Shown: one piece after another, positions 1-64,000 of the stretch
Position numbering within the stretch: the stretch's first letter is position 1
Layout: every line of letters starts with the position of its first letter
DNA from: Helicobacter sp. 16-1353
GTDB taxonomy: Bacteria; Campylobacterota; Campylobacteria; Campylobacterales; Helicobacteraceae
Assembly: GCF_003288815.1 (NCBI RefSeq)
Contig: NZ_NHYM01000005.1
Coordinates: forward strand, 62,001-126,000
Direction of reading: 5' to 3'
Length of the DNA: 64,000 nt
The notes under the pieces: model-generated
What the model saw: only the letters and a program-made list of their open reading frames with translations
Told to the model about the DNA's origin: nothing
The model's database searches: none
Translations under genes and position numbers: made by a program

Positions 1-411
1 GAGTGAATATGGGATAATAGATTCTAATTTTCCGCTAATCTCTACCATTATCCTTTTAGCCATTTTTTCACCAATGCCGGGAACTTTTTTCAAACTCATA
101 AAATCATTACTATAGACAATATTTATAAAATCTTGTGCTTTAAACGAGCTACATATAGCAATGGCGACTTTTGGTCCAATGCCATTTATCTTAATCAAAG
201 TATCAAATAAATCTTTTTCATTTTTATCCAAAAATCCATATAACACAATGCTATCTTCACGAATAATCTGTGTGATTAACAATGTATCATTTTCTTTTAC
301 ATTGGATATGCTATTTAACGACATATTTACCTCATAAATTACGCCATTTACATTAAAAAGAATATTTGTAACATTCTTTTTATAAATCTTCCCAATAAGT
401 CCAGCTATCAA
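1..411 (-). CDS. ruvA: Holliday junction branch-migration protein RuvA (3' part outside window)
   Basis: RuvA tetramers bind four-way DNA junctions and load the RuvB motor during recombination repair. The visible 137 residues start [12 protein letters not shown] and hold the OB-fold region followed by helix-hairpin-helix segments ([12 protein letters not shown] near residue 75 and [12 protein letters not shown] near residue 110), both typical of RuvA. The start is the TTG at 409-411, chosen because AAGGAG lies 6 bases upstream; no ATG fits the conserved N terminus. The C terminus runs off the left edge. It is the last visible gene of a minus-strand pair, 15 bp after the FapA-like gene. Confidence 0.93.
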
Positions 412-426
412 TATCTACTCCTTATC

Positions 427-2235
427 CTAGAATCCATATTTATCGATTGTTTCATCACTATCATTTTTAAATATCCTTTGATGGATTATTTTTCTTTCTT
501 GTGGCTCAAAATAATATCTCCCTGCACCTTTTATAATCGTTTTTGAGGAATTTGCTTTTGGAAAAATAAGTTCAAATAAAACATCATTATATTTCAACCA
601 ACCATCTTTGCAAATAAATTCCGCATTAAACACCTCTTCTTGTGTGGTTTTTAAATCCTGTTTTATTTGTATTTTTTCTTGTTCCATATCTAGATTCTGC
701 GTTTTCAAGGCTTTTATAGATTCTACAATATCTAAAAATGAATTATAATTTTTCACCACATAATCAGGTATTTCTTCATTTCGTGCTATATGCTTTTGAA
801 TGATATTTTTTAAATCTATTGCAGTATTTTTATATTTATTATATTTATATATCAATGATTCTAATTTTAGATTCAATGCTTTTTGATTTAGCACATTATT
901 CTTTAAGTTTTTTTCTAAATTAAGTATTTTTTCTCTATTTTTTTTATTGCCAAGTGGAGTAAAGATTATCTTATTACCTCCACCTTTCATAATATCTACA
1001 ACACATTTATTAGAAAATTTAATAATAGAATTAGAATAAACTTCATTGATATTTATATTATTAGCTGCCAAAGTTCCGCCATTTGCTTTTATTATTTCTA
1101 AATCATTGCAGTCTATATCCCCACTTTCCAAACTTTGTATTGTGGCGGAGTTGGAATCTAATTTTCCTTTATGGACATTTATACTAGCCTTATTAGCAAT
1201 AATTGTAGAATCCTTATGCGTTTGTCCCATCACAACTAAATCATTTGCTTTAACTCTTGTATTTGCTCCAATATTGCCACTTATAGTAATCTTTGATGCC
1301 ATAATAGAAACGCCATCTTTTAGTGCATCTTCAAATTCATCATCTGTTCCTATTAATAAACTTGTATTACTATCTAAATCACCTATAAAATGATAATTAT
1401 CTTTTATTTTAAGATTTTGGAAACTTAATTCCTCGTTAAATGAAAGCGAATTTTCATAAAAAATAACAAAACCGCTTTTTAGATTAATATATTTCTTGCA
1501 ATCATTCTCTACTATCTCATTAAAATCAGCCGTAATTGCAAGTGGATTATTTACTTTGGCTTCACTTTTTGTATATATCCCTTGCATATTTCTACCTTCA
1601 ACCCCATCTTTTGCAGGGTAAAATGCACAAATCAAGGTATTTTCTTTCGCACAAATAATATTTTTTTTCGACAAATCAATATCTTTAATAAAAAATTGTA
1701 TTTTAGAATCCCTAGAATCTCTAAAAATCTTGCTTGTATAGAGATTTATAACCAAATCATCTTCTAATGTATCTTTTATATATTGTAGATTTTTGGAAAT
1801 AATTTCCTTTTCATCTTTAAGTTTGCGTAATAAAATGCCTTTTGTGGCTTTTAATGCATTAATAGAATCTATAAAGTTTTCAATCTCATTAATATCTTTT
1901 GGGAGCGAGAATCCTTTGTGTAAGATTAAATCAAGGCTTTCAAAATTATTATTTATCCTAATGCCAAAATTATCCTTTTTTTGTTTTTTAAATATTTGGA
2001 TATTGTATGACTGCCTAAAATCAACACTATCACTTTCAAAAAGATTATCATCATCGATTAAATCCATATCATCATCTTTTAATAATTCAAAAAATTCTGC
2101 CCCTTTTTTCTTCATATATGTATTATATGATTTGATTCTAACCTCTAAATCATCGATTGGAATATGTGATTTTACGCTTAGATAATTAAGTATTTTTGAT
2201 ATATCATCTACATCATTTATTATTTTTGTTTGCAA
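427..2235 (-). CDS. FapA/DUF342-family flagellar assembly A-like protein
   Basis: 602 residues. The middle (about 290-420) has short beta-strand repeats with many Asn/Ile/Gly turns (ITISGNIGANTRV, SINVHKGKLDSNSATIQS), the right-handed beta-helix pattern of DUF342/FapA proteins, followed by a coiled-coil stretch (about 430-540, rich in Lys, Leu, Asn). FapA-type proteins are polymer-like cytoplasmic or envelope-associated proteins linked to flagellar assembly or polar localisation in some bacteria; the exact job here is inferred only. Start is TTG with AAGG upstream. The position between ruvA and a divergent murJ matches the H. pylori order as I recall it. Confidence 0.75.
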   Translation of the reverse strand: MQTKIINDVDDISKILNYLSVKSHIPIDDLEVRIKSYNTYMKKKGAEFFELLKDDDMDLIDDDNLFESDSVDFRQSYNIQIFKKQKKDNFGIRINNNFESLDLILHKGFSLPKDINEIENFIDSINALKATKGILLRKLKDEKEIISKNLQYIKDTLEDDLVINLYTSKIFRDSRDSKIQFFIKDIDLSKKNIICAKENTLICAFYPAKDGVEGRNMQGIYTKSEAKVNNPLAITADFNEIVENDCKKYINLKSGFVIFYENSLSFNEELSFQNLKIKDNYHFIGDLDSNTSLLIGTDDEFEDALKDGVSIMASKITISGNIGANTRVKANDLVVMGQTHKDSTIIANKASINVHKGKLDSNSATIQSLESGDIDCNDLEIIKANGGTLAANNININEVYSNSIIKFSNKCVVDIMKGGGNKIIFTPLGNKKNREKILNLEKNLKNNVLNQKALNLKLESLIYKYNKYKNTAIDLKNIIQKHIARNEEIPDYVVKNYNSFLDIVESIKALKTQNLDMEQEKIQIKQDLKTTQEEVFNAEFICKDGWLKYNDVLFELIFPKANSSKTIIKGAGRYYFEPQERKIIHQRIFKNDSDETIDKYGF

Positions 2236-2314
2236 AATTTAACCTTTTTTATTTTTTATTTGCAATTTATTATAAAATCCCAAATATAATTTTAAAAAAT
2301 AAGGGCTTAAAGAT

Positions 2315-3766
2315 TTGTTTAAGAAGGCTTTTTTTACAAATAGTAGCGGAATACTTTGTTCGAGAATCTTTGGATTTATCCGCGATTTATCGATGGCATC
2401 AACGCTTGGAGCAGGAATTTATAGCGATATATTTTTTATTGCTTTTAAACTACCAAATCTTTTTCGTAGGATTTTTTCCGAAGGGGCTTTTACGCAAAGC
2501 TTTTTACCATCTTTCATAGGAGCAAATAGAAAGGGGCTTTTTACCGTTACTGTATTTTTAATATTTTTTTCTTTCTTAATTATATTTAGTATTTGTGTTT
2601 GGATTTTTAGCGGATTTTTTACAAAATTATTAGCATATGGATTTGATGATTCGATTATAGCTCTTGCAAAGCCAATTGTGGCGATAAATTTCTGGTATTT
2701 ATGTCTTATTTTCTGTGTGAATTTTTTTAGCTCTTTATTGCAATATAAAAATAATTTTTGGGTGAGTGCGTATAATACAACATTATTAAATATATCAATG
2801 ATTCTTGCACTCTTTATAGCTAGAGATAAGGATTCCTACACTATTGTTTATTTTTTAAGCTATGGGGTTTTGATAGGCGGGATTTTGCAGATTTTACTTC
2901 ATTGCTATTCATTATATAAATTGCGATATTTTAAGCTTTTTATAGTTGGATTTAAAGATTTATATAGAATCTTAAGTGATAAAAATCAATTTGTATTAAA
3001 TACATTAAAACATAGTTTAGGCGGATTTTTTAGGCAATTTTTCCCAGCATTATTGGGGAGTTCTACCGCACAAATTGCATCATTTATTGATACATTATTA
3101 GCATCTTTTTTAGTATCTGGTTCAGTTTCGTATTTGTATTATGCAAATAGGATTTTTCAATTACCTTTAGCACTTTTTGCTATTGCCACTAGCACAGCTT
3201 TATTCCCAATGATTGCAAAAATGATAAAAAACAATAATGAAGAAAAAGCAATTGCATTATTAAAAAAAGGATTCTGGCTATTATTATTTAGTCTTGGTTT
3301 TTGTGTTATTGGTGGAATTGTGCTAAAAAATGAAATAATTTGGCTATTATTTGAGCGAGGAAAATTTATACGAAGCGACACAATAATCGTTGCAAATGTC
3401 TTTATGGCATATTTAATCGGGCTTTTACCATTTGGCTTAGCTAGGATTTTCTCACTTTGGCTTTATTCATTCAAAAGACAAACACAAGCAGCTAAAATAT
3501 CAGCGATTTCATTATTTTGTGGCGTAATATTTTCATTAATCTTAATGAAACCTTTTGGTGCTGTTGGATTAGCTATCGCTTCATCTTTAGGTGGGTTTAT
3601 ATTATTTATATTAACAATTAGAGCCTTTGGTTTTATGAGATTTATTAATATAATAAATAACAAAAAATTATTTATTTTGTTTATAATATTACTTTTATTA
3701 GAATTTATTATTTTATATTTTTTGAAACATTTTTTTAATTTAGGGGATTTTTATGCTCATCTTTGA
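2315..3766 (+). CDS. murJ: Lipid II flippase MurJ (MviN)
   Basis: Inner-membrane MATE-like flippase that moves lipid II across the membrane for peptidoglycan synthesis. 483 residues with roughly a dozen hydrophobic helices. The N terminus carries the family signature: SRIFGFIRDL near residue 15 and AFKLPNLFRRIFSEGAFTQ near residue 43. The start is a TTG at 2315; the conserved N terminus begins there and no upstream ATG is in frame nearby. The end overlaps cysS by 14 bp, so the two are probably co-transcribed. Divergent from the FapA-like gene across about 80 bp. Confidence 0.95.
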   Translation: MFKKAFFTNSSGILCSRIFGFIRDLSMASTLGAGIYSDIFFIAFKLPNLFRRIFSEGAFTQSFLPSFIGANRKGLFTVTVFLIFFSFLIIFSICVWIFSGFFTKLLAYGFDDSIIALAKPIVAINFWYLCLIFCVNFFSSLLQYKNNFWVSAYNTTLLNISMILALFIARDKDSYTIVYFLSYGVLIGGILQILLHCYSLYKLRYFKLFIVGFKDLYRILSDKNQFVLNTLKHSLGGFFRQFFPALLGSSTAQIASFIDTLLASFLVSGSVSYLYYANRIFQLPLALFAIATSTALFPMIAKMIKNNNEEKAIALLKKGFWLLLFSLGFCVIGGIVLKNEIIWLLFERGKFIRSDTIIVANVFMAYLIGLLPFGLARIFSLWLYSFKRQTQAAKISAISLFCGVIFSLILMKPFGAVGLAIASSLGGFILFILTIRAFGFMRFINIINNKKLFILFIILLLLEFIILYFLKHFFNLGDFYAHL

Positions 3767-5159
3767 TAGTTCAAAAAAACAAAAAGTAGAATTTGTATCC
3801 ATTGTGCCAAATGTCGTTAGGATTTATGTATGCGGACCAACAGTGTATGATAACGCACATCTAGGACACGCTAGAAGTGCTATTGCGTTTGATTTATTAC
3901 AGCGAATCTTAGAAGCAAATGGATATGAAGTTATTTTTGTAAAAAATTTCACAGATATTGATGATAAGATTGTCAAAAAAAGCAAAGAAGCGGATAAAAG
4001 TGTAGATGAAATAACTGCGACTTACACACAAAGCTATCTAAATGATATGGAATCTCTAGGCATAAGGCGACCGACATTAGAGCCTAAAGCAACGCAGAAT
4101 CTAGAAGCTATTTTTAAGATGATTAAAACATTGCTTAAAAACAAAAAGGCATATATTGCAAAGAATGGCGATATTTATATGAAAGTAAAGGAAGATTCTA
4201 AGTATGGGACATTATCAAATAGGATAAACCTAGAATCCCAAATAAGTAGAATTGGTGAAAATGAATTTAAAGAGGATATTAGGGATTTTGCACTTTGGAA
4301 GATTTTCAATAAAGCTGATGATGTGGCATATGACTCAGAATTTGGGCGAGGCAGACCCGGTTGGCATATAGAATGTAGCTCAATGATTGAAGAGCATTTA
4401 GCATATAAAGATAAAGATTATTCTATTGATATTCACGCTGGTGGGGCTGATTTGCTATTTCCTCATCATGAAAATGAAGCCTCACAAAGTAGATGTGCGA
4501 ATAATAAAGAACTAGCAAAATATTGGATTCATAATGGTTTTGTAAATGTAAATGGTGAAAAAATGAGTAAAAGTTTGGGAAATAGTTATTTTATAAAAGA
4601 TGCATTGAAAATCTATGATGGCGAGATTTTGCGATATTATCTATTGAGTATGCATTATCGTGCTCCTATAAATTTCTCACATAATGACATCATACAAAAT
4701 AAAAAGCGATTAGATAGGCTCTATCGTCTTAAAAAACGGCTCAATGTAGAATATAATGAAAACATACTAGATACAGCCTTTAGAGATGAATTTTTAGGGG
4801 CATTAAATGATGATATGAATATATCTATTGCTTTGAGTATTTTAGATTCTATGATATCAAATTACAATGATTTATTAGATAAGAATCCAAAAGATTTAGC
4901 CACTAAACAAAAGGCAATATCAAATATTATTTTCATAAATCAATTACTTGGTATAGGCGAAAAAGACCCAATAGAATATTTTCACTTAGGAGTTGATAGC
5001 GATACAAAAGCCTATATTGAAAAGAAAATTAAAGAGCGGAAAATCGCAAGAGAGAATAAGGATTATGCCTTAAGTGATAGAATCCGCGATGAATTGAAAG
5101 CAAAAAATATTTCTTTAATGGATACAAAAGATGGTGTTGTCTGGGAATATAGCGAATAA
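3753..5159 (+). CDS. cysS: Cysteinyl-tRNA synthetase
   Basis: Class I aminoacyl-tRNA synthetase that charges tRNA-Cys in the cytoplasm. 468 residues, usual length. It shows YVCGPTVYD with the zinc-binding Cys, the HIGH-type motif HLGHAR near residue 37, GRPGWHIECS and HAGGADLLFPHHENE for the zinc site, and KMSKSLGN near residue 270. ATG start with GGGGA just upstream, inside the end of murJ. The C-terminal part contains the usual ERKIARENKDYALSDRIRD helical region. Last gene of the murJ-cysS pair. Confidence 0.97.
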   Translation: MLIFDSSKKQKVEFVSIVPNVVRIYVCGPTVYDNAHLGHARSAIAFDLLQRILEANGYEVIFVKNFTDIDDKIVKKSKEADKSVDEITATYTQSYLNDMESLGIRRPTLEPKATQNLEAIFKMIKTLLKNKKAYIAKNGDIYMKVKEDSKYGTLSNRINLESQISRIGENEFKEDIRDFALWKIFNKADDVAYDSEFGRGRPGWHIECSSMIEEHLAYKDKDYSIDIHAGGADLLFPHHENEASQSRCANNKELAKYWIHNGFVNVNGEKMSKSLGNSYFIKDALKIYDGEILRYYLLSMHYRAPINFSHNDIIQNKKRLDRLYRLKKRLNVEYNENILDTAFRDEFLGALNDDMNISIALSILDSMISNYNDLLDKNPKDLATKQKAISNIIFINQLLGIGEKDPIEYFHLGVDSDTKAYIEKKIKERKIARENKDYALSDRIRDELKAKNISLMDTKDGVVWEYSE

Positions 5160-5204
5160 ATCTTTAGTTAAAATATCCTATTATATTACCTTTAAGTGAA
5201 AATT

Positions 5205-5216
5205 AAAAAAAAAAAA
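5205..5216 (+). repeat. Poly-A tract (A12)
   Basis: Twelve consecutive A bases, ending three bases before a TATAAT box that sits in front of the prepilin-like gene. Tracts of this length slip readily during replication, and here slippage would change the spacing or curvature upstream of the -10 box. No other A run of this length was noticed in the window. Confidence 0.9.
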
Positions 5217-5219
5217 GTT

Positions 5220-5225
5220 TATAAT
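5220..5225 (+). promoter_or_regulatory. Putative -10 box of the prepilin-like gene
   Basis: TATAAT directly after the A12 tract, 62 bp before the ATG at 5288. No clear -35 is visible, as is usual for sigma-70 promoters of this bacterial group, which rely on AT-rich upstream DNA. Confidence 0.6.
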
Positions 5226-5287
5226 TCGTTTACTTTAAGATTTAATCTAAAAAGAATCTATAAAGAATTCAATATTAAGGATTAAGT

Positions 5288-5824
5288 ATGGAGAATATAA
5301 AAAGAAATGGCTTCTCGATGATTGAATTAGTTTTCGTTATCGTCATACTAGGTGTTTTAGCAGCAGTTGCCGTTCCTAGATTCGTAACTACTAGAACTGA
5401 TGCACAAGTGGCAATGTTTAGAAGCGACATCGCCTCCACGCTAAAAGCAATTCCAGCTAGGGTTTTCGCTGAAAATATCGACACAACAGCAGCAACTCCG
5501 CAAGATGGAACTGTTTCTTGGGCTCAATGGATTATCGATACTGGCGGATTAGACCCGAGTAGATGGGATTTGGTTACTGTTACTAATGGTGTTTTTCCAA
5601 AGGTAGTTGGTGGAAATCGAGGCGTGGGAACTGCTAATACTTGCGGAACTGACCCTGTAATTCAAATCGATACAACTACAGGTAATCTAATATTTGACCC
5701 AGCTAGATTGCAAGACCCGGGCTCAGGAACTCATGCGACGCTATGCACGAATTTAAGGAATTCCTATCCAAGTAATTCAAATAGAATTATCCCACTTGCT
5801 ACAACAGGTGCAGTTAAATTCTAA
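5288..5824 (+). CDS. Type IV prepilin / pseudopilin-like protein
   Basis: 178 residues. The N terminus is a textbook class III signal: a short leader MENIKRNG, cleavage before FSMIELVFVIVILGVLA with Glu at mature position 5, then a hydrophobic helix. Family knowledge: such proteins need a prepilin peptidase and an assembly ATPase; neither is encoded in this window. The rest is a polar, Thr-rich globular region with two Cys (about 118 and 153) that could form a disulfide. ATG start with AAGGA upstream. Base composition is richer in G+C than the flanks. It stands alone between cysS and convergent sdaA, preceded by an A12 tract beside its promoter. Whether it is a major pilin or a minor pseudopilin cannot be told. 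Confidence 0.85.
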   Translation: MENIKRNGFSMIELVFVIVILGVLAAVAVPRFVTTRTDAQVAMFRSDIASTLKAIPARVFAENIDTTAATPQDGTVSWAQWIIDTGGLDPSRWDLVTVTNGVFPKVVGGNRGVGTANTCGTDPVIQIDTTTGNLIFDPARLQDPGSGTHATLCTNLRNSYPSNSNRIIPLATTGAVKF

Positions 5825-5830
5825 ATCTTA

Positions 5831-5860
5831 TTATATTAAGGGATTAATCCCTTAATATAA
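5831..5860 (+). terminator. 30-bp perfect palindrome after the prepilin-like gene
   Basis: A perfect 30-base inverted repeat centred on ATTAAT, starting 7 bases after the stop codon. It can form a long hairpin; there is no T run directly behind it, so termination is likely but not certain. Confidence 0.55.
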
Positions 5861-5964
5861 ACTTCAAATAATTCTTAAATATCTTAAAAGATTCAAGCTT
5901 TTCTTTAAAACTAAAGATTCTAGATAACAATAGCTAGAATCTTAGAATCTTAAATCCTAGTGAT

Positions 5965-5992
5965 TCTAATATAATAATCCCACTCGCTACAA
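5965..5992 (+). pseudogene. Possible remnant of the 3' end of a duplicated pilin gene
   Basis: These 28 bases match 5777-5804, the codons for NRIIPLATT near the pilin C terminus, at 24 of 28 positions by eye, and translate in one frame as N-I-I-I-P-L-A-T. No other part of a second pilin copy can be recognised around it. Confidence 0.35.
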
Positions 5993-6030
5993 TAATAGAT
6001 ATTATTCTAATAGAATTACTCTAATATTTT

Positions 6031-6056
6031 AGATTCTAGCTTAGCTAGAATCTTTT
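6031..6056. terminator. Hairpin between convergent prepilin gene and sdaA
   Basis: AGATTCTAGC and GCTAGAATCT form a 10-bp stem around a TTA loop, followed on the plus strand by TTTTCT. It is made from the GATTCT word that abounds in this genome. Confidence 0.55.
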
Positions 6057-6087
6057 CTATCCAATTAAAAATTGATATAAAAATAAT

Positions 6088-7455
6088 CTAGCAAACTATC
6101 GTTTTTGCTAAGCCACCTAGTGCTGTTTCCTTATATTTTGCATTCATATCTTTCCCTGTTTCATACATCGTTTTAATAATATCATCAAGATTTACTATTG
6201 GGGTAGATTTCCTACTCATCGCCATTCTAGAGGCACTAATAGCCTTAATCGCCCCAAAAGCATTTCGCTCAATACAAGGAATTTGAACCAATCCTCCCAC
6301 AGGGTCGCAAGTAAGCCCCAAATGATGTTCCATTGCTATTTCAGCGGCATTACAAGCCACTTTTGCACTAGCTCCCATAGAAGTTGCCATCGCAGCTGCT
6401 GCCATTGAACTCGCGCTGCCGATTTCTGCTTGACAACCTGCTTCCGCTCCGCTAATACTCGCATTCTTCTTATACAAAGAGCCAATAAGCATTGCAGTTA
6501 GTAGAAAATCCATAATTCTACCATCATTAAAGCCAACGCTATGATTTTTCAAATACAGCATAACCGCCGGCACAACCGCACAAGCCCCATTCGTAGGAGC
6601 ACTTACAACTCTCCCGCCACTTGCATTCTCTTCGGCAATCGCAATAGCATATAATGAAATAAAATCAATAATCGCCATTGGGTCGCTACTCATAACCAAC
6701 CTTTCACTTAAGCCCACAGCGCGTCTTTTAAGATTAAGAGAGCCGGGCAGATACAGCGACTTTGGGTGGATTCCATTATAATAAGATTCTTGCATCGCCT
6801 CCCAAATCTCAAAACAATAGCTTCGAATCTCCTCTTTTGTGTGGAATTGCAACTCATATTCATAAGATAGCTCCGCTAGATTCCATTTGTTTGCTTCGCA
6901 TAGGGCAAGACACTCTTTAGCGGAATTAAAATCTAAGGCTAGATTCTTGGATTTTTCTTGTGAGTTTGGATTTTCGCGATATTTTTTTAGCTCTACTTCA
7001 TTCATTACGAATCCCCCGCCAATAGAGTAATAAATCTCTTCTAGCAAGATTCTATTATCTATACTAAAAGCCTCAATCTTTAGGGCATTTTGATGTAATG
7101 GTGCAAACTCCTTAGAAAAAACCAAATCGCTTTTATAATTAAAATCAATCTCTTTAAATCCGCCAAAATCAAGCTTTTTAGATTCCAAAGCCTTTTTTAA
7201 AATACTCTCTTGTGTAGTAGAATCTAACTCCCTAGCCTTACACCCGCTCAATCCCCAAATAATCGCCTTATCACTCAAATGCCCCTTGCCCGTTAGGGAT
7301 AAAGAGCCATAAAAAGTAACCTTAATACGATTTAGCGAATCTAGCTTAATCTTATCCCTAGCTTTAGCACAAAATAGATTCCCAGCGATTACAACTCCTA
7401 GCGTATGCGACGATGACGGACCAATGCCAATTTTAAAAATACTTAAATTACTCAT
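6088..7455 (-). CDS. sdaA: L-serine ammonia-lyase (iron-sulfur, single chain)
   Basis: Converts L-serine to pyruvate and ammonia in the cytoplasm with a [4Fe-4S] cluster. 455 residues, the length of one-chain bacterial enzymes. The N-terminal SIFKIGIGPSSSHT and the C-terminal GAEAGCQAEIGSASSMAAA and CDPVGGLVQIPC segments carry the conserved Cys ligands. ATG start. It lies 8 bp after sdaC, so uptake and breakdown of serine are coupled, as in H. pylori and Campylobacter, where serine is a major carbon source. Its G+C is visibly higher than that of neighbours such as truD. Confidence 0.96.
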   Translation of the reverse strand: MSNLSIFKIGIGPSSSHTLGVVIAGNLFCAKARDKIKLDSLNRIKVTFYGSLSLTGKGHLSDKAIIWGLSGCKARELDSTTQESILKKALESKKLDFGGFKEIDFNYKSDLVFSKEFAPLHQNALKIEAFSIDNRILLEEIYYSIGGGFVMNEVELKKYRENPNSQEKSKNLALDFNSAKECLALCEANKWNLAELSYEYELQFHTKEEIRSYCFEIWEAMQESYYNGIHPKSLYLPGSLNLKRRAVGLSERLVMSSDPMAIIDFISLYAIAIAEENASGGRVVSAPTNGACAVVPAVMLYLKNHSVGFNDGRIMDFLLTAMLIGSLYKKNASISGAEAGCQAEIGSASSMAAAAMATSMGASAKVACNAAEIAMEHHLGLTCDPVGGLVQIPCIERNAFGAIKAISASRMAMSRKSTPIVNLDDIIKTMYETGKDMNAKYKETALGGLAKTIVC

Positions 7456-7463
7456 AATAAATC

Positions 7464-8726
7464 TTAGAAAAATTTATAAATTACGCTTATGATAGTAAGG
7501 ATTCCAGTAACAAGTAGGAAAATATCAAGCCATAGATTTCGCCACTTTTTCATATTAGAAACGGTATAAAGCCCAATAAGTGGCATAATAAACAATATCG
7601 CTGCAATTATTGGACCGCCTAAATCCTCGATAAATCCCAAAATGCTAGGATTGATATATGCAACTAAGATTATCGTTACAAACATAAAAATAGTAGTAAA
7701 GCGATTGATGGCTTTTATATTAGGATTCTCCACTCCATAGGATTTTAGAGCCTTTCTAATAATCCCATTTAAGCCCTCCGCTGCTCCAAAATAATGCCCA
7801 AAAAATGAAGTTACAATCGCCAAAAATGCAACCAACGGAGCACCATAAGCGATTAGTGGATTATCAAACTTATTTGCAAAATATGAGAGAATGGGGATAT
7901 TTGCCTCCCTTGCAGCAGCAAAATCACTAGAATCTAAAGCCAAAATACAAGAAAATACAAAAAACATAACAAAAACTAAAAGCATTAAAGCGGTGTTAAA
8001 AAGGATTTGATTTGACTTTTTAGGGGCATTATCACCATATTCTCGTCTTAAGCTTTTAGAAAAAGTTGAAATGGCAGGAGAATGATTAAAAGAAAAGACA
8101 AGCACAGGCAAAGTCAGCCATATAACAACTAAAAAATCCTTGAAATTCGGCACAAAATTTATTGCTTCGATTTTCCAATGTGGAATAAGATAAAGCGAAA
8201 ATATAAATAAAACTACGCAAAGCGGATAAACCAAGATATTACAAACCTTAGTAATAATCTCTTCTTTAAAAAGCATTACAATCATCATCGCACTAACCAA
8301 AATAATCGCCAAAATCGCCCTAACACTTGGATAAAGGGCTTTTGTAGCGGGGTCAAAAAGTGAGGTTAGATTTAGCTGATTTATAAAAAAACTACCAAAA
8401 GTATTTGTAATCCCAACACCATAAGCAAGGCAAATAGGATAAATCGCAAAGAAATAAAGCAATGTAATTACAACACTCACTCCCCTACCCCAATGCTCTT
8501 CGGCAGCTTGTGTAATATCACTTTGGCTATTGCTTGATGCAAGAACAAAACGCGATAAAGCCCTATGACTAAGCCAAACCATAGGAAAAATCAAAATAGT
8601 CATAACCACAACAGGGAAGAATCCGCCCGTCCCCGCACGAATCGGCAAAAATAAGATTCCAGCCCCCACAGCAGTGCCAAAAAGCGAAAGTGTCCATCGT
8701 GTATCAAATGAAGTCCAATTTTTCAT
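7464..8726 (-). CDS. sdaC: Serine transporter SdaC (HAAAP family)
   Basis: Inner-membrane amino-acid/proton symporter, 420 residues with about 11 hydrophobic helices. The start of the first helix, LSLFGTAVGAGILFLPI, is the hallmark of the HAAAP family. Upstream member of the sdaC-sdaA operon, with AAGGATT upstream of its ATG. Serine is assigned from the sdaA partner and from family membership; threonine uptake cannot be excluded from sequence. Confidence 0.93.
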   Translation of the reverse strand: MKNWTSFDTRWTLSLFGTAVGAGILFLPIRAGTGGFFPVVVMTILIFPMVWLSHRALSRFVLASSNSQSDITQAAEEHWGRGVSVVITLLYFFAIYPICLAYGVGITNTFGSFFINQLNLTSLFDPATKALYPSVRAILAIILVSAMMIVMLFKEEIITKVCNILVYPLCVVLFIFSLYLIPHWKIEAINFVPNFKDFLVVIWLTLPVLVFSFNHSPAISTFSKSLRREYGDNAPKKSNQILFNTALMLLVFVMFFVFSCILALDSSDFAAAREANIPILSYFANKFDNPLIAYGAPLVAFLAIVTSFFGHYFGAAEGLNGIIRKALKSYGVENPNIKAINRFTTIFMFVTIILVAYINPSILGFIEDLGGPIIAAILFIMPLIGLYTVSNMKKWRNLWLDIFLLVTGILTIISVIYKFF

Positions 8727-8798
8727 AAATAATCCTTAAAAGTTGATTTGATTAATTGTAGCTAGAATCTTACTTGAAAATATACTAAATAATGAAAT

Positions 8799-9338
8799 TT
8801 ATTTTATATGTTCCATAAACTCCGCTCTACTTCTAGCATCTTTCTTAAAAGTTCCACGAACAGCACTTGTTATGAGTGTTGCATTTTTCTTTTCAATCCC
8901 TTGCATAATCATACATAAATGAGTAGCTTCTGTTACTACCATAACACCTTGTGGCTTTAGCTCTTCCATAAGAGTATCAGCAATTTGTGTAGTGAGATTC
9001 TCCTGAATCTGCAATCTCCTTGAAAATATCTCGACTACTTGGACTAATTTTGAGATTCCAATAAGTTTTTTATCCGGTATATAGCCAAGTGAAATAGTTC
9101 CAAAAAATGGCAAGATATGATGCTCACACATCGAATAAAACTCTATATTTTTTAAAACCACCATTTCATCACAACTACCCTCGCTAAAGGTAGTTTGTAA
9201 AATATCTTTAGGATTTTTGAGATACCCGCTATAAAGTTGCTCCCACGACTTTATCACACGATTTGGGGTATTTTTCAATCCTTCTCTTTGTGAATCTTCC
9301 CCAATAATCTTAAAAAAATCTATAAAAAAATTCTCCAT
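8799..9338 (-). CDS. folE: GTP cyclohydrolase I
   Basis: First enzyme of folate (tetrahydropterin) synthesis: GTP to 7,8-dihydroneopterin triphosphate, acting as a homodecamer with zinc. 179 residues. Zinc and active-site residues are visible in EFYSMCEHHILPFFG and EATHLCMIMQG; LVQVVEIFSRRLQIQE is the conserved helix. One base separates it from htpX, and the truD-htpX-folE order is the one I recall from H. pylori, although the three functions are unrelated. Confidence 0.96.
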   Translation of the reverse strand: MENFFIDFFKIIGEDSQREGLKNTPNRVIKSWEQLYSGYLKNPKDILQTTFSEGSCDEMVVLKNIEFYSMCEHHILPFFGTISLGYIPDKKLIGISKLVQVVEIFSRRLQIQENLTTQIADTLMEELKPQGVMVVTEATHLCMIMQGIEKKNATLITSAVRGTFKKDARSRAEFMEHIK

Positions 9339-9339
9339 T

Positions 9340-10269
9340 TTAATGATTTCCTAATAATGATTTAATACGATTTTTAATGCTTGGGTGTGTGCTAAATGCC
9401 TCCTTTGGGTCGAAAATATACGCCGCTCTGCGAGTTGGATTTATATCGACTTGGCTATAATCTGTGTTTTCATAACTACCACTTATTTTTTGCAATGCCC
9501 TAATCATAGGCTTATTATCTTTCATAATATATGCCGCCCCACTATCTGCCATATATTCCCTGCTTCGGCTTAGATACATTTGTAGTAAAATCGTAACAAT
9601 TGGCAAAATAAATTGCAAAACTAATAGAATAATCCTAGCGACATTTGCTCCGCTATTTCTATGACTTCCAGCAAATAAGAAAATAGAGTAATTTGCCACA
9701 AGTAGCATTATATTTCCTAAAACACCAACGACTAATGTCAGCCTAATATCGCCGTGCCGAATGTGGCTAAGCTCGTGTGCCATAACTGCCTTTAGCTCAT
9801 CTCGCTCTAGATTTTGAATTAAGGCTGTGGTTACGGCGATTAGGGAGTTTTGGGCATTCCAGCCACTTGCAAAAGCATTCATATATGATGCTTCCATAAT
9901 ATAGAGTTCTGGCATAAAAGGAGTTTGGGAATCTCTTACTAATTCTTCTAAAATATTATAAACATCTTGCTCTTTACGCCCTAAAACCTTGTTTGGGTCG
10001 ATTTTTTTATACTCACTTCCACTAAGCATAATTTTTTTAAAATTTGAAATCATTATAAAAATAGCAAAAACAGCAATCACAAGCATAATAACAGTAACCA
10101 ATGGAAATTCCCTAAAGGTTATTAAATCAATCAATCCACTAGATAAACTTCCTGCATTAATCCTAACAACATCTACAAGCAAACCAATAATGATAAAAAT
10201 AGCAAGATAAGTCGCCAAAACAGCATTTGTCCTAGCCTTGTTTTTGGCAATAACTCTATCAAAATTCAT
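9340..10269 (-). CDS. htpX: Membrane zinc metalloprotease HtpX
   Basis: Membrane-bound M48 protease that degrades damaged membrane proteins. 309 residues, two N-terminal transmembrane helices, then the catalytic [11 protein letters not shown] motif near residue 165 (HExxH), two further hydrophobic segments, and the distal zinc ligand in [14 protein letters not shown] start lies inside the end of truD (11-bp overlap). Translationally coupled to folE downstream. Confidence 0.95.
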
Positions 10270-11398
10270 CTATAAACTCCTCTTTTATAGGTCTATTTGC
10301 AAGTAATTCAAGGAGAATTGTAGCATAGCTACCTTTTGGCAAAGCAAAATTAAGCTCACCATTTGCAATATCTTCTTTATAGATAAATTCTAAATTTTCC
10401 AAGAAAATCCACGCAAATCGCCTTTGCCCTAACTCTCCATCTAATAATTTATCAATAAAATTACACTCAATCTTAAAAGCTAAATCTTTTGATAAAACAC
10501 TTTTAGAGCCATAAAGTAAGCCAGTTGGGGCAATCTTGTGATTGTAGAATCTAATTGCAGAATCCTCATTTATAGAATCTTCTATAGATTCTGCTTTTAT
10601 TACTGAAGAATCTTCATTAAAGAATAGTTTTCCATTTGGATAATGTTGCATAACATCACCTATTAAAAGCTTGAAAAAATGCTTTTGGGTTTTTAGATTT
10701 TTAATTAATGCGGAATCTAATTGCAATATTTTCATCGCTTCATTTACGCTAAAATCATTTATTATCTTGCTAAACTTTACACGATAATTAAGCCATTTAT
10801 TAAATAAATAACTTTGATATGAGCTAATTAGAAATTGTGAAATTTTCCTATCTCTAATCCTTAATGTTTTTTCTAAGATTGCTTTACCTTCTTTGTAATT
10901 ATCACCATTTTTGCCAAATCTTTGAGCACCAAAATAATTTGGGATTCCAGAATCTAAAACAATCCTACAAGCATTTTTTAATTTTTCTGCATCGATTTTA
11001 TTTAGCTTTTTCAAACGAATAAAAAACTTATTGCCTTTTAAATGACCTAATTTAATCTTATTTTCGTGATAAGTAATATCGAGAATCTTTATATTTTCTA
11101 TTTGCAATGATTCTATATTTTTTGCTAGTTTTTTATTTATTGAAATATATTGTGTGGTTAAAGCATTCTTATCTTTTAATCCTGCATATCCTATCTCAAA
11201 TCGTTTAATATTTAGATTCTTACTCAAGATATTTAGCATTTCCATTGTGCTTAGATTTTTCTTTCTAATCTTTATGATTAGATGCTCACCACTCCCACTA
11301 AATGGATAAAGCGGAATCTCCTCTACAATAAAATTACGCGGATTCTTAGAAAAATAAAAATCAATTGGAGAATGACTTAAATGTGATAATAAATCCAC
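10259..11398 (-). CDS. truD: tRNA pseudouridine(13) synthase TruD
   Basis: Isomerises U13 of tRNA-Glu to pseudouridine. 379 residues. The catalytic motif is present as [14 protein letters not shown] near residue 75 with the nucleophilic Asp, preceded by [18 protein letters not shown], and [10 protein letters not shown] follows near residue 160. The start is GTG at 11398. First gene of the truD-htpX-folE set; weakly spaced (21 bp) from the membrane protein gene upstream, so the operon may be longer. Confidence 0.95.
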
Positions 11399-11419
11399 TA
11401 TATATCGCTTATTATTAAA

Positions 11420-11860
11420 TTATATATAAAACATAAGTTTTGCAAAAATAATAATAAAAATCGCCAAACTAAGTGCCAATGGGTGAATGATATTGCTTAG
11501 CGGATTCCTACACTTAAATATAAACGCACAACTAAGGGAAATAGCGACAAAAATAAAAATTAAACACGCAAGAAAAACCTTTATCATTAGTAGTTTTTGT
11601 AGGTTAGAATGAAAAAATCCAACATCAAAACCTACATATCTAAACAACATCAATAACCCTGTAATTAATAGTAAAAGAACACAAGTAGGCATAATTTTCC
11701 TAGCACGTTTTGCAATTGCACTAGATACCTTACTTTCAATTTCTGCTCCAAGCATTTTTTTAACATTTGGATAAATGATAACATCAAAAAATAAATATCC
11801 TACAAATATAATTGCACAAAATAAATGTATGATTAATATGATTGGGTATAAAGTCGCCAT
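11420..11860 (-). CDS. Small CopD-like integral membrane protein
   Basis: 146 residues with four hydrophobic segments (about 5-28, 57-75, 88-112, 124-144). His12 in the first helix (PIILIIHLFCAIIFVGYLFFD) and the helix layout resemble CopD-family or DUF2269-type membrane proteins, some of which bind haem or copper. No metal-binding motif is decisive, so the function is open. ATG start. Divergent from rnhB across about 100 bp. Confidence 0.5.
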   Translation of the reverse strand: MATLYPIILIIHLFCAIIFVGYLFFDVIIYPNVKKMLGAEIESKVSSAIAKRARKIMPTCVLLLLITGLLMLFRYVGFDVGFFHSNLQKLLMIKVFLACLIFIFVAISLSCAFIFKCRNPLSNIIHPLALSLAIFIIIFAKLMFYI

Positions 11861-11964
11861 ATAATATAAATTCCTTATATTTTAAGTTATTGATATTTAT
11901 CTAAGGTAAGTTTAAATTTGACTTAAAAATACTACAATATACTTAAAAAGATTGGAAGTAATTA

Positions 11965-12573
11965 TTGAATAAAATAGATAAAAACACATTATTTGATATG
12001 GAATGTCTCATTGATAGAAAAACTATCATTTGTGGGATTGATGAGGCTGGAAGAGGCTCTATTGCCGGAAGTTTATTTGTTTGTGGTGTGCTTTGTAGTA
12101 TAGTAGATATAGAAAATATATCAAATATTACCGATAGCAAAAAGCTAACTAGAAAAGCTAGAGATGAGATTTTTAATAAGGTTTTAAGTCTTGAGATTCC
12201 TTATTTTGTAGCTAGTTTTAATGCCAATGAAATAGACAATATTGGAATCTCTAAATGTATGCAAAGTGCGTTATCAACGATAAAACAATCACTAAATACA
12301 AAAAAATATATATTTGATGGCAATACAAACTTCGGGGTTAAAGGTATAGATTGCATTGTAAAGGGCGATAGCCACATTCCGCAAATCTCACTAGCAAGTA
12401 TCATAGCAAAATCCCTAAAAGACAAGGAAAGTGATGAATTACACATTAAATATCCACACTACAAGTTAGATAAACATAAGGGTTATGGCACAAAAGAGCA
12501 TATAGAAGCCATAAAACAATATGGATTATTACCAATACACAGAAAAACATTTAAAATTAAATCAATATCATAA
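11965..12573 (+). CDS. rnhB: Ribonuclease HII
   Basis: Cleaves the RNA strand of RNA-DNA hybrids and removes misincorporated ribonucleotides. 202 residues. The catalytic block CGIDEAGRGSIAGSL near residue 23 gives the Asp-Glu pair; ITDSKKLTRKAR and the GDSHIPQISLASIIAK block with its Asp complete the site. TTG start at 11965, with GGAAG upstream. Monocistronic by appearance; AT-rich, in sharp contrast to the fumarase genes that follow. Confidence 0.95.
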   Translation: MNKIDKNTLFDMECLIDRKTIICGIDEAGRGSIAGSLFVCGVLCSIVDIENISNITDSKKLTRKARDEIFNKVLSLEIPYFVASFNANEIDNIGISKCMQSALSTIKQSLNTKKYIFDGNTNFGVKGIDCIVKGDSHIPQISLASIIAKSLKDKESDELHIKYPHYKLDKHKGYGTKEHIEAIKQYGLLPIHRKTFKIKSIS

Positions 12574-12642
12574 TCTTAATGTTTTATTTATCCTAAAAAG
12601 TGCTAGAATCTTATAGTTTTATTTAAAGCAAAGGAGAGAAAA

Positions 12643-13488
12643 GTGAGAGAAATACGATATGAAGATATTGTCAAAAGTGTCGCAAAGCTCTGCGTAGAGG
12701 CTTGTTGCGTGCAAACACCGGATATAAAAAAGGCATTCGAAAACGCCAAAAATAAGGAATCTTCGCCCCTAGGCAAAAGCATATTAGATAAGCTAATCGA
12801 AAATGGCAAAATCGCGGAGAAAAGCTTTATCCCAATCTGCCAAGATACGGGAATGGCGGTGGTTTTCCTAGAAGTGGGGCAAGATGTGAGAATCGTAGGC
12901 GGATATTTAGAGGACGCCATAAATGAAGGCATAAAAGAAGGCTATGTGGGCGGATACTTACGAAAATCCGTCGTAGAAGAGCCACTTTTCGAGCGAAAAA
13001 ACACCACGAATAACACCCCAGCTGTAATCCACACCAGAATCGTAAAAGGCGATAAGCTAGGTATTACAATGGCGGCAAAGGGCTTTGGGAGCGAGAATAA
13101 GAGCATTTTAAAAATGCTAGTTCCCGCAGATGGAATTGATGGCGTAAAAAAGGTCTTTAAAGAGGCAATCGACCTAGCTGGTCCAAATGCCTGTCCTCCG
13201 CTGGTCGTGGGTGTTGGAATTGGCGGCACGATGGAAAAAGCCGCAATTTTGGCAAAAATCGCCGCAGTTAGAGAAGTCGGCAGCCACAATAGCGACCCAA
13301 GATACGCCAAGCTAGAGGACGAACTCCTAGAAATCGCCAATAACTCCGGCGTAGGTCCGCAAGGACTAGGGGGCAATACAACGGCATTTGCGATAAATGT
13401 CGAGTGGTATCCAACGCATATTGCGGGGCTTCCAGTGGCGATAAATATCAACTGCCACGCTGCTCGCCACGCACACATCGAACTTTAG
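12643..13488 (+). CDS. Class I fumarate hydratase, alpha subunit
   Basis: Two-subunit iron-sulfur fumarase (alpha part), interconverting fumarate and malate; the same fold serves in L-tartrate dehydratase. 281 residues. Cys in PICQDTGMAVVF near residue 68, in GPNACPPLVVG near residue 187 and in NINCHAARHA at the C terminus fit the [4Fe-4S] ligands. GTG start with AAGGAG 6 bases upstream. Followed 9 bp later by the beta subunit. H. pylori, as I recall, uses the unrelated class II FumC. Fumarase is preferred over tartrate dehydratase only from context and frequency in the group. G+C is clearly higher than in rnhB next door. Confidence 0.88.
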   Translation: MREIRYEDIVKSVAKLCVEACCVQTPDIKKAFENAKNKESSPLGKSILDKLIENGKIAEKSFIPICQDTGMAVVFLEVGQDVRIVGGYLEDAINEGIKEGYVGGYLRKSVVEEPLFERKNTTNNTPAVIHTRIVKGDKLGITMAAKGFGSENKSILKMLVPADGIDGVKKVFKEAIDLAGPNACPPLVVGVGIGGTMEKAAILAKIAAVREVGSHNSDPRYAKLEDELLEIANNSGVGPQGLGGNTTAFAINVEWYPTHIAGLPVAININCHAARHAHIEL

Positions 13489-13497
13489 GGGGATAAT

Positions 13498-14046
13498 ATG
13501 GAAATAAAATTAAACGCTCCATTTAGCAAAGAGGATATTAAGGATTTGAAAGCTGGGGATAATGTGCTAATTAGTGGGCAAATTATCGCTGCAAGGGACG
13601 CCGCGCATAAAAAGCTTTTTGAGGCTTTTGGGAGGGGAGAGAAAATCCCTGTGGATTTGGTAAATCAAACCATTTATTACTTAGGTCCAAGCCCAGCGAA
13701 GCCCGGAGAGGTCATCGGTGCGGCAGGTCCAACCACAAGTGGGCGAATGGATAAATATACGCCGATGATGCTAGATTTTGGCATTAGCGGAATGATTGGC
13801 AAGGGATATCGAAATAAAGAGGTCATTGAGGCGATTATCAAGCATAAGGCGGTTTATATGGTCGCAATTGGCGGAGCTGGAGCACTGATTGCCAAAAGCA
13901 TAAAGAAATACGAGGTTTTGGCATATCCGGAGCTAGGACCTGAGGCGATAGCTAGACTTGAGGTGGTGGATTTCCCTGCGATTGTGGCGATAGATTCTAA
14001 GGGCGTGAATTTCTACGAAATAGGGCAAAAAAAATATAAAAAATAA
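13498..14046 (+). CDS. Class I fumarate hydratase, beta subunit
   Basis: 182 residues, the beta partner of the preceding gene. Typical signatures are LNAPFSKEDIKDLKAGDNV at the start, GQIIAARDAAHKK, the GPSPAKPGEVIGAAGPTTSGRMD block near residue 63 and GGAGALIAKSIK near residue 125. ATG start with AGGGGG-type RBS. The stop codon TAA overlaps the ATG of the following hydrolase gene by one base, so all three are one transcript. Confidence 0.9.
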   Translation: MEIKLNAPFSKEDIKDLKAGDNVLISGQIIAARDAAHKKLFEAFGRGEKIPVDLVNQTIYYLGPSPAKPGEVIGAAGPTTSGRMDKYTPMMLDFGISGMIGKGYRNKEVIEAIIKHKAVYMVAIGGAGALIAKSIKKYEVLAYPELGPEAIARLEVVDFPAIVAIDSKGVNFYEIGQKKYKK

Positions 14047-14624
14047 TGAAATATTTTTATTTACATGGTATGCATTCTTCCAAAGGATGCGATACCTATA
14101 ATCTACTATCTCAAGCATTTAGTGAGCTAAAAATCATTGATTTAGAATACTTTGTAGATAGAAATTGTAGTGAGAATCTAGATTCCCTAAAAACTCAAAT
14201 ACTAGAATCCCTAGACTATAATAAAGAAGATTTTATATTATTTGGTAATTCTCTAGGTGCATTTTATGCACTTGCTTATAGTGCATTTATAGAATCTGCC
14301 AAAATTTGCTTTCTTTTTAATCCCGTTATAAATCCACATATGCAATTAGAAAAATATATAGGTAAAAATGATAATAAAACTACAAATACCACATTTATTT
14401 TTAGTAAAGAGAATCTAGATTCTTATAAGTCTTTTGTCAAAATACCACAAAGTAAATTAGTGGTTTTTCTCGCTGATAATGATGAGCTTATAGATAATCA
14501 AAATAGTATGGAATATTTCAAAAATATAGCTGATATTGTGATGTTTTATGGCAAACATAAAATACAAGATTTTAAGCAATTTCGTAATAGAATCCTAGAT
14601 GAAATTAATAATATTGAAAAGTAG
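14046..14624 (+). CDS. YqiA/UPF0227-like small alpha/beta hydrolase (esterase)
   Basis: 192 residues. The N terminus MKYFYLHGMHSS is the oxyanion-hole HG motif, and LFGNSLGAFYALAY near residue 74 is a GxSxG nucleophile elbow; LADNDELIDN (Asp) and GKHKIQD (His) near the end could complete the triad. This matches small YqiA/YcfP-type esterases of unknown substrate. It overlaps the fumarase beta gene by one base (TAATG), but its AT-rich codons differ from the GC-richer fumarase genes, suggesting a different history. Confidence 0.7.
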   Translation: MKYFYLHGMHSSKGCDTYNLLSQAFSELKIIDLEYFVDRNCSENLDSLKTQILESLDYNKEDFILFGNSLGAFYALAYSAFIESAKICFLFNPVINPHMQLEKYIGKNDNKTTNTTFIFSKENLDSYKSFVKIPQSKLVVFLADNDELIDNQNSMEYFKNIADIVMFYGKHKIQDFKQFRNRILDEINNIEK

Positions 14625-14674
14625 CATAATGAATAATATATTTATGATTTTATTAAATCCTAGATTCTTATGGT

Positions 14675-14689
14675 GGTGCTTTAAGCACC
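14675..14689. terminator. Small hairpin upstream of trpB
   Basis: GGTGCTT and AAGCACC flank a single T, giving a 5-7 bp hairpin between the hydrolase gene and trpB. It lacks a T tail, so it may be a weak terminator or a leader structure. Confidence 0.35.
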
Positions 14690-14745
14690 GCATATTATAC
14701 ACACTACATTAAAAAATAAATAAAAAATATAAAAGGATTGAAATT

Positions 14746-15972
14746 ATGAAAAAACCATATTTAAAAGAGTTCCCAAATGAAGAGGGATTTTTTGGAAAGT
14801 TTGGCGGGGCATTCGTGCCGGAAGCGATTGCAAAGCAAATGCAAGAGATTAATAAGGCTTATGAGCTAATCGCACAAAATGCGGAGTTTATAGCCGAGCT
14901 TAGGAGGATTCGCACTCATTTTCAAGGGCGACCAACACCGATTTATTTTGCTAAGAATCTAACCAATAAATACGGCGGAGCGGGAATCTACCTAAAACGA
15001 GAGGATTTAAACCACACTGGAGCCCACAAGCTAAATCACTGCATGGGCGAGGCATTACTAGCAAAATTTATGGGTAAAAAGAAGCTAATAGCCGAGACTG
15101 GAGCAGGACAGCACGGCGTGGCGTTAGCCACTGCGGCGGCGTATTTTGGTATGGAGTGTGAGATTCACATGGGAGAAGTGGATATAAAAAAGGAATATCC
15201 AAATGTCGTTAGAATGAAGATTCTAGGGGCGAATGTCGTGCCTGTAACTTTTGGGGCAAAAACGCTTAAAGAAGCTGTAGATTCGGCATTTGAGGCGTAT
15301 TTAAAAGACCCGATAAATTCCATTTATGCCATAGGAAGCGTGGTGGGACCTCACCCATTCCCTCGCATTGTGCGGGATTTCCAGCATATCGTGGGGCTGG
15401 AGGCAAAAGAGCAGTTTTTGGATATGACAGGCGAACTACCAGATAAAATCATCGCTTGTGTGGGTGGCGGAAGTAACGCAATGGGGATATTTAGCGCGTT
15501 TATCGAAGAGGATTTTATCGAGCTAATCGGCGTTGAGCCACTTGGCAAATCAAAGTTGGATAGCGTGAAGCTAGGTGAACACGCCGCAAGTCTCTCATAT
15601 GGGAGCGAGGGCGTGATGCACGGCTTTAACTCCATTATGCTAAAAGATGGCGACGGAGAGCCAGCAAGTGTGCATAGCGTGGCAAGCGGCTTGGACTACC
15701 CAAGCGTGGGACCAGAACACGCCTATTTAAGTTCCATTGGGCGGACAAAAGTTATGGCGATAAACGACGATGAGGCGATAAAGGCATTTTTTGAACTAAG
15801 TCGATTTGAGGGGATTATCCCAGCTATCGAATCTTCCCACGCCGTGGCGTATGCACTAAAAATTGCCAAGGATTTCCCGGGTAAAAAACTGCTTGTAAAT
15901 CTAAGCGGTAGGGGCGATAAGGATATAGACTTCGTGGTGGAAAACTACGGCTATGGGGATAGCGTGAAGTAA
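14746..15972 (+). CDS. trpB: Tryptophan synthase beta chain, stand-alone
   Basis: PLP enzyme joining indole and L-serine to tryptophan. 408 residues, TrpB1-like. [17 protein letters not shown], the PLP-lysine motif [14 protein letters not shown] near residue 95, [12 protein letters not shown], and the phosphate-binding VGGGSNAMG near residue 238 are all present. ATG start with AAGGATT upstream. No trpA or other trp gene lies beside it, so it may use free indole; a trpA elsewhere on the chromosome cannot be excluded. G+C-rich codon choice like the fumarase genes. Followed by a non-coding island. Confidence 0.94.
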
Positions 15973-15979
15973 GGCTCCA

Positions 15980-15997
15980 AAAGATTTCAAAATCTTT
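15980..15997 (+). terminator. Weak terminator-like hairpin after trpB
   Basis: AAAGATTT, a CA loop and AAATCTTT form an 8-bp stem eight bases after the trpB stop. Stem is AT-rich and the T tail is poor. Confidence 0.35.
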
Positions 15998-16526
15998 AAT
16001 TTAGACTTATCGTAAGTTTTCTTGCAAAAAAAGATTTGGCAAATTATTTTGTTTTTAATGCTTCTTGCAAGGATATTTTAAGAGCTAACGCTCTTAAAAT
16101 CTCTATTCCCGCTCACCGCCTTTTTTTATTTCTGTGAGGCTGACGCCTCCCATATTTTTTTAAGAGCATAGCTCTTAAAAAGTAAATTTCTTAATCTCCG
16201 TGCGTAGCACGGATACCGAAAGAAGCGTCGTCGAGGGTTGGCAGGAAATTTCGCTTCGCTCATTTTGGGGGCTTCGGGGGATAGGGAGCGAACTTTGCCT
16301 TTACTAGAAACTGCGTTTTGCCTTTGGCAAATCATCATTTAAGCCCCCCTTGTCCCCCTTGAGCTGAACTGGGAGAAAAGGCGGAATTTGCGGAGATTCT
16401 AATCCGCTAAAACACTCAAGTTGGCGAAATCTAAAGCGTGAACGAGAAAATGAATTCGCCTTGAAATATTTTCATTTTATAAAGGCTTTGCCTAGAATCT
16501 AAAATTATACGGGATTTTATTCGGTG

Positions 16527-16549
16527 GAGGGCTTCGCCCTCGTTTTTAT
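16527..16549 (+). terminator. Strong intrinsic-terminator-like hairpin
   Basis: GAGGGC, TTC loop, GCCCTC, followed by GTTTTTATT: a GC-rich stem with a T tail on the plus strand, inside the island between trpB and the sirtuin gene. Confidence 0.6.
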
Positions 16550-16746
16550 TCTCAATCCCACCCACCGCCCCTATTTGGTGCTTCGCACAAATTTTAGTTT
16601 ACGAAAATTGCTACGCAATTTTTATGAAAATTCTTTAAAGCACAAGATTCACATTAAATAAGCGACAAAAAAATAGATTTATAGCTTAAAAATGATAAAG
16701 AATCTTGTAGAATCTAAAGCATATTTTTAATGTAAAAGGACTTCAA

Positions 16747-17454
16747 ATGCCGGATTTTAAAAATGGTAAAATCATCGTATTTAGTGGGGCTGGGATAAGT
16801 GCGGAGAGTGGAATCGCCACTTTTAGGGATAGCGATGGCTTGTGGGCGAAGCACGACCCAAATACTATCTGCAACTACCGCAATTGGGAGAGTAACTACG
16901 AACTCGTGCATAGTTTTTATAACAAAAGACGCAAAGAGCTAGAATCTAAGCTCCCAAATCCCGCCCATAAGCTTATTAAAAGGCTGGAGGACGAATTTGG
17001 TATTATTAATATCACGCAAAATATCGACAATCTTTTTGAAAAAGCGGGGTGTAAAAATGTCGTGCATTTGCATGGGGAGCTGACTTCGCTTAGGTGCATT
17101 AGGTGTGAATGTATTATTGAGATTGGCTACAAGGCATATGATTTTAGCCCTTGTCCTAAATGTGGGGCGGAGCGGCTAAAGCCAAATGTAGTATTTTTCT
17201 ACGAAAATGCCCCAAAATATGCCGAGCTTTATACAATATTTAATAATATTTGCGATGATGATATAGTCCTAGTTATTGGCACGAGCGGCGAGGTCGTCAA
17301 TATCTGCTATCTTCTAAATAAGGGGTATAAAATACTAAATAATTTGGAGAAGTGCCCAAGCATCGATGAAAATATCTTTGATAGCGTGTATTACAGAAAC
17401 GCTTCAGTCGCACTGCCTTTGATTTATGAGGAGATAAAAAGGCTTAAAGGATAA
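16747..17454 (+). CDS. cobB: NAD-dependent protein deacylase (sirtuin, CobB-type)
   Basis: Removes acyl groups from protein lysines using NAD. 235 residues. The NAD-binding GAGISAESGIATFRD is near residue 14, TQNIDNLFEKAG near residue 94, the catalytic His in VVHLHGEL, a four-Cys zinc site in RCIRCECI...CPKCGAERL, and KPNVVFFYE after it. ATG start with AAAAGGA upstream. Single gene; convergent with the TRAP permease genes, with only one base between the stops. Confidence 0.93.
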   Translation: MPDFKNGKIIVFSGAGISAESGIATFRDSDGLWAKHDPNTICNYRNWESNYELVHSFYNKRRKELESKLPNPAHKLIKRLEDEFGIINITQNIDNLFEKAGCKNVVHLHGELTSLRCIRCECIIEIGYKAYDFSPCPKCGAERLKPNVVFFYENAPKYAELYTIFNNICDDDIVLVIGTSGEVVNICYLLNKGYKILNNLEKCPSIDENIFDSVYYRNASVALPLIYEEIKRLKG

Positions 17455-17455
17455 T

Positions 17456-18784
17456 CTAAAAGCCAAATATTCTCTCAAAATCATCGCTTGAGATAATTAA
17501 ATCCGGAAATAAAAACAATAAAATTAAAACTAAAAGTTGCAATGCAATAAAGGGAATAACGCCTTTATAAATATCGACAATGCTTATTAAATCGCCAATT
17601 GCTGACTTTAAGAAAAATATGGAGAATCCAAATGGTGGCGTTAAAAAACTAGTTTGTAAATTTACTGCTATCAATATCCCAAACCAAAGCATATCTACTT
17701 GATAATGCATTGCGATACCGGATAAAATCGGCAAAACAATATAACATATCTCAAAAAAATCAATGAAAAATCCAAGTATGAAAATAATAAGCATAGAAAA
17801 AATAATAAAAGATAATGGGCTATCCAAATAAGATGAGAAAAAGTCAAGGACGACTTTATCGCCACCAAGCTCATTAAACACGAGTGTAAAGCAAGTCGCT
17901 CCAATCAATATCGCAAAAACCATACCGCAGAAAATCACACTTGCGATACTTGCTTCTTTTAATAATTTAATACTAAAACTTTTATAACAAATAGATAAAA
18001 TAACAGCCCCTAAAACGCCAACTGCCGCAGCTTCGGTAGGCTCTGCAAAACCATTTAAAATACTTCCTAAAACAAGTAGTATTAAGATTATCGGTGGAAT
18101 GGACATCTTAAATACTTCTATAATAATATCTTTTTTATTTTTATTCTCATCTCTTAATGGCGGGGCTAAATGTGGCATAAAAATCGCAATTACGATAATA
18201 AATATAATATACATACCAACTAAGAGTATACTAGGCAAAATCGCAGCAGTGAATAAATCCCTAACGCTTATTCTTAAAACATCGCTTAATATTATCAAAA
18301 TAATAGAAGGAGGGATAATCTGCCCCAAAGTTCCACTTGCAGCAACAACTCCAGCTGTAAGTTTTTTATTATATCCAGCTTTAATCATAACAGGAATAGC
18401 AATAGCACTCATCATAACAACAGTTGCACCAACTATCCCTGTGCTAGCAGCTAATAAAACGCCAACACCTATAACACCGATAGCCATTCCGCCAGATATA
18501 CTACCAAATAGCTTCGCGATGGATTCTATAAGTCTCTCGGCAATTCCACTTTTTTCTAGAATCATTCCCATAAAAATAAAAAGTGGAACGGAAATTAATG
18601 TTTGATTACTCATTATGCCATCGATTCTATTCGGTAGAAATGTAAGTAAATACGCAAATTCATCGCCATTAAAAACCATTAAATATGTCCCGACGAGTAA
18701 TCCACTAGCTCCAAATGCAAATGCCACAGGCACACCAAGCAATAAAAGTGATATTGATAGGATAATTAAAAATGACAATTCCAC
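17456..18784 (-). CDS. TRAP transporter large permease (DctM-like)
   Basis: Secondary transporter membrane subunit, about 442 residues with around a dozen hydrophobic helices. SVPLFIFMGMILEKSG, the ASTGIVGATVVMM block and GTLGQIIPPSIILIILSD are DctM-family hallmarks. I prefer the GTG at 18784, which has GGAG six bases upstream, over the TTG at 18796 (overlapping dctQ by 11 bp). Substrate cannot be told: no DctP binding-protein gene is adjacent, which is unusual for TRAP systems. Confidence 0.88.
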   Translation of the reverse strand: MELSFLIILSISLLLLGVPVAFAFGASGLLVGTYLMVFNGDEFAYLLTFLPNRIDGIMSNQTLISVPLFIFMGMILEKSGIAERLIESIAKLFGSISGGMAIGVIGVGVLLAASTGIVGATVVMMSAIAIPVMIKAGYNKKLTAGVVAASGTLGQIIPPSIILIILSDVLRISVRDLFTAAILPSILLVGMYIIFIIVIAIFMPHLAPPLRDENKNKKDIIIEVFKMSIPPIILILLVLGSILNGFAEPTEAAAVGVLGAVILSICYKSFSIKLLKEASIASVIFCGMVFAILIGATCFTLVFNELGGDKVVLDFFSSYLDSPLSFIIFSMLIIFILGFFIDFFEICYIVLPILSGIAMHYQVDMLWFGILIAVNLQTSFLTPPFGFSIFFLKSAIGDLISIVDIYKGVIPFIALQLLVLILLFLFPDLIISSDDFERIFGF

Positions 18785-18785
18785 A

Positions 18786-19346
18786 TTACACTCCAATCAT
18801 CGATAAATCTTCTTTTGTTATATCTTCATCGATAAAATCTACTTTCTCACCTTTTAATGCCATTATTGACTTTAGAATCTCACTTATACTTTGCAATATC
18901 ACAAGTAAAAATCCAAATGCAATTAAACCTTTAAATATAAAATAATATGGGATTCTGCCATTTGGAGAGGATTCCATTATATGAAATCCTTGTAATGCAA
19001 AATGGAATCCAAAATAAGAAATCACAGCACTAAATGGAATAATAAAAAATAGATTAACAAAAATCCAAAAATAAAGCTTTTGCCTCTTAGAATATTTGAC
19101 ATATACAACATCTAATCTTACATGTTTATCCAATAAAAGGGCATATGAGATAGCAGGTAAGAAAAATGCACTAAAAAAATACATACTCAAATCATCAAAG
19201 ATGGCACTAGCAATGCCAAACTGCAACAAAACAGCTTTAAGAAATACAATTAATGTTAATATGCAAAGCATAGCGATACAAAAATAAGAAAAAAATTTTG
19301 TTATAGAATCTAGTATTTTTGAAATTTTTAAGAAAACTTTTTGCAT
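18786..19346 (-). CDS. TRAP transporter small permease (DctQ-like)
   Basis: 186 residues with four transmembrane helices and the family's FDDLSMYFFSAFFLPAISYALLLDKHVRLDVVY segment (residues about 50-83), where the conserved His-Val-Arg-Leu-Asp appears. ATG start with GGAG upstream. First gene of the dctQ-dctM pair, downstream of hemE on the same strand (gap 18 bp), so it may be transcribed with hemE. Confidence 0.85.
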   Translation of the reverse strand: MQKVFLKISKILDSITKFFSYFCIAMLCILTLIVFLKAVLLQFGIASAIFDDLSMYFFSAFFLPAISYALLLDKHVRLDVVYVKYSKRQKLYFWIFVNLFFIIPFSAVISYFGFHFALQGFHIMESSPNGRIPYYFIFKGLIAFGFLLVILQSISEILKSIMALKGEKVDFIDEDITKEDLSMIGV

Positions 19347-19364
19347 TTATCTCCACTCCAAATA

Positions 19365-20396
19365 TTATCTTTTTGTTTTTTCTCTTACTAATTGAACTAA
19401 TCTTATCGCATTACTAACAGGCAAATCTGGCAACATTCCATGCCCTAGATTAAATATATGTCCGCTTGTATTTCCCATAATATTTATTATGTCATCTATG
19501 CCACTTTCCATTGCCTCCATATCGTAGATTCTGCAAGGTTCTAAATTGCCTTGTAGGACAAATTTATCTCCTAATATATGTTTAGCATTTTTCATTGAAG
19601 TCCCCCAATCAATACCGAAAACATCAAAATTGCTATTCAAATTAGCAAATCTATCTAAAAATCCGCCAACTCCTTTTGGAAAAACAATAATAGGAATATT
19701 GGAATATGTTTTTTTAATATAATCTGCAATCTCATTAATATAGTTAAATCCAAACTCAATATAGGCTTTTTCTTCCAATGCTCCCGCCCAAGAATCAAAA
19801 ATCATAATAGCATCTACTCCAGCTTTTATTTGAGATTCTAGATATAGTTTTAATTCATTTGTAAGTTTCTCTAATATATTGCGAAGTAGATTTGGGTTTG
19901 TATAAAGCATTTTCTTAGAATGGGTATAGGTTTTACTCCCCTGCCCTTCAATCATATAAGTAGCCAAAGTCCAAGGTGCTCCGCAAAATCCTATCAAAGC
20001 TTTATCTTTACTTAATTTTGCTCTAGTTAGGGAAATCGTATCATAAACATAATCTAATTTTTTATATGCATTAGTTTGCAAAATACCCAAATCATTATTA
20101 TTTCTTATGCAAGTTTCAAACTTTGGTCCTTCATTTTTTAAAAAATTTAATCCCAAACCCATCTCAAGCGGAATAACTAAAATATCACTAAAAAGTATCG
20201 CTGCATCGCAATCAAGTATATCAATGGGCTGGAGTGTAACCTCACAAGATAGAGCTGGATTCTTGCATAAATCTAAGAAATTCCCAGCTTTTGCCCTAAC
20301 TTCTCTATATTCACTCAAATATCGACCTGCTTGTCTCATAAGCCATATAGGCGTATATGGGGTATCTTTTCTCTTGCAAGCATCAATAAAAATCAT
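19365..20396 (-). CDS. hemE: Uroporphyrinogen decarboxylase
   Basis: Haem biosynthesis: uroporphyrinogen III to coproporphyrinogen III in the cytoplasm. 343 residues. The signature [17 protein letters not shown] is near residue 15, the catalytic Asp lies in [17 protein letters not shown] near residue 70, [16 protein letters not shown] and FDSWAGAL follow, and [10 protein letters not shown] is at the C terminus. ATG start. Divergence or co-transcription with the asparaginase gene upstream is unclear (60 bp gap, same strand). Confidence 0.96.
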
Positions 20397-20456
20397 TGTA
20401 AGCCTTTATAAATTTATATACAAATGTTAAAAAACACAGATTCTACCAAATTTAAA

Positions 20457-21422
20457 CTAACTTATTGCAATGCTCTCCTCAAATTCATTAAATTTTGATA
20501 AATCAAAATCATTGCCTAAAATACACCATAGTAGAATCCTAGCTCGTCTTGCATCTAGGATTCCGCTCATAATTGCACCATTATTTTGCAAATCAATCTC
20601 ACTGCCTTTATATCCATAAGTCCATTTTGTGCTAAAGCCAAAAGCCGTTCTAGAGGCAACTATTATAGGAATATTTAAGCTTTTAATCTTATCCATACTT
20701 TTAGCACTAATATGCCCTGAACCAAAGCCATTTATAATAATCCCATCAAATAAATCAACAAAATCTAATATCTCATTATTTTCGCCTAGATTCTGCTCTA
20801 AAAACATAATTTTTTTATGCTGTTTTGGGAGTGGAAAGGTCATACGCTTTAAAGGTAGGGCAAAAAATCTTGGTTTATTTTCTATAAGAATCCCCTCTAA
20901 ATGTATCGCATCAAATGCATCGATAAAAGTGGAATGGATTTTTTTAATCCAATTTGCAGAAAAGATTCTATCTCCAACAACCACTAAAACACCTCTATTT
21001 TTGGATTGTAGATTACTTGCAACTGCGATACTTGAGCTAAGATTCCAAATTCCATCATAGGCAAATTCGCCCTCCATTCTCATAGCACCACAAAATATTA
21101 TAGTCTCTTCCCTATCCCAAAAAAGATTAAAGAAAAAACTACTTTCTTCGATTGTATCAGTTCCTTGTGTTATAATAATCGCATTAATCCCACTATCAAC
21201 GCTCTTTTTAGCATATACAATAACCTCACTTAGAATCTCAAAATCCAAACTACCGCTAGGTAGATTACAAAAACTTTTTGTTGTAATATCCAAATCCATA
21301 TTACTATGCGATTTTAATGTAGCGATAAAATCATTAGCATCACTTGCTGGAATCCCAGCATTTAGCTTATTATCCCTTTTCATACCAATTGTTCCGCCAA
21401 GACTTATTATTAATATTCTCAT
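20457..21422 (-). CDS. Asparaginase-family protein, cytoplasmic type
   Basis: 321 residues. The two catalytic elements of type I/II asparaginases are visible: ISLGGTIGM at residues 6-14 (nucleophilic Thr) and IITQGTDTIEESSFF near residue 90 (Thr-Asp pair). There is no signal peptide, unlike the periplasmic AnsB enzymes used by Campylobacter and Helicobacter for respiration on asparagine, so a cytoplasmic role is inferred. Preference for asparagine over glutamine is not testable from sequence. ATG start. Confidence 0.85.
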   Translation of the reverse strand: MRILIISLGGTIGMKRDNKLNAGIPASDANDFIATLKSHSNMDLDITTKSFCNLPSGSLDFEILSEVIVYAKKSVDSGINAIIITQGTDTIEESSFFFNLFWDREETIIFCGAMRMEGEFAYDGIWNLSSSIAVASNLQSKNRGVLVVVGDRIFSANWIKKIHSTFIDAFDAIHLEGILIENKPRFFALPLKRMTFPLPKQHKKIMFLEQNLGENNEILDFVDLFDGIIINGFGSGHISAKSMDKIKSLNIPIIVASRTAFGFSTKWTYGYKGSEIDLQNNGAIMSGILDARRARILLWCILGNDFDLSKFNEFEESIAIS

Positions 21423-21454
21423 TGATATTTCCTATATTTTTATGGATTTTAGAT

Positions 21455-21460
21455 TATAAT
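21455..21460 (+). promoter_or_regulatory. Putative -10 box of the DUF1090 gene
   Basis: TATAAT 29 bp before the ATG at 21489, in the divergent gap with the asparaginase gene; RBS AAAGGAG follows. Confidence 0.55.
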
Positions 21461-21488
21461 ACTTAATTCACATTTTAAAGGAGTTTTT

Positions 21489-21869
21489 ATGTATAAGATT
21501 CTAACTATGTCAATTTTAGCATTTGGGTTACTTAGTGCAAATAGCATAAGTGATACTTGTCAAAATAAGATTGATGATATAGAAAAGCAAATCAAGATTG
21601 CAGAGCAATTTGGGCAAAGTAGCAAAATAGATGGACTTAAAAATTCATTAGCAGCAGTAAAAGCAAAATGCGAAGATGGCAGTATTTCTAATGAATTAAA
21701 ATCCAAAATATCAAAATATGAAAATAAGATTAAAGAAACACAAAGCGATATAGAAGCCGCTAAGGCAAAGGGTAAAACACTAAAAGTAAAAGCAGAGGAA
21801 GCAAAACTAAAGGTTTTACAAGGTGAGCTAGAGGAAGCAAAAAAAGATTTGGAGAATTTAGTCCCATAA
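21489..21869 (+). CDS. DUF1090 (YqjC-like) periplasmic protein
   Basis: 126 residues: a signal peptide (MYKILTMSILAFGLLSANS), then an amphipathic, Lys/Glu-rich alpha-helical region. Cys24 and Cys58 in DTCQNKIDDIEKQIKIAEQ and VKAKCEDGSI, and the second half KIKETQSDIEAAKAKG, match the YqjC/DUF1090 pattern of paired helices. Molecular function of the family is not established. Own promoter and own terminator, so it appears monocistronic. Confidence 0.8.
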   Translation: MYKILTMSILAFGLLSANSISDTCQNKIDDIEKQIKIAEQFGQSSKIDGLKNSLAAVKAKCEDGSISNELKSKISKYENKIKETQSDIEAAKAKGKTLKVKAEEAKLKVLQGELEEAKKDLENLVP

Positions 21870-21876
21870 TCTCAAT

Positions 21877-21907
21877 AAAAAGCAATATCGTTTGGTATTG
21901 CTTTTCT
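21877..21907 (+). terminator. Intrinsic terminator after the DUF1090 gene
   Basis: AAAAGCAATA and TATTGCTTTT form a 10-bp stem around TCGTTTGG, ending in TTTTCTT. Confidence 0.8.
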
Positions 21908-21980
21908 TCTTAGATATTTAGCTATCTTTTAGATTCTTTTTGAAACAATTCTTAGTTTAAAAATAATATTAGGAAATAGA

Positions 21981-22829
21981 ATGAAAAAATTTTTTAGCAT
22001 ATTAACAATGATTTTTATAGGCGTTTTTTTCGTAGCGTGCGGAGAAAATACACAAGCAGAATCTACACAAAAAACTGATGATTCGCTAAGCAAAATAATA
22101 GAGCGAGATAAGGTTATAATCGGCGTTTTCGGCGATAAACCACCATTTGGCTATGTAGATAGCAATGGGGTAAATCAAGGCTTTGATATTTATATCGCAA
22201 AACAGGTTGCAAAGGAGCTTTTAGGTGATGAAAACAAACTAGAATTTGTCCTTGTGGAGGCACAAAATAGAGTTGAGTTTTTGAAATCAAATAAGGTTGA
22301 TATAATTTTTGCAAATTTTACTAAAACAAAAGAGAGAGAAGAAGTGGTAGATTTCGCCCTCCCATATATGAAAGTCGCACTTGGTGTGGTTTCAAAAAAT
22401 GGAGATATAAAAAATGTAGATGAATTAAAAGATAAAACTTTAATTGTAAATAAAGGAACAACGGCAGATTTTTATTTTAGCGAACATTACCCAGATATGA
22501 ATATATTGAAATTCGACCAGAATACAGAGGCATTTTTAGCATTAAAAGATAATCGAGGCGAGGCTTTGGCACACGATAATCTATTGCTTTTTGCGTGGGC
22601 GAATGCAAATCCACCATATGAAGTTGGCATAACTCATTTAGGAAACGATGATGTAATCGCTCCTGCAGTCAAAAAAGGTAATACGGAATTATTAAATAAG
22701 CTAAATGAGATTTTGGTAAAACTTGGAAAAGAAAATTTCATTCACAAAGCTTATGATGCGACTTTAAGCGAAGTTTATGGGACGAATATCACTGCAGATT
22801 CCGTTGTGATAGAAAATACGAGTTTATAA
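21981..22829 (+). CDS. CjaA-like amino-acid (cysteine) binding lipoprotein of an ABC importer
   Basis: 282 residues. Signal peptide with lipobox FFVACG (Cys20), then a periplasmic type II solute-binding fold. Sequence IIGVFGDKPPFGYVD, FVLVEAQNRVEFLKSNKVDIIFANFT, KTLIVNKGTTADFYF and DDVIAPAVKKG closely match what I remember of Campylobacter jejuni CjaA, a cysteine-binding surface antigen. No permease or ATPase gene is adjacent, so it serves a transporter encoded elsewhere. Cysteine as ligand is inferred from that resemblance. Confidence 0.85.
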   Translation: MKKFFSILTMIFIGVFFVACGENTQAESTQKTDDSLSKIIERDKVIIGVFGDKPPFGYVDSNGVNQGFDIYIAKQVAKELLGDENKLEFVLVEAQNRVEFLKSNKVDIIFANFTKTKEREEVVDFALPYMKVALGVVSKNGDIKNVDELKDKTLIVNKGTTADFYFSEHYPDMNILKFDQNTEAFLALKDNRGEALAHDNLLLFAWANANPPYEVGITHLGNDDVIAPAVKKGNTELLNKLNEILVKLGKENFIHKAYDATLSEVYGTNITADSVVIENTSL

Positions 22830-22831
22830 AT

Positions 22832-22861
22832 AAAAATAGATTCTATATAGAATCTATTTTT
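22832..22861. terminator. Perfect 30-bp palindrome, bidirectional terminator
   Basis: A perfect inverted repeat starting AAAAATAGATTCTATA lies between the convergent cjaA-like gene and pstS; A and T runs at its two ends give U-tails on both strands. It is built from the GATTCTA word. Confidence 0.8.
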
Positions 22862-22876
22862 AATCTCAAAATGTAA

Positions 22877-23851
22877 TTATTGTGTTTGTAGAAATATTTT
22901 AATCTGCTCTTTTACTTCCTTTGGTAATGGGGCAATCTCCATTCTCAATGCACTTTTATCACCATTATCAAAGCAGTATTCAAAAAACTTTACAATATCT
23001 AATTTAATCTTAGAATCTTTTGGGATTAATATATAAGTAGCACTAACTATTGGATAGCTATTTGCACCATCTCCTAAGAGTAGATTTGCTGAAAATGTAT
23101 CTTTATCCCATTTTGCATTTTTATTTGCTTCTGCTATTGTTTGCATATTTGCCTCTACCCAATTGCCACTTTTAGTTTGGAGTTTTGCAGCACTTAGCTT
23201 TAGATTATTTTTATATGATAACTCCGTATATCCAATAGCACCTTTTATGCTTTTAATTAAATGTGAAACACCCTCATTGCCTTTTCCACCAACACCTTTT
23301 GGCCAAGATATTGCTTTTCCATATCCAATATTATCATTCCATTCTTTTGATATTTGGGATAAATATGATGTAAAATTATATGTAGTTCCGCTTCCATCAC
23401 TCCTATGTATAATAGATATTTCAAGGTCTGGTAGAGATAGATTTGGATTATCTTTTGCTATGATTTTGTCATTCCATTTTGTGATTTTTCCAAGAAAGAT
23501 TCCAGCTATAGCTTCATTGCTTAGCTTTAATTCCCCATCATTGATTCCATCTAGATTATAAGCCACTACTATTGCACCACTAAGTGTAGGAAATTGTATT
23601 AGATTAGAATCTTGTAATTCTTTTTTATCTAATGCCTCATCAGTAGCACCAAAATCAATAGTGTTTGCTTTTATTTGTTTTACTCCGCCCCCACTTCCAA
23701 TGGATTGATAATTAACCTTTATGGAAGTTGCCTTTTGATACTCTTTAACCCAACTCATATAAACATTTGCTGGGAAAGATGCTCCAGCACCATTTATTTG
23801 ATTTGCCCCTAATATTGCAATCATAAAAATTAATGATATTAATATCTTCAT
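22877..23851 (-). CDS. pstS: Phosphate-binding protein PstS
   Basis: Periplasmic binding protein of the high-affinity phosphate ABC importer. 324 residues from the preferred ATG at 23851, which has AAGGA upstream and begins a clean signal peptide (MKILISLIFMIAILGANQ); a longer frame to 23896 has no RBS. INGAGASFPANVYMSW, YQSIGSGGGVKQI, FGATDEAL and HRSDGSGTTYNFTSYL are the phosphate-contacting segments. pstCAB are not adjacent. Confidence 0.93.
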   Translation of the reverse strand: MKILISLIFMIAILGANQINGAGASFPANVYMSWVKEYQKATSIKVNYQSIGSGGGVKQIKANTIDFGATDEALDKKELQDSNLIQFPTLSGAIVVAYNLDGINDGELKLSNEAIAGIFLGKITKWNDKIIAKDNPNLSLPDLEISIIHRSDGSGTTYNFTSYLSQISKEWNDNIGYGKAISWPKGVGGKGNEGVSHLIKSIKGAIGYTELSYKNNLKLSAAKLQTKSGNWVEANMQTIAEANKNAKWDKDTFSANLLLGDGANSYPIVSATYILIPKDSKIKLDIVKFFEYCFDNGDKSALRMEIAPLPKEVKEQIKIFLQTQ

Positions 23852-23974
23852 TGTAATCCTTTTATATTTGATAATTAGGATTATAAATAATATCAATTAC
23901 AAGAAAATTACAAAATATATTTATAAGACTTAAAAAGCTAAGATTTCATCAAATACTATAAGGAGAATCGTTAA

Positions 23975-25861
23975 ATGATGAATTTTGCTAGTATGGGGGG
24001 GGGGAAGCTAGATTCCAAATTAGATTTCAACGCAGATTCCAGCCTAGAATCTAATACAGATTCTATAGATTCTGCCCAATATTTAGATTCTACTTCAAGC
24101 CAAAAACGAAATTCCAACGCAGATTCCAGCCTAGAATCTAATACAGATTCTACACCAAGCCAAACGCGAGATTCCACAAATCACTTAGATTCCACTCCAA
24201 ACCCGCGAAAAACACGAAAAAATAGCTTTTGGAATTATGCATTTTATGCTTTTATTTTAAGCTATTGCTTATGCATTGTTATTTATTCTAGATATGCTTT
24301 TAACCTAGATGACGCACTTTGGTGGCTAGATATATATCATAATATCCCAATTACAAATGGTATCAATCTAGGCATAGGCAGATTCTACCCACTAGCTTTT
24401 AGCGACCTAAATATGCTAATGCAAATCTCACATTCGCCTTATTTATTCTTTGGCTATCACGCAATAATTACGCTTTTTATCGCTCTTTTGTTTTGGAATT
24501 TTTTAAAAAATGCACTTCCAAATAGTCCTTTTATTAGATTTATCATTTGTTTTATCTGCTTTTTAAATATGGGCTTTGTAACGATTATGGTAGGCATTTG
24601 CTATCCGGAAAGTCCGCTTTGCTTTGCTTTGGTGCTTTTTGTATTTATGAGTTATAAGATTTATAAAAGTGAAAATAGAGCGATTTTTTTCATACTTGGG
24701 ATTTTAGCGGCAAATATGGCGATTTATCTAAAAGAGCCTAGTTTTCTAGCTATTGGGGCTTTTGGATTTTTAAATATAATCTATATGTATGCTAGTAAAA
24801 AAATCAATAGAATCTATTTTATTTATTGCATCTTATTGCTTGTTAGTGCATTAATTTTTGTGGTGATTTACACTCTTTATGTTATGCCAAATGTAGAATC
24901 TAGCTATGAAGAAGTCGCATTTAACAAGGCAAATCTAAGCTTTTATAATTACGCCATATTTTTAATAAAAGGCTTATTTAACTTTATCTTAAATGACGCT
25001 TTTATAGTTATCTTACTGCCATTTATTACACTTTGCAGAATCTACTCTACTATAAAATCAAAAAGCCTAGATTCTATAGCCATTTTTTGGGATAGCTTAC
25101 TAGTGGGCGGAATCTTATATTTTGCTGTGTATATAAAATTGCAACTTTTTACTAGCTATTACTTAGTGCCTATATATTTTATCGTAGCTGGGAGTGTGGT
25201 GTATTATTTAGGTAAATATCTAAGATATAAAATAGCTAAACTAATCTTTGGGTTTTGTATGATTTTATATATTACTAATGTCTTACCACAATCCATTTGG
25301 ACTTTTATGTCGCTAAAATCTCAAGGCGTAGCATTCCACCAAAGCTTGGATTTTATGGCTAAATACATTAGCCAAAATAGCGATAAAACAAGAATCTATT
25401 TTGATGGCATAGGCAGAGGAAGCGGATATAACGACCACTTTTGGTTTTATTTCATAAAATATTTAGAAGAAATCTATAATGTCTCTAACTTTGATGTTTT
25501 ATCAAAAGAGCCAAACGCCACTAGTCTTTTACAAAGCCCACTTCATTGGCAAAATGACAAAAATTCGCCATTTACTATCCATAATTCTACGAGCGTATCC
25601 ACCCCAAAAAAGGGCGATATAATCATACTAAATCAAAATTCAAATAAATATATAGATTCCGCTTATTTACAAAATATGCAAGAAAAATATGAGCTTATTT
25701 ATAAAACTAATGTCGTTGGACTGCCCTATATCAGCCTAAAAATGATTATAAAATATCTAATGATAAATCTTGGAAACTCTCCCTTAGCAAAGGATGCATT
25801 AAGCGGAAATAGCAATCCTTTCAAACTGCCAATAAATAATTATATCTATAAGGTCAAGTGA
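23975..25861 (+). CDS. Phase-variable polytopic membrane protein, glycosyltransferase-like
   Basis: 628 residues. After a short start (MMNFASMGGGK) comes a 60-residue linker rich in Asp-Ser/Glu-Ser, then about ten hydrophobic helices and a C-terminal soluble region with DGIGRGSG. The layout resembles PMT/ArnT-like or GtrII-type membrane glycosyltransferases; NLDDALWWLDIYHN in the first loop has acidic residues like their catalytic loop, but I do not see a decisive family signature. ATG with AAGGAG upstream. A G10 tract at codons 7-10 leaves the frame open here, so the gene is in the ON state; a change of one base would truncate it within the linker. Confidence 0.7.
   Translation: MMNFASMGGGKLDSKLDFNADSSLESNTDSIDSAQYLDSTSSQKRNSNADSSLESNTDSTPSQTRDSTNHLDSTPNPRKTRKNSFWNYAFYAFILSYCLCIVIYSRYAFNLDDALWWLDIYHNIPITNGINLGIGRFYPLAFSDLNMLMQISHSPYLFFGYHAIITLFIALLFWNFLKNALPNSPFIRFIICFICFLNMGFVTIMVGICYPESPLCFALVLFVFMSYKIYKSENRAIFFILGILAANMAIYLKEPSFLAIGAFGFLNIIYMYASKKINRIYFIYCILLLVSALIFVVIYTLYVMPNVESSYEEVAFNKANLSFYNYAIFLIKGLFNFILNDAFIVILLPFITLCRIYSTIKSKSLDSIAIFWDSLLVGGILYFAVYIKLQLFTSYYLVPIYFIVAGSVVYYLGKYLRYKIAKLIFGFCMILYITNVLPQSIWTFMSLKSQGVAFHQSLDFMAKYISQNSDKTRIYFDGIGRGSGYNDHFWFYFIKYLEEIYNVSNFDVLSKEPNATSLLQSPLHWQNDKNSPFTIHNSTSVSTPKKGDIIILNQNSNKYIDSAYLQNMQEKYELIYKTNVVGLPYISLKMIIKYLMINLGNSPLAKDALSGNSNPFKLPINNYIYKVK
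23995..24004 (+). repeat. Poly-G tract (G10) in the coding sequence
   Basis: Ten G bases spanning codons 7-10 of the membrane protein gene. Typical length and position for slipped-strand phase variation in this bacterial group. Confidence 0.9.
24028..24152 (+). repeat. 38-bp direct repeat in the Asp/Ser-rich linker
   Basis: 24028-24065 and 24115-24152 are identical, 87 bp apart, and encode NADSSLESNTDS twice. Both copies carry GATTC/GAATC words. Confidence 0.9.
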
Positions 25862-25874
25862 GATTCTATCTCGT

Positions 25875-25898
25875 AATATAGGGCGATAACCCTATATT
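25875..25898. terminator. Hairpin between convergent membrane protein and DinB genes
   Basis: AATATAGGG and CCCTATATT pair around CGATAA; it lies 14 bases after one stop and 8 bases after the other. Confidence 0.6.
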
Positions 25899-25905
25899 AT
25901 CTCAT

Positions 25906-26409
25906 TTATTCTGGCATTCCAAGCATTCCATTAAAATCATTTTCAATATTAAAGCTATCTAGTGCCGCAGCAATCTGCCCTCTGTGATGTGTGGAGTGAT
26001 TTAGTATTGCTAACATTAAAAATCCCCTACTTTTTGAAAATGAGATTCCCGGAAATGAGAGAATTTCTACCTTATTAAAATCATTTGTATTTTGGATAAT
26101 ATCTATAATCTCACTATCTGCCTTTTGACATAATGATGCTATGGAATCTACATTTTTTTGTATTTCTTCTAGCTTTGTTAGAGATTCTAAAAGTTGATTA
26201 GATGGCTTTTTATCACAATACATACTAAATTCTTTTATAAAAATACCAATCTCACCAGCAACAAGATGCCCCGCTGTATGCATAATAGAGCCATAATACA
26301 ATCCACAATTCTTCTCAAGCAATCCTCTTTCTACTTGTTTAAGAGTAGAAAACATATTTTCATTTGCAAATTTATTGTATTTTGCCTGTAATAGTAATAT
26401 TTCTTTCAT
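25906..26409 (-). CDS. DinB/YfiT-like four-helix metal-binding protein
   Basis: 167 residues. The three metal-binding His of the DinB fold fit SIMHTAGHL near residue 42 and NHSTHHRGQIAAAL near residue 137; the latter is the family's strongest signature. Members act as thiol-S-transferases or hydrolases, substrate unknown here. The ATG at 26409 is chosen because AAGGA lies 6 bases upstream; a TTG two codons earlier sits directly on the RBS. Divergent from an HxlR regulator, which probably controls it. Confidence 0.8.
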   Translation of the reverse strand: MKEILLLQAKYNKFANENMFSTLKQVERGLLEKNCGLYYGSIMHTAGHLVAGEIGIFIKEFSMYCDKKPSNQLLESLTKLEEIQKNVDSIASLCQKADSEIIDIIQNTNDFNKVEILSFPGISFSKSRGFLMLAILNHSTHHRGQIAAALDSFNIENDFNGMLGMPE

Positions 26410-26490
26410 TGTCAATCCTTTTTTTGTATTTCATCTATGCTTTTAGCTAAATGATTAATGTGATTCTATATGATAAAGTTTCTAAAATCA

Positions 26491-26532
26491 AGTAGATACT
26501 TTTTTATTCTATAGTGATATTTTTGATACTAT
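26491..26532. promoter_or_regulatory. Possible operator dyads between DinB and HxlR genes
   Basis: AGTAGATACT at 26491-26500 is a dyad (AGTA-GA-TACT), and 26511-26532 has ATAGT and ACTAT arms 12 bases apart. HxlR-family regulators often bind AGTA/TACT-type dyads near their own promoter; assignment is by resemblance only. Confidence 0.35.
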
Positions 26533-26556
26533 TGTGTAAAATAGGAATTATTTTGA

Positions 26557-26562
26557 TATAAT
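26557..26562 (+). promoter_or_regulatory. Putative -10 box of the HxlR gene
   Basis: TATAAT 24 bp before the ATG at 26586; RBS AAAGGA follows. Confidence 0.5.
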
Positions 26563-26585
26563 TTTTTAAAATTTAAAGGATAAAT

Positions 26586-26921
26586 ATGAATAATTATCAC
26601 TCTTTATGCCCTATTGAAACTACATTAAATCTAATAGGCAATAAATGGAAATTTATCATCATAAGGGATTTATTAGAAAGCAAAAAACGATTTGGGGAGC
26701 TGAAAAAGTCTATAGGAGCGACAAAAAATCAAAATATTTCACAAAAAGTCTTAACGCAAAACCTAAGGGAATTAGAAAGAGTAAAATTAATAAAGCGTAA
26801 AGTATATGCACAAGTCCCACCAAAAGTAGAGTATGCACTAACGCCACTTGGAGAGAGTTTGAGAGATGTTTTAAAAAGCCTTGAGGTATGGGGGAATTAC
26901 TATAAAAATATCAATGTTTAA
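26586..26921 (+). CDS. HxlR-family winged-helix transcriptional regulator
   Basis: 111 residues. SLCPIETTLNLIGNKWKFIIIRDLL and the RFGELKKSIG...ISQKVLTQNLRELE recognition region are classic HxlR/DUF24. Cys8 sits where the redox-sensing Cys of YodB/QorR-type members lies, so thiol or electrophile sensing is a reasonable inference. Divergent from the DinB-like gene across 176 bp. ATG start with AAAGGA. Confidence 0.9.
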   Translation: MNNYHSLCPIETTLNLIGNKWKFIIIRDLLESKKRFGELKKSIGATKNQNISQKVLTQNLRELERVKLIKRKVYAQVPPKVEYALTPLGESLRDVLKSLEVWGNYYKNINV

Positions 26922-28073
26922 TATACTTTTCGATGAAATCATTTCTAAATTTTTAAAGTTAAAAATCTTATAAGATTCTAAAAATTTTAGAATCTACCAT
27001 ATTTTAAAGCCTTATAAAATCTTGAAGTTTGTAAAAATTCTTATTTTTAAGGTTTCGCTTTTGATTCTATTTCTATAAAAGAAAACTTCATTTTATATGA
27101 AGCCACACTTAGCAAGAAACTTCGCTTCGCTTGTTTTACGAGAAGCTACGCTTTCCTACCTACCGCCTATTATCTATTTTTCGCCCTCATTTAGAGATAA
27201 AAATCTAAAATTCATTTTCGCCTCTTTTTTTAGTTTCCTACGAGAATCTAAAAAATTCCACCCTACTCTATCACACTATTTTTTAGGAGATTCATATAAA
27301 ATAAACTACTCTTTAAAGCATAAATCTATTTTAACCTAAAAATGTATGGAAAGTGTTAGCCTCACATAAAAAGGGCGGTGAATAAGAGTGTTAAGAATAC
27401 ACTAGTCTCCCCATCGTAAGGGCAAATGGGCGGGAAAGCATAGCTTCTCGTAAAACAAAGTTTCCCTATCATAGATAAAATCAATATAAAAAATTATTTC
27501 TAAGCAAATTTATTTCCTCATTCACGCTTTAAAATTATTCTTTTTTCTCACAAAACGAGCATAGCGAAGTTTCCTATAAAAATGTTAGAAATTAATTTAA
27601 TCTTTTAAATCGCATAGTAATTTTAAAAAATATATGTAAGGAGTAGTTTCACACGACAAAATAGGGCGGTGAGTGGGATTAGATTTAAAAAGAGGGCAAA
27701 GCCATCACAGAATCTTTTTATAAAAATGCGATTTTAAAAAACGCGTGGAGAGTGGGATTCACGAGAATCCAAAACCAAAGAATCTAAAATCGTAAAATTT
27801 TTTTAATCTAATTCCGCCATCTTTAAAAGATTCGTGCAAGAATCTAAAAAATCCATTTTGGCTTTTTAGAATTTAAAATTTATCGCAAAAGCGATTTAGA
27901 TTTTTACAAACTCAAAGCGGATTTGAGAAATTAGGCAGATTGTGCGGAATCTAGATTCTAAGAATCTTAGATTTTAAATTAAATCGCAGATTAGAAACTA
28001 ATGGAATCTAGGCAGATTCTGCTAAATTTCTCCCTAGATTCCGCTGTGAAACGAATAATTTAGAATCTTTAAA
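26922..28073. other. 1.15-kb non-coding island with repeats
   Basis: No convincing gene. Short inverted repeats with GC-N3-GC apices recur (27143-27153, 27436-27446, 27700-27713). An inverted pair, 27131-27156 and 27433-27458, matches at 25 of 26 bases. 27116-27137 and the complement of 27552-27573 are related, and both resemble 16245-16266 in the other island. GGGCGGTG-type motifs are at 27373 and 27664. The right part (27700-28070) is full of GATTCT words. A reading frame of 80 codons at 27097 has no recognisable product. Confidence 0.75.
27131..27458. repeat. 26-bp inverted repeat pair
   Basis: 27131-27156 (begins TTGTTTTACGAGAAGC) and 27433-27458 are reverse complements with one mismatch, 276 bp apart. 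Confidence 0.85.
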
Positions 28074-28286
28074 TTATTTGTTGTCTAAGTGGTTTTTTAG
28101 CTCATCAAATTTCTTATCCATCGCCTTTTGGTTGTTGTGTGAGCTAACGCTAAAAAACGCCCAAATTGTCGCTGGTAGCCAACCTATCAATGTGATTTGC
28201 AGTATCAAGCAAATAATACCCTGAAACGGCTTGCCTATGGTAAAAAACACTAGAAATGGAAAAAATAACGCTAGGATATATCGCAT
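28074..28286 (-). CDS. YqaE/Pmp3 (UPF0057)-family small membrane protein
   Basis: 70 residues, two hydrophobic helices: ILALFFPFLVFFTIG, then ICLILQITLIGWLPATIWAFF with the Gly-Trp-Leu-Pro turn, followed by a charged tail. Pmp3-type proteotlipid-like peptides affect membrane potential or stress tolerance in other organisms; role here unknown. ATG with AAGGAGGG upstream. A G9 tract lies just upstream of its -10 box on the minus strand, so transcription is probably switchable. Confidence 0.72.
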   Translation of the reverse strand: MRYILALFFPFLVFFTIGKPFQGIICLILQITLIGWLPATIWAFFSVSSHNNQKAMDKKFDELKNHLDNK

Positions 28287-28320
28287 AATCCCTCCTTAAA
28301 AATTGACTTTAAAAGCGAAT

Positions 28321-28339
28321 ATTATACGAACCCCCCCCC
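28321..28339 (-). promoter_or_regulatory. Promoter with G9 tract in the spacer
   Basis: On the minus strand a G9 run (28331-28339) is followed by TTCG and the -10 box TATAAT (28326-28321), 35 bp before the ATG of the YqaE-like gene. The tract lies where the -35/-10 spacer would be, so length changes would alter promoter strength. Confidence 0.7.
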
Positions 28340-28400
28340 TTAAACTAAAATTAAAAACTTAAACTTCTATCGCAAAAGTGATTTAGATTTTTACAAACTT

Positions 28401-28627
28401 TTAGATTTTCACAAACTCAAATAAGCCAGTAACGCCCCAGTTTTTATACTCTGGGATTTGGGCTAGGATTTTGGCATCTAAAATTGGCTTTGGAATTTTA
28501 TTTGGATTCGCATTTAGATTCGTGGCGGAGTTATTAGATTCGGCGGAATCTATGGAATCTAAAGAATTTGCGGAATCTAATGCGACAGAATCCGGATTTT
28601 TAGAGCTAGATTCTGCAGAATCTAGAT
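28401..28627 (-). pseudogene. Out-of-frame C-terminal part of the methyltransferase gene
   Basis: Reading past the G9 tract after loss of one base (or gain of two) continues the 28606-29436 frame for about 75 more codons: an Asp-Ser-rich linker, then IPKPILDAKILAQIPEYK and NWGVTGLFEFVKI before TAA at 28401. Endings with Gly-Leu/Ile-Phe-Glu-Phe-Val/Ile-Lys are typical of DUF268-type proteins as I recall them, so this is likely the genuine C terminus. Confidence 0.7.
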
Positions 28628-29436
28628 CCCCCCCCCATATTACGAGATTTCACAGATTCCACGCCAGAATCCATACCGGAATCCACGCCAGATTCCACAT
28701 TTTCCAACGCATATCTCACCTCGAATCCATCGATATAGCCAAACTCCAAAAGTCGCATTTTATCAAGCGTATCGATTATCGTCTGTGGCTTATAAACCCT
28801 GTGAGCGTTAAAGCAGACCTTGTCAATCTGCCCCACCGGCACACTTATATACAGCTTCCCGCCGGGCTTTAGCACCCGCTGGAACGCCCTTAGAGCCTCC
28901 GCCCACGCATTAGGAGCGACTTCATCGCCATATCGCCCCAAGCCAAAATGCTCCACGCTACACAAGGCTGAAAGTGACTCAAGCGAGTTTGAAGCGATAT
29001 TTGCCAAGTTCGTCGCATCAGCTTGGATATAGGTAAAATCGCCGTTTTTATTTAGGAATTTCGTATCCATTTTGTTATCCATTTTGCGAATGTCAATTAA
29101 CACGATTTTCTGCCCCAAGCTTAGGCAGTGCGCGATAAATCCAGCCACCGAGCTACCCACATCATAATGCACTTTTGGCGCATTTTTCGCCACCTTCCTA
29201 GCACCCCAAATGTCCTGCACGAAGTAGCTACTATCCAACTCGCCGTTATTTGCGTATTTATCGCCTAGGCAGATATAATCATGCCCCTTATTTACGCTAA
29301 ATTGCTCATCATTATTTAGCCTCACATACTTTTCCCAATCATTTTCAAACTCGCCCAAACTCATCTTTTTACTTGGCTTCAAAATCGCCCTTGCCCTCAC
29401 CTTTAGGGCGTTTTTTAATAATTTTATTCGCCTCAT
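28606..29436 (-). CDS. DUF268-type SAM-dependent methyltransferase, phase-variable, apparently OFF
   Basis: 276 residues in the present frame. HYDVGSSVAGFIAHCLSLGQKIVLIDIR near residue 90 is a motif I-like SAM site, LSALCSVEHFGLGRYGD near residue 160 and LKPGGKLYISVPVG near residue 197 follow. Such proteins occur in surface-glycan clusters. The frame ends at CRI-stop shortly after a G9 tract, following an Asp-Ser/Glu-Ser-rich segment; the expected family C terminus is found in the adjacent frame (28401-28627). The full protein would need G8 or G11. ATG start. GC-rich codon use over most of the gene. Confidence 0.78.
   Translation of the reverse strand: MRRIKLLKNALKVRARAILKPSKKMSLGEFENDWEKYVRLNNDEQFSVNKGHDYICLGDKYANNGELDSSYFVQDIWGARKVAKNAPKVHYDVGSSVAGFIAHCLSLGQKIVLIDIRKMDNKMDTKFLNKNGDFTYIQADATNLANIASNSLESLSALCSVEHFGLGRYGDEVAPNAWAEALRAFQRVLKPGGKLYISVPVGQIDKVCFNAHRVYKPQTIIDTLDKMRLLEFGYIDGFEVRYALENVESGVDSGMDSGVESVKSRNMGGGSRFCRI
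28628..28636 (-). repeat. Poly-G tract (G9 on the minus strand)
   Basis: Nine C on the plus strand inside the methyltransferase gene; determines whether the C-terminal 75 codons are read. Confidence 0.9.
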
Positions 29437-29491
29437 TTTCTGCTCCTTATTTTTTTAGATTCCATTTTAGATTCTTGTGATTTTTGGGGGC

Positions 29492-30511
29492 TTAGAGCCT
29501 AATTGCATTTATAATATCAAGTTCTTTATTATTTAGGATTCTTAGCTTAAAAGCCTCAACACATTTGGCGTTTTCGAGCGTTAAAATTACCATTTGTAGT
29601 ATATTGTTGTTACTATTTGCGACCTCGTAGCGGGACTTCCCAAAGCCACTCATCGCCTTTTGAAGCGGGGCTTTATAATCCATACCAATCACGCCGTCAA
29701 ACGCCCCGCACAGCCCCAAATCGCTCACATAAAAGCTACCATTTTGGATATGCAAATCATCGCTGCCGATATGCGTATGAGTGCCAAAAAACGCCGAGAT
29801 TTCGCCCCTAAGCATACAAAAAGCCGCCCTTTTCTCGCTACTCGCCTCGCCGTGAAAATCGATGATGATATTATCAAAGCCCAGCTTTTTTACCGCACTC
29901 ACGGCGTTTTGGAGCTTGTAAAAGGCATTATCCAAGTTCATATTAATGCCATAATGCCCCATTATGTTAATAACTGCGATTTTTTCTCCCCCCAAATTAA
30001 TACAGCAAATGCCACTCCCGGGGGTCTTTGGCGGGAAATTTAGCGGACGCAAGATTGGCATTATAAAGCTACTTTTGGTTAGATTCTGGCTTAAATTAAA
30101 CATTTGGAATGTGGGGGAATCTGGGCTAGAATCTTGGGATTTTGGGCTAGATTCTGCAATTTTAGCGGAATCTGTGCTAGATTTGACTTTAGATTCGACG
30201 AATTCCACGCTAGAATCTAAGCCGTTTTTACACACAGAATCCACACTAGATTCCAAATCTCTGCCCATAACCGCCGTAATTTCCATTTTATCAAATGAGT
30301 GATTTCCGCCTGTGATTAGGTCGATTCCAGCACTAAGCAGCTCATTTGCATTCTTAATATTTAGCCCAAAGCCCCCACTTGCGTTCTCCGCATTTGCGAT
30401 TACAAAATCTAGCTTATATTTTTTGCGGATTTCACTTAGATTATCAACTACCATATTTCGCCCTGCTCTGCCTACGATATCGCCAATTAAGCCAATTTTT
30501 AATACACTCAA
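29492..30511 (-). CDS. YmdB-type metallophosphoesterase with Asp/Ser-rich insertion
   Basis: 339 residues. GLIGDIVGRAGR, IANAENASGGFG, LITGGNHSFDK, IDFHGEASSEKRA and FFGTHTHIGSDD give the metal ligands of the YmdB family (2',3'-cyclic nucleotide phosphodiesterases in Bacillus). These proteins are usually about 260-270 residues; the surplus is a low-complexity stretch at residues about 83-149, with a DS-rich core, placed between GGNHSFDKMEI and LRPLNFPPKTPGSG, which are normally close together. Overlaps mfd by 4 bp, so it is co-transcribed with it. Confidence 0.85.
   Translation of the reverse strand: MSVLKIGLIGDIVGRAGRNMVVDNLSEIRKKYKLDFVIANAENASGGFGLNIKNANELLSAGIDLITGGNHSFDKMEITAVMGRDLESSVDSVCKNGLDSSVEFVESKVKSSTDSAKIAESSPKSQDSSPDSPTFQMFNLSQNLTKSSFIMPILRPLNFPPKTPGSGICCINLGGEKIAVINIMGHYGINMNLDNAFYKLQNAVSAVKKLGFDNIIIDFHGEASSEKRAAFCMLRGEISAFFGTHTHIGSDDLHIQNGSFYVSDLGLCGAFDGVIGMDYKAPLQKAMSGFGKSRYEVANSNNNILQMVILTLENAKCVEAFKLRILNNKELDIINAIRL
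30110..30256 (-). repeat. GATTC-rich low-complexity insertion in the YmdB-like gene
   Basis: About 147 bp encoding Ser, Asp, Glu, Lys-rich sequence (ESSVDSV, SSTDSAKIAESS, SQDSSPDSP). I count eight or nine GATTC/GAATC words here and just beyond. Confidence 0.8.
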
Positions 30512-33500
30512 ATTTTGCCCTTATTTTTATCTTTATCAAGTTGTCTTAAATATGCTAAAGTTGCCTCAAGGACGCTACTATCATCAATCTCGCTAGAATC
30601 AAAGCTAGTCTTATCCCCATTATCAAATATCACATTTATATGCTGATTATAATTCATTATAGATTTTATATTTAGTGTATTTGCCAAAAATTTTATTAAA
30701 ATCAATTGTAAAAATCGCAAACTAAAGCTATCTATTTTCCCAAACCTATCATTTATCTCTCTTTCTATATCATAAATCTCATCTTTAGATTGGACATTTG
30801 CAAGTCTTCTATATAAATCTAATCTTATTGTATCCGAAGGAATAATACTTGGATTTAAAAACGCACTAATATTTAATTTAATATCAACATTATGCTTATT
30901 TTGGATATTCTTACCGCTTAAAGAATTTATACACTCTTCTAGCATTTGTAGATATAGGCTATATCCAATATTTTTTATATGTCCGCTTTGTGCCTCACCT
31001 AAGATATTTCCGCCACCGCGAATCTCCAAATCTGCATAGGATAAGATTCCGCCACTACCTAGAAATGAATTAGATTCTAATGATATAAGTCGCTTTTTTG
31101 CCTCTGGCGTAATATTTTCCTTATCATTTACAAAAAAGTAACAATAGCCCTCTTTATTGCCTCTGCCAATTCTCCCTCTTAATTGATGCAAATCTGCCAC
31201 ACCAAAACAATCCGCACCACTAACTATAATAGTATTTGCATTTGGAAGATGGATTCCAGATTCTATAATAGAAGTAGATAGAAGCATATCATATTCACCA
31301 TTTGCAAACTTTATCATAATATCTTCGGTTTGCTTTTGTGGGGTTTTGGAATGCAAAATCGCAATTTTTAGATTTGGCAGAATCTTTAGTATTTCATCTT
31401 TTTTATTATCAATACTTGCGATATTATTATGTATATAAAAAATCTGTCCACTTCGTCTAAGTTCTCGTAAAACTGCATCTTTTAGCAATAAATCACTATA
31501 GCTTTTTACAAATGTTTTTGGCGGGATTCTAGATTGTGGTGGGGTATTTAACTCACTTTTGGTTTTGATTTGTGAGAGTGCCATATTTAGTGTTCTAGGA
31601 ATTGGCGTAGCAGACATCGAGAGAATATGCACATCTTTTGTTAGATTCTTTAGTAATTCTTTTTGCTTCACGCCAAATTTATGCTCCTCATCAAGGACGA
31701 CTAAACCTAGATTTTTAAAATGGGTATTTAATAAACTATGCGTTCCTACAACAACATCTATTTCGCCACTTTCTAATCCTTTTAGAATGGTGTTTTTATT
31801 CTTACTAAATCTATCAAGTTTTGCGATTTTTATACCAAATGCTAAAAACCTATCTTTTAATGTATTAAAATGTTGATTAGATAAAAGCGTGGTAGGAACG
31901 ATTAAAGCACATTGATAAGCACTTTTGACAACAGCAAACATCGCATTCATAGCAACTTCAGTTTTACCAAAACCAACATCTCCAATAAGCAATCTATCCA
32001 TAACTTTACCACTCGATAAATCGCTAAAAATCTCTTTTATGCTTCTTTCTTGGTCGTCTGTGAGCTCAAAATTGCTACTTTCTTTAAAAAGCAGAATCTC
32101 CACTTTTGTTGTGTCTATTAATTTTCCTTTGATAAGCTCTCTTGTGGCAGCTATCTCTACAATTTCTTTTGCAATCTCTAATAATTTTGGTCGCACTTTT
32201 TCTTTGATTCGACTAAAATTACCCTTACCAAGTCTATCAACAATAGGTATTGAAGCGGTGTTTGCGATATATTTACTAACTAAGTGGAGATTATGTGTTG
32301 GAAGTAGAAGTTTATCATTATTTAGATATAAAATCTCAATAAAATCACTTGTATTGCCTAAAATATTCCTCTGCACAATGCCATTAAAAATCCCAATACC
32401 ATAATCATTATGAACTACATAATCGCCCTTATTTAGCTCATTTAGTCGTATTGTTTTTTGTGCTTTCTTTTTAGCTTTTATCTTTTTATTAAGCGAGAGA
32501 AATATTTCCTTAGGAGTTATGATATTAAAACAGATATTTTCTTTGATAATCTCTACATTATCTGGAATCTCTAAGGTGTTTAGTAATAATTCATTCATAC
32601 TAAAAAGTGTAGGTTTTTTGTTGCTATGTAATGCTAAAAGCTTTGGAATAGCCATTGTTTCTACACTTATATCGCTATATGTATCTTTTAACTCAAAACA
32701 ATCTAAATGTTTAAAACTCTTAAAATCAATATCATTTAATATCTCTAATTGGCTTAATTCATCAAGCTCAAGCTTTGCATTTGGACTTAATATACTTTTA
32801 TAGTTTTTAATAATAAGCGGTTCATCAAGAAACCAAAAACCTAAACTTATAATATCTTTTATAAAAACATCATATTGGCTATTTTTGCTTATATTATCAA
32901 GATTATTATATGTAGCAGAATCTAAACTAAATAAAGCTGGAAAAATGCAAACCTCACTTAGCTCCTCACCAAAACACATTTGAGATACAGAATCAAAAAA
33001 TCTAATACTCTCAATCTCATCATCAAAAAATGAGATTCTAATAGGATTATCATAATTAAGTGGAAAAATATCTATTATATCGCCATGTATTGCAACTTCC
33101 TTTGGGGCGTGGATTAAATCAAGTTTTTCAAATCCATAATTAAATAATTTTATTTGTAAATCCAAAAAATTATATTTGTGATTTACCTTTAAATGCAGAG
33201 ATTCTAATTTATCATTTAGTGGAAGTGGATATAAAATAGAATGAAGTGGAGCAAGGAGAATAGAATCCTTGTCATTATAAAACCTTGATAAACTAAGGCA
33301 TAATTCGCCAAATTCAAAAGAATAACTTCGTAAATCATCGCCTCTTTTTGCCCTAAATTCACTTAGAATATGGAAATTTGGAAAATTACTATCTTTTAAT
33401 TTTTTATACTTGCATACTTCTAATGCACCTAATGCCTCATTATAATCCTTAAAAATAAAGATTTTGAAATCAACATTAGATTCCAATATCCTATAAAAGT

Positions 33501-33513
33501 TTGCATTCGACAA
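30508..33513 (-). CDS. mfd: Transcription-repair coupling factor
   Basis: ATP-dependent translocase that removes RNA polymerase stalled at lesions and recruits UvrA. 1001 residues. In order: UvrB-like N-terminal part, RNA-polymerase-interacting domain (NKGDYVVHNDYGIGIFNG near residue 350), Walker A GDVGFGKTEVAMNA near residue 515, DEEH box LVVLDEEHKFGV, SATPIPRTL, QLRGRIGRG near residue 790 and a C-terminal TRCF domain. TTG start at 33513, with AGAGG upstream. First gene after bactofilin on the same strand, order as in H. pylori. Confidence 0.96.
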   Translation of the reverse strand: MSNANFYRILESNVDFKIFIFKDYNEALGALEVCKYKKLKDSNFPNFHILSEFRAKRGDDLRSYSFEFGELCLSLSRFYNDKDSILLAPLHSILYPLPLNDKLESLHLKVNHKYNFLDLQIKLFNYGFEKLDLIHAPKEVAIHGDIIDIFPLNYDNPIRISFFDDEIESIRFFDSVSQMCFGEELSEVCIFPALFSLDSATYNNLDNISKNSQYDVFIKDIISLGFWFLDEPLIIKNYKSILSPNAKLELDELSQLEILNDIDFKSFKHLDCFELKDTYSDISVETMAIPKLLALHSNKKPTLFSMNELLLNTLEIPDNVEIIKENICFNIITPKEIFLSLNKKIKAKKKAQKTIRLNELNKGDYVVHNDYGIGIFNGIVQRNILGNTSDFIEILYLNNDKLLLPTHNLHLVSKYIANTASIPIVDRLGKGNFSRIKEKVRPKLLEIAKEIVEIAATRELIKGKLIDTTKVEILLFKESSNFELTDDQERSIKEIFSDLSSGKVMDRLLIGDVGFGKTEVAMNAMFAVVKSAYQCALIVPTTLLSNQHFNTLKDRFLAFGIKIAKLDRFSKNKNTILKGLESGEIDVVVGTHSLLNTHFKNLGLVVLDEEHKFGVKQKELLKNLTKDVHILSMSATPIPRTLNMALSQIKTKSELNTPPQSRIPPKTFVKSYSDLLLKDAVLRELRRSGQIFYIHNNIASIDNKKDEILKILPNLKIAILHSKTPQKQTEDIMIKFANGEYDMLLSTSIIESGIHLPNANTIIVSGADCFGVADLHQLRGRIGRGNKEGYCYFFVNDKENITPEAKKRLISLESNSFLGSGGILSYADLEIRGGGNILGEAQSGHIKNIGYSLYLQMLEECINSLSGKNIQNKHNVDIKLNISAFLNPSIIPSDTIRLDLYRRLANVQSKDEIYDIEREINDRFGKIDSFSLRFLQLILIKFLANTLNIKSIMNYNQHINVIFDNGDKTSFDSSEIDDSSVLEATLAYLRQLDKDKNKGKI

Positions 33514-33592
33514 AACAATAAACCTCTAAAACCTAAATTTGCTTATTTTCAACTAAAGATTTGCAATGTTTAAAGCCAATAATCTATAAATC

Positions 33593-33973
33593 TTAATTAG
33601 ATTCTACATCTTCTTTTGATTTAATCTTACTTTCACCAACAAAAATACCTTTTTTCTCTATATATAACTCATTACAAATAATAGTGCCATCAATCTTACC
33701 ATTGGGTAATATTTCTACACATTCGGAATCTACAGTGCCTGTAAAAGTGCCACCAACAATAACCTTTTGTGCGTTAATCTCTCCGCTTACAACGCCACTT
33801 TTACCAACCAAAACGGTATTTTTAGAGTTAATATTTCCTTCAAAATCTCCATCAATATGAATATGACATTCTATCTCAAGCTCTCCTTTGAATTTTGTTC
33901 CAGCAGCGATAATCGTTGCTCCATTGGTATTTGCTGCATCAAATTGTTTATTGTCGTTAGTAAAGATTGCCAT
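33593..33973 (-). CDS. ccmA: Bactofilin CcmA
   Basis: Cytoskeletal bactofilin needed for helical shape in H. pylori. 126 residues made of short beta-strand repeats (GTKFKGELEIECHIHIDGDFEGNI, VLVGKSGVVSGEI, VIVGGTFTG, VEILPNGKIDGTI) that fold as a right-handed beta-helix. ATG with AAGGAG about nine bases upstream. Its first 103 bp lie inside the end of csd1, in another frame. Confidence 0.94.
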   Translation of the reverse strand: MAIFTNDNKQFDAANTNGATIIAAGTKFKGELEIECHIHIDGDFEGNINSKNTVLVGKSGVVSGEINAQKVIVGGTFTGTVDSECVEILPNGKIDGTIICNELYIEKKGIFVGESKIKSKEDVESN

Positions 33974-34821
33974 GCTACATTTTTCTCCTTATTAAAAATT
34001 TGTCCAAAATTACCCATATTCCATTCCATAAAATTCTTAGGATTCATATGACTACCTAAGAATCTCACTTCATAATGCAAATGTGCCCCTGTGCTAACAC
34101 CTGTATTCCCCACATATGCGATTAATTGACCTTTTTTTACAAAATCGCCTCGATTTACTACAAAAGAATTGAGATGTGCATAATAAGTCTTAAAACCAAA
34201 GGAATGGTCTATCTTAACTAATGTCCCATATCCGCCATTCCAACCACTTTTTGCAAAATCAACAACACCATCTGCTGTGGCATAAACAGGCGTATCCATA
34301 GCACTTGCTAAATCAATTCCTGTGTGAAATTCTCTAGTGTGATTTAGCGGGTGGATTCTATATCCATATCCAGATGAAACTCTTTTGTATTCATCAAGTG
34401 GATAGCCATTTGGAACAAATTTCATAATGAATAACTTTTGCAAACCTGTAATACTAGCAATTTCAACTCTACTTTGCAAACCATAATTAGAGTTTTTATC
34501 ACTAATACCAATTATGCCCTCTAAATCTTCCACCTTATCAGTTACTAGTAAAACTTCCTCTTTTTTAAGAGATATTTGCTGGGATAAACTAAGATATTTA
34601 TCTAATAATACTTGATAATTATCCTGAATATATTTATATTTATTTTCAATATCATTTATTTCTGATGCAAAAATATGCAAAACTACTAATACAAAAAACA
34701 CAATAGCAACAATAAAAGTGATAATGTATAGAATAATATGCTTAACAAATAAGCTAACATTATAATATTTATGCCCATAGGGGCTAGATATCATAAGTAT
34801 TAATCTATCGTATGTTTTCAT
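33871..34821 (-). CDS. csd1: Peptidoglycan DD-endopeptidase Csd1 (M23)
   Basis: 316 residues: N-terminal membrane anchor (about 25-50), coiled coil, then an M23/LytM domain with all zinc ligands: HTREFHTGIDLAS (His and Asp) and GAHLHYEVRFLG (HxH) . Trims tetra-pentapeptide crosslinks to give cell curvature. ATG start lies within the end of csd2 (17-bp overlap). It works with Csd2 and CcmA, whose genes flank it in one transcript. Confidence 0.93.
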   Translation of the reverse strand: MKTYDRLILMISSPYGHKYYNVSLFVKHIILYIITFIVAIVFFVLVVLHIFASEINDIENKYKYIQDNYQVLLDKYLSLSQQISLKKEEVLLVTDKVEDLEGIIGISDKNSNYGLQSRVEIASITGLQKLFIMKFVPNGYPLDEYKRVSSGYGYRIHPLNHTREFHTGIDLASAMDTPVYATADGVVDFAKSGWNGGYGTLVKIDHSFGFKTYYAHLNSFVVNRGDFVKKGQLIAYVGNTGVSTGAHLHYEVRFLGSHMNPKNFMEWNMGNFGQIFNKEKNVAWQSLLTTINNLMQQIPMEQRLSLLEQNSKESLR

Positions 34822-35731
34822 CGCCCACTCTCATACTTAAGGTATTATCGTGCTGAATAAAAATCTTATGATTATTGATTTGCATCATATCATCAAAAGT
34901 CCATAATAAACTATTCCAATTCACAATACTATCTTTTTTCATAATATTATCAAAATTATCAATATCCCATTCTATAAAATCTTCCACATTGACTTCACTG
35001 CCTAAGAATCTAATATCATAATACAAGCTATCGATATTGGAATCTTTACCACTATATCCAATAAGCTGACCTTTTCTTACAATATCGCCTCTTTTAACAT
35101 TCACCTTTGATAGATGTCCATAAATAGAAGTAAAACCAAAGGAATGCACTATTTTTACAAATTTACCAATGCCTTTTGTGTCTTTATCTCTAGTCAAATC
35201 AACTATTCCATCTGCTGTAGCATAAATAGGAGTATCTTTTGCTATATTAAAATTAATGCCGGATTTTAAAGATGATAAAGAGCTATATTCGCCATCAAAT
35301 GGCTTAGAGTTTGGCAATAGTTGGAGTATTGTTGTTTTCTGGGAATTATCCAAACTTCTTATATCAAATGGAGTAATATTGCCAACATCAAAATTATTAC
35401 TTTTTATATTTATTATATCTTCTAAATCAAGCATTGTTTGATTGATTTCATTAAGTTTATTTTGGCTAATTTCTACTTGTTGTTTAAGATTCTCATTCTC
35501 GTTATAAATATAGCTATATTTTTCTAATGTTATATCTTTTTTGGATTGCATTTCTTTTAATTCACTAGCTAGAATCTTTATAGCAAAGAATACAACAATA
35601 GCAGATATAACGATAAATAATAGAATATATAAGATAATCTTTTTAACCAATCTATGTATATTAAATTGCTTAATTCCATTATCATCAATAATAGATATTA
35701 TAAACCTATCTCTAATATTAGTATTTTTCAC
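34805..35731 (-). CDS. csd2: Csd2, M23-family protein lacking catalytic ligands
   Basis: 308 residues with the same layout as Csd1: N-terminal anchor, coiled coil, LytM fold (IYATADGIVDLT, GHLSKVNVKRGDIVRKGQLIGYSG). The zinc positions are replaced: SGINFNIAK instead of HxxxD, and DSLYYDIRFLG instead of HLHYE. It is therefore a pseudoenzyme, as known for H. pylori Csd2, which pairs with Csd1. Start is GTG at 35731, 14 bp inside folC. Confidence 0.9.
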   Translation of the reverse strand: MKNTNIRDRFIISIIDDNGIKQFNIHRLVKKIILYILLFIVISAIVVFFAIKILASELKEMQSKKDITLEKYSYIYNENENLKQQVEISQNKLNEINQTMLDLEDIINIKSNNFDVGNITPFDIRSLDNSQKTTILQLLPNSKPFDGEYSSLSSLKSGINFNIAKDTPIYATADGIVDLTRDKDTKGIGKFVKIVHSFGFTSIYGHLSKVNVKRGDIVRKGQLIGYSGKDSNIDSLYYDIRFLGSEVNVEDFIEWDIDNFDNIMKKDSIVNWNSLLWTFDDMMQINNHKIFIQHDNTLSMRVGDENIR

Positions 35732-36887
35732 TACATATTTCCATATTTATATTATCTTTAAGACTTAATAGAAACTTCTCAATAACGCTAAATGAGCCGA
35801 ATACAAGATATTTTTCATTATTATCTATTCCCTTAAAATCACTATATTTTATATCTAATCTCTTTAAAATCGCAATCAAATCATTTTTATTAATGATTCT
35901 ATCATTATCTTTTATATCTATAATCTCCACTTTTAGGATATTATCTCTTAATATGTCTAGAATCTCTACTATGTTTTTTTGAAAGTAGCTATTATACACT
36001 AATATAATTTTTTTGTCTTTTAAATTATCCTTTAATGCTTTGGCTGCGGATTGATTATGTCCTACATCAATTATTATATTTTCTTTTATTTTTTGAAACC
36101 TTCCTATTAAATCAAGATTTGGTAGAGATGTTAAATCATAGTTTATACATAAAACTTCTAATGCTTTCAAGCTTAAAGCAAGATTCTCACCTAGAAATGA
36201 AGCCAAATGGTATTTTTGTAAATACAATAAAATATCATTATTAATAGAATCTACAAAAAATAAATCACTAATATTTTTTTTATATGCTATTTTTTTTGCA
36301 ATATCTTTTATGCTACGATGTTTTTGAATCCCAATTATTGATGGATTTACCATCGCATTTAATTTTGTTGTAGCAATCTTTTCAATGGTATCTCCCAACA
36401 TCTCTTCGTGGTCAAAATCAATCAAGCTAAAAAGGCATAAATCTCTCTTAATTGCACTTGTAGAGTCAAATTCTCCACCAACTCCAGCTTCTAAAATAAG
36501 AAAATCAACATCATTTGACAAAACTAATGCCAAAAATGTGGCATATTCAAAATAGCTTGCTTCTTTTATAAAATCAAAATATTGTAAAAATTTATGGGCT
36601 TCTAGTATTTCTAAATCACTTATTGTTCGACCATTTTTATAGAATCTTTCATTAAAGCTAAAAATATGCGGACTTGTGAAATGTAGTATTTTATAGTTAT
36701 TTTGCATTAAAGCTAGGCTTAAAAATCGCCCACTAGAGCCTTTGCCATTAGTGCCTATTATCTGTATAGTTTTTGGAATCTTTGGTAGATTTGGAAGTAA
36801 TTTCTTATAAATCTCCTTTGCCCTATTTGGGTTAAATGCTCTATATTCACGCCCTAGAGAATGCATATATATATCTAATTCATTCAC
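35718..36887 (-). CDS. folC: Folylpolyglutamate synthase / dihydrofolate synthase
   Basis: Adds glutamate to folates, Mur-ligase fold. 389 residues. P-loop IQIIGTNGKGSSGRFLS near residue 42, FTSPHIFSFNERF, LILEAGVGGEFDSTSA and FDHEEMLGDT are the family motifs; IIDVGHNQSAAKAL is in the C-terminal domain. Start GTG shares its G with the TAG stop of the upstream gene. Member of the long minus-strand operon. Confidence 0.94.
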   Translation of the reverse strand: MNELDIYMHSLGREYRAFNPNRAKEIYKKLLPNLPKIPKTIQIIGTNGKGSSGRFLSLALMQNNYKILHFTSPHIFSFNERFYKNGRTISDLEILEAHKFLQYFDFIKEASYFEYATFLALVLSNDVDFLILEAGVGGEFDSTSAIKRDLCLFSLIDFDHEEMLGDTIEKIATTKLNAMVNPSIIGIQKHRSIKDIAKKIAYKKNISDLFFVDSINNDILLYLQKYHLASFLGENLALSLKALEVLCINYDLTSLPNLDLIGRFQKIKENIIIDVGHNQSAAKALKDNLKDKKIILVYNSYFQKNIVEILDILRDNILKVEIIDIKDNDRIINKNDLIAILKRLDIKYSDFKGIDNNEKYLVFGSFSVIEKFLLSLKDNINMEICSEKY

Positions 36888-37693
36888 TATTTTAATTCTT
36901 TGATTTGAACGATGTTAATGTCAATTTTTATATTAATATCTTGATTCTTATATATAAATGCACTTTTATCTATTATCGCTTTAATTTTATCGGCATAGAT
37001 TTTGGCTTTTGCTAGATTATATTCCATTGGGGCGATAATAATAGAAGTCTCATTATAGATTCCAATAATCTCGCCATCTAATGCATTATCGAGTAGGATA
37101 TTATAAAAAGCATCGAAAAGTTTATTTAATGCATCGCTACCAAATCTTAATCTTATTTCATCAAAACAACAAATATCACAAACTAAAACAAAATCATCTT
37201 TATGTCGCTTTTCTAGGGCTAATTGCAATTCCATTTTACTTAAAAGTGATGTTGGTTTAAACTTGGTAGATATTTTGTTGCTATCTAGCTTATTTTTATC
37301 TAAATTTTCTAATATCTTTGATAATTTTGTATCAATAAGTGCAAGGGGAGAATGTATATCAATATCTATAATATTATTATTATGTAAGATTTTTAAAGCT
37401 TTATCTAGTGTTTTTATAGTATTAGTGGATTTGGTATTATTATTACAGATATTTGATAAAACATTTATAAAATCATCTTTGGTTTTTATGGGATAATTAT
37501 TTATCTCTTTTTTTATAGAAGCATCAAATTTATTTATCCACAGATGAAACCAATTACATTCATCAATATCAATATTTAATAATCTCGCTTGGGTGCAAAA
37601 TACTTTTGTGTAAGATTCTGGGGTAAGCTCTAGATGATTAGTTTTTATATATATAAATGTATTTTTAACAATCTGTTTTATTTTATCGTCCAA
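36887..37693 (-). CDS. Protein with degenerate GGDEF-like domain
   Basis: 268 residues. N-terminal helical part with no recognised domain (about 1-150), then FVLVCDICCFDEIRLRFGSDALNKLFDAFYN, which lines up with the Asp-x-FKxINDxxGHxxGD region of diguanylate cyclases. At the expected GG(D/E)EF site stands GIYNETSIIIAP, so cyclase activity is not expected; it may be a c-di-GMP-independent regulator. TTG start. Not part of the H. pylori order between folC and lptE as I recall it. Very AT-rich. Confidence 0.6.
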   Translation of the reverse strand: MDDKIKQIVKNTFIYIKTNHLELTPESYTKVFCTQARLLNIDIDECNWFHLWINKFDASIKKEINNYPIKTKDDFINVLSNICNNNTKSTNTIKTLDKALKILHNNNIIDIDIHSPLALIDTKLSKILENLDKNKLDSNKISTKFKPTSLLSKMELQLALEKRHKDDFVLVCDICCFDEIRLRFGSDALNKLFDAFYNILLDNALDGEIIGIYNETSIIIAPMEYNLAKAKIYADKIKAIIDKSAFIYKNQDINIKIDINIVQIKELK

Positions 37694-37696
37694 AAG

Positions 37697-38422
37697 CTAT
37701 CTCCAATTATAAGCAACTTGAGCGATGAATTTATCAATAGCTTGGAGTGAGGCTTGATTTATCGCTGCAAATCGTTTTTCATCAGTTACAGTCGATAGTC
37801 CTTCCACAGAAAAATCATAGATTCCAATATTTGTAAAACTTTTATTATCACCATTTTTATCCGTATAATTAAATTTAATACTAACCTGCATACGATAAAA
37901 GCTAGGAAATCCGCTTTGACTATCAACGATAGAATACATATAAATATTACTAATCTCCATATGTATTATAGAATCTGCATTTTCCCTACTAGTTAGATTT
38001 GATTGAAATCTAGTAACAATAGCTTGATGTAGAGCGTCTTTTGCTATTACTGAGTTTTCTGGGTCGGAAAGCGTTGCTATGCTCTCTACATAGATATTTT
38101 CACCTAAAGACTGCTTACTATAATAAGATATAGGATAGTAGCCACAGCCGGCTAAAAATATAAGGGGAAATATAAGAAAAAAAGTAGCAAAAAATACATT
38201 GCGGATTCTACTAAAATCTGGACGATTTGAAAATCTTAAGAATCTAAGATTTAAAGATTTGCGATTTAAAAACCTAGAGAATCCAAAACCTAAGAATCTA
38301 TGATTTGAAAATCTAAAAAAAATCGCAAATTGCTTATAAATCCCACAAACCCACGAAAAAAATCTAAAAAGAATCGCCAAAAAGAATCGCCAAAAAAATA
38401 ACTTAAAATAATCTAAAAACAT
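37697..38422 (-). CDS. lptE: LPS-assembly lipoprotein LptE-like, with long N-terminal extension
   Basis: 241 residues. The lipoprotein signal VFFATFFLIFPLIFLAGC ends at Cys93, followed by GYYPISYYSKQSLGENIYVESIA and an LptE/LptE2-like alpha-beta domain. About 72 residues precede the signal, unlike any normal lipoprotein, full of Arg-Phe pairs and coded by GATTT/GATTC words. No ATG, GTG or TTG lies in frame between residue 1 and the signal, so either translation starts at the ATG touching the leuS stop, or at a non-standard codon. LptE would plug LptD (encoded at 57424-59631). Confidence 0.72.
   Translation of the reverse strand: MFLDYFKLFFWRFFLAILFRFFSWVCGIYKQFAIFFRFSNHRFLGFGFSRFLNRKSLNLRFLRFSNRPDFSRIRNVFFATFFLIFPLIFLAGCGYYPISYYSKQSLGENIYVESIATLSDPENSVIAKDALHQAIVTRFQSNLTSRENADSIIHMEISNIYMYSIVDSQSGFPSFYRMQVSIKFNYTDKNGDNKSFTNIGIYDFSVEGLSTVTDEKRFAAINQASLQAIDKFIAQVAYNWR
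38201..38323 (-). repeat. Low-complexity GATTC/GATTT-rich stretch in the lptE 5' end
   Basis: Encodes the FRFSNHRF...RFLRFSNRPDF part. The 13-mer GATTTGAAAATCT (plus strand) occurs twice, near 38230 and 38301. Confidence 0.6.
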
Positions 38423-41104
38423 CTATTTTACCACGAGATTTACTAGCTTATTTGGCACGATTATTTCTTTAATTATCGTTTTTTCCTCTAGCCATTTGGA
38501 AACTTCACTTTTCGCAAGGGCTAAAAGCTCGTCATTTGGGGTATTAACCGCCACTTCGATTTCGCCTCGCTTCTTGCCATTTATAGTAATTGCGATATTT
38601 ATACTCTCGCTTTTTAACGCCTCATTATCAATTTCAATTTTTCGCAAATTCTCCAAATTAAATAGCTTTTGGCTTAGCTCATAGCTTGTATGCGGGATTA
38701 TCGGCTCCAAAATATTCAATAAAATATAATATCCCTCAAACCAAACTTGAGCGTTTTCTTGGGCGTTCAGCGCATTAAACGCCTCCATACAAGAAGCAAT
38801 AAGCGTATTTAGCGGATAATCGCGATTTGAAAATGTCGCTTCATATTTAGATAGTGCCTCATAGACCTTTTTCCTAGCGTATTTTTCGTCCTTATTTAGA
38901 TTCTCAAATGCAAGATTTTCAAAGCTAAGATTCTCGATTTTCGCTTTGTCGGCGTTTAGAAAAATCCTATTTATAAAGCGATATGCCCCCTCTAGCGCGT
39001 CGTCATTCCACTCTAGCTCCTTTTTTGGTGGAGCGGCAAAAAGTATGAATAACCTCGCACTATCCGCCCCATAGGCTTCGATAATATCGCTTGGAGAGAC
39101 CACATTGCCTTTTGATTTACTCATCTTAAAGCCGTCTTTTAGCACCATTCCTTGCGTAAGCAATCTAGCAAATGGCTCATCAATGTTAATATGCCCTAAA
39201 TCACGCAAAACTTTAGTGAAGAATCTCGCATACAGCAAGTGTAAAACAGCATGTTCAATCCCGCCGATATACTCATCGACATTTAGCCAATATTCCAGCG
39301 ATTTTGTATCAAATGCACTCTTTTCCCACAATTCCCGCGGGGTCGTGTAGCGTAAAAAATACCAGCTAGATTCCACAAATGTATCCATAGTATCGCACTC
39401 TCTTAACGCCTCACCTCCGCACTTAGGGCATTTGGTGAATTTCCAAGTGGGGTGCTTCTCTAGTGGGCTTCCCTCGCCATCAAGGGAAATATCATCTGGT
39501 AATAAAACTGGCAAATTCGTCTCTTTCACAATGCCGCATTTCTCGCAGTGGATTAGCGGTATCGGCGTCCCCCAGTATCTCTGCCTTGAAATTCCCCAAT
39601 CTCTAAGCTTAAAATTTATAACGCTTTTGCCAATCTTATTTTTCTCAAAATATTTGATAATCGCACTTCGTCCCTCTTCACTAGAAAATCCGCTAAACTC
39701 ACCACTAGCAATAAGGATTCCGTCATCGATAAAGGCGGAATCTAGCAAATCTAGATTCGTGGAATCTGTGGAATCTATGGCGGTTTTGGCAGAATCTAAG
39801 GCAGAATTTTTAGCAGAATCCGCGTTTTTAAGATTTGTGGAATCTGTGGCATTTTTAGCGGAATCCACGGCGGAATCTAGATTCGCTAAATCCGGCGAAT
39901 CTAAAGCCGAATCCGCCGAATCTACGCCCTTAAAATCGCCCTTTTTGCAAACGACTTGCTTTATCTCCAAATTATACTTTTTGGCAAACTCGAAATCTCG
40001 CTCATCGTGAGCCGGCACGCACATCACCGCCCCACTTCCATAATCCATTAGCACGAAATTTGCCACAAAAATCTCAAGCCGTTTTTTAGTAAGCGGGTGA
40101 AGCGCGTAGATTCCCGTGCTAACGCCAATTTTCTCCTTGCTAACCCTATCTTTAAAAATCATATTTTGCATAGAAGTTACTAAATCCGCTTTGTCTTTTG
40201 AAAGCAGATTTTCTTTAAGCAAATGCTTTACAAGCTCGTGTTCTGGGGCAATCGCACAATAAGTTACGCCATAAATCGTATCTGCCCTCGTAGTAAACAC
40301 ACTTATCTCATTAATCTCGCCAATCGGTCGCTCTAACTTAAAGCTAAACTCCAGCCCAAGCGACTTGCCAATCCAATTTTTTTGCATAGTAATTACTTGC
40401 TTCGACCAATTCCCCTCCAAGTCCTCCAAACAGCTAAGCAACTCATCGGCGTATTTGGTAATCCGCAAATAATATTGATGCATTTCTTTCTGCACCACTT
40501 CCGCGTCGCAACGCCAACATTTGCCGTCCACCACTTGCTCATTTGCCAAAACCGTCTTATCATTTGGACACCAATTTAGATAGGCTTTTTTGCGGTAAAC
40601 TAGGTCGTTTTCCCACATTTGGTTAAAAAACTCCTGCTCCCACTTCGTATAAATGGGGTCGCTCGTGGCAAACTCTCTATTTTTGGAGAATGAGAATCCA
40701 AGGCTTTTTAGGGATTTTTGCATATTTGCGATATTTTCGTAAGTCCAAGTTTTGGGGTGCAAGTTATGCTTAATTGCGGCATTTTCAGCAGGCATACCAA
40801 AGGAATCCCAGCCGATGGGGTGCAAGACATTAAAGCCATTTTTACGATAATACCGCGCTATCGCATCGCCAATGGAGTAGTTTCGCACATGTCCCATATG
40901 CAGATTCCCGCTTGGGTAGGGAAGCATACTTAGGATATATTTTTTTGGGAGACTAAAATCATTTTTCGGCTCGAAGCTGGAATCTAGATTCCCAGATTCG
41001 CCGGATTTAGCAGAATCTGCACTCAAAACCGCACTAGATTCCGCACTTTCCCCGCTCCAAATTTTCTGCCACTTTTTCTCAATTTCCTTTGGATTATAGA
41101 CCAT
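38423..41104 (-). CDS. leuS: Leucyl-tRNA synthetase with two Asp/Ser-rich insertions
   Basis: Class I synthetase charging tRNA-Leu. 893 residues, against about 806 in H. pylori as I recall. [17 protein letters not shown] (HIGH) is near residue 57, the editing domain has [19 protein letters not shown] and [15 protein letters not shown], and [11 protein letters not shown] (KMSKS) is near residue 665. The extra length is one stretch at residues about 17-43, and about 65 residues after [12 protein letters not shown] in the editing domain, both dominated by Asp-Ser and Ala-Glu-Ser. ATG start. Followed directly by lptE. Confidence 0.96.
39735..39930 (-). repeat. GATTC-rich insertion in the LeuRS editing domain
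   Basis: About 195 bp encoding roughly 65 residues with 15 or so Asp-Ser pairs. I count 13 GATTC/GAATC words in about 210 bp. Confidence 0.85.
40976..41056 (-). repeat. GATTC-rich insertion near the LeuRS N terminus
   Basis: 81 bp encoding residues 17-43 ([18 protein letters not shown] and on), between the first helix EKKWQKIW and [15 protein letters not shown]. Confidence 0.8.
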
Positions 41105-41115
41105 ATTAAACCTTA

Positions 41116-41457
41116 TTAATAATCAGTATCTCGCATTTTTGCACTCTCAATAAATATAATAATAATAGAAAATACATTTGCTGCCAATGCACCGATAGCA
41201 AGAGCATAGGCGACATCTAAATCACCCAATATTTGAAACCACAAAAACGCAGGTATTAGATGAAAATCCGCAACAATGGAACTTGCTAATAATTCCGATG
41301 AAAGTAGTTTTTTCGTGCCTATTCGTAAAGTTGTAGAAATAAAATTAATAGCAGCTGCTAAAAACAATAAAACAATATTTGGGTCAAATAAAAAACCCAT
41401 AGTTGAAGTAAGGCTCATTAATGTAAAAAATATAAATAAAATTCTCCCCCAATCCAT
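41116..41457 (-). CDS. DUF6394-type small membrane protein
   Basis: 113 residues with three or four hydrophobic helices (about 4-20, 27-45, 60-75, 82-102). Position between leuS and secF equals that of a conserved uncharacterised gene in H. pylori (HP1548 as I recall). No function is known. ATG with GGAG upstream; 11 bp after secF. Confidence 0.65.
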
Positions 41458-41468
41458 ATAAATCTCCT

Positions 41469-42443
41469 TTAGATTCTGCCTTTTTCATACATTTGACGCA
41501 TTTTCTCTTTTTCTTGTTTTTTCTTTTGTTTTTTGGCTTCTTTTTCATAATATTCTTGGATATTAAATCCAAATAAAACTGCTAATTTAGGTGCTACAAA
41601 CATTGAACTATAAGTCCCCACAATAGCACCAACAAGCATAGGAAGTGTAAATCCTTTTAATATCTCACTACCAAAAATAAAAAGAATGAGTATTACAAAA
41701 AATATCGTTAAAGATGTTAAAAGTGTCCTTGATAATGTTTTTGAGACAGCATCATTGATGATAAATTCAACATCATTAAATTTTTTTAGTAGCATTTGCT
41801 CTCTAATCCTATCAAAAATAATTATTGTATCATTAATAGAATAACCAATGAGCGTTAAAAGTGCCGCTATAACATCAAGACTTAAATCAATATCAAATAC
41901 CATAATAGCAGCCCCTGAAATAACCACATCGTGTAACAAGGCAACTATACTCGCTAGAGCAAATCTCCACTCATACCTAAATGACACATATATCATCATA
42001 GCTACTAATGCTAAAACGATAGAAATGATTCCTTTTTGTGCTAATTCACTTCCAGCTTTTGGTCCTACCATATCCACTCTACGAACCTCAAAATCGCCGG
42101 TTTGCTGAAGTATTGATTTTATCTCCTCGCTAATATTAACCTTTACATCACTTTGAACAAATGGAAATTTAATAATTATCTCATTCTTAGAGCCAAACTC
42201 CGTAATATTTGCATTCTTAAAATATTCACTATTATTTAATATCTCCCTAATCTCGCTAATGGGTGCTTCTTTATTAATATATTGTATTTGAACTATACTT
42301 CCACCAGCAAAATCAATGCCAAGATTTATACCTTTTGTAAAAAATAGAATAATTATTCCAACAATCAAGATTCCAGAGACAATTAGCCCATATTTGCTAT
42401 ATTTAACAAAATCATAAATTTTATTATGTCTAAAAAAATCCAC
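41469..42443 (-). CDS. secF: Protein translocase subunit SecF
   Basis: Inner-membrane partner of SecD, using the proton gradient to assist Sec export. 324 residues. GINLGIDFAGGSIVQIQY in the first periplasmic domain and SFRYEWRFALASIVALLHDVVI in the transmembrane core are diagnostic, with GYSINDTIIIFDRIRE near residue 200. GTG start shares its G with the secD stop TAG. The C-terminal tail is highly basic (KKQKKKQEKEK). Confidence 0.96.
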   Translation of the reverse strand: MDFFRHNKIYDFVKYSKYGLIVSGILIVGIIILFFTKGINLGIDFAGGSIVQIQYINKEAPISEIREILNNSEYFKNANITEFGSKNEIIIKFPFVQSDVKVNISEEIKSILQQTGDFEVRRVDMVGPKAGSELAQKGIISIVLALVAMMIYVSFRYEWRFALASIVALLHDVVISGAAIMVFDIDLSLDVIAALLTLIGYSINDTIIIFDRIREQMLLKKFNDVEFIINDAVSKTLSRTLLTSLTIFFVILILFIFGSEILKGFTLPMLVGAIVGTYSSMFVAPKLAVLFGFNIQEYYEKEAKKQKKKQEKEKMRQMYEKGRI

Positions 42444-44029
42444 TAACTTTCTCCTCTTCTATTCCTAATTCCAAACCAAAAATTTAATCTTGTAGAATTA
42501 TTAATCTTATCGCCAAGCCATAAATAAATCCCGTGAGTTCCAATAATCGCAGTGATGATAGAAGCTATAATACCAATCCCCATAGTAATCGCAAAGCCCT
42601 TAATTGGACCTGTTCCATATACATAAAGTAAGATAGCGATGATTAATGTTGTATTATTTGCATCAAAAATTGCTCTTGTGGCATTGATATACCCAAATGA
42701 GATGGATTTAACAATATTATCGCCATTCCGCAATGCTTCTCTAATCCGCTCATTGATAATAATATTTGCATCGATTGCCATTCCCACAGTTAGGACGATT
42801 CCAGCCATTCCGGGAAGCGTTAATGTCGCTCCAAATAAACTCATAACAGCGATAATGGCAAGAATATTAACAAATAATGCAATAACAGCAATAACTCCAG
42901 CAAATCCATAATACATAATCATAAAAATAATAATCGCGAGAAACGCACCAAATAACGCAATTAACGATGATTTAATGCTATCAGCTCCTAAGCTTGGTCC
43001 AATGCTTCGTTTCTCTAGTAATTCCAATGGTGCGGATAATGCCCCACTACGAAGTGCAATGGCAATATTCTTTGCCTCTTCTGCTGTAAAAGCACCGCTA
43101 ATTTGTCCGCTTCCACCGCCTATTCTCTCTCTAATAACTGGGGCAGAATAGACTTTATTATCAAGAACTACTGCCATTCTTTTACCCACATTACTACCAG
43201 AAAAATCACCAAATATTTTTGCCCCAACACTATTTAAACTAAAAGAAATAACTGGTTGATTAGTTTGATGTTCGAATGCCACCCTTGCGTCAGTTAGCAT
43301 ACTTCCATCTAAAATTGGTATTTCTTTTAATAGAATCTTAGATTCTGGGTTATCTACAAATGGCAAAATCACATCACCAAAGCTTCTTGCTTCCTCATCG
43401 CTCATAGTTAGCACTCGCATATTTCTATCTTCATCAACTGCCATCATTTTTAATTGTGCAGGACGAATAATCAAATCTAATGCATTTTGCTCCTCTTCTG
43501 CGGTTTTAATACCCGGTAGCTGGACTAAAACATTATCCTCACCTTGTTTTGTAACGCTTGGCTCGGATAATCCAAATATATCAAGTCGACTTCTAATAGT
43601 ATCTATCGCTTGGTCTACTGAAGATGTTTTAATCAATCTAACCTCATCTGGCGTAAAACTTATATGATATTTTCCATCTGTATAATCTATATTCAAACCC
43701 TGAATCTTAGATAGAATCTCGTCCATCGCTTTTCTTTCGGATATATCTATTAACTCAAAACTAAGGCTATCATCACTTGGTTTTAAGGAATCTATCAATA
43801 TTTTTTTTGTTTGGGTTTCGTGATTAATTTGAGTGGCTATAAGAGAATATTTGCTCTTAATCGCCTCATTTGTATCAACACCAAGAAGTATATTCAATCC
43901 ACCTTGCAAATCAAGTCCCAAAGTTACCTTAGGACCACTCGTGCCAAAAACTGATGGAATGGAGAATATTAAGCCAAATAAAAATAAGAAAATAAATACT
44001 AATGTTTTAATATTAAAAAATTTTTTCAT
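42443..44029 (-). CDS. secD: Protein translocase subunit SecD
   Basis: 528 residues. First helix, then KVTLGLDLQGGLNILLGVD, the large P1 domain with TVDQAIDTIRSRLDIFGLSEPSV-like sequence (residues about 125-150), VQLPGI, and six C-terminal helices with GMAIDANIIINERIREAL near residue 435. ATG start. Order yajC-secD-secF as in most bacteria. Confidence 0.96.
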   Translation of the reverse strand: MKKFFNIKTLVFIFLFLFGLIFSIPSVFGTSGPKVTLGLDLQGGLNILLGVDTNEAIKSKYSLIATQINHETQTKKILIDSLKPSDDSLSFELIDISERKAMDEILSKIQGLNIDYTDGKYHISFTPDEVRLIKTSSVDQAIDTIRSRLDIFGLSEPSVTKQGEDNVLVQLPGIKTAEEEQNALDLIIRPAQLKMMAVDEDRNMRVLTMSDEEARSFGDVILPFVDNPESKILLKEIPILDGSMLTDARVAFEHQTNQPVISFSLNSVGAKIFGDFSGSNVGKRMAVVLDNKVYSAPVIRERIGGGSGQISGAFTAEEAKNIAIALRSGALSAPLELLEKRSIGPSLGADSIKSSLIALFGAFLAIIIFMIMYYGFAGVIAVIALFVNILAIIAVMSLFGATLTLPGMAGIVLTVGMAIDANIIINERIREALRNGDNIVKSISFGYINATRAIFDANNTTLIIAILLYVYGTGPIKGFAITMGIGIIASIITAIIGTHGIYLWLGDKINNSTRLNFWFGIRNRRGES

Positions 44030-44041
44030 CTTATTTGGTTA

Positions 44042-44320
44042 TCAATCTTTTTGTATTGGTTCTTCGTATTTATAGGCAACAAATTCTTTGGCTAATCTCG
44101 CCTGTGTATCATCATTTATTTTAATAGTAAAAAAATTATCCTCAACTTTTACAACTTCACATATAAGCCCACCATTAATCACAATTCTATCTCCTTTTTT
44201 GAGATTTTTAAGCATTTCCTTATGGGCTTTTTGCTGTTTAATCTGCGGACGAATCATAATAAAATAAAAAATCGCAAATAAAACAATCAATGGTAACAAT
44301 GAGGCAAGAATATCATTCAT
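44042..44320 (-). CDS. yajC: Preprotein translocase accessory subunit YajC
   Basis: 92 residues: one N-terminal helix (LLPLIVLFAIFYFIMIRPQIKQQKAHKEML) and a small beta domain (LKKGDRIVINGGLICEV). Associates with SecDF. ATG start with AGGAG upstream. Confidence 0.95.
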   Translation of the reverse strand: MNDILASLLPLIVLFAIFYFIMIRPQIKQQKAHKEMLKNLKKGDRIVINGGLICEVVKVEDNFFTIKINDDTQARLAKEFVAYKYEEPIQKD

Positions 44321-44367
44321 AACTAACTCCTAAATATAATGTAAAGCTATATTTTATCATTTTGTGC

Positions 44368-45705
44368 TTATTTTTTAGAATCTTTATGTTTATTTTCAAT
44401 CTTATATTCAATAATTAAAAATAAAGAGCCCAAGATTCCAGCTAAAGACGATGCAATAAGTATGGATAATTTTGCTAAATCCGTGCTTAAATGGTCGCTA
44501 AATGCAAGATTTGACACAAAAATAGACATAGTAAATCCAATCCCGCCTAGCATTCCAGCTCCAAGAATATTAATCCAAGATACAGAATCTGGCTTTTGTG
44601 CGATATTTAGCTTATGGCATAGAAATGTAAAGCTTAGGATTCCAATAGGCTTTCCTATAACAAGCCCTAAAATAATACCAAGCATAATATGGTCGATTGC
44701 AAAATTGATATTATCTCCAATGGCAACTCCAGCATTTGCAAAACCAAATAAAGGCATAATAAAAAAGCTACTCCACGGAGCTAAGGTATGCTCTAATCTA
44801 AGCAATGGATTTTGGACATTTTTAGAACCCTTAATGATGAAATTCAAAATATCTAATTGTGAGCTATTTAATAAAAGATTATTTCTTTCTTTATCTTTTG
44901 CTAGAAATAAAGGCACAAATGAACTGGAAACCTTAGAAGCAAATTCTTCACTATCTAATTTTGGCTTAACAGGGATAGTAAAAGCTAATGCGACAGCGGC
45001 TATTGTAGCGTGGATTCCGGTATTATGCACAGTTATCCACAATATTACTCCTAGTATTAAATAAGGGGCTATCGCCCTAATATCTTTTTTATTTAAAAGA
45101 ATTAAGATTCCAAGCACAATAAGCGAGGCAATAAACCAAATAATACTAAAATTACTAGTATAGAATAAACCAATTACGATGATAGCTCCCAAATCATCAG
45201 CCACAGCGAGTGTTACTAAAAATACTTTTAATGCCACAGGAACGCGTTTTCCAAGTAGCATCATAACACCTAATGCAAAGGCAATATCTGTCGCCATAGG
45301 AATCCCAAATCCATTTTGTGATGGAGTTCCCATATTTAAAGCAAAATATATTATTCCGGGTGCTATCATTCCACCTAATGCAGCTAAAACAGGAAATGCA
45401 GCTTTTTTAAATCCTACTAATTCGCCAAATAAAAATTCCCGCTTAATCTCCAAACCAACAATAAGAAAAAATATAGACATAAATACATCATTTAGCCAAT
45501 GATGCAAACTCATACCGATAAATTTCTCACCAATGGTAATACCAAAATCCATTTCCCAAAATTCAAAATAATAATGCGAAATCGGGGAATTTGCGATAAT
45601 CATAGCAAGAAGTGCGCATATGAAAAGCAGAATCCCACCAGCAGCTTCATTGTGAAAAAAAGATGAAAAAATACTTGTAATTTTATGAAAACTTTTAATA
45701 AACAT
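44368..45705 (-). CDS. nhaA: Na+/H+ antiporter NhaA
   Basis: Electrogenic sodium/proton exchanger, 445 residues, twelve helices. LEIKREFLFGELVGFKKAAFPV, MATDIAFALGVMMLLG and the ion-binding Asp pair in LAVADDLGAIIVI near residue 180 are present; GIGFTMSIFVSNLAF is near the end. The loop at about 250-300 is longer than in E. coli, as is usual for Helicobacter NhaA. ATG start. Downstream of addA, 78 bp away. Confidence 0.96.
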   Translation of the reverse strand: MFIKSFHKITSIFSSFFHNEAAGGILLFICALLAMIIANSPISHYYFEFWEMDFGITIGEKFIGMSLHHWLNDVFMSIFFLIVGLEIKREFLFGELVGFKKAAFPVLAALGGMIAPGIIYFALNMGTPSQNGFGIPMATDIAFALGVMMLLGKRVPVALKVFLVTLAVADDLGAIIVIGLFYTSNFSIIWFIASLIVLGILILLNKKDIRAIAPYLILGVILWITVHNTGIHATIAAVALAFTIPVKPKLDSEEFASKVSSSFVPLFLAKDKERNNLLLNSSQLDILNFIIKGSKNVQNPLLRLEHTLAPWSSFFIMPLFGFANAGVAIGDNINFAIDHIMLGIILGLVIGKPIGILSFTFLCHKLNIAQKPDSVSWINILGAGMLGGIGFTMSIFVSNLAFSDHLSTDLAKLSILIASSLAGILGSLFLIIEYKIENKHKDSKK

Positions 45706-45783
45706 TTATAACCTTGAGTAAGATTTTTTAAATAGCAAATTCTAGCATAAACAATGAAATTTTATTCATTCTATAATCCATAT

Positions 45784-48558
45784 TTATACTTGTGATATTC
45801 TTCCATCAGCAAAACAAAGATATGCTGCAATTTTTTTATCAACAAAATATTTTGTAGCAAAATGCAGGTATTCCCTTACTTGATGTTGTTTTGTTTCTAA
45901 ATCTAAATCGCTACTTTTATAATCAAGTATAAAAACACTATCTTTTGTTTCTAAAATACAATCGATTCTTCGCAGAATCTTATTATCATTTAGATACGAA
46001 ACTTCACATTTTATATGTGGATTTAAGGAAAGAGTTTCTTTAATCACCGAATTATTTAAGATTCGCTCAACGCTACTTAATATATCTTCTATATGCTTTT
46101 TATCCAAAATCAAACCATATCTATTTAATAGAATATTTTTTATTTCTGTCATAGTTATGGAATCCCTATATCGCAAAGAATATTCCATAGCCAAATGTAA
46201 AGCTATGCCTTTGATTCTAGAAATAGAATTATATTGTTTTTTTGTATCTTGTATAAAATCATCTTGTTTTCCAAAAGATTCTTGCTCTATTTGGATTGGC
46301 TTTGAAATACTTTTAGATTCTACATAATCACATATATTAGAATCTATATCTTCGCCCATTTCTATATCTTGTAAAGATAATTTATCAAATAAATCACTCT
46401 TAGTTGGCTTTATGATATATAGGCTTTCTTTTGCCCTAGTAAAGGCGACATATAAAAGATTAATAGAATCTAATAGTTTTTCATCTTTTTGTTTATCATA
46501 GATTTTCTTAAATTCCAAATCCACAATCTGGCGAAATTTGGCATTTTTAAGATAAACGATTTGCTTAAAATTAAGCCCATCATAATCATAATACAAACTG
46601 CTAGAGCGATTATTTTCTTTATTAAATTCACTCAATATTACATCATCAAATTCTAAACCCTTAGCTTTATGTATATTGCTTATTCTAATGTCATATTCCC
46701 TATCTTCTTCAATCTCTATTGTTGTATTTTCTAGCTCATCTATAAACTCATCTAATTCATTATAATCAAGTGATTTCTCAAGCACAAGAATCGCAACTTT
46801 TCCATAAAGATGAAAAATCTTCATAATGTTTAAAACAATCTCACTAGGTAATTTGCCAAGCAAAATAGAATCTAATGGCATAGATGTAAAATAAGATCCT
46901 CCATTTAATACTAAAGCATTTTTAATATATAGATTATTATGTGTTTGAATATATTTTAATACATTTAAAAGCACTAAAAATTCATCATTCTTGGCATTTG
47001 TAAGTTGAAGTGCGATTTTAAGATGTGGCATATCATTTAATAAAAAATCCCTAATTTCTGTGGCGGTTGCATTGTTTCTAGTGAGAATCACAATATCTTT
47101 TCTATTATGTTTTAATAAAAAATTCACTCTCTCTTTAATGCAATCTAAAATCTCGCTTTTTTCCTTTGTGAGAATCTTTACATAGCCATTGATTTTTTTA
47201 TCTGGAATCTGGGTTTCATAATGTTTAAATCTATCACTAAATGTTTGATTTACAATCTCTACGATATTTTTAGCACTTCTATAATTTTTTGGTAGAGATT
47301 TAACATTCATATTAAGCTCTTTATTAATCGCTTCAAAAAGTCTGCTATCACTCCCACGAAATCGATAAATCGCCTGTTTTTCATCACCCACGAAAAATAA
47401 ACTTCTATTTTCAATCCTACCCACGCCACTTTTAATCTCATCAATAAGTGGTTTTAGTATTTGGTATTGCCTTATATTTGTATCTTGAAATTCATCAACT
47501 AAAATGTGATTAATCCTAGAATCTAATCTAAAATAAAAAAAATCCTTATCAATATGTTTATTTAATAACTCATAGCAAAAAAGATTCAAATCATTAAAGT
47601 TAAGCACATTTTTAATGCGTAAAATGCTTAGTTTTTCATTATGAAAGATTCGATATAGATTTACAATCACAGATAAAACTTGATTTTGCACATTATCAAA
47701 ATACCATTTGAAAGCTTCTTTTATGCGATTTATCTTTGCATTAAAAAAAGATTCATCATAATCCAATTTTTCTAATTTATTAATCATTGTTTGCGTAAAA
47801 ATCAATGTATTATCACTATGAAATAATGCCAATATATCTTTTGTGGTGGAATCCTTATTAAGATTTATCGCTAGTCGTCCCATTATATTCTTACATCCAC
47901 TTTCACCATCAATTAGAGTTAGGACATAGGATTGCAATTCATTGTAATTACTAACTACAACATCTCTCCAATCCAAAATAGTAGAATCTATACTAGAATC
48001 CGTCGCAATATCAATCTTAATATTTTTTAACATTTCTAAGATTTGATTTGCCTTTAGCTCATTTAGAAAGCAAAACAACGCCAATGAATCAAATTGTTTA
48101 GATTCTATTTTCTCCAATGTGTTTTGAAGTATATCTTTATCATAGCCAAAATCATTTCCAAGCTCGTAATTATTAAGCAATCCAGCGTAAAAACTAAATT
48201 TCTTTAAGATTAGATTAAAAAAAGCATCAAATGTCATAATATGATTATTAGAGCGTCTAAATCTATAATAAATTTTCTTAATATTATCTTTCACATAGGA
48301 ATATTCTAGCCCTAGTTTGGATAACTCTATGGCATATGGATTATTATTAAAATCGCAAACATCACTAGCTAATTCTCGTAATGTCCGCAAGATTCTCTCT
48401 TGCATTTCTTGTTGTGCTTTTCTAGTAAATGTGATTGTCAAAATCTCATTAGCATTTGCACCTAATAATAAAAGATAAATATAGCGTGAAGTTAGTGAGA
48501 ATGTCTTTCCACTTCCTGCTGATGCACGAATCGAAAGCCATTGATTGTCATTTTGCAT
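45784..48558 (-). CDS. addA: RecB-like helicase/nuclease AddA
   Basis: Double-strand-break repair helicase-nuclease (with AddB, encoded elsewhere). 924 residues. Walker A IRASAGSGKTFSLTSRY is at residues 8-24, ILTITFTRKAQQEMQERI follows, HILVDEFQDTNIRQYQIL near 360, GDEKQAIYRFRGSD near 395, and a RecB nuclease motif IDCILETKDSVFILDYKSSD near 880. ATG start, 3 bp after obgE. Gene order nhaA-addA as in H. pylori. Confidence 0.92.
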   Translation of the reverse strand: MQNDNQWLSIRASAGSGKTFSLTSRYIYLLLLGANANEILTITFTRKAQQEMQERILRTLRELASDVCDFNNNPYAIELSKLGLEYSYVKDNIKKIYYRFRRSNNHIMTFDAFFNLILKKFSFYAGLLNNYELGNDFGYDKDILQNTLEKIESKQFDSLALFCFLNELKANQILEMLKNIKIDIATDSSIDSTILDWRDVVVSNYNELQSYVLTLIDGESGCKNIMGRLAINLNKDSTTKDILALFHSDNTLIFTQTMINKLEKLDYDESFFNAKINRIKEAFKWYFDNVQNQVLSVIVNLYRIFHNEKLSILRIKNVLNFNDLNLFCYELLNKHIDKDFFYFRLDSRINHILVDEFQDTNIRQYQILKPLIDEIKSGVGRIENRSLFFVGDEKQAIYRFRGSDSRLFEAINKELNMNVKSLPKNYRSAKNIVEIVNQTFSDRFKHYETQIPDKKINGYVKILTKEKSEILDCIKERVNFLLKHNRKDIVILTRNNATATEIRDFLLNDMPHLKIALQLTNAKNDEFLVLLNVLKYIQTHNNLYIKNALVLNGGSYFTSMPLDSILLGKLPSEIVLNIMKIFHLYGKVAILVLEKSLDYNELDEFIDELENTTIEIEEDREYDIRISNIHKAKGLEFDDVILSEFNKENNRSSSLYYDYDGLNFKQIVYLKNAKFRQIVDLEFKKIYDKQKDEKLLDSINLLYVAFTRAKESLYIIKPTKSDLFDKLSLQDIEMGEDIDSNICDYVESKSISKPIQIEQESFGKQDDFIQDTKKQYNSISRIKGIALHLAMEYSLRYRDSITMTEIKNILLNRYGLILDKKHIEDILSSVERILNNSVIKETLSLNPHIKCEVSYLNDNKILRRIDCILETKDSVFILDYKSSDLDLETKQHQVREYLHFATKYFVDKKIAAYLCFADGRISQV

Positions 48559-48561
48559 TTA

Positions 48562-49611
48562 TTATCCTAGATTCTCAAATAATAAAAATCGCAATTTATC
48601 AATATTGGTTTTATTTAATGATGATATAGGAATAATAAAAAGTGGCTCTTTAAAATCCCCTTGCTTGGAATCTATAAAATGTTTTTCTCTCACATATATA
48701 TCTTGCTCTTTTATATGAAAATGCGAAAATAAATCCAAAAGATTTTCTTTAAAATTATCACTAGAAATACTATCTATTTTTGTAATAGCTATGCCAAAAG
48801 AACGATTTGCCAAATTTGTATTAAAGGTTTTTACTTCATTTGTCAAATCTAAAAATTGCCTTAAAAGCGGTTTAGTAGAATCTAGCATAAATAAAAAAAC
48901 TTTTGTTCGCTCGATATGTCGTAAAAACTCCAATCCCAAGCCTTTTCCAAGACTTGCACCATTAATTATCCCCGGAATATCTGCCATAACAAATGAATGT
49001 ATATCATCAATATCAACAACGCCAAGATTCGGGATTAATGTGGTAAATTCATAAGAAGCGATTTGTGGTTTAGCATTTGACATAACTGATAAAAGCGTAG
49101 ATTTACCAGCATTTGGAAATCCCACTAGCCCAACATCAGCGATTATTTTTAACTCTAATCGTATATGTAAGGATTTTCCCTCTAATCCTTTTTGTGCGTA
49201 TGTGGGTTTTTGATTAATAGAGTTTTTAAACCTAGCATTTCCAGCCCCACCTTTGCCACCTTTTAGAAATAATATTTTTTCGCTTTTTGTAAAATCATAA
49301 AGCAATTCATTTGTATCAAAATCAATTATTTGCGTTCCAAGCGGTATTTTGATTAGAATATCTTCGCCTTTTTTCCCGCTTTTATTCTTACTTTCACCTT
49401 GTTTTCCATTTTTAGCATTATAATGCTTTTTGCCACGAAACTTTGATAAGGTGTCATTATTTGTATCAACTTCAAAAAATACATCACCGCCATCACCGCC
49501 ATCACCGCCATCAGGTCCGCCTTGTATTACAAACTTTTCGCGTCTAAAGCTAACAGCACCTGCACCGCCCTTTCCAGAGCTAATATAAATATCAACGCTA
49601 TCTATAAACAT
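48562..49611 (-). CDS. obgE: GTPase Obg
   Basis: Ribosome-associated GTPase involved in 50S maturation and stress. 349 residues. Glycine-rich Obg fold with [22 protein letters not shown] and [16 protein letters not shown]1 [15 protein letters not shown] near residue 165, G3 [12 protein letters not shown] near 210, and ITKID for G4. The DNA behind GGDGGDGGD is a 9-bp triplicate (49491-49516), expected for this domain. ATG start. Confidence 0.97.
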
Positions 49612-49677
49612 TATTTTTCATCTAGTAATTGTGAGTGGTAGAAAGTTATTTGGAAGTTTTGGCATAGATTTGGGATT

Positions 49678-49935
49678 CTATGCCTTTTGGATAACAGAAA
49701 CTTTTTTTCGAAATTTATCTTTTCGCTCGAATCTTACAACACCATCAATAAGTGCGAAAATCGTGTGGTCTTTGCCGATTCCCACATTGTTTCCAGCGTG
49801 GATTTTCGTGCCTCTTTGTCGAACGATGATATTTCCTGCTCGAACAAACTGAGAGCCAAATTTCTTAACACCTAATCGTCTTCCTGCGGAATCTCTATTA
49901 TTTTGAGTGCTACCCTGACCTTTTTTATGTGCCAT
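49678..49935 (-). CDS. rpmA: 50S ribosomal protein L27
   Basis: 85 residues, [22 protein letters not shown] start and [17 protein letters not shown], typical L27 whose N-terminal tail reaches the peptidyl-transferase centre. ATG with AGGACG-type RBS; 20 bp after rplU. Transcribed with rplU and obgE. Confidence 0.98.
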
Positions 49936-49955
49936 TATTTCGTCCTTATATTAAA

Positions 49956-50267
49956 TTATTTTATAATCTCTAGGATTCTAACTCTAGTAAAATCGCGTCT
50001 AAATCCTCGTTTCGTTTTACTATCTTTTCTTCGTCTTTTCTTAAAAGTGATAACCTTTCTAGCTCTGCCGTGATTTATAACTTCTGCTTTTACTTTGGCA
50101 TTTTCAACAAATGGTGTCCCAACATCAATACTATCATTTTCTATCAATGCTAGAATCTCATTGAATTCAATGCTTGATTTTGGCTCAAGATTTATTTTAT
50201 CAAGCAAGATAATATCACCTGCTTGTATCTTGTATTGTTTGCCTCCATTCTTAATTATAGCTTGCAT
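49956..50267 (-). CDS. rplU: 50S ribosomal protein L21
   Basis: 103 residues: [18 protein letters not shown] start and the basic [18 protein letters not shown] stretch near the end. ATG at 50267 chosen because AAGGA lies seven bases upstream; an in-frame TTG two codons earlier is too close to it. First gene of rplU-rpmA-obgE. Confidence 0.97.
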
Positions 50268-50355
50268 TAACAATTCCTTACAAATTTAATATAAAAGTTA
50301 TAATTATATAATCTAAATTGTAATTTTAAACTTAAGTTTATGATAATTTGACTAA

Positions 50356-50742
50356 TTAAACAGCAGAATCTTTCTTTAATGCAATGCATTCTATCTCAAC
50401 CAATGCTTTTTTTGGTAGCTCTTTCACAGATACAGTGCTTCTAGCTGGTTTATTTGCTTTAAAATAGCTTTCATATACCTCATTCATAGCAGTAAAATCG
50501 CTCATATCGGCTAAAAAAACAGTAGTTTTTATAACATAATCCAAATCACTATTTGCGTCATTTAACACAGCTCTTAGATTCTCTAAAACCTGCTTTGTTT
50601 GTGCTTTTATATCACCTTTTACAAATTCCCCATTTGATTGAAGTGGAATCTGCCCTGAGGTAAAAATAAGATTTCCAAAGATAATCCCTTGCGAATATGG
50701 ACCGATTGCTTGTGGTGCTTTTGGAGTTGATATTATTTTCAT
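50356..50742 (-). CDS. ridA: RidA-family enamine/imine deaminase
   Basis: 128 residues. Hydrolyses reactive 2-aminoacrylate formed by PLP enzymes such as serine/threonine dehydratases. APQAIGPYSQGI near residue 9, FTSGQIPL, and the catalytic Arg in NKPARSTVSVKELPKKALVEIE near residue 100 are diagnostic. ATG with AAGGATT upstream. Alone, divergent from the small secreted-protein gene. Confidence 0.94.
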   Translation of the reverse strand: MKIISTPKAPQAIGPYSQGIIFGNLIFTSGQIPLQSNGEFVKGDIKAQTKQVLENLRAVLNDANSDLDYVIKTTVFLADMSDFTAMNEVYESYFKANKPARSTVSVKELPKKALVEIECIALKKDSAV

Positions 50743-50839
50743 ATATAATCCTTATTTTTAAAAATTAGGCTAGAATTATAACAATTAAATTTGAAATTAG
50801 AAAAAGGTCAATATAATAAAAACAAAAACTTTTATATGT

Positions 50840-51163
50840 ATGCTCTTTTTATTTACACAAAGTCTTTACACGCAAGACAAAATAATAGATACAAGTAAGA
50901 TTCTAAAAAATAATCAAGCTTTAGTAATTGATGCTAAAACAAATACTATTAATTATGTCCTTGAAATGCTTCCAAATGGTAAGATTATCAAGAAATATCT
51001 AACTATCCAAGAGCAAGAGCAAATCAAAAATCAATTAGATTTAAAAAACATAGAATCTAATATATTTAATAATAGGATTCATAAAAAAAGTAATATAAGC
51101 GAGTGGAATAAAAAAAAGATTCCATATGAGCAAAAAATAGAAAAAATTGATATAGATAGGTAG
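50840..51163 (+). CDS. Small putative secreted protein, unknown family
   Basis: 107 residues from ATG 50840, starting MLFLFTQSLYTQD; the rest is polar, Lys/Ile/Asn-rich, with no Cys in the mature part. The frame stays open upstream, and counting from ATA at 50816 gives KTKTFICMLFLFTQSLYTQ, a better signal peptide with AAGG at the right distance, so the start may be a mutated or non-standard codon. No family recognised. It precedes two glycosyltransferase genes but the gap of 145 bp argues against co-translation. Confidence 0.5.
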   Translation: MLFLFTQSLYTQDKIIDTSKILKNNQALVIDAKTNTINYVLEMLPNGKIIKKYLTIQEQEQIKNQLDLKNIESNIFNNRIHKKSNISEWNKKKIPYEQKIEKIDIDR

Positions 51164-51308
51164 TGCTTTATAGTGTTTTGTGGTAAATAAAATATAATGC
51201 AAAAATATTAAGATTCTAAAAACTAAGATTATATTGAACTTCTAATAAACCCACCATTAAGATTTACTTTTGATAAAATAACATCTATAAATCACCAAAA
51301 GGCATAAA

Positions 51309-52607
51309 ATGAATATATTAGAATTAAAAATAGATAGCAAAATAGCAAAGGATTCCTTAGAATATAAAAGCATATTAGATAGCAATAAACCCCATAGTAT
51401 ATATAAAATAACAAAGTTTGGGTTAAATGCAACAAACGAAAATAGGGGGGGGCAGCTCGATAACCTAAAGAGCGAATTATCCAATCCAAATGCTAGAATC
51501 TTTCATATTCCAATAAATGAAGTAAAAATCTACCATTATTTAAGCAACCCAAACCCACACGAGAATCCACAGAATCCGCACGAGAATCCACAAAATATAA
51601 AAGTATGCTCCTATGGCGGTATTTTCATCAATGATAAAGTTATCTCACAAAGCCTAAATTCCGCTACAGATTCCACATACCAACAAGATGAGTTTGACTA
51701 TATTTCCAATCTATCCATATGCAATATAAAAAGCAAAAGCGATATTAAGAATCTAATAAAAAAGATTTATTTTAGATATATCTCAATTCGTAGTTTTAAC
51801 AATAGAAAAATCTTTAAAGACAAAACAAAGCCAAAGATAATATTTTTCTGTGCTTGGTTTTCAAATATGTATCATTTCGTTTTTGAGGGTTATGGGCGAT
51901 TGTTGATTTTGCTTGAAATGGCAAGAAAAAATAATATGGATTTTTACATCATAGCACCACCAAAACATCGCGGATTTAGCAAATATCACCAATGGTTTAT
52001 AAGCCAAATTTTAGATATAGAAAATATACCAAAGGATAGAATCCTATATCTTGATTATCAAAATTACCATATTGATAATGTATATTTCTGCTCAAATCCA
52101 CAATGTAATGATAAATATATACTACCTGCTATAAAAAAGCTTCAAGATAATCTATATGATAGTAATTTTAAAGCAAAAGGTGAGCGAATCTACATAAGTC
52201 GCAAAAAATCCCCGAGGCGATATTTGGTAAATGAAGATGAGATTTTTGAGATATTGCACCATAAATATGGTTTTGAAAAAATATATATGGAGGATTACAA
52301 TCTAAAAGAAAAGATAAACCACATAATGCGTGCAAAAGTAATCATTAGCATTGAGGGGACAAGCCTAATAAATGGCTTATTTATGAATGCCACAAACGCA
52401 AAGCTAATCGGCTTACGAAGTCATAGTATGACGGAGCATTTATTGATAATTTCTGCAATGTTTAAAAATATAGAATACCTACCAATAATATGTGATATAT
52501 ACGATAATAGCGATGAAAATCAATGGGCGGAAAATAATCTATATCTAAATAAAGAATACTTAATAAAAAAATTAAAAGATTACGAAATAGATGAGATGCA
52601 TAAATGA
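51309..52607 (+). CDS. DUF563/GT61-type glycosyltransferase, phase-variable (ON)
   Basis: 432 residues. FFCAWFSNMYHFVFEGYGRLLIL near residue 180 and ERIYISRKKSPRRYL...IYMEDYNLKEKINHIMRAKVIISIEGTSLINGLFM match DUF563/GT61 proteins that add sugars to surface glycans. Nucleotide sugar unknown. ATG with AAGG upstream. A G8 tract at 51445-51452 codes NRGGQ near residue 47; a slip would end translation early. A 21-bp repeat at 51558 gives HENPQNPHENPQN. It overlaps the next gene's frame region but not its preferred start. Confidence 0.8.
   Translation: MNILELKIDSKIAKDSLEYKSILDSNKPHSIYKITKFGLNATNENRGGQLDNLKSELSNPNARIFHIPINEVKIYHYLSNPNPHENPQNPHENPQNIKVCSYGGIFINDKVISQSLNSATDSTYQQDEFDYISNLSICNIKSKSDIKNLIKKIYFRYISIRSFNNRKIFKDKTKPKIIFFCAWFSNMYHFVFEGYGRLLILLEMARKNNMDFYIIAPPKHRGFSKYHQWFISQILDIENIPKDRILYLDYQNYHIDNVYFCSNPQCNDKYILPAIKKLQDNLYDSNFKAKGERIYISRKKSPRRYLVNEDEIFEILHHKYGFEKIYMEDYNLKEKINHIMRAKVIISIEGTSLINGLFMNATNAKLIGLRSHSMTEHLLIISAMFKNIEYLPIICDIYDNSDENQWAENNLYLNKEYLIKKLKDYEIDEMHK
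51445..51452 (+). repeat. Poly-G tract (G8) in the GT61-type gene
   Basis: Eight G bases in the context TAGGGGGGGGCAGC, the same 14 bases that occur at 52980-52993 in the next glycosyltransferase gene. Confidence 0.9.
51558..51599 (+). repeat. 21-bp tandem repeat
   Basis: CACGAGAATCCACA starts at 51558 and again at 51579; two units encode HENPQNP and HENPQN. Confidence 0.8.
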
Positions 52608-52644
52608 TATAATTTGGCTTTTAAATTTATTTATGGGGGTCAAA

Positions 52645-53781
52645 ATGCCACTTTTAACTATAGCCTTTCCTACATACAAAAGACCACATCGCATAATCGA
52701 ATCTATAAGCGATACGCTAAGCAATAAATCGCAAGACATAGAAGTCATAGTATGCGATAATAGCGAGGATTATCTCACAAAAGAGATTCTAGCAAATATC
52801 GACGATAAGCGATTTTCCTACTATCGCAATGGTAAAAATCTAGGTTTTTGCGGTAATTTTAAGCAATGCATAATGAATGCAAATGGCGAATTTACATTGA
52901 TTGTAAGTGATGAAGATAGGATAAATCACGCTGCCCTAAATGATATTTTAGATATTATTAAAAGCCAAAATATAGCGTATAGGGGGGGGCAGCAACAAGA
53001 ATCTAAATCATTAGAATCTAAATCATTAGAATCTAAAACAAAAGATTCACAAATACCACAATCCAACACCCCAGAATCCCAAGAATCCAAACCAACACAA
53101 TCTACACCAAATGCAATCACAGAGATAATCTCTGGTGTGGCATATATAGATGAAATAGATAGATATTATGTAGCTCCACCTAAGAATAAAAACGTCCATC
53201 TCTCCCCAAATCAAACCAAATCTCACCCACTATATAAAATGCTACGAAGCTATGTATCGGGCTTTTGCTTTAATACTAAGATTGCAAAATATATCTATCA
53301 GCATAGAATAAGCCCATTTGTAGATGGAGAGACATATTTTTATTATCCATTTTGGGTGGTAGGTTGGCTTAGTTTGGAGTTTGGCGGAGCATATACATAC
53401 AACTCTAAGCCATTAATATTTAAAACACAAAATGATAATTCCAGCTATATTGAAATGGGTGAGAAAAAAGCCCAAAAAGTATTTAGTTTCGCCTCAGAAA
53501 TACGATGCTTTGAGGATAAGATAAAGCTATCTATAAATGATAATCTATTGATACAAAGTAGCCTTGATGCCTATAATCTATACTATATACAAAATACAAC
53601 CTTGAAAAATGATACTTCGATTTCGTGGGTGGAAGCAAGAAAAAGGCTCTTTGGGGTATTAAAAGAAAATAGAAAATACCCGCTTTTTAGCATAATGCAT
53701 TTTTATTGTTTTAAGGCTCAACTCAAATTTAAAAAAATCATAAAAAAGCTTATTAGATACAAACCAATCTATAAAACATAA
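52645..53781 (+). CDS. Family 2 glycosyltransferase, phase-variable (ON)
   Basis: 378 residues from ATG 52645, preferred over an upstream ATG because PLLTIAFPTYKRP is the true GT2 start and GGGGG lies five bases before it. VIVCDNSEDYLTKEI, SYYRNGKNLGFCGNFKQCI and FTLIVSDEDRI (DxD-like) are GT-A fold elements; HRISPFVDGETYFYYPFW follows. A G8 tract (52982-52989) and a Glu-Ser/Gln/Pro-rich insertion (52990-53111) separate SQNIAY from ITEIISGVAYIDE. Probably acts on a surface glycan with the GT61-type gene upstream. Confidence 0.85.
   Translation: MPLLTIAFPTYKRPHRIIESISDTLSNKSQDIEVIVCDNSEDYLTKEILANIDDKRFSYYRNGKNLGFCGNFKQCIMNANGEFTLIVSDEDRINHAALNDILDIIKSQNIAYRGGQQQESKSLESKSLESKTKDSQIPQSNTPESQESKPTQSTPNAITEIISGVAYIDEIDRYYVAPPKNKNVHLSPNQTKSHPLYKMLRSYVSGFCFNTKIAKYIYQHRISPFVDGETYFYYPFWVVGWLSLEFGGAYTYNSKPLIFKTQNDNSSYIEMGEKKAQKVFSFASEIRCFEDKIKLSINDNLLIQSSLDAYNLYYIQNTTLKNDTSISWVEARKRLFGVLKENRKYPLFSIMHFYCFKAQLKFKKIIKKLIRYKPIYKT
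52982..52989 (+). repeat. Poly-G tract (G8) in the GT2 gene
   Basis: Eight G bases in the middle of the frame (codons for RGGQ), followed at once by the low-complexity insertion. Confidence 0.9.
52999..53034 (+). repeat. 15-bp tandem repeat in the GT2 gene
   Basis: GAATCTAAATCATTA occurs twice in a row (52999-53013, 53014-53028) and starts a third time, encoding ESKSL-ESKSL-ESK. Confidence 0.9.
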
Positions 53782-53928
53782 AAGCCAAGATATAAAAGTA
53801 AAGATATAAAATGGGATAAAACCTATGATATTTTGCTTTGATTTTATAGATTCTAAGAATGTTTAAATAAATATAGAGATAGTGAGAATAAAATATTAGA
53901 ATCTAATTCCAAATGATTTTAATAGCTT

Positions 53929-54014
53929 TGGTGCGGTTAGCGAGACTTGAACTCGCACGAGTCGCCTCACCACCCCCTCAAGATGGCGTGTCTACCAAAT
54001 TCCACCATAACCGC
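53929..54014 (-). tRNA. tRNA-Leu (GAG)
   Basis: 86 bases with encoded CCA. Acceptor GCGGTTA pairs with TAACCGC, discriminator A; D arm TGGTGGAATTTGGTAGACAC; anticodon stem CCATC/GGTGG around TTGAGGG, so the anticodon is GAG; long variable arm as expected for Leu; T arm GCGAGTTCAAGTCTCGC. Lies between the glycosyltransferase gene and atpE. Confidence 0.95.
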
Positions 54015-54065
54015 AATATTGAAAGATTTAATAGCTTAGAATCTCTTTAAAAGAGATTCTAAAAA

Positions 54066-54386
54066 CTATCCTAAAAGAGGATTTGCATAAAGAACTATAA
54101 GTGCTATAACAAGTGTGTATATAACCTGTGCTTCTATAAGAGCGATTGCAATAAACATTGTAGTTGTTAATTTACCACCAACGCCCGGATTCCTAGCGAT
54201 ACCAGAGATTGCTGCTCCAGCTGCATTCCCCATACCTATCGCACCACCAAGTGCAGCGATACCAAGACCTACAACTGCACCAATTGCTGAATAAGCCTTA
54301 ATCATATCCATTCCACTTAGTCCGCCATCTGCTGCAAAAGCAACACCCATAAAAGCAAAAAACACAAATAGTATTTTTTTCATCAT
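54066..54386 (-). CDS. atpE: ATP synthase F0 subunit c
   Basis: 107 residues. N-terminal hydrophobic segment resembling a signal peptide (KKILFVFFAFMGVAFAADGG), then two helices with GIAALGGAIGMGNAAGAAISG and the ion-binding Glu in FIAIALIEAQVIYTLV. The leader before the c-ring part is a known trait of Helicobacter/Campylobacter. Start ATG at 54386 (or the next codon) follows TTTGGAGTTT; no other atp gene is adjacent. Just downstream of a tRNA-Leu on the same strand. Confidence 0.96.
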   Translation of the reverse strand: MMKKILFVFFAFMGVAFAADGGLSGMDMIKAYSAIGAVVGLGIAALGGAIGMGNAAGAAISGIARNPGVGGKLTTTMFIAIALIEAQVIYTLVIALIVLYANPLLG

Positions 54387-54664
54387 AAACTCCAAATTGT
54401 ATATTTCAAAGCAACTTCGTTCGGTTCTGTCCCCTACTTATAAATAGCCTTGATGTGTGTATTTTACTAATTTAATATAAAATTTAACTTACAATAAAAC
54501 CCACTAATACTATTCTTGCTTTAAGAATAAATAATTTAAACAAAAATCGCAAAATGGCATTAGAATCTTTTAATCCGCAATTTATACGATTTATTTATAA
54601 ATGATAGTAAAGTAAGATTCTAAGAGATTAATATTTAATCTCTACAAAAATCTCAAATATAGAT

Positions 54665-56719
54665 TTAAGAAATAATAAGCTCGATTTTATCATTATTGAT
54701 TGCGGCAATTTCTACATTAATCCTATCGCCCTCTTTAAAATCTCGTATATTTATATTATTTTTAATTAATTTTGAATTATGCAATAAGCCATCAATCCCA
54801 TCTTTTATCTCAACAAAGATTCCAAAATCTGTGATTCGCTTAATCTTACCGCTAAATCTATCGCCAACTTTAAAAGAATCCAAACAAATATAAACGCTAG
54901 AGAGTATAAAATCTTTTGCTTTTTGGACATTTTCTTTACTCTCGCCACTTATTCTAACCTCTCCATTTTCCTTATTTATATCTATACTAATACAAAATCT
55001 CTCGATAATATCTTTTATATTCTTACCACCCTGACCTATTATGCTAGGTATTTTATTAATAGGAATCTTAAAAACTTGCGATACAGGCGTATTGTCATTT
55101 AAAATAATATTTTCCTTTGCAATCTCCATTTTATCTAAAATGCTTAGTCTGGCTTCTTTTGCCCTTAATAATGCATCACGCAAGATATAGATATTTATAT
55201 CATTGATTTTTATATCCATTTGGAGAGCAGTTATTCCGCTTCTATTCCCCGCTACTTTAAAATCCATATCACCATCATAATCCTCAATCCCCATAATATC
55301 CGTTAGAATCTTGTATTTATCGCCATCTTTTATAAGCCCCATAGCGATTCCAGCCACTAAAAACTCCGCCTCTATCCCCGCAGCACATAGGCTAAGCGAC
55401 CCGCCACAAACACTTGCCATTGATGAGCTGCCATTAGATTCTAGGACTTCTGCTACGATTCTAACTGCCCTATTTTCATTCCTTAAGCTAGATTCTAATG
55501 CTTTTTTTGCAAGATTCCCATGCCCTAATTCTCTTCTATTTACAGAGCCGATTGGATACGCTTCGCCCGTGCTGAAACTTGGAAAATTATAATGAAATAG
55601 AAAATTACTTTTTTGCTGGGTTTTAGAAGTTAATATCTCATAAGATTGCATATCGCTATCACTGCCAATCGTGCAAACTGCTAGAACTTGTGTCTGCCCT
55701 CTTGTAAAAAGTGCACTTCCATGTGCACTTGGGAGAAGATTCGTCTCTATACTAATATCTCGTATATCATTTAGTCCTCTTCCATCAAGTCGTTTTTCCT
55801 CATTGAGAATCTTATTTCTAATAAAATTTCGCTTAAATTTAGAAATAGCAATCTCAACCTCAACTTGATTAAAATCATTATTTATCGCAATTTCTTTAAT
55901 AATCCCATTTAATATCGCATTATTTTCACTTTTTGCCATATTAGTAAAGCAGGATTCCAGAATCTTAGAATAATTATTTTCTATATATGTAAAAATACTC
56001 TCATTTAGATTAGAATCCTGAATATTAATATTAATATGTGGTTTGATATATCGCTTAAATGTATCTAAATAAAGATTCGATGTTGTATTAATATGATTTT
56101 GTGCTAATTCCACTGCATAAAGCAACTCGTTTTCATCTAATTGCCCTTCTTTGCTTTTAAACTCAATCATAAAAATATTATTATTTTCACCAGAAATATA
56201 TAAATCAATATTTGATTTTGAAAGCTGCTCTAGCGTAGGATTTATTATAAATTCATTATCAATTTTACCGATACGCAAAGCGTTTATAGTCTTATCAATA
56301 GGTAAGTTGGAAGTTAAAAGTGCCACAGAAGTAGCATTTAGTGCTAAAACTTGTAAATCCAAATCCCTATCCACACTCAAAACAAAAATGCTAATTTGCA
56401 CAGGATAACGATAATTTTTAGGAAAAAGTGGGCGAATGCTCCTATCAATGAGCCTAGAAGTTAGAATCTCAAATTCATTCGGTTTGCCCTCTCGCTTGAT
56501 ATAGCCTCCCGGAAACTTGCCATTTGCATAACTTTTTTCAATATATTGCACAGTTAGTGGTAAAAAATCGCCCTCTATACTTGCATTTTCATCAGTGGTA
56601 ATAGTAGCAAGAATCACTGCTTTACCTTTTTTATAAAGCACAGAACCATTTGCGGCTTTGGCTACTTTATTTAGATAAAAAAACTCCTCTACTCCATTAT
56701 TTTGTATTTTAATTTCCAT
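54665..56719 (-). CDS. pnp: Polyribonucleotide nucleotidyltransferase
   Basis: Phosphorolytic 3'-5' exoribonuclease of mRNA decay. 684 residues: two RNase PH domains (GKFPGGYIKREGKPNEFEILTSRLIDRSIRPLFP near residue 70 and ERRLDGR-like EKRLDGRGLNDIRD near residue 310), then a KH domain (PINKIPSIIGQGGKNIKDI near 555) and S1 domain (GDRFSGKIKRITDFGIFVEI near 620). ATG with AAGGAAA upstream. Order atpE-pnp as in H. pylori. Confidence 0.97.
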   Translation of the reverse strand: MEIKIQNNGVEEFFYLNKVAKAANGSVLYKKGKAVILATITTDENASIEGDFLPLTVQYIEKSYANGKFPGGYIKREGKPNEFEILTSRLIDRSIRPLFPKNYRYPVQISIFVLSVDRDLDLQVLALNATSVALLTSNLPIDKTINALRIGKIDNEFIINPTLEQLSKSNIDLYISGENNNIFMIEFKSKEGQLDENELLYAVELAQNHINTTSNLYLDTFKRYIKPHININIQDSNLNESIFTYIENNYSKILESCFTNMAKSENNAILNGIIKEIAINNDFNQVEVEIAISKFKRNFIRNKILNEEKRLDGRGLNDIRDISIETNLLPSAHGSALFTRGQTQVLAVCTIGSDSDMQSYEILTSKTQQKSNFLFHYNFPSFSTGEAYPIGSVNRRELGHGNLAKKALESSLRNENRAVRIVAEVLESNGSSSMASVCGGSLSLCAAGIEAEFLVAGIAMGLIKDGDKYKILTDIMGIEDYDGDMDFKVAGNRSGITALQMDIKINDINIYILRDALLRAKEARLSILDKMEIAKENIILNDNTPVSQVFKIPINKIPSIIGQGGKNIKDIIERFCISIDINKENGEVRISGESKENVQKAKDFILSSVYICLDSFKVGDRFSGKIKRITDFGIFVEIKDGIDGLLHNSKLIKNNINIRDFKEGDRINVEIAAINNDKIELIIS

Positions 56720-56730
56720 TATTTTCCTTT

Positions 56731-57414
56731 TTATAATTTTTGTGAAACATTTGTAGATAAAGATTTATTTAAAATATCTGTAACAAAAGATGAATCTATA
56801 TTCGCCAAATTCTTATAATAATATTTTGTATTAACAAAATGTTTTGGACGATAAACGCTATATATAATATCCGCACTCTCATCGAGCATATCAGCTACAT
56901 CATCACTTACAACTGGTGTTGCAATCACGATGGAAATCGCCCCTTTTTTAATACAAGTTTTAATTGCCACATTCATCGTTAGCCCAGTTTCTATGCCATC
57001 ATCAATAATTAATATATTTTTTTTATTAAGTGAGCTTATAACCTCGCCTTTTCTAAATTTATAAATATCTGGCAGAATCTTTTCCTCGTATTTTCTCTGT
57101 GCTTCACCATAGATAAAATCATAAGATATATCAAAAGATTCTACTAGAATCTCATTTATTGCAATATCCATACTCTCGCTTACAATGGCAACCTCACAAT
57201 CAGGATTCCTAGGTGCTAGAATCGGCTCTGTAAATAGAAAATCTAGCGGGATATTCATTCTCTTAGATATTTCATTTGCTAGAAACAATCCTCCTTTGCT
57301 CATAGCAATCAAAATAGTATTATTTTTAGTTAGATACTTACTAGGAATGATGTCGAGTAATTTATTAAGTGCATCTTCTCTATCTATAAATGGCTCATAA
57401 AACTTATCTATCAT
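56731..57414 (-). CDS. Phosphoribosyltransferase-family protein
   Basis: 227 residues. PRPP-binding motif NILIIDDGIETGLTMNVAI near residue 133 and a central beta sheet with ILIAMSKGGLFLANEI near residue 35. Substrate base cannot be assigned; such genes of the ComF/erythromycin-esterase-linked type are often regulatory or salvage. Conserved next to pnp and lptD. ATG start. Confidence 0.8.
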   Translation of the reverse strand: MIDKFYEPFIDREDALNKLLDIIPSKYLTKNNTILIAMSKGGLFLANEISKRMNIPLDFLFTEPILAPRNPDCEVAIVSESMDIAINEILVESFDISYDFIYGEAQRKYEEKILPDIYKFRKGEVISSLNKKNILIIDDGIETGLTMNVAIKTCIKKGAISIVIATPVVSDDVADMLDESADIIYSVYRPKHFVNTKYYYKNLANIDSSFVTDILNKSLSTNVSQKL

Positions 57415-57423
57415 TATTTAACC

Positions 57424-59631
57424 TTATTGTATGCTTTCTTTAAATCTATATGAAAAAGATGTAGCAGTAACTGGAACGAATCTAAACTCTAAACTAACAT
57501 AAGTATTTCTAACGGTTTGGCTACCTATTGTTGTAAGTATCGGCACAATCTCATTTGCAAATCTAAGCCCAATACCAAAACAGCGAATATCTTTGGAAAT
57601 AATAATATTCCAATCTCTCAAATATTTTAACTTAAAATCATATCCTATATCTCCATAAAGTGCAAAATAACCAAAATCATTGCTAAGTCTTAGTCGTAAA
57701 AAGTTTGCAGCTTCTTCTGTATATTTTATCCTTGCATCGTTAAATGTAAATTTTTTCTTAAAAAAATAAGTAAGATTCCCTTGAAAATACCCGAATCTTG
57801 TATTCAATGATAATGAAGCTTCCTCAATATCATTATAAAAATGCGAATAAAAAATAGTTGTCATTATATCAATATTACTAATTGGCGAAAAACCAATTTC
57901 ATTTCTAAGATTAGCTAATTTACTTTGCTCATCTTGTGGATTAATATCTTGATACATTCTATGATAAACAAGCTCAATCCCGCCTAATCCAAAAAAATAT
58001 TGAGAGAATGTCAATTGGACTTGTTGCTGTGTTGTGGTGATATTATTGAGAGTGCCGAATAATCCTGTATTTGTAGCATTGGAGCTAAAAACCTGATTAT
58101 CATCATCAAAATATTGATAAAGTGGGCTTGTAAAACTTGCATTAAAACTCATTGTATGAAAAATTTTATCATATTGTTTTGCGACATTTGAGTTAAGAAA
58201 AACCCCATAAGTAGCACCAAAATATGTGCTGTTTCTATTTTGAATATTTGTATTTCCAATATTATTTAAAGTAATAACATTTGCACTTAAATTTGCATTT
58301 GCACCAATTGTTAAGTAATCAGCAAAAATTGGTGTTGTGAAATATAAAGGCACTTGTATGCTATTATCAAAATACCCAAAACCCGAAGAACGAGTAATAT
58401 TCTTAGCATTTACATCAATGGAATATAATATATTTTTAATCTCGGTTTGCTCTAAAGAACGATGATATTGGAATTGTGGCAATGTTTGAAATGTATCGCT
58501 ATTGCTTAACTTAGATAAATCTAGGAAATATTTAAAATATAATCCCAAAAAATGCTCATCTTTATTCATAAAATAATTTGCTCTCGAGGTTTGGAGTCTA
58601 TCCTCTATCGTTGTATCTTTTGTGCTTTGCAATCGTATATAATCCAAATCATTCATATATTTAAAATCTAAATAAAGCCCATCACCATCAAAATCTATAA
58701 ATTCATTTATTAGATTCCGCCTTTCGTGATTAAAATTAAACCCAAAAACAATTTGATTTTCTATATTGTAACGATTCTTGTATTTATTATTATTCCAAAA
58801 GATTCCAGCATTTAACTCAAACATCTTATTAGATGGGTCAATAACTCTTGCTTGTGTATTAAAGCCAAGTCCTCTACTAGTTCTAACCTGCGGACTAATA
58901 GTCATATCCCAAAAATCTTGCAATGCCAAAAAGAAAGGTTGAATATACACAAAGCCATCAAGCGTAGAGCTTGCAAACTCTGGATATAAAAGCCCTGTGG
59001 TGCGTTTATTTTGCGTGGATATAAAAAAATACGGAAAATACATAATGGGTATATTTTTTATATAGATTCTAGGATTCCAAATACTTGCTATGGAGCTATC
59101 TTGATTATAATATCCAGAGCTACCCTCAATATGCCAAATAGGACTATCAATATCACAACCAGAAACAACAATATCTTTTAGATTATATTCATCATCTTTA
59201 TTTTCTGCAAATGACGCACTAATCCAAACCCCACTTTTAGAATCCTGCATATAAAAAGGCTCTACTACAAAATAATCCTCATCGAATCTTACAAAACCTT
59301 TTTGTGTGCTTAAAAATAATGAGCCATCACGATAAAATTTCACATTTCCGGATATATCAGCTTCACGCGTTTGTGTGTTGTATTTAATATAATCAGCGAT
59401 AACATACATATCTTGGCTAATTATTACTGCATTTCCAGTTGCAATGATAGTAGTGTAATTAATAGAATCTAGATTATCTGCAAAAAGTTCAAAAATCTTA
59501 TTATTTTCATTATCATATTCTTTTAGTGCTACTTGCTTTTCTTGCGTTGCTTCTTTTGAATCTTGTGCTTCTTGTGCAAAAAGAATTTGTGTAAAAAACA
59601 ATAAAGCAATAAAAGATAAAAAATAACGCAT
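57424..59631 (-). CDS. lptD: LPS-assembly outer-membrane protein LptD
   Basis: Outer-membrane translocon that inserts LPS, with LptE. 735 residues. Signal peptide (MRYFLSFIALLFFTQILFAQ), OstA-type beta-jellyroll (IISQDMYVIADYIKYNTQTREADISGNVKFY, residues about 70-100), then a large beta-barrel rich in aromatic strands ending YVSLEFRFVPVTATSFSYRF. ATG start. Its LptE partner is at 37697-38422. Confidence 0.92.
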   Translation of the reverse strand: MRYFLSFIALLFFTQILFAQEAQDSKEATQEKQVALKEYDNENNKIFELFADNLDSINYTTIIATGNAVIISQDMYVIADYIKYNTQTREADISGNVKFYRDGSLFLSTQKGFVRFDEDYFVVEPFYMQDSKSGVWISASFAENKDDEYNLKDIVVSGCDIDSPIWHIEGSSGYYNQDSSIASIWNPRIYIKNIPIMYFPYFFISTQNKRTTGLLYPEFASSTLDGFVYIQPFFLALQDFWDMTISPQVRTSRGLGFNTQARVIDPSNKMFELNAGIFWNNNKYKNRYNIENQIVFGFNFNHERRNLINEFIDFDGDGLYLDFKYMNDLDYIRLQSTKDTTIEDRLQTSRANYFMNKDEHFLGLYFKYFLDLSKLSNSDTFQTLPQFQYHRSLEQTEIKNILYSIDVNAKNITRSSGFGYFDNSIQVPLYFTTPIFADYLTIGANANLSANVITLNNIGNTNIQNRNSTYFGATYGVFLNSNVAKQYDKIFHTMSFNASFTSPLYQYFDDDNQVFSSNATNTGLFGTLNNITTTQQQVQLTFSQYFFGLGGIELVYHRMYQDINPQDEQSKLANLRNEIGFSPISNIDIMTTIFYSHFYNDIEEASLSLNTRFGYFQGNLTYFFKKKFTFNDARIKYTEEAANFLRLRLSNDFGYFALYGDIGYDFKLKYLRDWNIIISKDIRCFGIGLRFANEIVPILTTIGSQTVRNTYVSLEFRFVPVTATSFSYRFKESIQ

Positions 59632-59637
59632 ATAAAA

Positions 59638-60111
59638 TTAGGATTCTTCTATATCTTGAGGTAAGCTAACATCAATAACTATTGTTTTTAATAAAATATC
59701 GTGCAAAGCCCTTTTAAATGGGTCTGCAAAGGCAAGAAGTAAGGGAATGTAAAATAATATCTCCGAAATTGTCCTAATTATAGAGCGTCCAAGAGATTGT
59801 AAAAAATTTGGCTTATCGATGGTGTCAATCCTAACAATCTTAATCTTACAAATAATCTTCCCAATACTTGCACCATATAAAGTGGTAAATAATGTTTGAT
59901 AAGCGATTCTAAGAATAATAATATAGAGCATCATATTTGCAAGTAAATTATTTATTGCTTCCATATTTCCATTTTGTTCCATTATTTGATTATAAAAAGC
60001 AATAAAAATTATTAATGAAATAATCAAATCATCAATAATAAAAGCTAAGATTCTCTTTTGATTTGATGCTATTTGCAAACCTTCTCTATCTAATGTTTCT
60101 AAAATATCCAT
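59638..60111 (-). CDS. RDD-family membrane protein
   Basis: 157 residues, three helices (about 24-40, 51-75, 110-130). KRILAFIIDDLIISL carries the Arg and Asp-Asp that name the family, and GASIGKIICKIKIVR is the usual second block. Function of RDD proteins is mostly unknown, some are ion exchangers. Between lptD and purD, 6-10 bp gaps, so one transcript. Confidence 0.88.
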   Translation of the reverse strand: MDILETLDREGLQIASNQKRILAFIIDDLIISLIIFIAFYNQIMEQNGNMEAINNLLANMMLYIIILRIAYQTLFTTLYGASIGKIICKIKIVRIDTIDKPNFLQSLGRSIIRTISEILFYIPLLLAFADPFKRALHDILLKTIVIDVSLPQDIEES

Positions 60112-60120
60112 AAATTGCCT

Positions 60121-61386
60121 TTATAACGCTTTATTCGATATGTCTTTTCTCATTATCATACCTTTAAAAGAAATATTTTTGGTTAGATTGTATGCATTAT
60201 TTTTCGCTTCACTTAGGGAATCCCCTATCCCAATAGCAACAAACACTCTTCCGCCATCTGCGTATAATCTATCATTATCCCTACTAACTCCAGCAAATGA
60301 TATATGAGAGATTTGATTACTTAAGAAATTAATATTAGAATATGTGATTTCTTCTTTTGGGGAACTTTTAAAAGGATAATGTTGCGATGCCACAACCACA
60401 CCAACGCAATATTTTTGGAGAATCTCATATGTGAAATTTGCTAGTTTTTTATCAATACTTGCATTTAAAATATCAAGCAAAGGTGTTTTTAAAAGTGGTA
60501 GGATTACTTCGCATTCGGGGTCTCCAAATCGAACATTAAATTCTAAAACAAAGGGTTTATTATCTACAACCATAATCCCACAGAATAAAACGCCACTAAA
60601 TTCAGCATTTTCACTTTTCATCGCATCTAATGTCGGCTTAATAATGCTATCCTTTATATCTTGCAATAATTTATCATTGCATAATGGAGTTGGGCTATAT
60701 GCTCCCATTCCACCAGTATTTGGACCTAAATCATTATCAAGCAATCTTTTATGGTCTTGTGCCACAGGCAAGATAATAAAATCACTACCATCACATATAG
60801 CAAAAACAGATAATTCATATCCATCTAAAAATTCTTCTACTACTACTTGTTTTCCAGCTTCTCCAAAGAGTTTTCCATTTAATATATCATTTAATGTGCT
60901 TTTTGCTTCATCTTTATTTTGTGCTATTATTACACCTTTTCCGCCACAAAGCCCATCGGCTTTTAAAACAATCTTAGAACTCTCAATAGAATCTATAAAA
61001 CTAAAAAGATTCTCCTTATTATTACCTTCTATAAATCTAGCTGTGGGAATCTCATATTTTTTTAGTATATTTTTCATAAAAATCTTAGAGCCTTCTAGCA
61101 TCGCTGCTCTTTTACTAGGACCAAATACTCTTATATTATTATTTCTTAATTCATCACTTAAACCATCGCATAATGGCTGCTCAGGACCAATCACAACTAA
61201 ATCTATTTTATTATTTATACAAAAAACAACTATATCTTTATTATCTTTTATATCAATATTCTCTCCTAGCTCACTTGTAGCTCCATTCCCCGGACAAAAA
61301 TAGATATGACTTAAACGACTGTCATTTAAAAGACTTAATGCGATACTATACTCCCTAGCACCACTTCCAATAATTAAAATATTCAA
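60121..61386 (-). CDS. purD: Phosphoribosylamine-glycine ligase
   Basis: Second step of purine synthesis, ATP-grasp enzyme. 421 residues. MNILIIGSGAREYSIALSL, VIGPEQPLCDGL, FGPSKRAAMLEGSKIFMK, DGLCGGKGVIIA and GPNTGGMGAYSPTPL are the family motifs; EFNVRFGDPECEVILPLLKT near residue 285. TTG start at 61386 with AAGG upstream. First gene of the purD-RDD-lptD-PRTase-pnp-atpE series. Confidence 0.96.
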   Translation of the reverse strand: MNILIIGSGAREYSIALSLLNDSRLSHIYFCPGNGATSELGENIDIKDNKDIVVFCINNKIDLVVIGPEQPLCDGLSDELRNNNIRVFGPSKRAAMLEGSKIFMKNILKKYEIPTARFIEGNNKENLFSFIDSIESSKIVLKADGLCGGKGVIIAQNKDEAKSTLNDILNGKLFGEAGKQVVVEEFLDGYELSVFAICDGSDFIILPVAQDHKRLLDNDLGPNTGGMGAYSPTPLCNDKLLQDIKDSIIKPTLDAMKSENAEFSGVLFCGIMVVDNKPFVLEFNVRFGDPECEVILPLLKTPLLDILNASIDKKLANFTYEILQKYCVGVVVASQHYPFKSSPKEEITYSNINFLSNQISHISFAGVSRDNDRLYADGGRVFVAIGIGDSLSEAKNNAYNLTKNISFKGMIMRKDISNKAL

Positions 61387-61713
61387 TACTTAACCTTATT
61401 TGCAATCTTTACCCAAGTGGGCGTTACTTGAAATTGTTTAGCCCCTAATAGATACTAAACCTAGATTCTAAGCATTTGTGTAGGCGGCAAATCCTAAACA
61501 TCATAAATATTTAATAGCAGAAACACCGACACATACAAACGACTACACGAATCTAAAAATATATTTTATCGGACTTGTCAATTTTTTACAGAAACACGCA
61601 CCACTTAGGCGATGGTATTATAAAATAATTATCTTTAAATTTATTCATTAATTTATTATATTTATATATAATCCCACTTTGCATATCTAAAAATATAATT
61701 TAAGGAAATATTT
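61387..61713. other. 327-bp gap with possible leader or small RNA
   Basis: Divergent gap between purD and the OMP gene. The part at 61410-61580 is richer in G+C and free of good frames; no tRNA, tmRNA or known riboswitch could be recognised. A -10 box for the OMP gene is at 61667. Confidence 0.5.
61667..61672 (+). promoter_or_regulatory. Putative -10 box of the OMP gene
   Basis: TATAAT 42 bp before the ATG at 61714; RBS AAGGAAA follows. Confidence 0.5.
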
Positions 61714-62421
61714 ATGAAAAAATTAATTTTAATCGTAGTTTTTGTATTGTCGTTATCCAATCTTAATGCTAGTAATGGCATTTTTATAGGTGCTGATTTA
61801 GGAATACCGCTAAATAATCAAGAATTCATTAAAACTTCAATTAATGGGACTATGGATACGAAATCAAAAAACAATCTTTCTCTTGGTTTAAAACTAGGAT
61901 ACCAACACTACTTCTTAAATTATATAGGAATTAGAGGATATGTAAGTGGTAATTATCTAAATATGGATAAAGAAACAACCATAACGCAACCGGGTGGTAT
62001 TGGAAATGTAGTATCAAAAGGCAATACAAAATATAATGGCTATAATATAGGTGCAAATATAGATATGTTGTTAAAATATGATTTTAATGATATATTTGCA
62101 CTTGGTGGTTTTATTGGATTAGGATATGAATATAGTAAATTTAATGATACTAATATCAATATAATAGCTGATGGCAGTGGTGCAGTGGGATTGGCAGGAA
62201 AGTTGAAAAATATTAATGGAAATGGTTTGATTTATAATATAGGGATTCAAGCCATTTTTATACAAAATCATCAAATTGAACTTGGTGTAAAACTAGCTCC
62301 ATATAACATAAAAGCTGAAAGTGATTTAAAAAAAGGACTCCAGCAAGAGCCTAATTATCACACTAAAGTTCAATCTGGGACTACTATATTTTTAGGATAT
62401 AGATATTTATTTAATGTATAA
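61714..62421 (+). CDS. Outer-membrane beta-barrel protein
   Basis: 235 residues: signal peptide (MKKLILIVVFVLSLSNLNA), then alternating strands with glycine and aromatic residues (GIFIGADLGIPL, LSLGLKLGYQHYF, GIRGYVSGNYL, ALGGFIGLGYEYSKF) and a terminal strand FLGYRYLFNV. About eight strands, like small porin-like or OmpA-type barrels. Not one of the large Hop-type proteins as far as I can see. 9 bp before the cytochrome gene. Confidence 0.82.
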   Translation: MKKLILIVVFVLSLSNLNASNGIFIGADLGIPLNNQEFIKTSINGTMDTKSKNNLSLGLKLGYQHYFLNYIGIRGYVSGNYLNMDKETTITQPGGIGNVVSKGNTKYNGYNIGANIDMLLKYDFNDIFALGGFIGLGYEYSKFNDTNINIIADGSGAVGLAGKLKNINGNGLIYNIGIQAIFIQNHQIELGVKLAPYNIKAESDLKKGLQQEPNYHTKVQSGTTIFLGYRYLFNV

Positions 62422-62430
62422 GGTTAAGAA

Positions 62431-62847
62431 ATGAAAAAAATTATATTAATAGTTGCTATGTGTGTTTTGGCTTTTGGAGAATCTAATCTACAATATTATG
62501 AATATGCAGACGATTTAACCCAACAACAAAAAAATCATATAGAGCAAAACAAAGATTTTTATAGCAAAGGATTCCTAGAAGATATGAATCTTAAAATAGG
62601 CAAAAGGGTATATACGGCTGCTTGTGAAAATTGTCATGGCGTGAATGGCGATAAAAATCTTACAAAAAACCTAAAAGAATATGATGAAGAAAGTTTATAT
62701 GCTATTATCAAAGATTATATGTATGATGTTGGTGATAATAATAATATAAGTAGCACAACATCAATTAAACAAGCACTTCTTGAGGGATACTCAAGTATGG
62801 ATATAAAAAATATGATAGCTTATATAGAGCTTAAAGAGTATGAATAA
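62431..62847 (+). CDS. Monohaem c-type cytochrome
   Basis: 138 residues: signal peptide (MKKIILIVAMCVLAFGES), a haem-binding CENCHG near residue 68, and MDIKNMIAYIELKEYE at the end, where a Met could be the sixth ligand. Periplasmic electron carrier of class I type; partner unknown. In tandem with the OMP gene. ATG start. Confidence 0.85.
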   Translation: MKKIILIVAMCVLAFGESNLQYYEYADDLTQQQKNHIEQNKDFYSKGFLEDMNLKIGKRVYTAACENCHGVNGDKNLTKNLKEYDEESLYAIIKDYMYDVGDNNNISSTTSIKQALLEGYSSMDIKNMIAYIELKEYE

Positions 62848-62941
62848 TACTGCTCTATTTTATAAATAATTATTAGAATCTAGCAATTTCCCTCTAATAT
62901 TAGCTCTTTAGTAATGGGGGAATTTTCTAGATATATTAAAC

Positions 62942-64000
62942 TTAAAAGATTTCGTCTAATGCAAAATTTATAAAATTTCTTATGAGAATTTTAGTGCCAT
63001 TGATATTGATTTCACCTTCTAATTCAAATGTTATAACGATGATATTAAGCCCACAAAAATTCAAATCACTTTTTGCGATTGCTTGGAGATTTTCCCTAAT
63101 ACTCTCCAAAGTCTTAAAAGGTGCTAGAATATAGCCATTTTCACCACAAATTAGATTGATTTTATCGCTATAAAAAATAGGTTTATTCTCTCCCAAAAGC
63201 TCCAAAAATAGCATATTTTCTAGCACTGCCATTAGATTTTTCTCGTAACTTATGGCGTTTTTTAGACTAAAATCCCATAAAAATAACTTTTTGGGGAGCG
63301 ATTTTTGTGTAAGCTTAGGCTTAATATTTAATAGATTTAGCTTAATTTTCTCGCTAGATTCTAGTAGATTCGCCCCATTTTCCACATTCATCAAAGCTTT
63401 TTCCGTCGTTTCAATATGTGGCACAAGATGAATAATCCCACGATTTTCAAGGCTTTTTATAAAACCATAAAGCTTATCTTTTGAAATCTTACATTTCTTT
63501 TTTGCACTTAAATAGATTTGATTTATGCTAATTGCTCGCCCTTGAAAACTCGCAATGAGCGAAAAAAGTGGCAATTCATCTTTAAAAATATTTAATAGCA
63601 TTTCTTGCTTATGGGAAATTTTAAAAGAATCTTTGATATAAAGCATAGGGGGTAAATTCCCGTGCTTTAGGAAAGAATCTAAAAGCTGAGTAATCTCTTG
63701 ATTTGAGTTATCAAAGCCTATAAATTCCTCAAAACTAAGTGGTAAAATAGGGCGACTTATAACGCTTGTATCGGGGTTTGGAAGCTCACCAATAGTGATT
63801 ATTTGCCTTACATTTGGCAAGGTAAAATCTAGCGGAAAATTATCCAAAATCAAAATATCAACCTTTTTTTCCATAGATATTTTTAGGAGAGCGTTTTTAA
63901 TATCATCGATAGAGTTGCGAATATCGCAAAAGTCAATGTAGAAGGGGTTTTTGAAGCTTTTTGCATAGTTTAGGGCAATGCAAGTTTTGCCAACTTTTGG
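62942..64000 (-). CDS. AAA+ ATPase of the DUF4143-like type (5' end outside window)
   Basis: Frame stays open to the right edge, so at least 353 residues. The visible N-terminal part has PKVGKTCIALNYAKSF, a Walker A motif, followed by DILILDNFPLDF (Walker B), a His/Leu-rich region with SFEEFIGFDN and DFSLKNAISYEKNLMAVLENMLFLELL toward the C terminus. Layout matches P-loop ATPases with C-terminal DUF4143/restriction-like domains of unknown function. Confidence 0.7.
   Translation of the reverse strand, partial: PKVGKTCIALNYAKSFKNPFYIDFCDIRNSIDDIKNALLKISMEKKVDILILDNFPLDFTLPNVRQIITIGELPNPDTSVISRPILPLSFEEFIGFDNSNQEITQLLDSFLKHGNLPPMLYIKDSFKISHKQEMLLNIFKDELPLFSLIASFQGRAISINQIYLSAKKKCKISKDKLYGFIKSLENRGIIHLVPHIETTEKALMNVENGANLLESSEKIKLNLLNIKPKLTQKSLPKKLFLWDFSLKNAISYEKNLMAVLENMLFLELLGENKPIFYSDKINLICGENGYILAPFKTLESIRENLQAIAKSDLNFCGLNIIVITFELEGEININGTKILIRNFINFALDEIF

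What the first reader, a model, noticed from the sequence alone, without database searches (positions are those of the whole stretch)
28401..29436. Methyltransferase switched OFF by a G9 tract; true C terminus lies in the next frame
At G9 the protein ends 10 residues after the tract; reading with G8 or G11 gives 75 more residues ending in NWGVTGLFEFVKI, which fits the DUF268 C terminus. This gives a direct test of phase state.
Basis: partly seen in the sequence, partly recalled or inferred. Interest (0 to 1): 0.72.

Follow-up and report, generated by a model that had tools for sequence, protein, structure and literature searches.

The report
Methyltransferase gene with wandering phase switch
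A Helicobacter methyltransferase gene is read here in its 'off' form because a run of nine Gs puts its conserved last piece out of frame; in all 27 copies of this gene compared a G-run is present, but it sits at one of three different places in the gene, as if being switchable matters more than where the switch lies.

Summary
On the minus strand a G9 tract (28628-28636) ends the 276-aa reading six residues further on. The next frame continues for 74 codons without a stop and ends IPEYKNWGVTGLFEFVKI.

Relatives in Helicobacteraceae end IPxxxNxGxTGLFEFxKx. The window's out-of-frame end matches H. bilis at 14/20 residues (70%), the same identity as the in-frame core (69.6%), so the end has not decayed. 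In a model of an intact relative this end is the last strand of a class I methyltransferase fold (pLDDT 97), so the G9 product lacks it. OFF is the best reading; that this strain switches is inferred.

The tree needs at least two changes of site. 11 copies read ON and 16 OFF.

SSR switching, C-terminal tracts included, is known. Shifting of the switch within one family while every copy keeps one is the less usual part.

The parts
28606..29436 (-). Methyltransferase ORF as it reads at G9, 276 aa plus stop
   Evidence: Pfam DUF268 47.6 bits and Methyltransf_11 36.1 bits, both over cut-off
29149..29169 (-). HYDVGSS, the glycine-rich SAM-binding motif I at the end of strand 1
   Evidence: H, Y, D, G, S and S invariant in 14 aligned relatives; motif assignment from general knowledge of class I methyltransferases
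29023..29064 (-). Loop between strands 2 and 3, where most relatives carry their G tract; no tract here
   Evidence: DNA at this site compared in all copies
28467..28716 (-). Asp/Ser-rich insert made of GAATC/GATTC words, replacing about 17 residues of the relatives; holds the G9 tract
   Evidence: 5 and 9 GAWTC words within 150 nt up- and downstream of the tract
28628..28636 (-). G9 tract, the frame switch
28401..28625 (-). Open continuation in the other frame, 74 codons plus stop
28407..28466 (-). Conserved C terminus LAQIPEYKNWGVTGLFEFVK, the last strand of the fold, out of frame at G9
   Evidence: 14/20 identical to the H. bilis relative, E 2e-07 for that single comparison; equivalent strand E280-288 in the relative's model

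Best explanation
A solitary class I SAM-dependent methyltransferase (DUF268/Methyltransf_11) of an enterohepatic-type Helicobacter is under ON/OFF phase variation by slipped-strand changes in a G tract. At G9 translation leaves the frame between the last two strands of the fold and stops six residues later. The product lacks the conserved final strand (TGLFEFVK) and is most likely unstable or inactive. Shown: tract, frames, conserved end out of frame, a tract in every aligned relative, mixed ON and OFF states among relatives, final strand in the model. Inferred: slippage in this strain, loss of activity at G9, the substrate (unknown, possibly a surface glycan or small molecule), and selection for switchability as the reason that each lineage keeps a tract although its place differs.
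For: G9 and frames. Relatives end GLFEFxK in frame. Out-of-frame end is 70% identical to the H. bilis relative, as is the in-frame core, 69.6% over 217 residues. All 27 copies with a complete enough gene carry a G9-G16 tract; 11 ON, 16 OFF. At one site in the H. bilis group the lengths are 13, 12, 10 and 13, and only the G12 copy is out of frame. Fold: model of the H. bilis relative, mean pLDDT 84, last strand 280-288 at 97; best PDB matches are class I methyltransferases. The G9-form model has lower confidence (mean 73.8, below 50 at residues 255-271).
Against: No second isolate of this species was available, so length variation at this tract was not seen. The tract lies late in the gene, so a nearly complete protein is still made, which C-terminal switching would also predict. 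G9 is at the short end of the tracts in this family (9-16). The lower confidence of the G9 model may come partly from the alignment used, since A2 pairs SRFCRI with the real strand.
Confidence: 0.82

Rival explanations
1. C-terminal sequence switching: both the short and the long protein are made and active, and the tract changes a tail rather than turning the enzyme off, as proposed for eight H. canadensis genes.
For: The tract is late in the gene, and this kind of switching has been described in a Helicobacter (PMC2823697). The catalytic part up to strand 6 is intact at G9.
Against: The lost piece is a conserved core strand, present in nearly all relatives. In relatives the tract sits in the N-terminal or central part, where a shift can only be OFF.
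Confidence: 0.08
2. Tract length in the assembly is wrong and the gene is in frame in the real DNA.
For: Homopolymers are error-prone; the assembly is in 32 contigs and no reads were available.
Against: Nine is short for modern short-read errors (general knowledge). OFF states are common in the family (16 of 27), so an OFF copy needs no error.
Confidence: 0.05
3. A decaying pseudogene: the gene is being lost and the frameshift is permanent.
For: Remnants exist in relatives: G004 holds short pieces with 2 TAA and G065 is full of stops.
Against: In the window the tract is the only lesion; the out-of-frame end is as conserved as the core and the 74 codons are open.
Confidence: 0.03
4. Transcriptional slippage or ribosomal frameshifting on the G9 run gives a fixed mix of short and long protein without any change in DNA.
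For: The overlap of frames at a homopolymer is the anatomy such events need.
Against: Nothing seen beyond the run itself. Relatives carry tracts of 9-16 at several sites with both in-frame and out-of-frame lengths, the usual sign of DNA slippage.
Confidence: 0.02

Closest known systems
C-terminal sequence switching in Helicobacter canadensis (Snyder et al. 2010, PMC2823697)
   Same: Poly-G tract near the 3' end of a coding region in a Helicobacter; length changes swap the C terminus.
   Different: There most frame changes alter the end by only a few residues and expression is thought to continue. Here the switched end is a conserved structural strand, and relatives carry the tract elsewhere in the gene.
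Translational ON/OFF phase variation by homopolymeric G tracts (Helicobacter, Campylobacter; e.g. PMC6321876)
   Same: G tract in a coding region, ON and OFF lengths across genomes, many such tracts in one genome.
   Different: The tract usually lies near the 5' end; in this family it lies at one of three places, in the window close to the 3' end.
Pfam DUF268 (PF03269) / Methyltransf_11 (PF08241) methyltransferases
   Same: Both models match over their cut-off; DVGSS motif; class I fold in the model.
   Different: DUF268 matches only positions 28-127 of 176; the C-terminal piece is not recognised by Pfam. No function is known for this branch.
Phasevarions (phase-variable DNA methyltransferases, e.g. 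modH, PMC5700931)
   Same: A phase-variable methyltransferase in Helicobacter.
   Different: No DNA-methyltransferase family matches; resembles small-molecule class I enzymes, so there is no reason to expect a phasevarion.

Membership tests
SSR (contingency) locus with translational phase variation | Repeat tract in the coding region, longer than chance | tested here: met
   G9; G8 runs 9 overlapping matches against 0.29 expected in the window
SSR (contingency) locus with translational phase variation | Tract length decides which protein is made | tested here: met
   Three frames after the tract end after 6, 1 and 74 residues
SSR (contingency) locus with translational phase variation | Length varies between related genomes | tested here: met
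   13, 12, 10 and 13 at one site in the H. bilis group; 9-16 in the family; 11 ON and 16 OFF. Shown for relatives, not for the window species
SSR (contingency) locus with translational phase variation | Length varies within the population of this strain | not testable with these tools
   No reads and no second isolate
C-terminal sequence switching (PMC2823697) | Tract near the 3' end, different frames give different C termini | tested here: met
   Tract 800 nt into a 1036-nt region
C-terminal sequence switching (PMC2823697) | Protein still expressed and working in each frame | tested here: inconclusive
   G9 product lacks the last core strand; activity not measured
DUF268 / class I SAM methyltransferase | Profile match over curated cut-off | tested here: met
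   47.6 bits against 25 and 36.1 against 21.2
DUF268 / class I SAM methyltransferase | Class I methyltransferase fold | tested here: met
   Model of the H. bilis relative: top PDB hits are class I enzymes, E about 1e-8, TM 0.4-0.6
DUF268 / class I SAM methyltransferase | Enzyme activity | not testable with these tools
   Substrate unknown
Phasevarion | DNA methyltransferase | tested here: not met
   Only DUF268, Methyltransf_11 and Methyltransf_25 in Pfam; weak sub-cut-off UbiE match in NCBIfam

The most novel reading that the evidence does not exclude
The phase switch of one gene family has changed its place inside the gene (N-terminal linker, loop between strands 2 and 3, insert before the last strand) while every sufficiently complete copy keeps a tract; what is kept is switchability, not the tract's position. 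In the window lineage the new tract arose within an Asp/Ser-rich insert built from a genome-wide repeated word.
Probability: 0.65. Interest if true: 0.6.

Novelty: new variant of a known kind. Interest (0 to 1): 0.5.

Why it matters
If it holds, the family is a natural experiment in how contingency loci arise: every copy can switch, but the switch sits at three different places, each in a predicted loop. That would argue that selection acts on switchability itself, since a tract merely inherited with the gene would stay put. It also shows that automated annotation would call the window gene a normal 276-aa protein and miss its conserved end, so late tracts deserve a check against relatives.

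Tried and rejected
Pfam on the 74-residue piece: no family, so the C-terminal argument rests on relatives. PDB by sequence profile: nothing; fold search used instead. A read-through of the window protein with a four-letter word hit an earlier GGAT and was dropped; an intact relative was modelled instead. Order-wide search: the family hardly occurs outside Helicobacteraceae (one distant copy, G392, in a sample of 399). Conserved neighbourhood: none; the gene lies between hydrogenase genes and an alanyl-tRNA synthetase-like ORF in H. bilis, beside secretion-type genes in MIT 00-7814, and beside ymdB here (names of the neighbours in the relatives are my reading of the translations), so neighbours say nothing about the substrate. 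Papers on tracts changing place within one gene: three searches and two phasome papers gave nothing; no proof of absence. That the N and C sites come from one loss of the middle tract is not excluded (AU p 0.18).

Full report
What is there. On the minus strand an ORF runs from 29436 to 28606 (276 aa) and contains a run of nine G at 28636-28628. Pfam gives DUF268 (residues 115-217, profile 28-127 of 176) and Methyltransf_11, both over cut-off. Six residues after the run the frame stops. One of the other two frames stops at once; the third is open for 74 codons, while the first two hold 8 and 7 stops in the same 222 bases, and it ends LAQIPEYKNWGVTGLFEFVKI. G runs of eight or more are well above chance in the window, and the genome has 122 tracts of nine or more G, so this is a genome rich in such switches.

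Is the out-of-frame end the real end? Relatives were found in 28 of 121 genomes of the family and in four named records: two H. bilis, one 'H. rappini' and Helicobacter sp. MIT 00-7814. The in-frame copies end in GLFEFxKx or a close variant. The window's out-of-frame end matches the H. bilis protein at 14 of 20 residues, E 2e-07 for that comparison. That is 70%, the same as the in-frame core (69.6% over 217 residues). A piece that had been out of frame for long would have drifted further, so the end has been translated in frame for most of its history. This is the main argument against a dead gene and for a reversible switch.

What does the G9 form lack? In a model of the H. bilis relative (mean pLDDT 84, pTM 0.80) the end is the last strand, residues 280-288, with mean pLDDT 97. 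The best solved matches are class I SAM methyltransferases, at E about 1e-8 and TM 0.4-0.6. In that fold the last strand normally lies inside the sheet (general knowledge; the strand order was not measured here). The model of the 276-aa form is less certain (mean 73.8; below 50 at residues 255-271), but its alignment pairs SRFCRI with the real strand, so this is weak support. I take the G9 form as OFF, with C-terminal switching as the main rival.

The wider pattern. For 27 copies in 26 genomes the tract was mapped on the H. bilis protein without joining frames. All 27 have a tract, G9 to G16. Four (H. bilis group) have it at residues 25-31, in a low-confidence linker. Twenty-two have it at residues 139-147, in the loop between strands 2 (122-126) and 3 (145-149); these include the two copies of a paralogue about 40% identical (G048, G045). 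The window alone has it between residues 251 and 269, before the last strand. The four H. bilis-group copies and the window have no tract at the middle site. Two remnants (G004, G089) and one distant copy in another family (G392) have none in the gene. With 122 tracts per 1.9 Mb a 900-base gene would hold about 0.06 by chance (my arithmetic).

History. On a tree without the tract columns the three states need two changes, the least possible; the middle site is on both sides of the deepest split, so it is probably the oldest. The window's exact place in the tree is not resolved, and one shared loss of the middle tract by the window and H. bilis lines is not excluded (AU p 0.18). The gene has no fixed neighbourhood, so it may move between lineages; the tree is of the gene, not of the species.

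State. Eleven copies are in frame and 16 out of frame; two of the latter (G065, G069) have further lesions. At the N-terminal site the lengths 13, 10 and 13 are in frame and 12 is out. That is what slippage predicts. Tract lengths in assemblies can be wrong, the more so the longer the run.

Where the window's tract came from. It lies in an insert of about 80 residues rich in Asp and Ser that replaces some 17 residues of the relatives and consists of GAATC/GATTC words. The same word makes Asp/Ser-rich stretches in LeuS, YmdB and a 628-aa ORF in the window. G054 has a similar insert just after its middle tract. In the whole genome about 40 of 122 tracts have GAWTC within 30 nt downstream of the G run and about 23 upstream; the background in the window is 17%. 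The excess is moderate and I draw no mechanism from it.

Known or new. Homopolymer switching is well known in Helicobacter, and late tracts that change the C terminus were described in H. canadensis (PMC2823697). New here, as far as the searches go, is a family in which each copy keeps a tract while its place in the gene differs. No paper on this was found in five look-ups.

Noticed in passing
whole window, e.g. 38423-41104 (LeuS), 29492-30511 (YmdB), 23975-25861; other genomes: The word TAGAWTCTA (core GAATCT/AGATTC) is hugely over-represented: GAATCT 292 against 46 expected, TAGAATCTA 48 against 1.4 in the window. By genome: 588-1110 in near-complete genomes of the window's own genus (control 20-146), 469-8587 in the H. 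bilis genus (G046: 8587 in 2.7 Mb), hundreds to about 2200 in four further genera, but 4-76 in g2, like its control. GAGTC/GACTC is rare (6 each against 418). It makes Asp/Ser-rich inserts in conserved proteins. It could be a DNA-uptake word or a selfish short repeat. No paper found with these words.
   Followed up: partly
28331-28339 (-): A second G9 tract lies 45 bases upstream of the start of a Pmp3-family ORF (28074-28286, minus strand), a possible promoter or leader switch.
   Followed up: no
23995-24004 (+): G10 tract seven codons into a 628-aa predicted membrane-type ORF (23975-25861) without Pfam or NCBIfam match; followed by the same Asp/Ser-rich words.
   Followed up: no
L005 (G004), L032 (G065), L033 (G069): Decayed copies of the methyltransferase gene in relatives: short pieces with stops in G004, many stops in G065, a second frameshift in G069.
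   Followed up: partly
G000, whole genome: 122 runs of nine or more G; GAWTC lies within 30 nt downstream of about 40 of them and upstream of about 23.
   Followed up: partly
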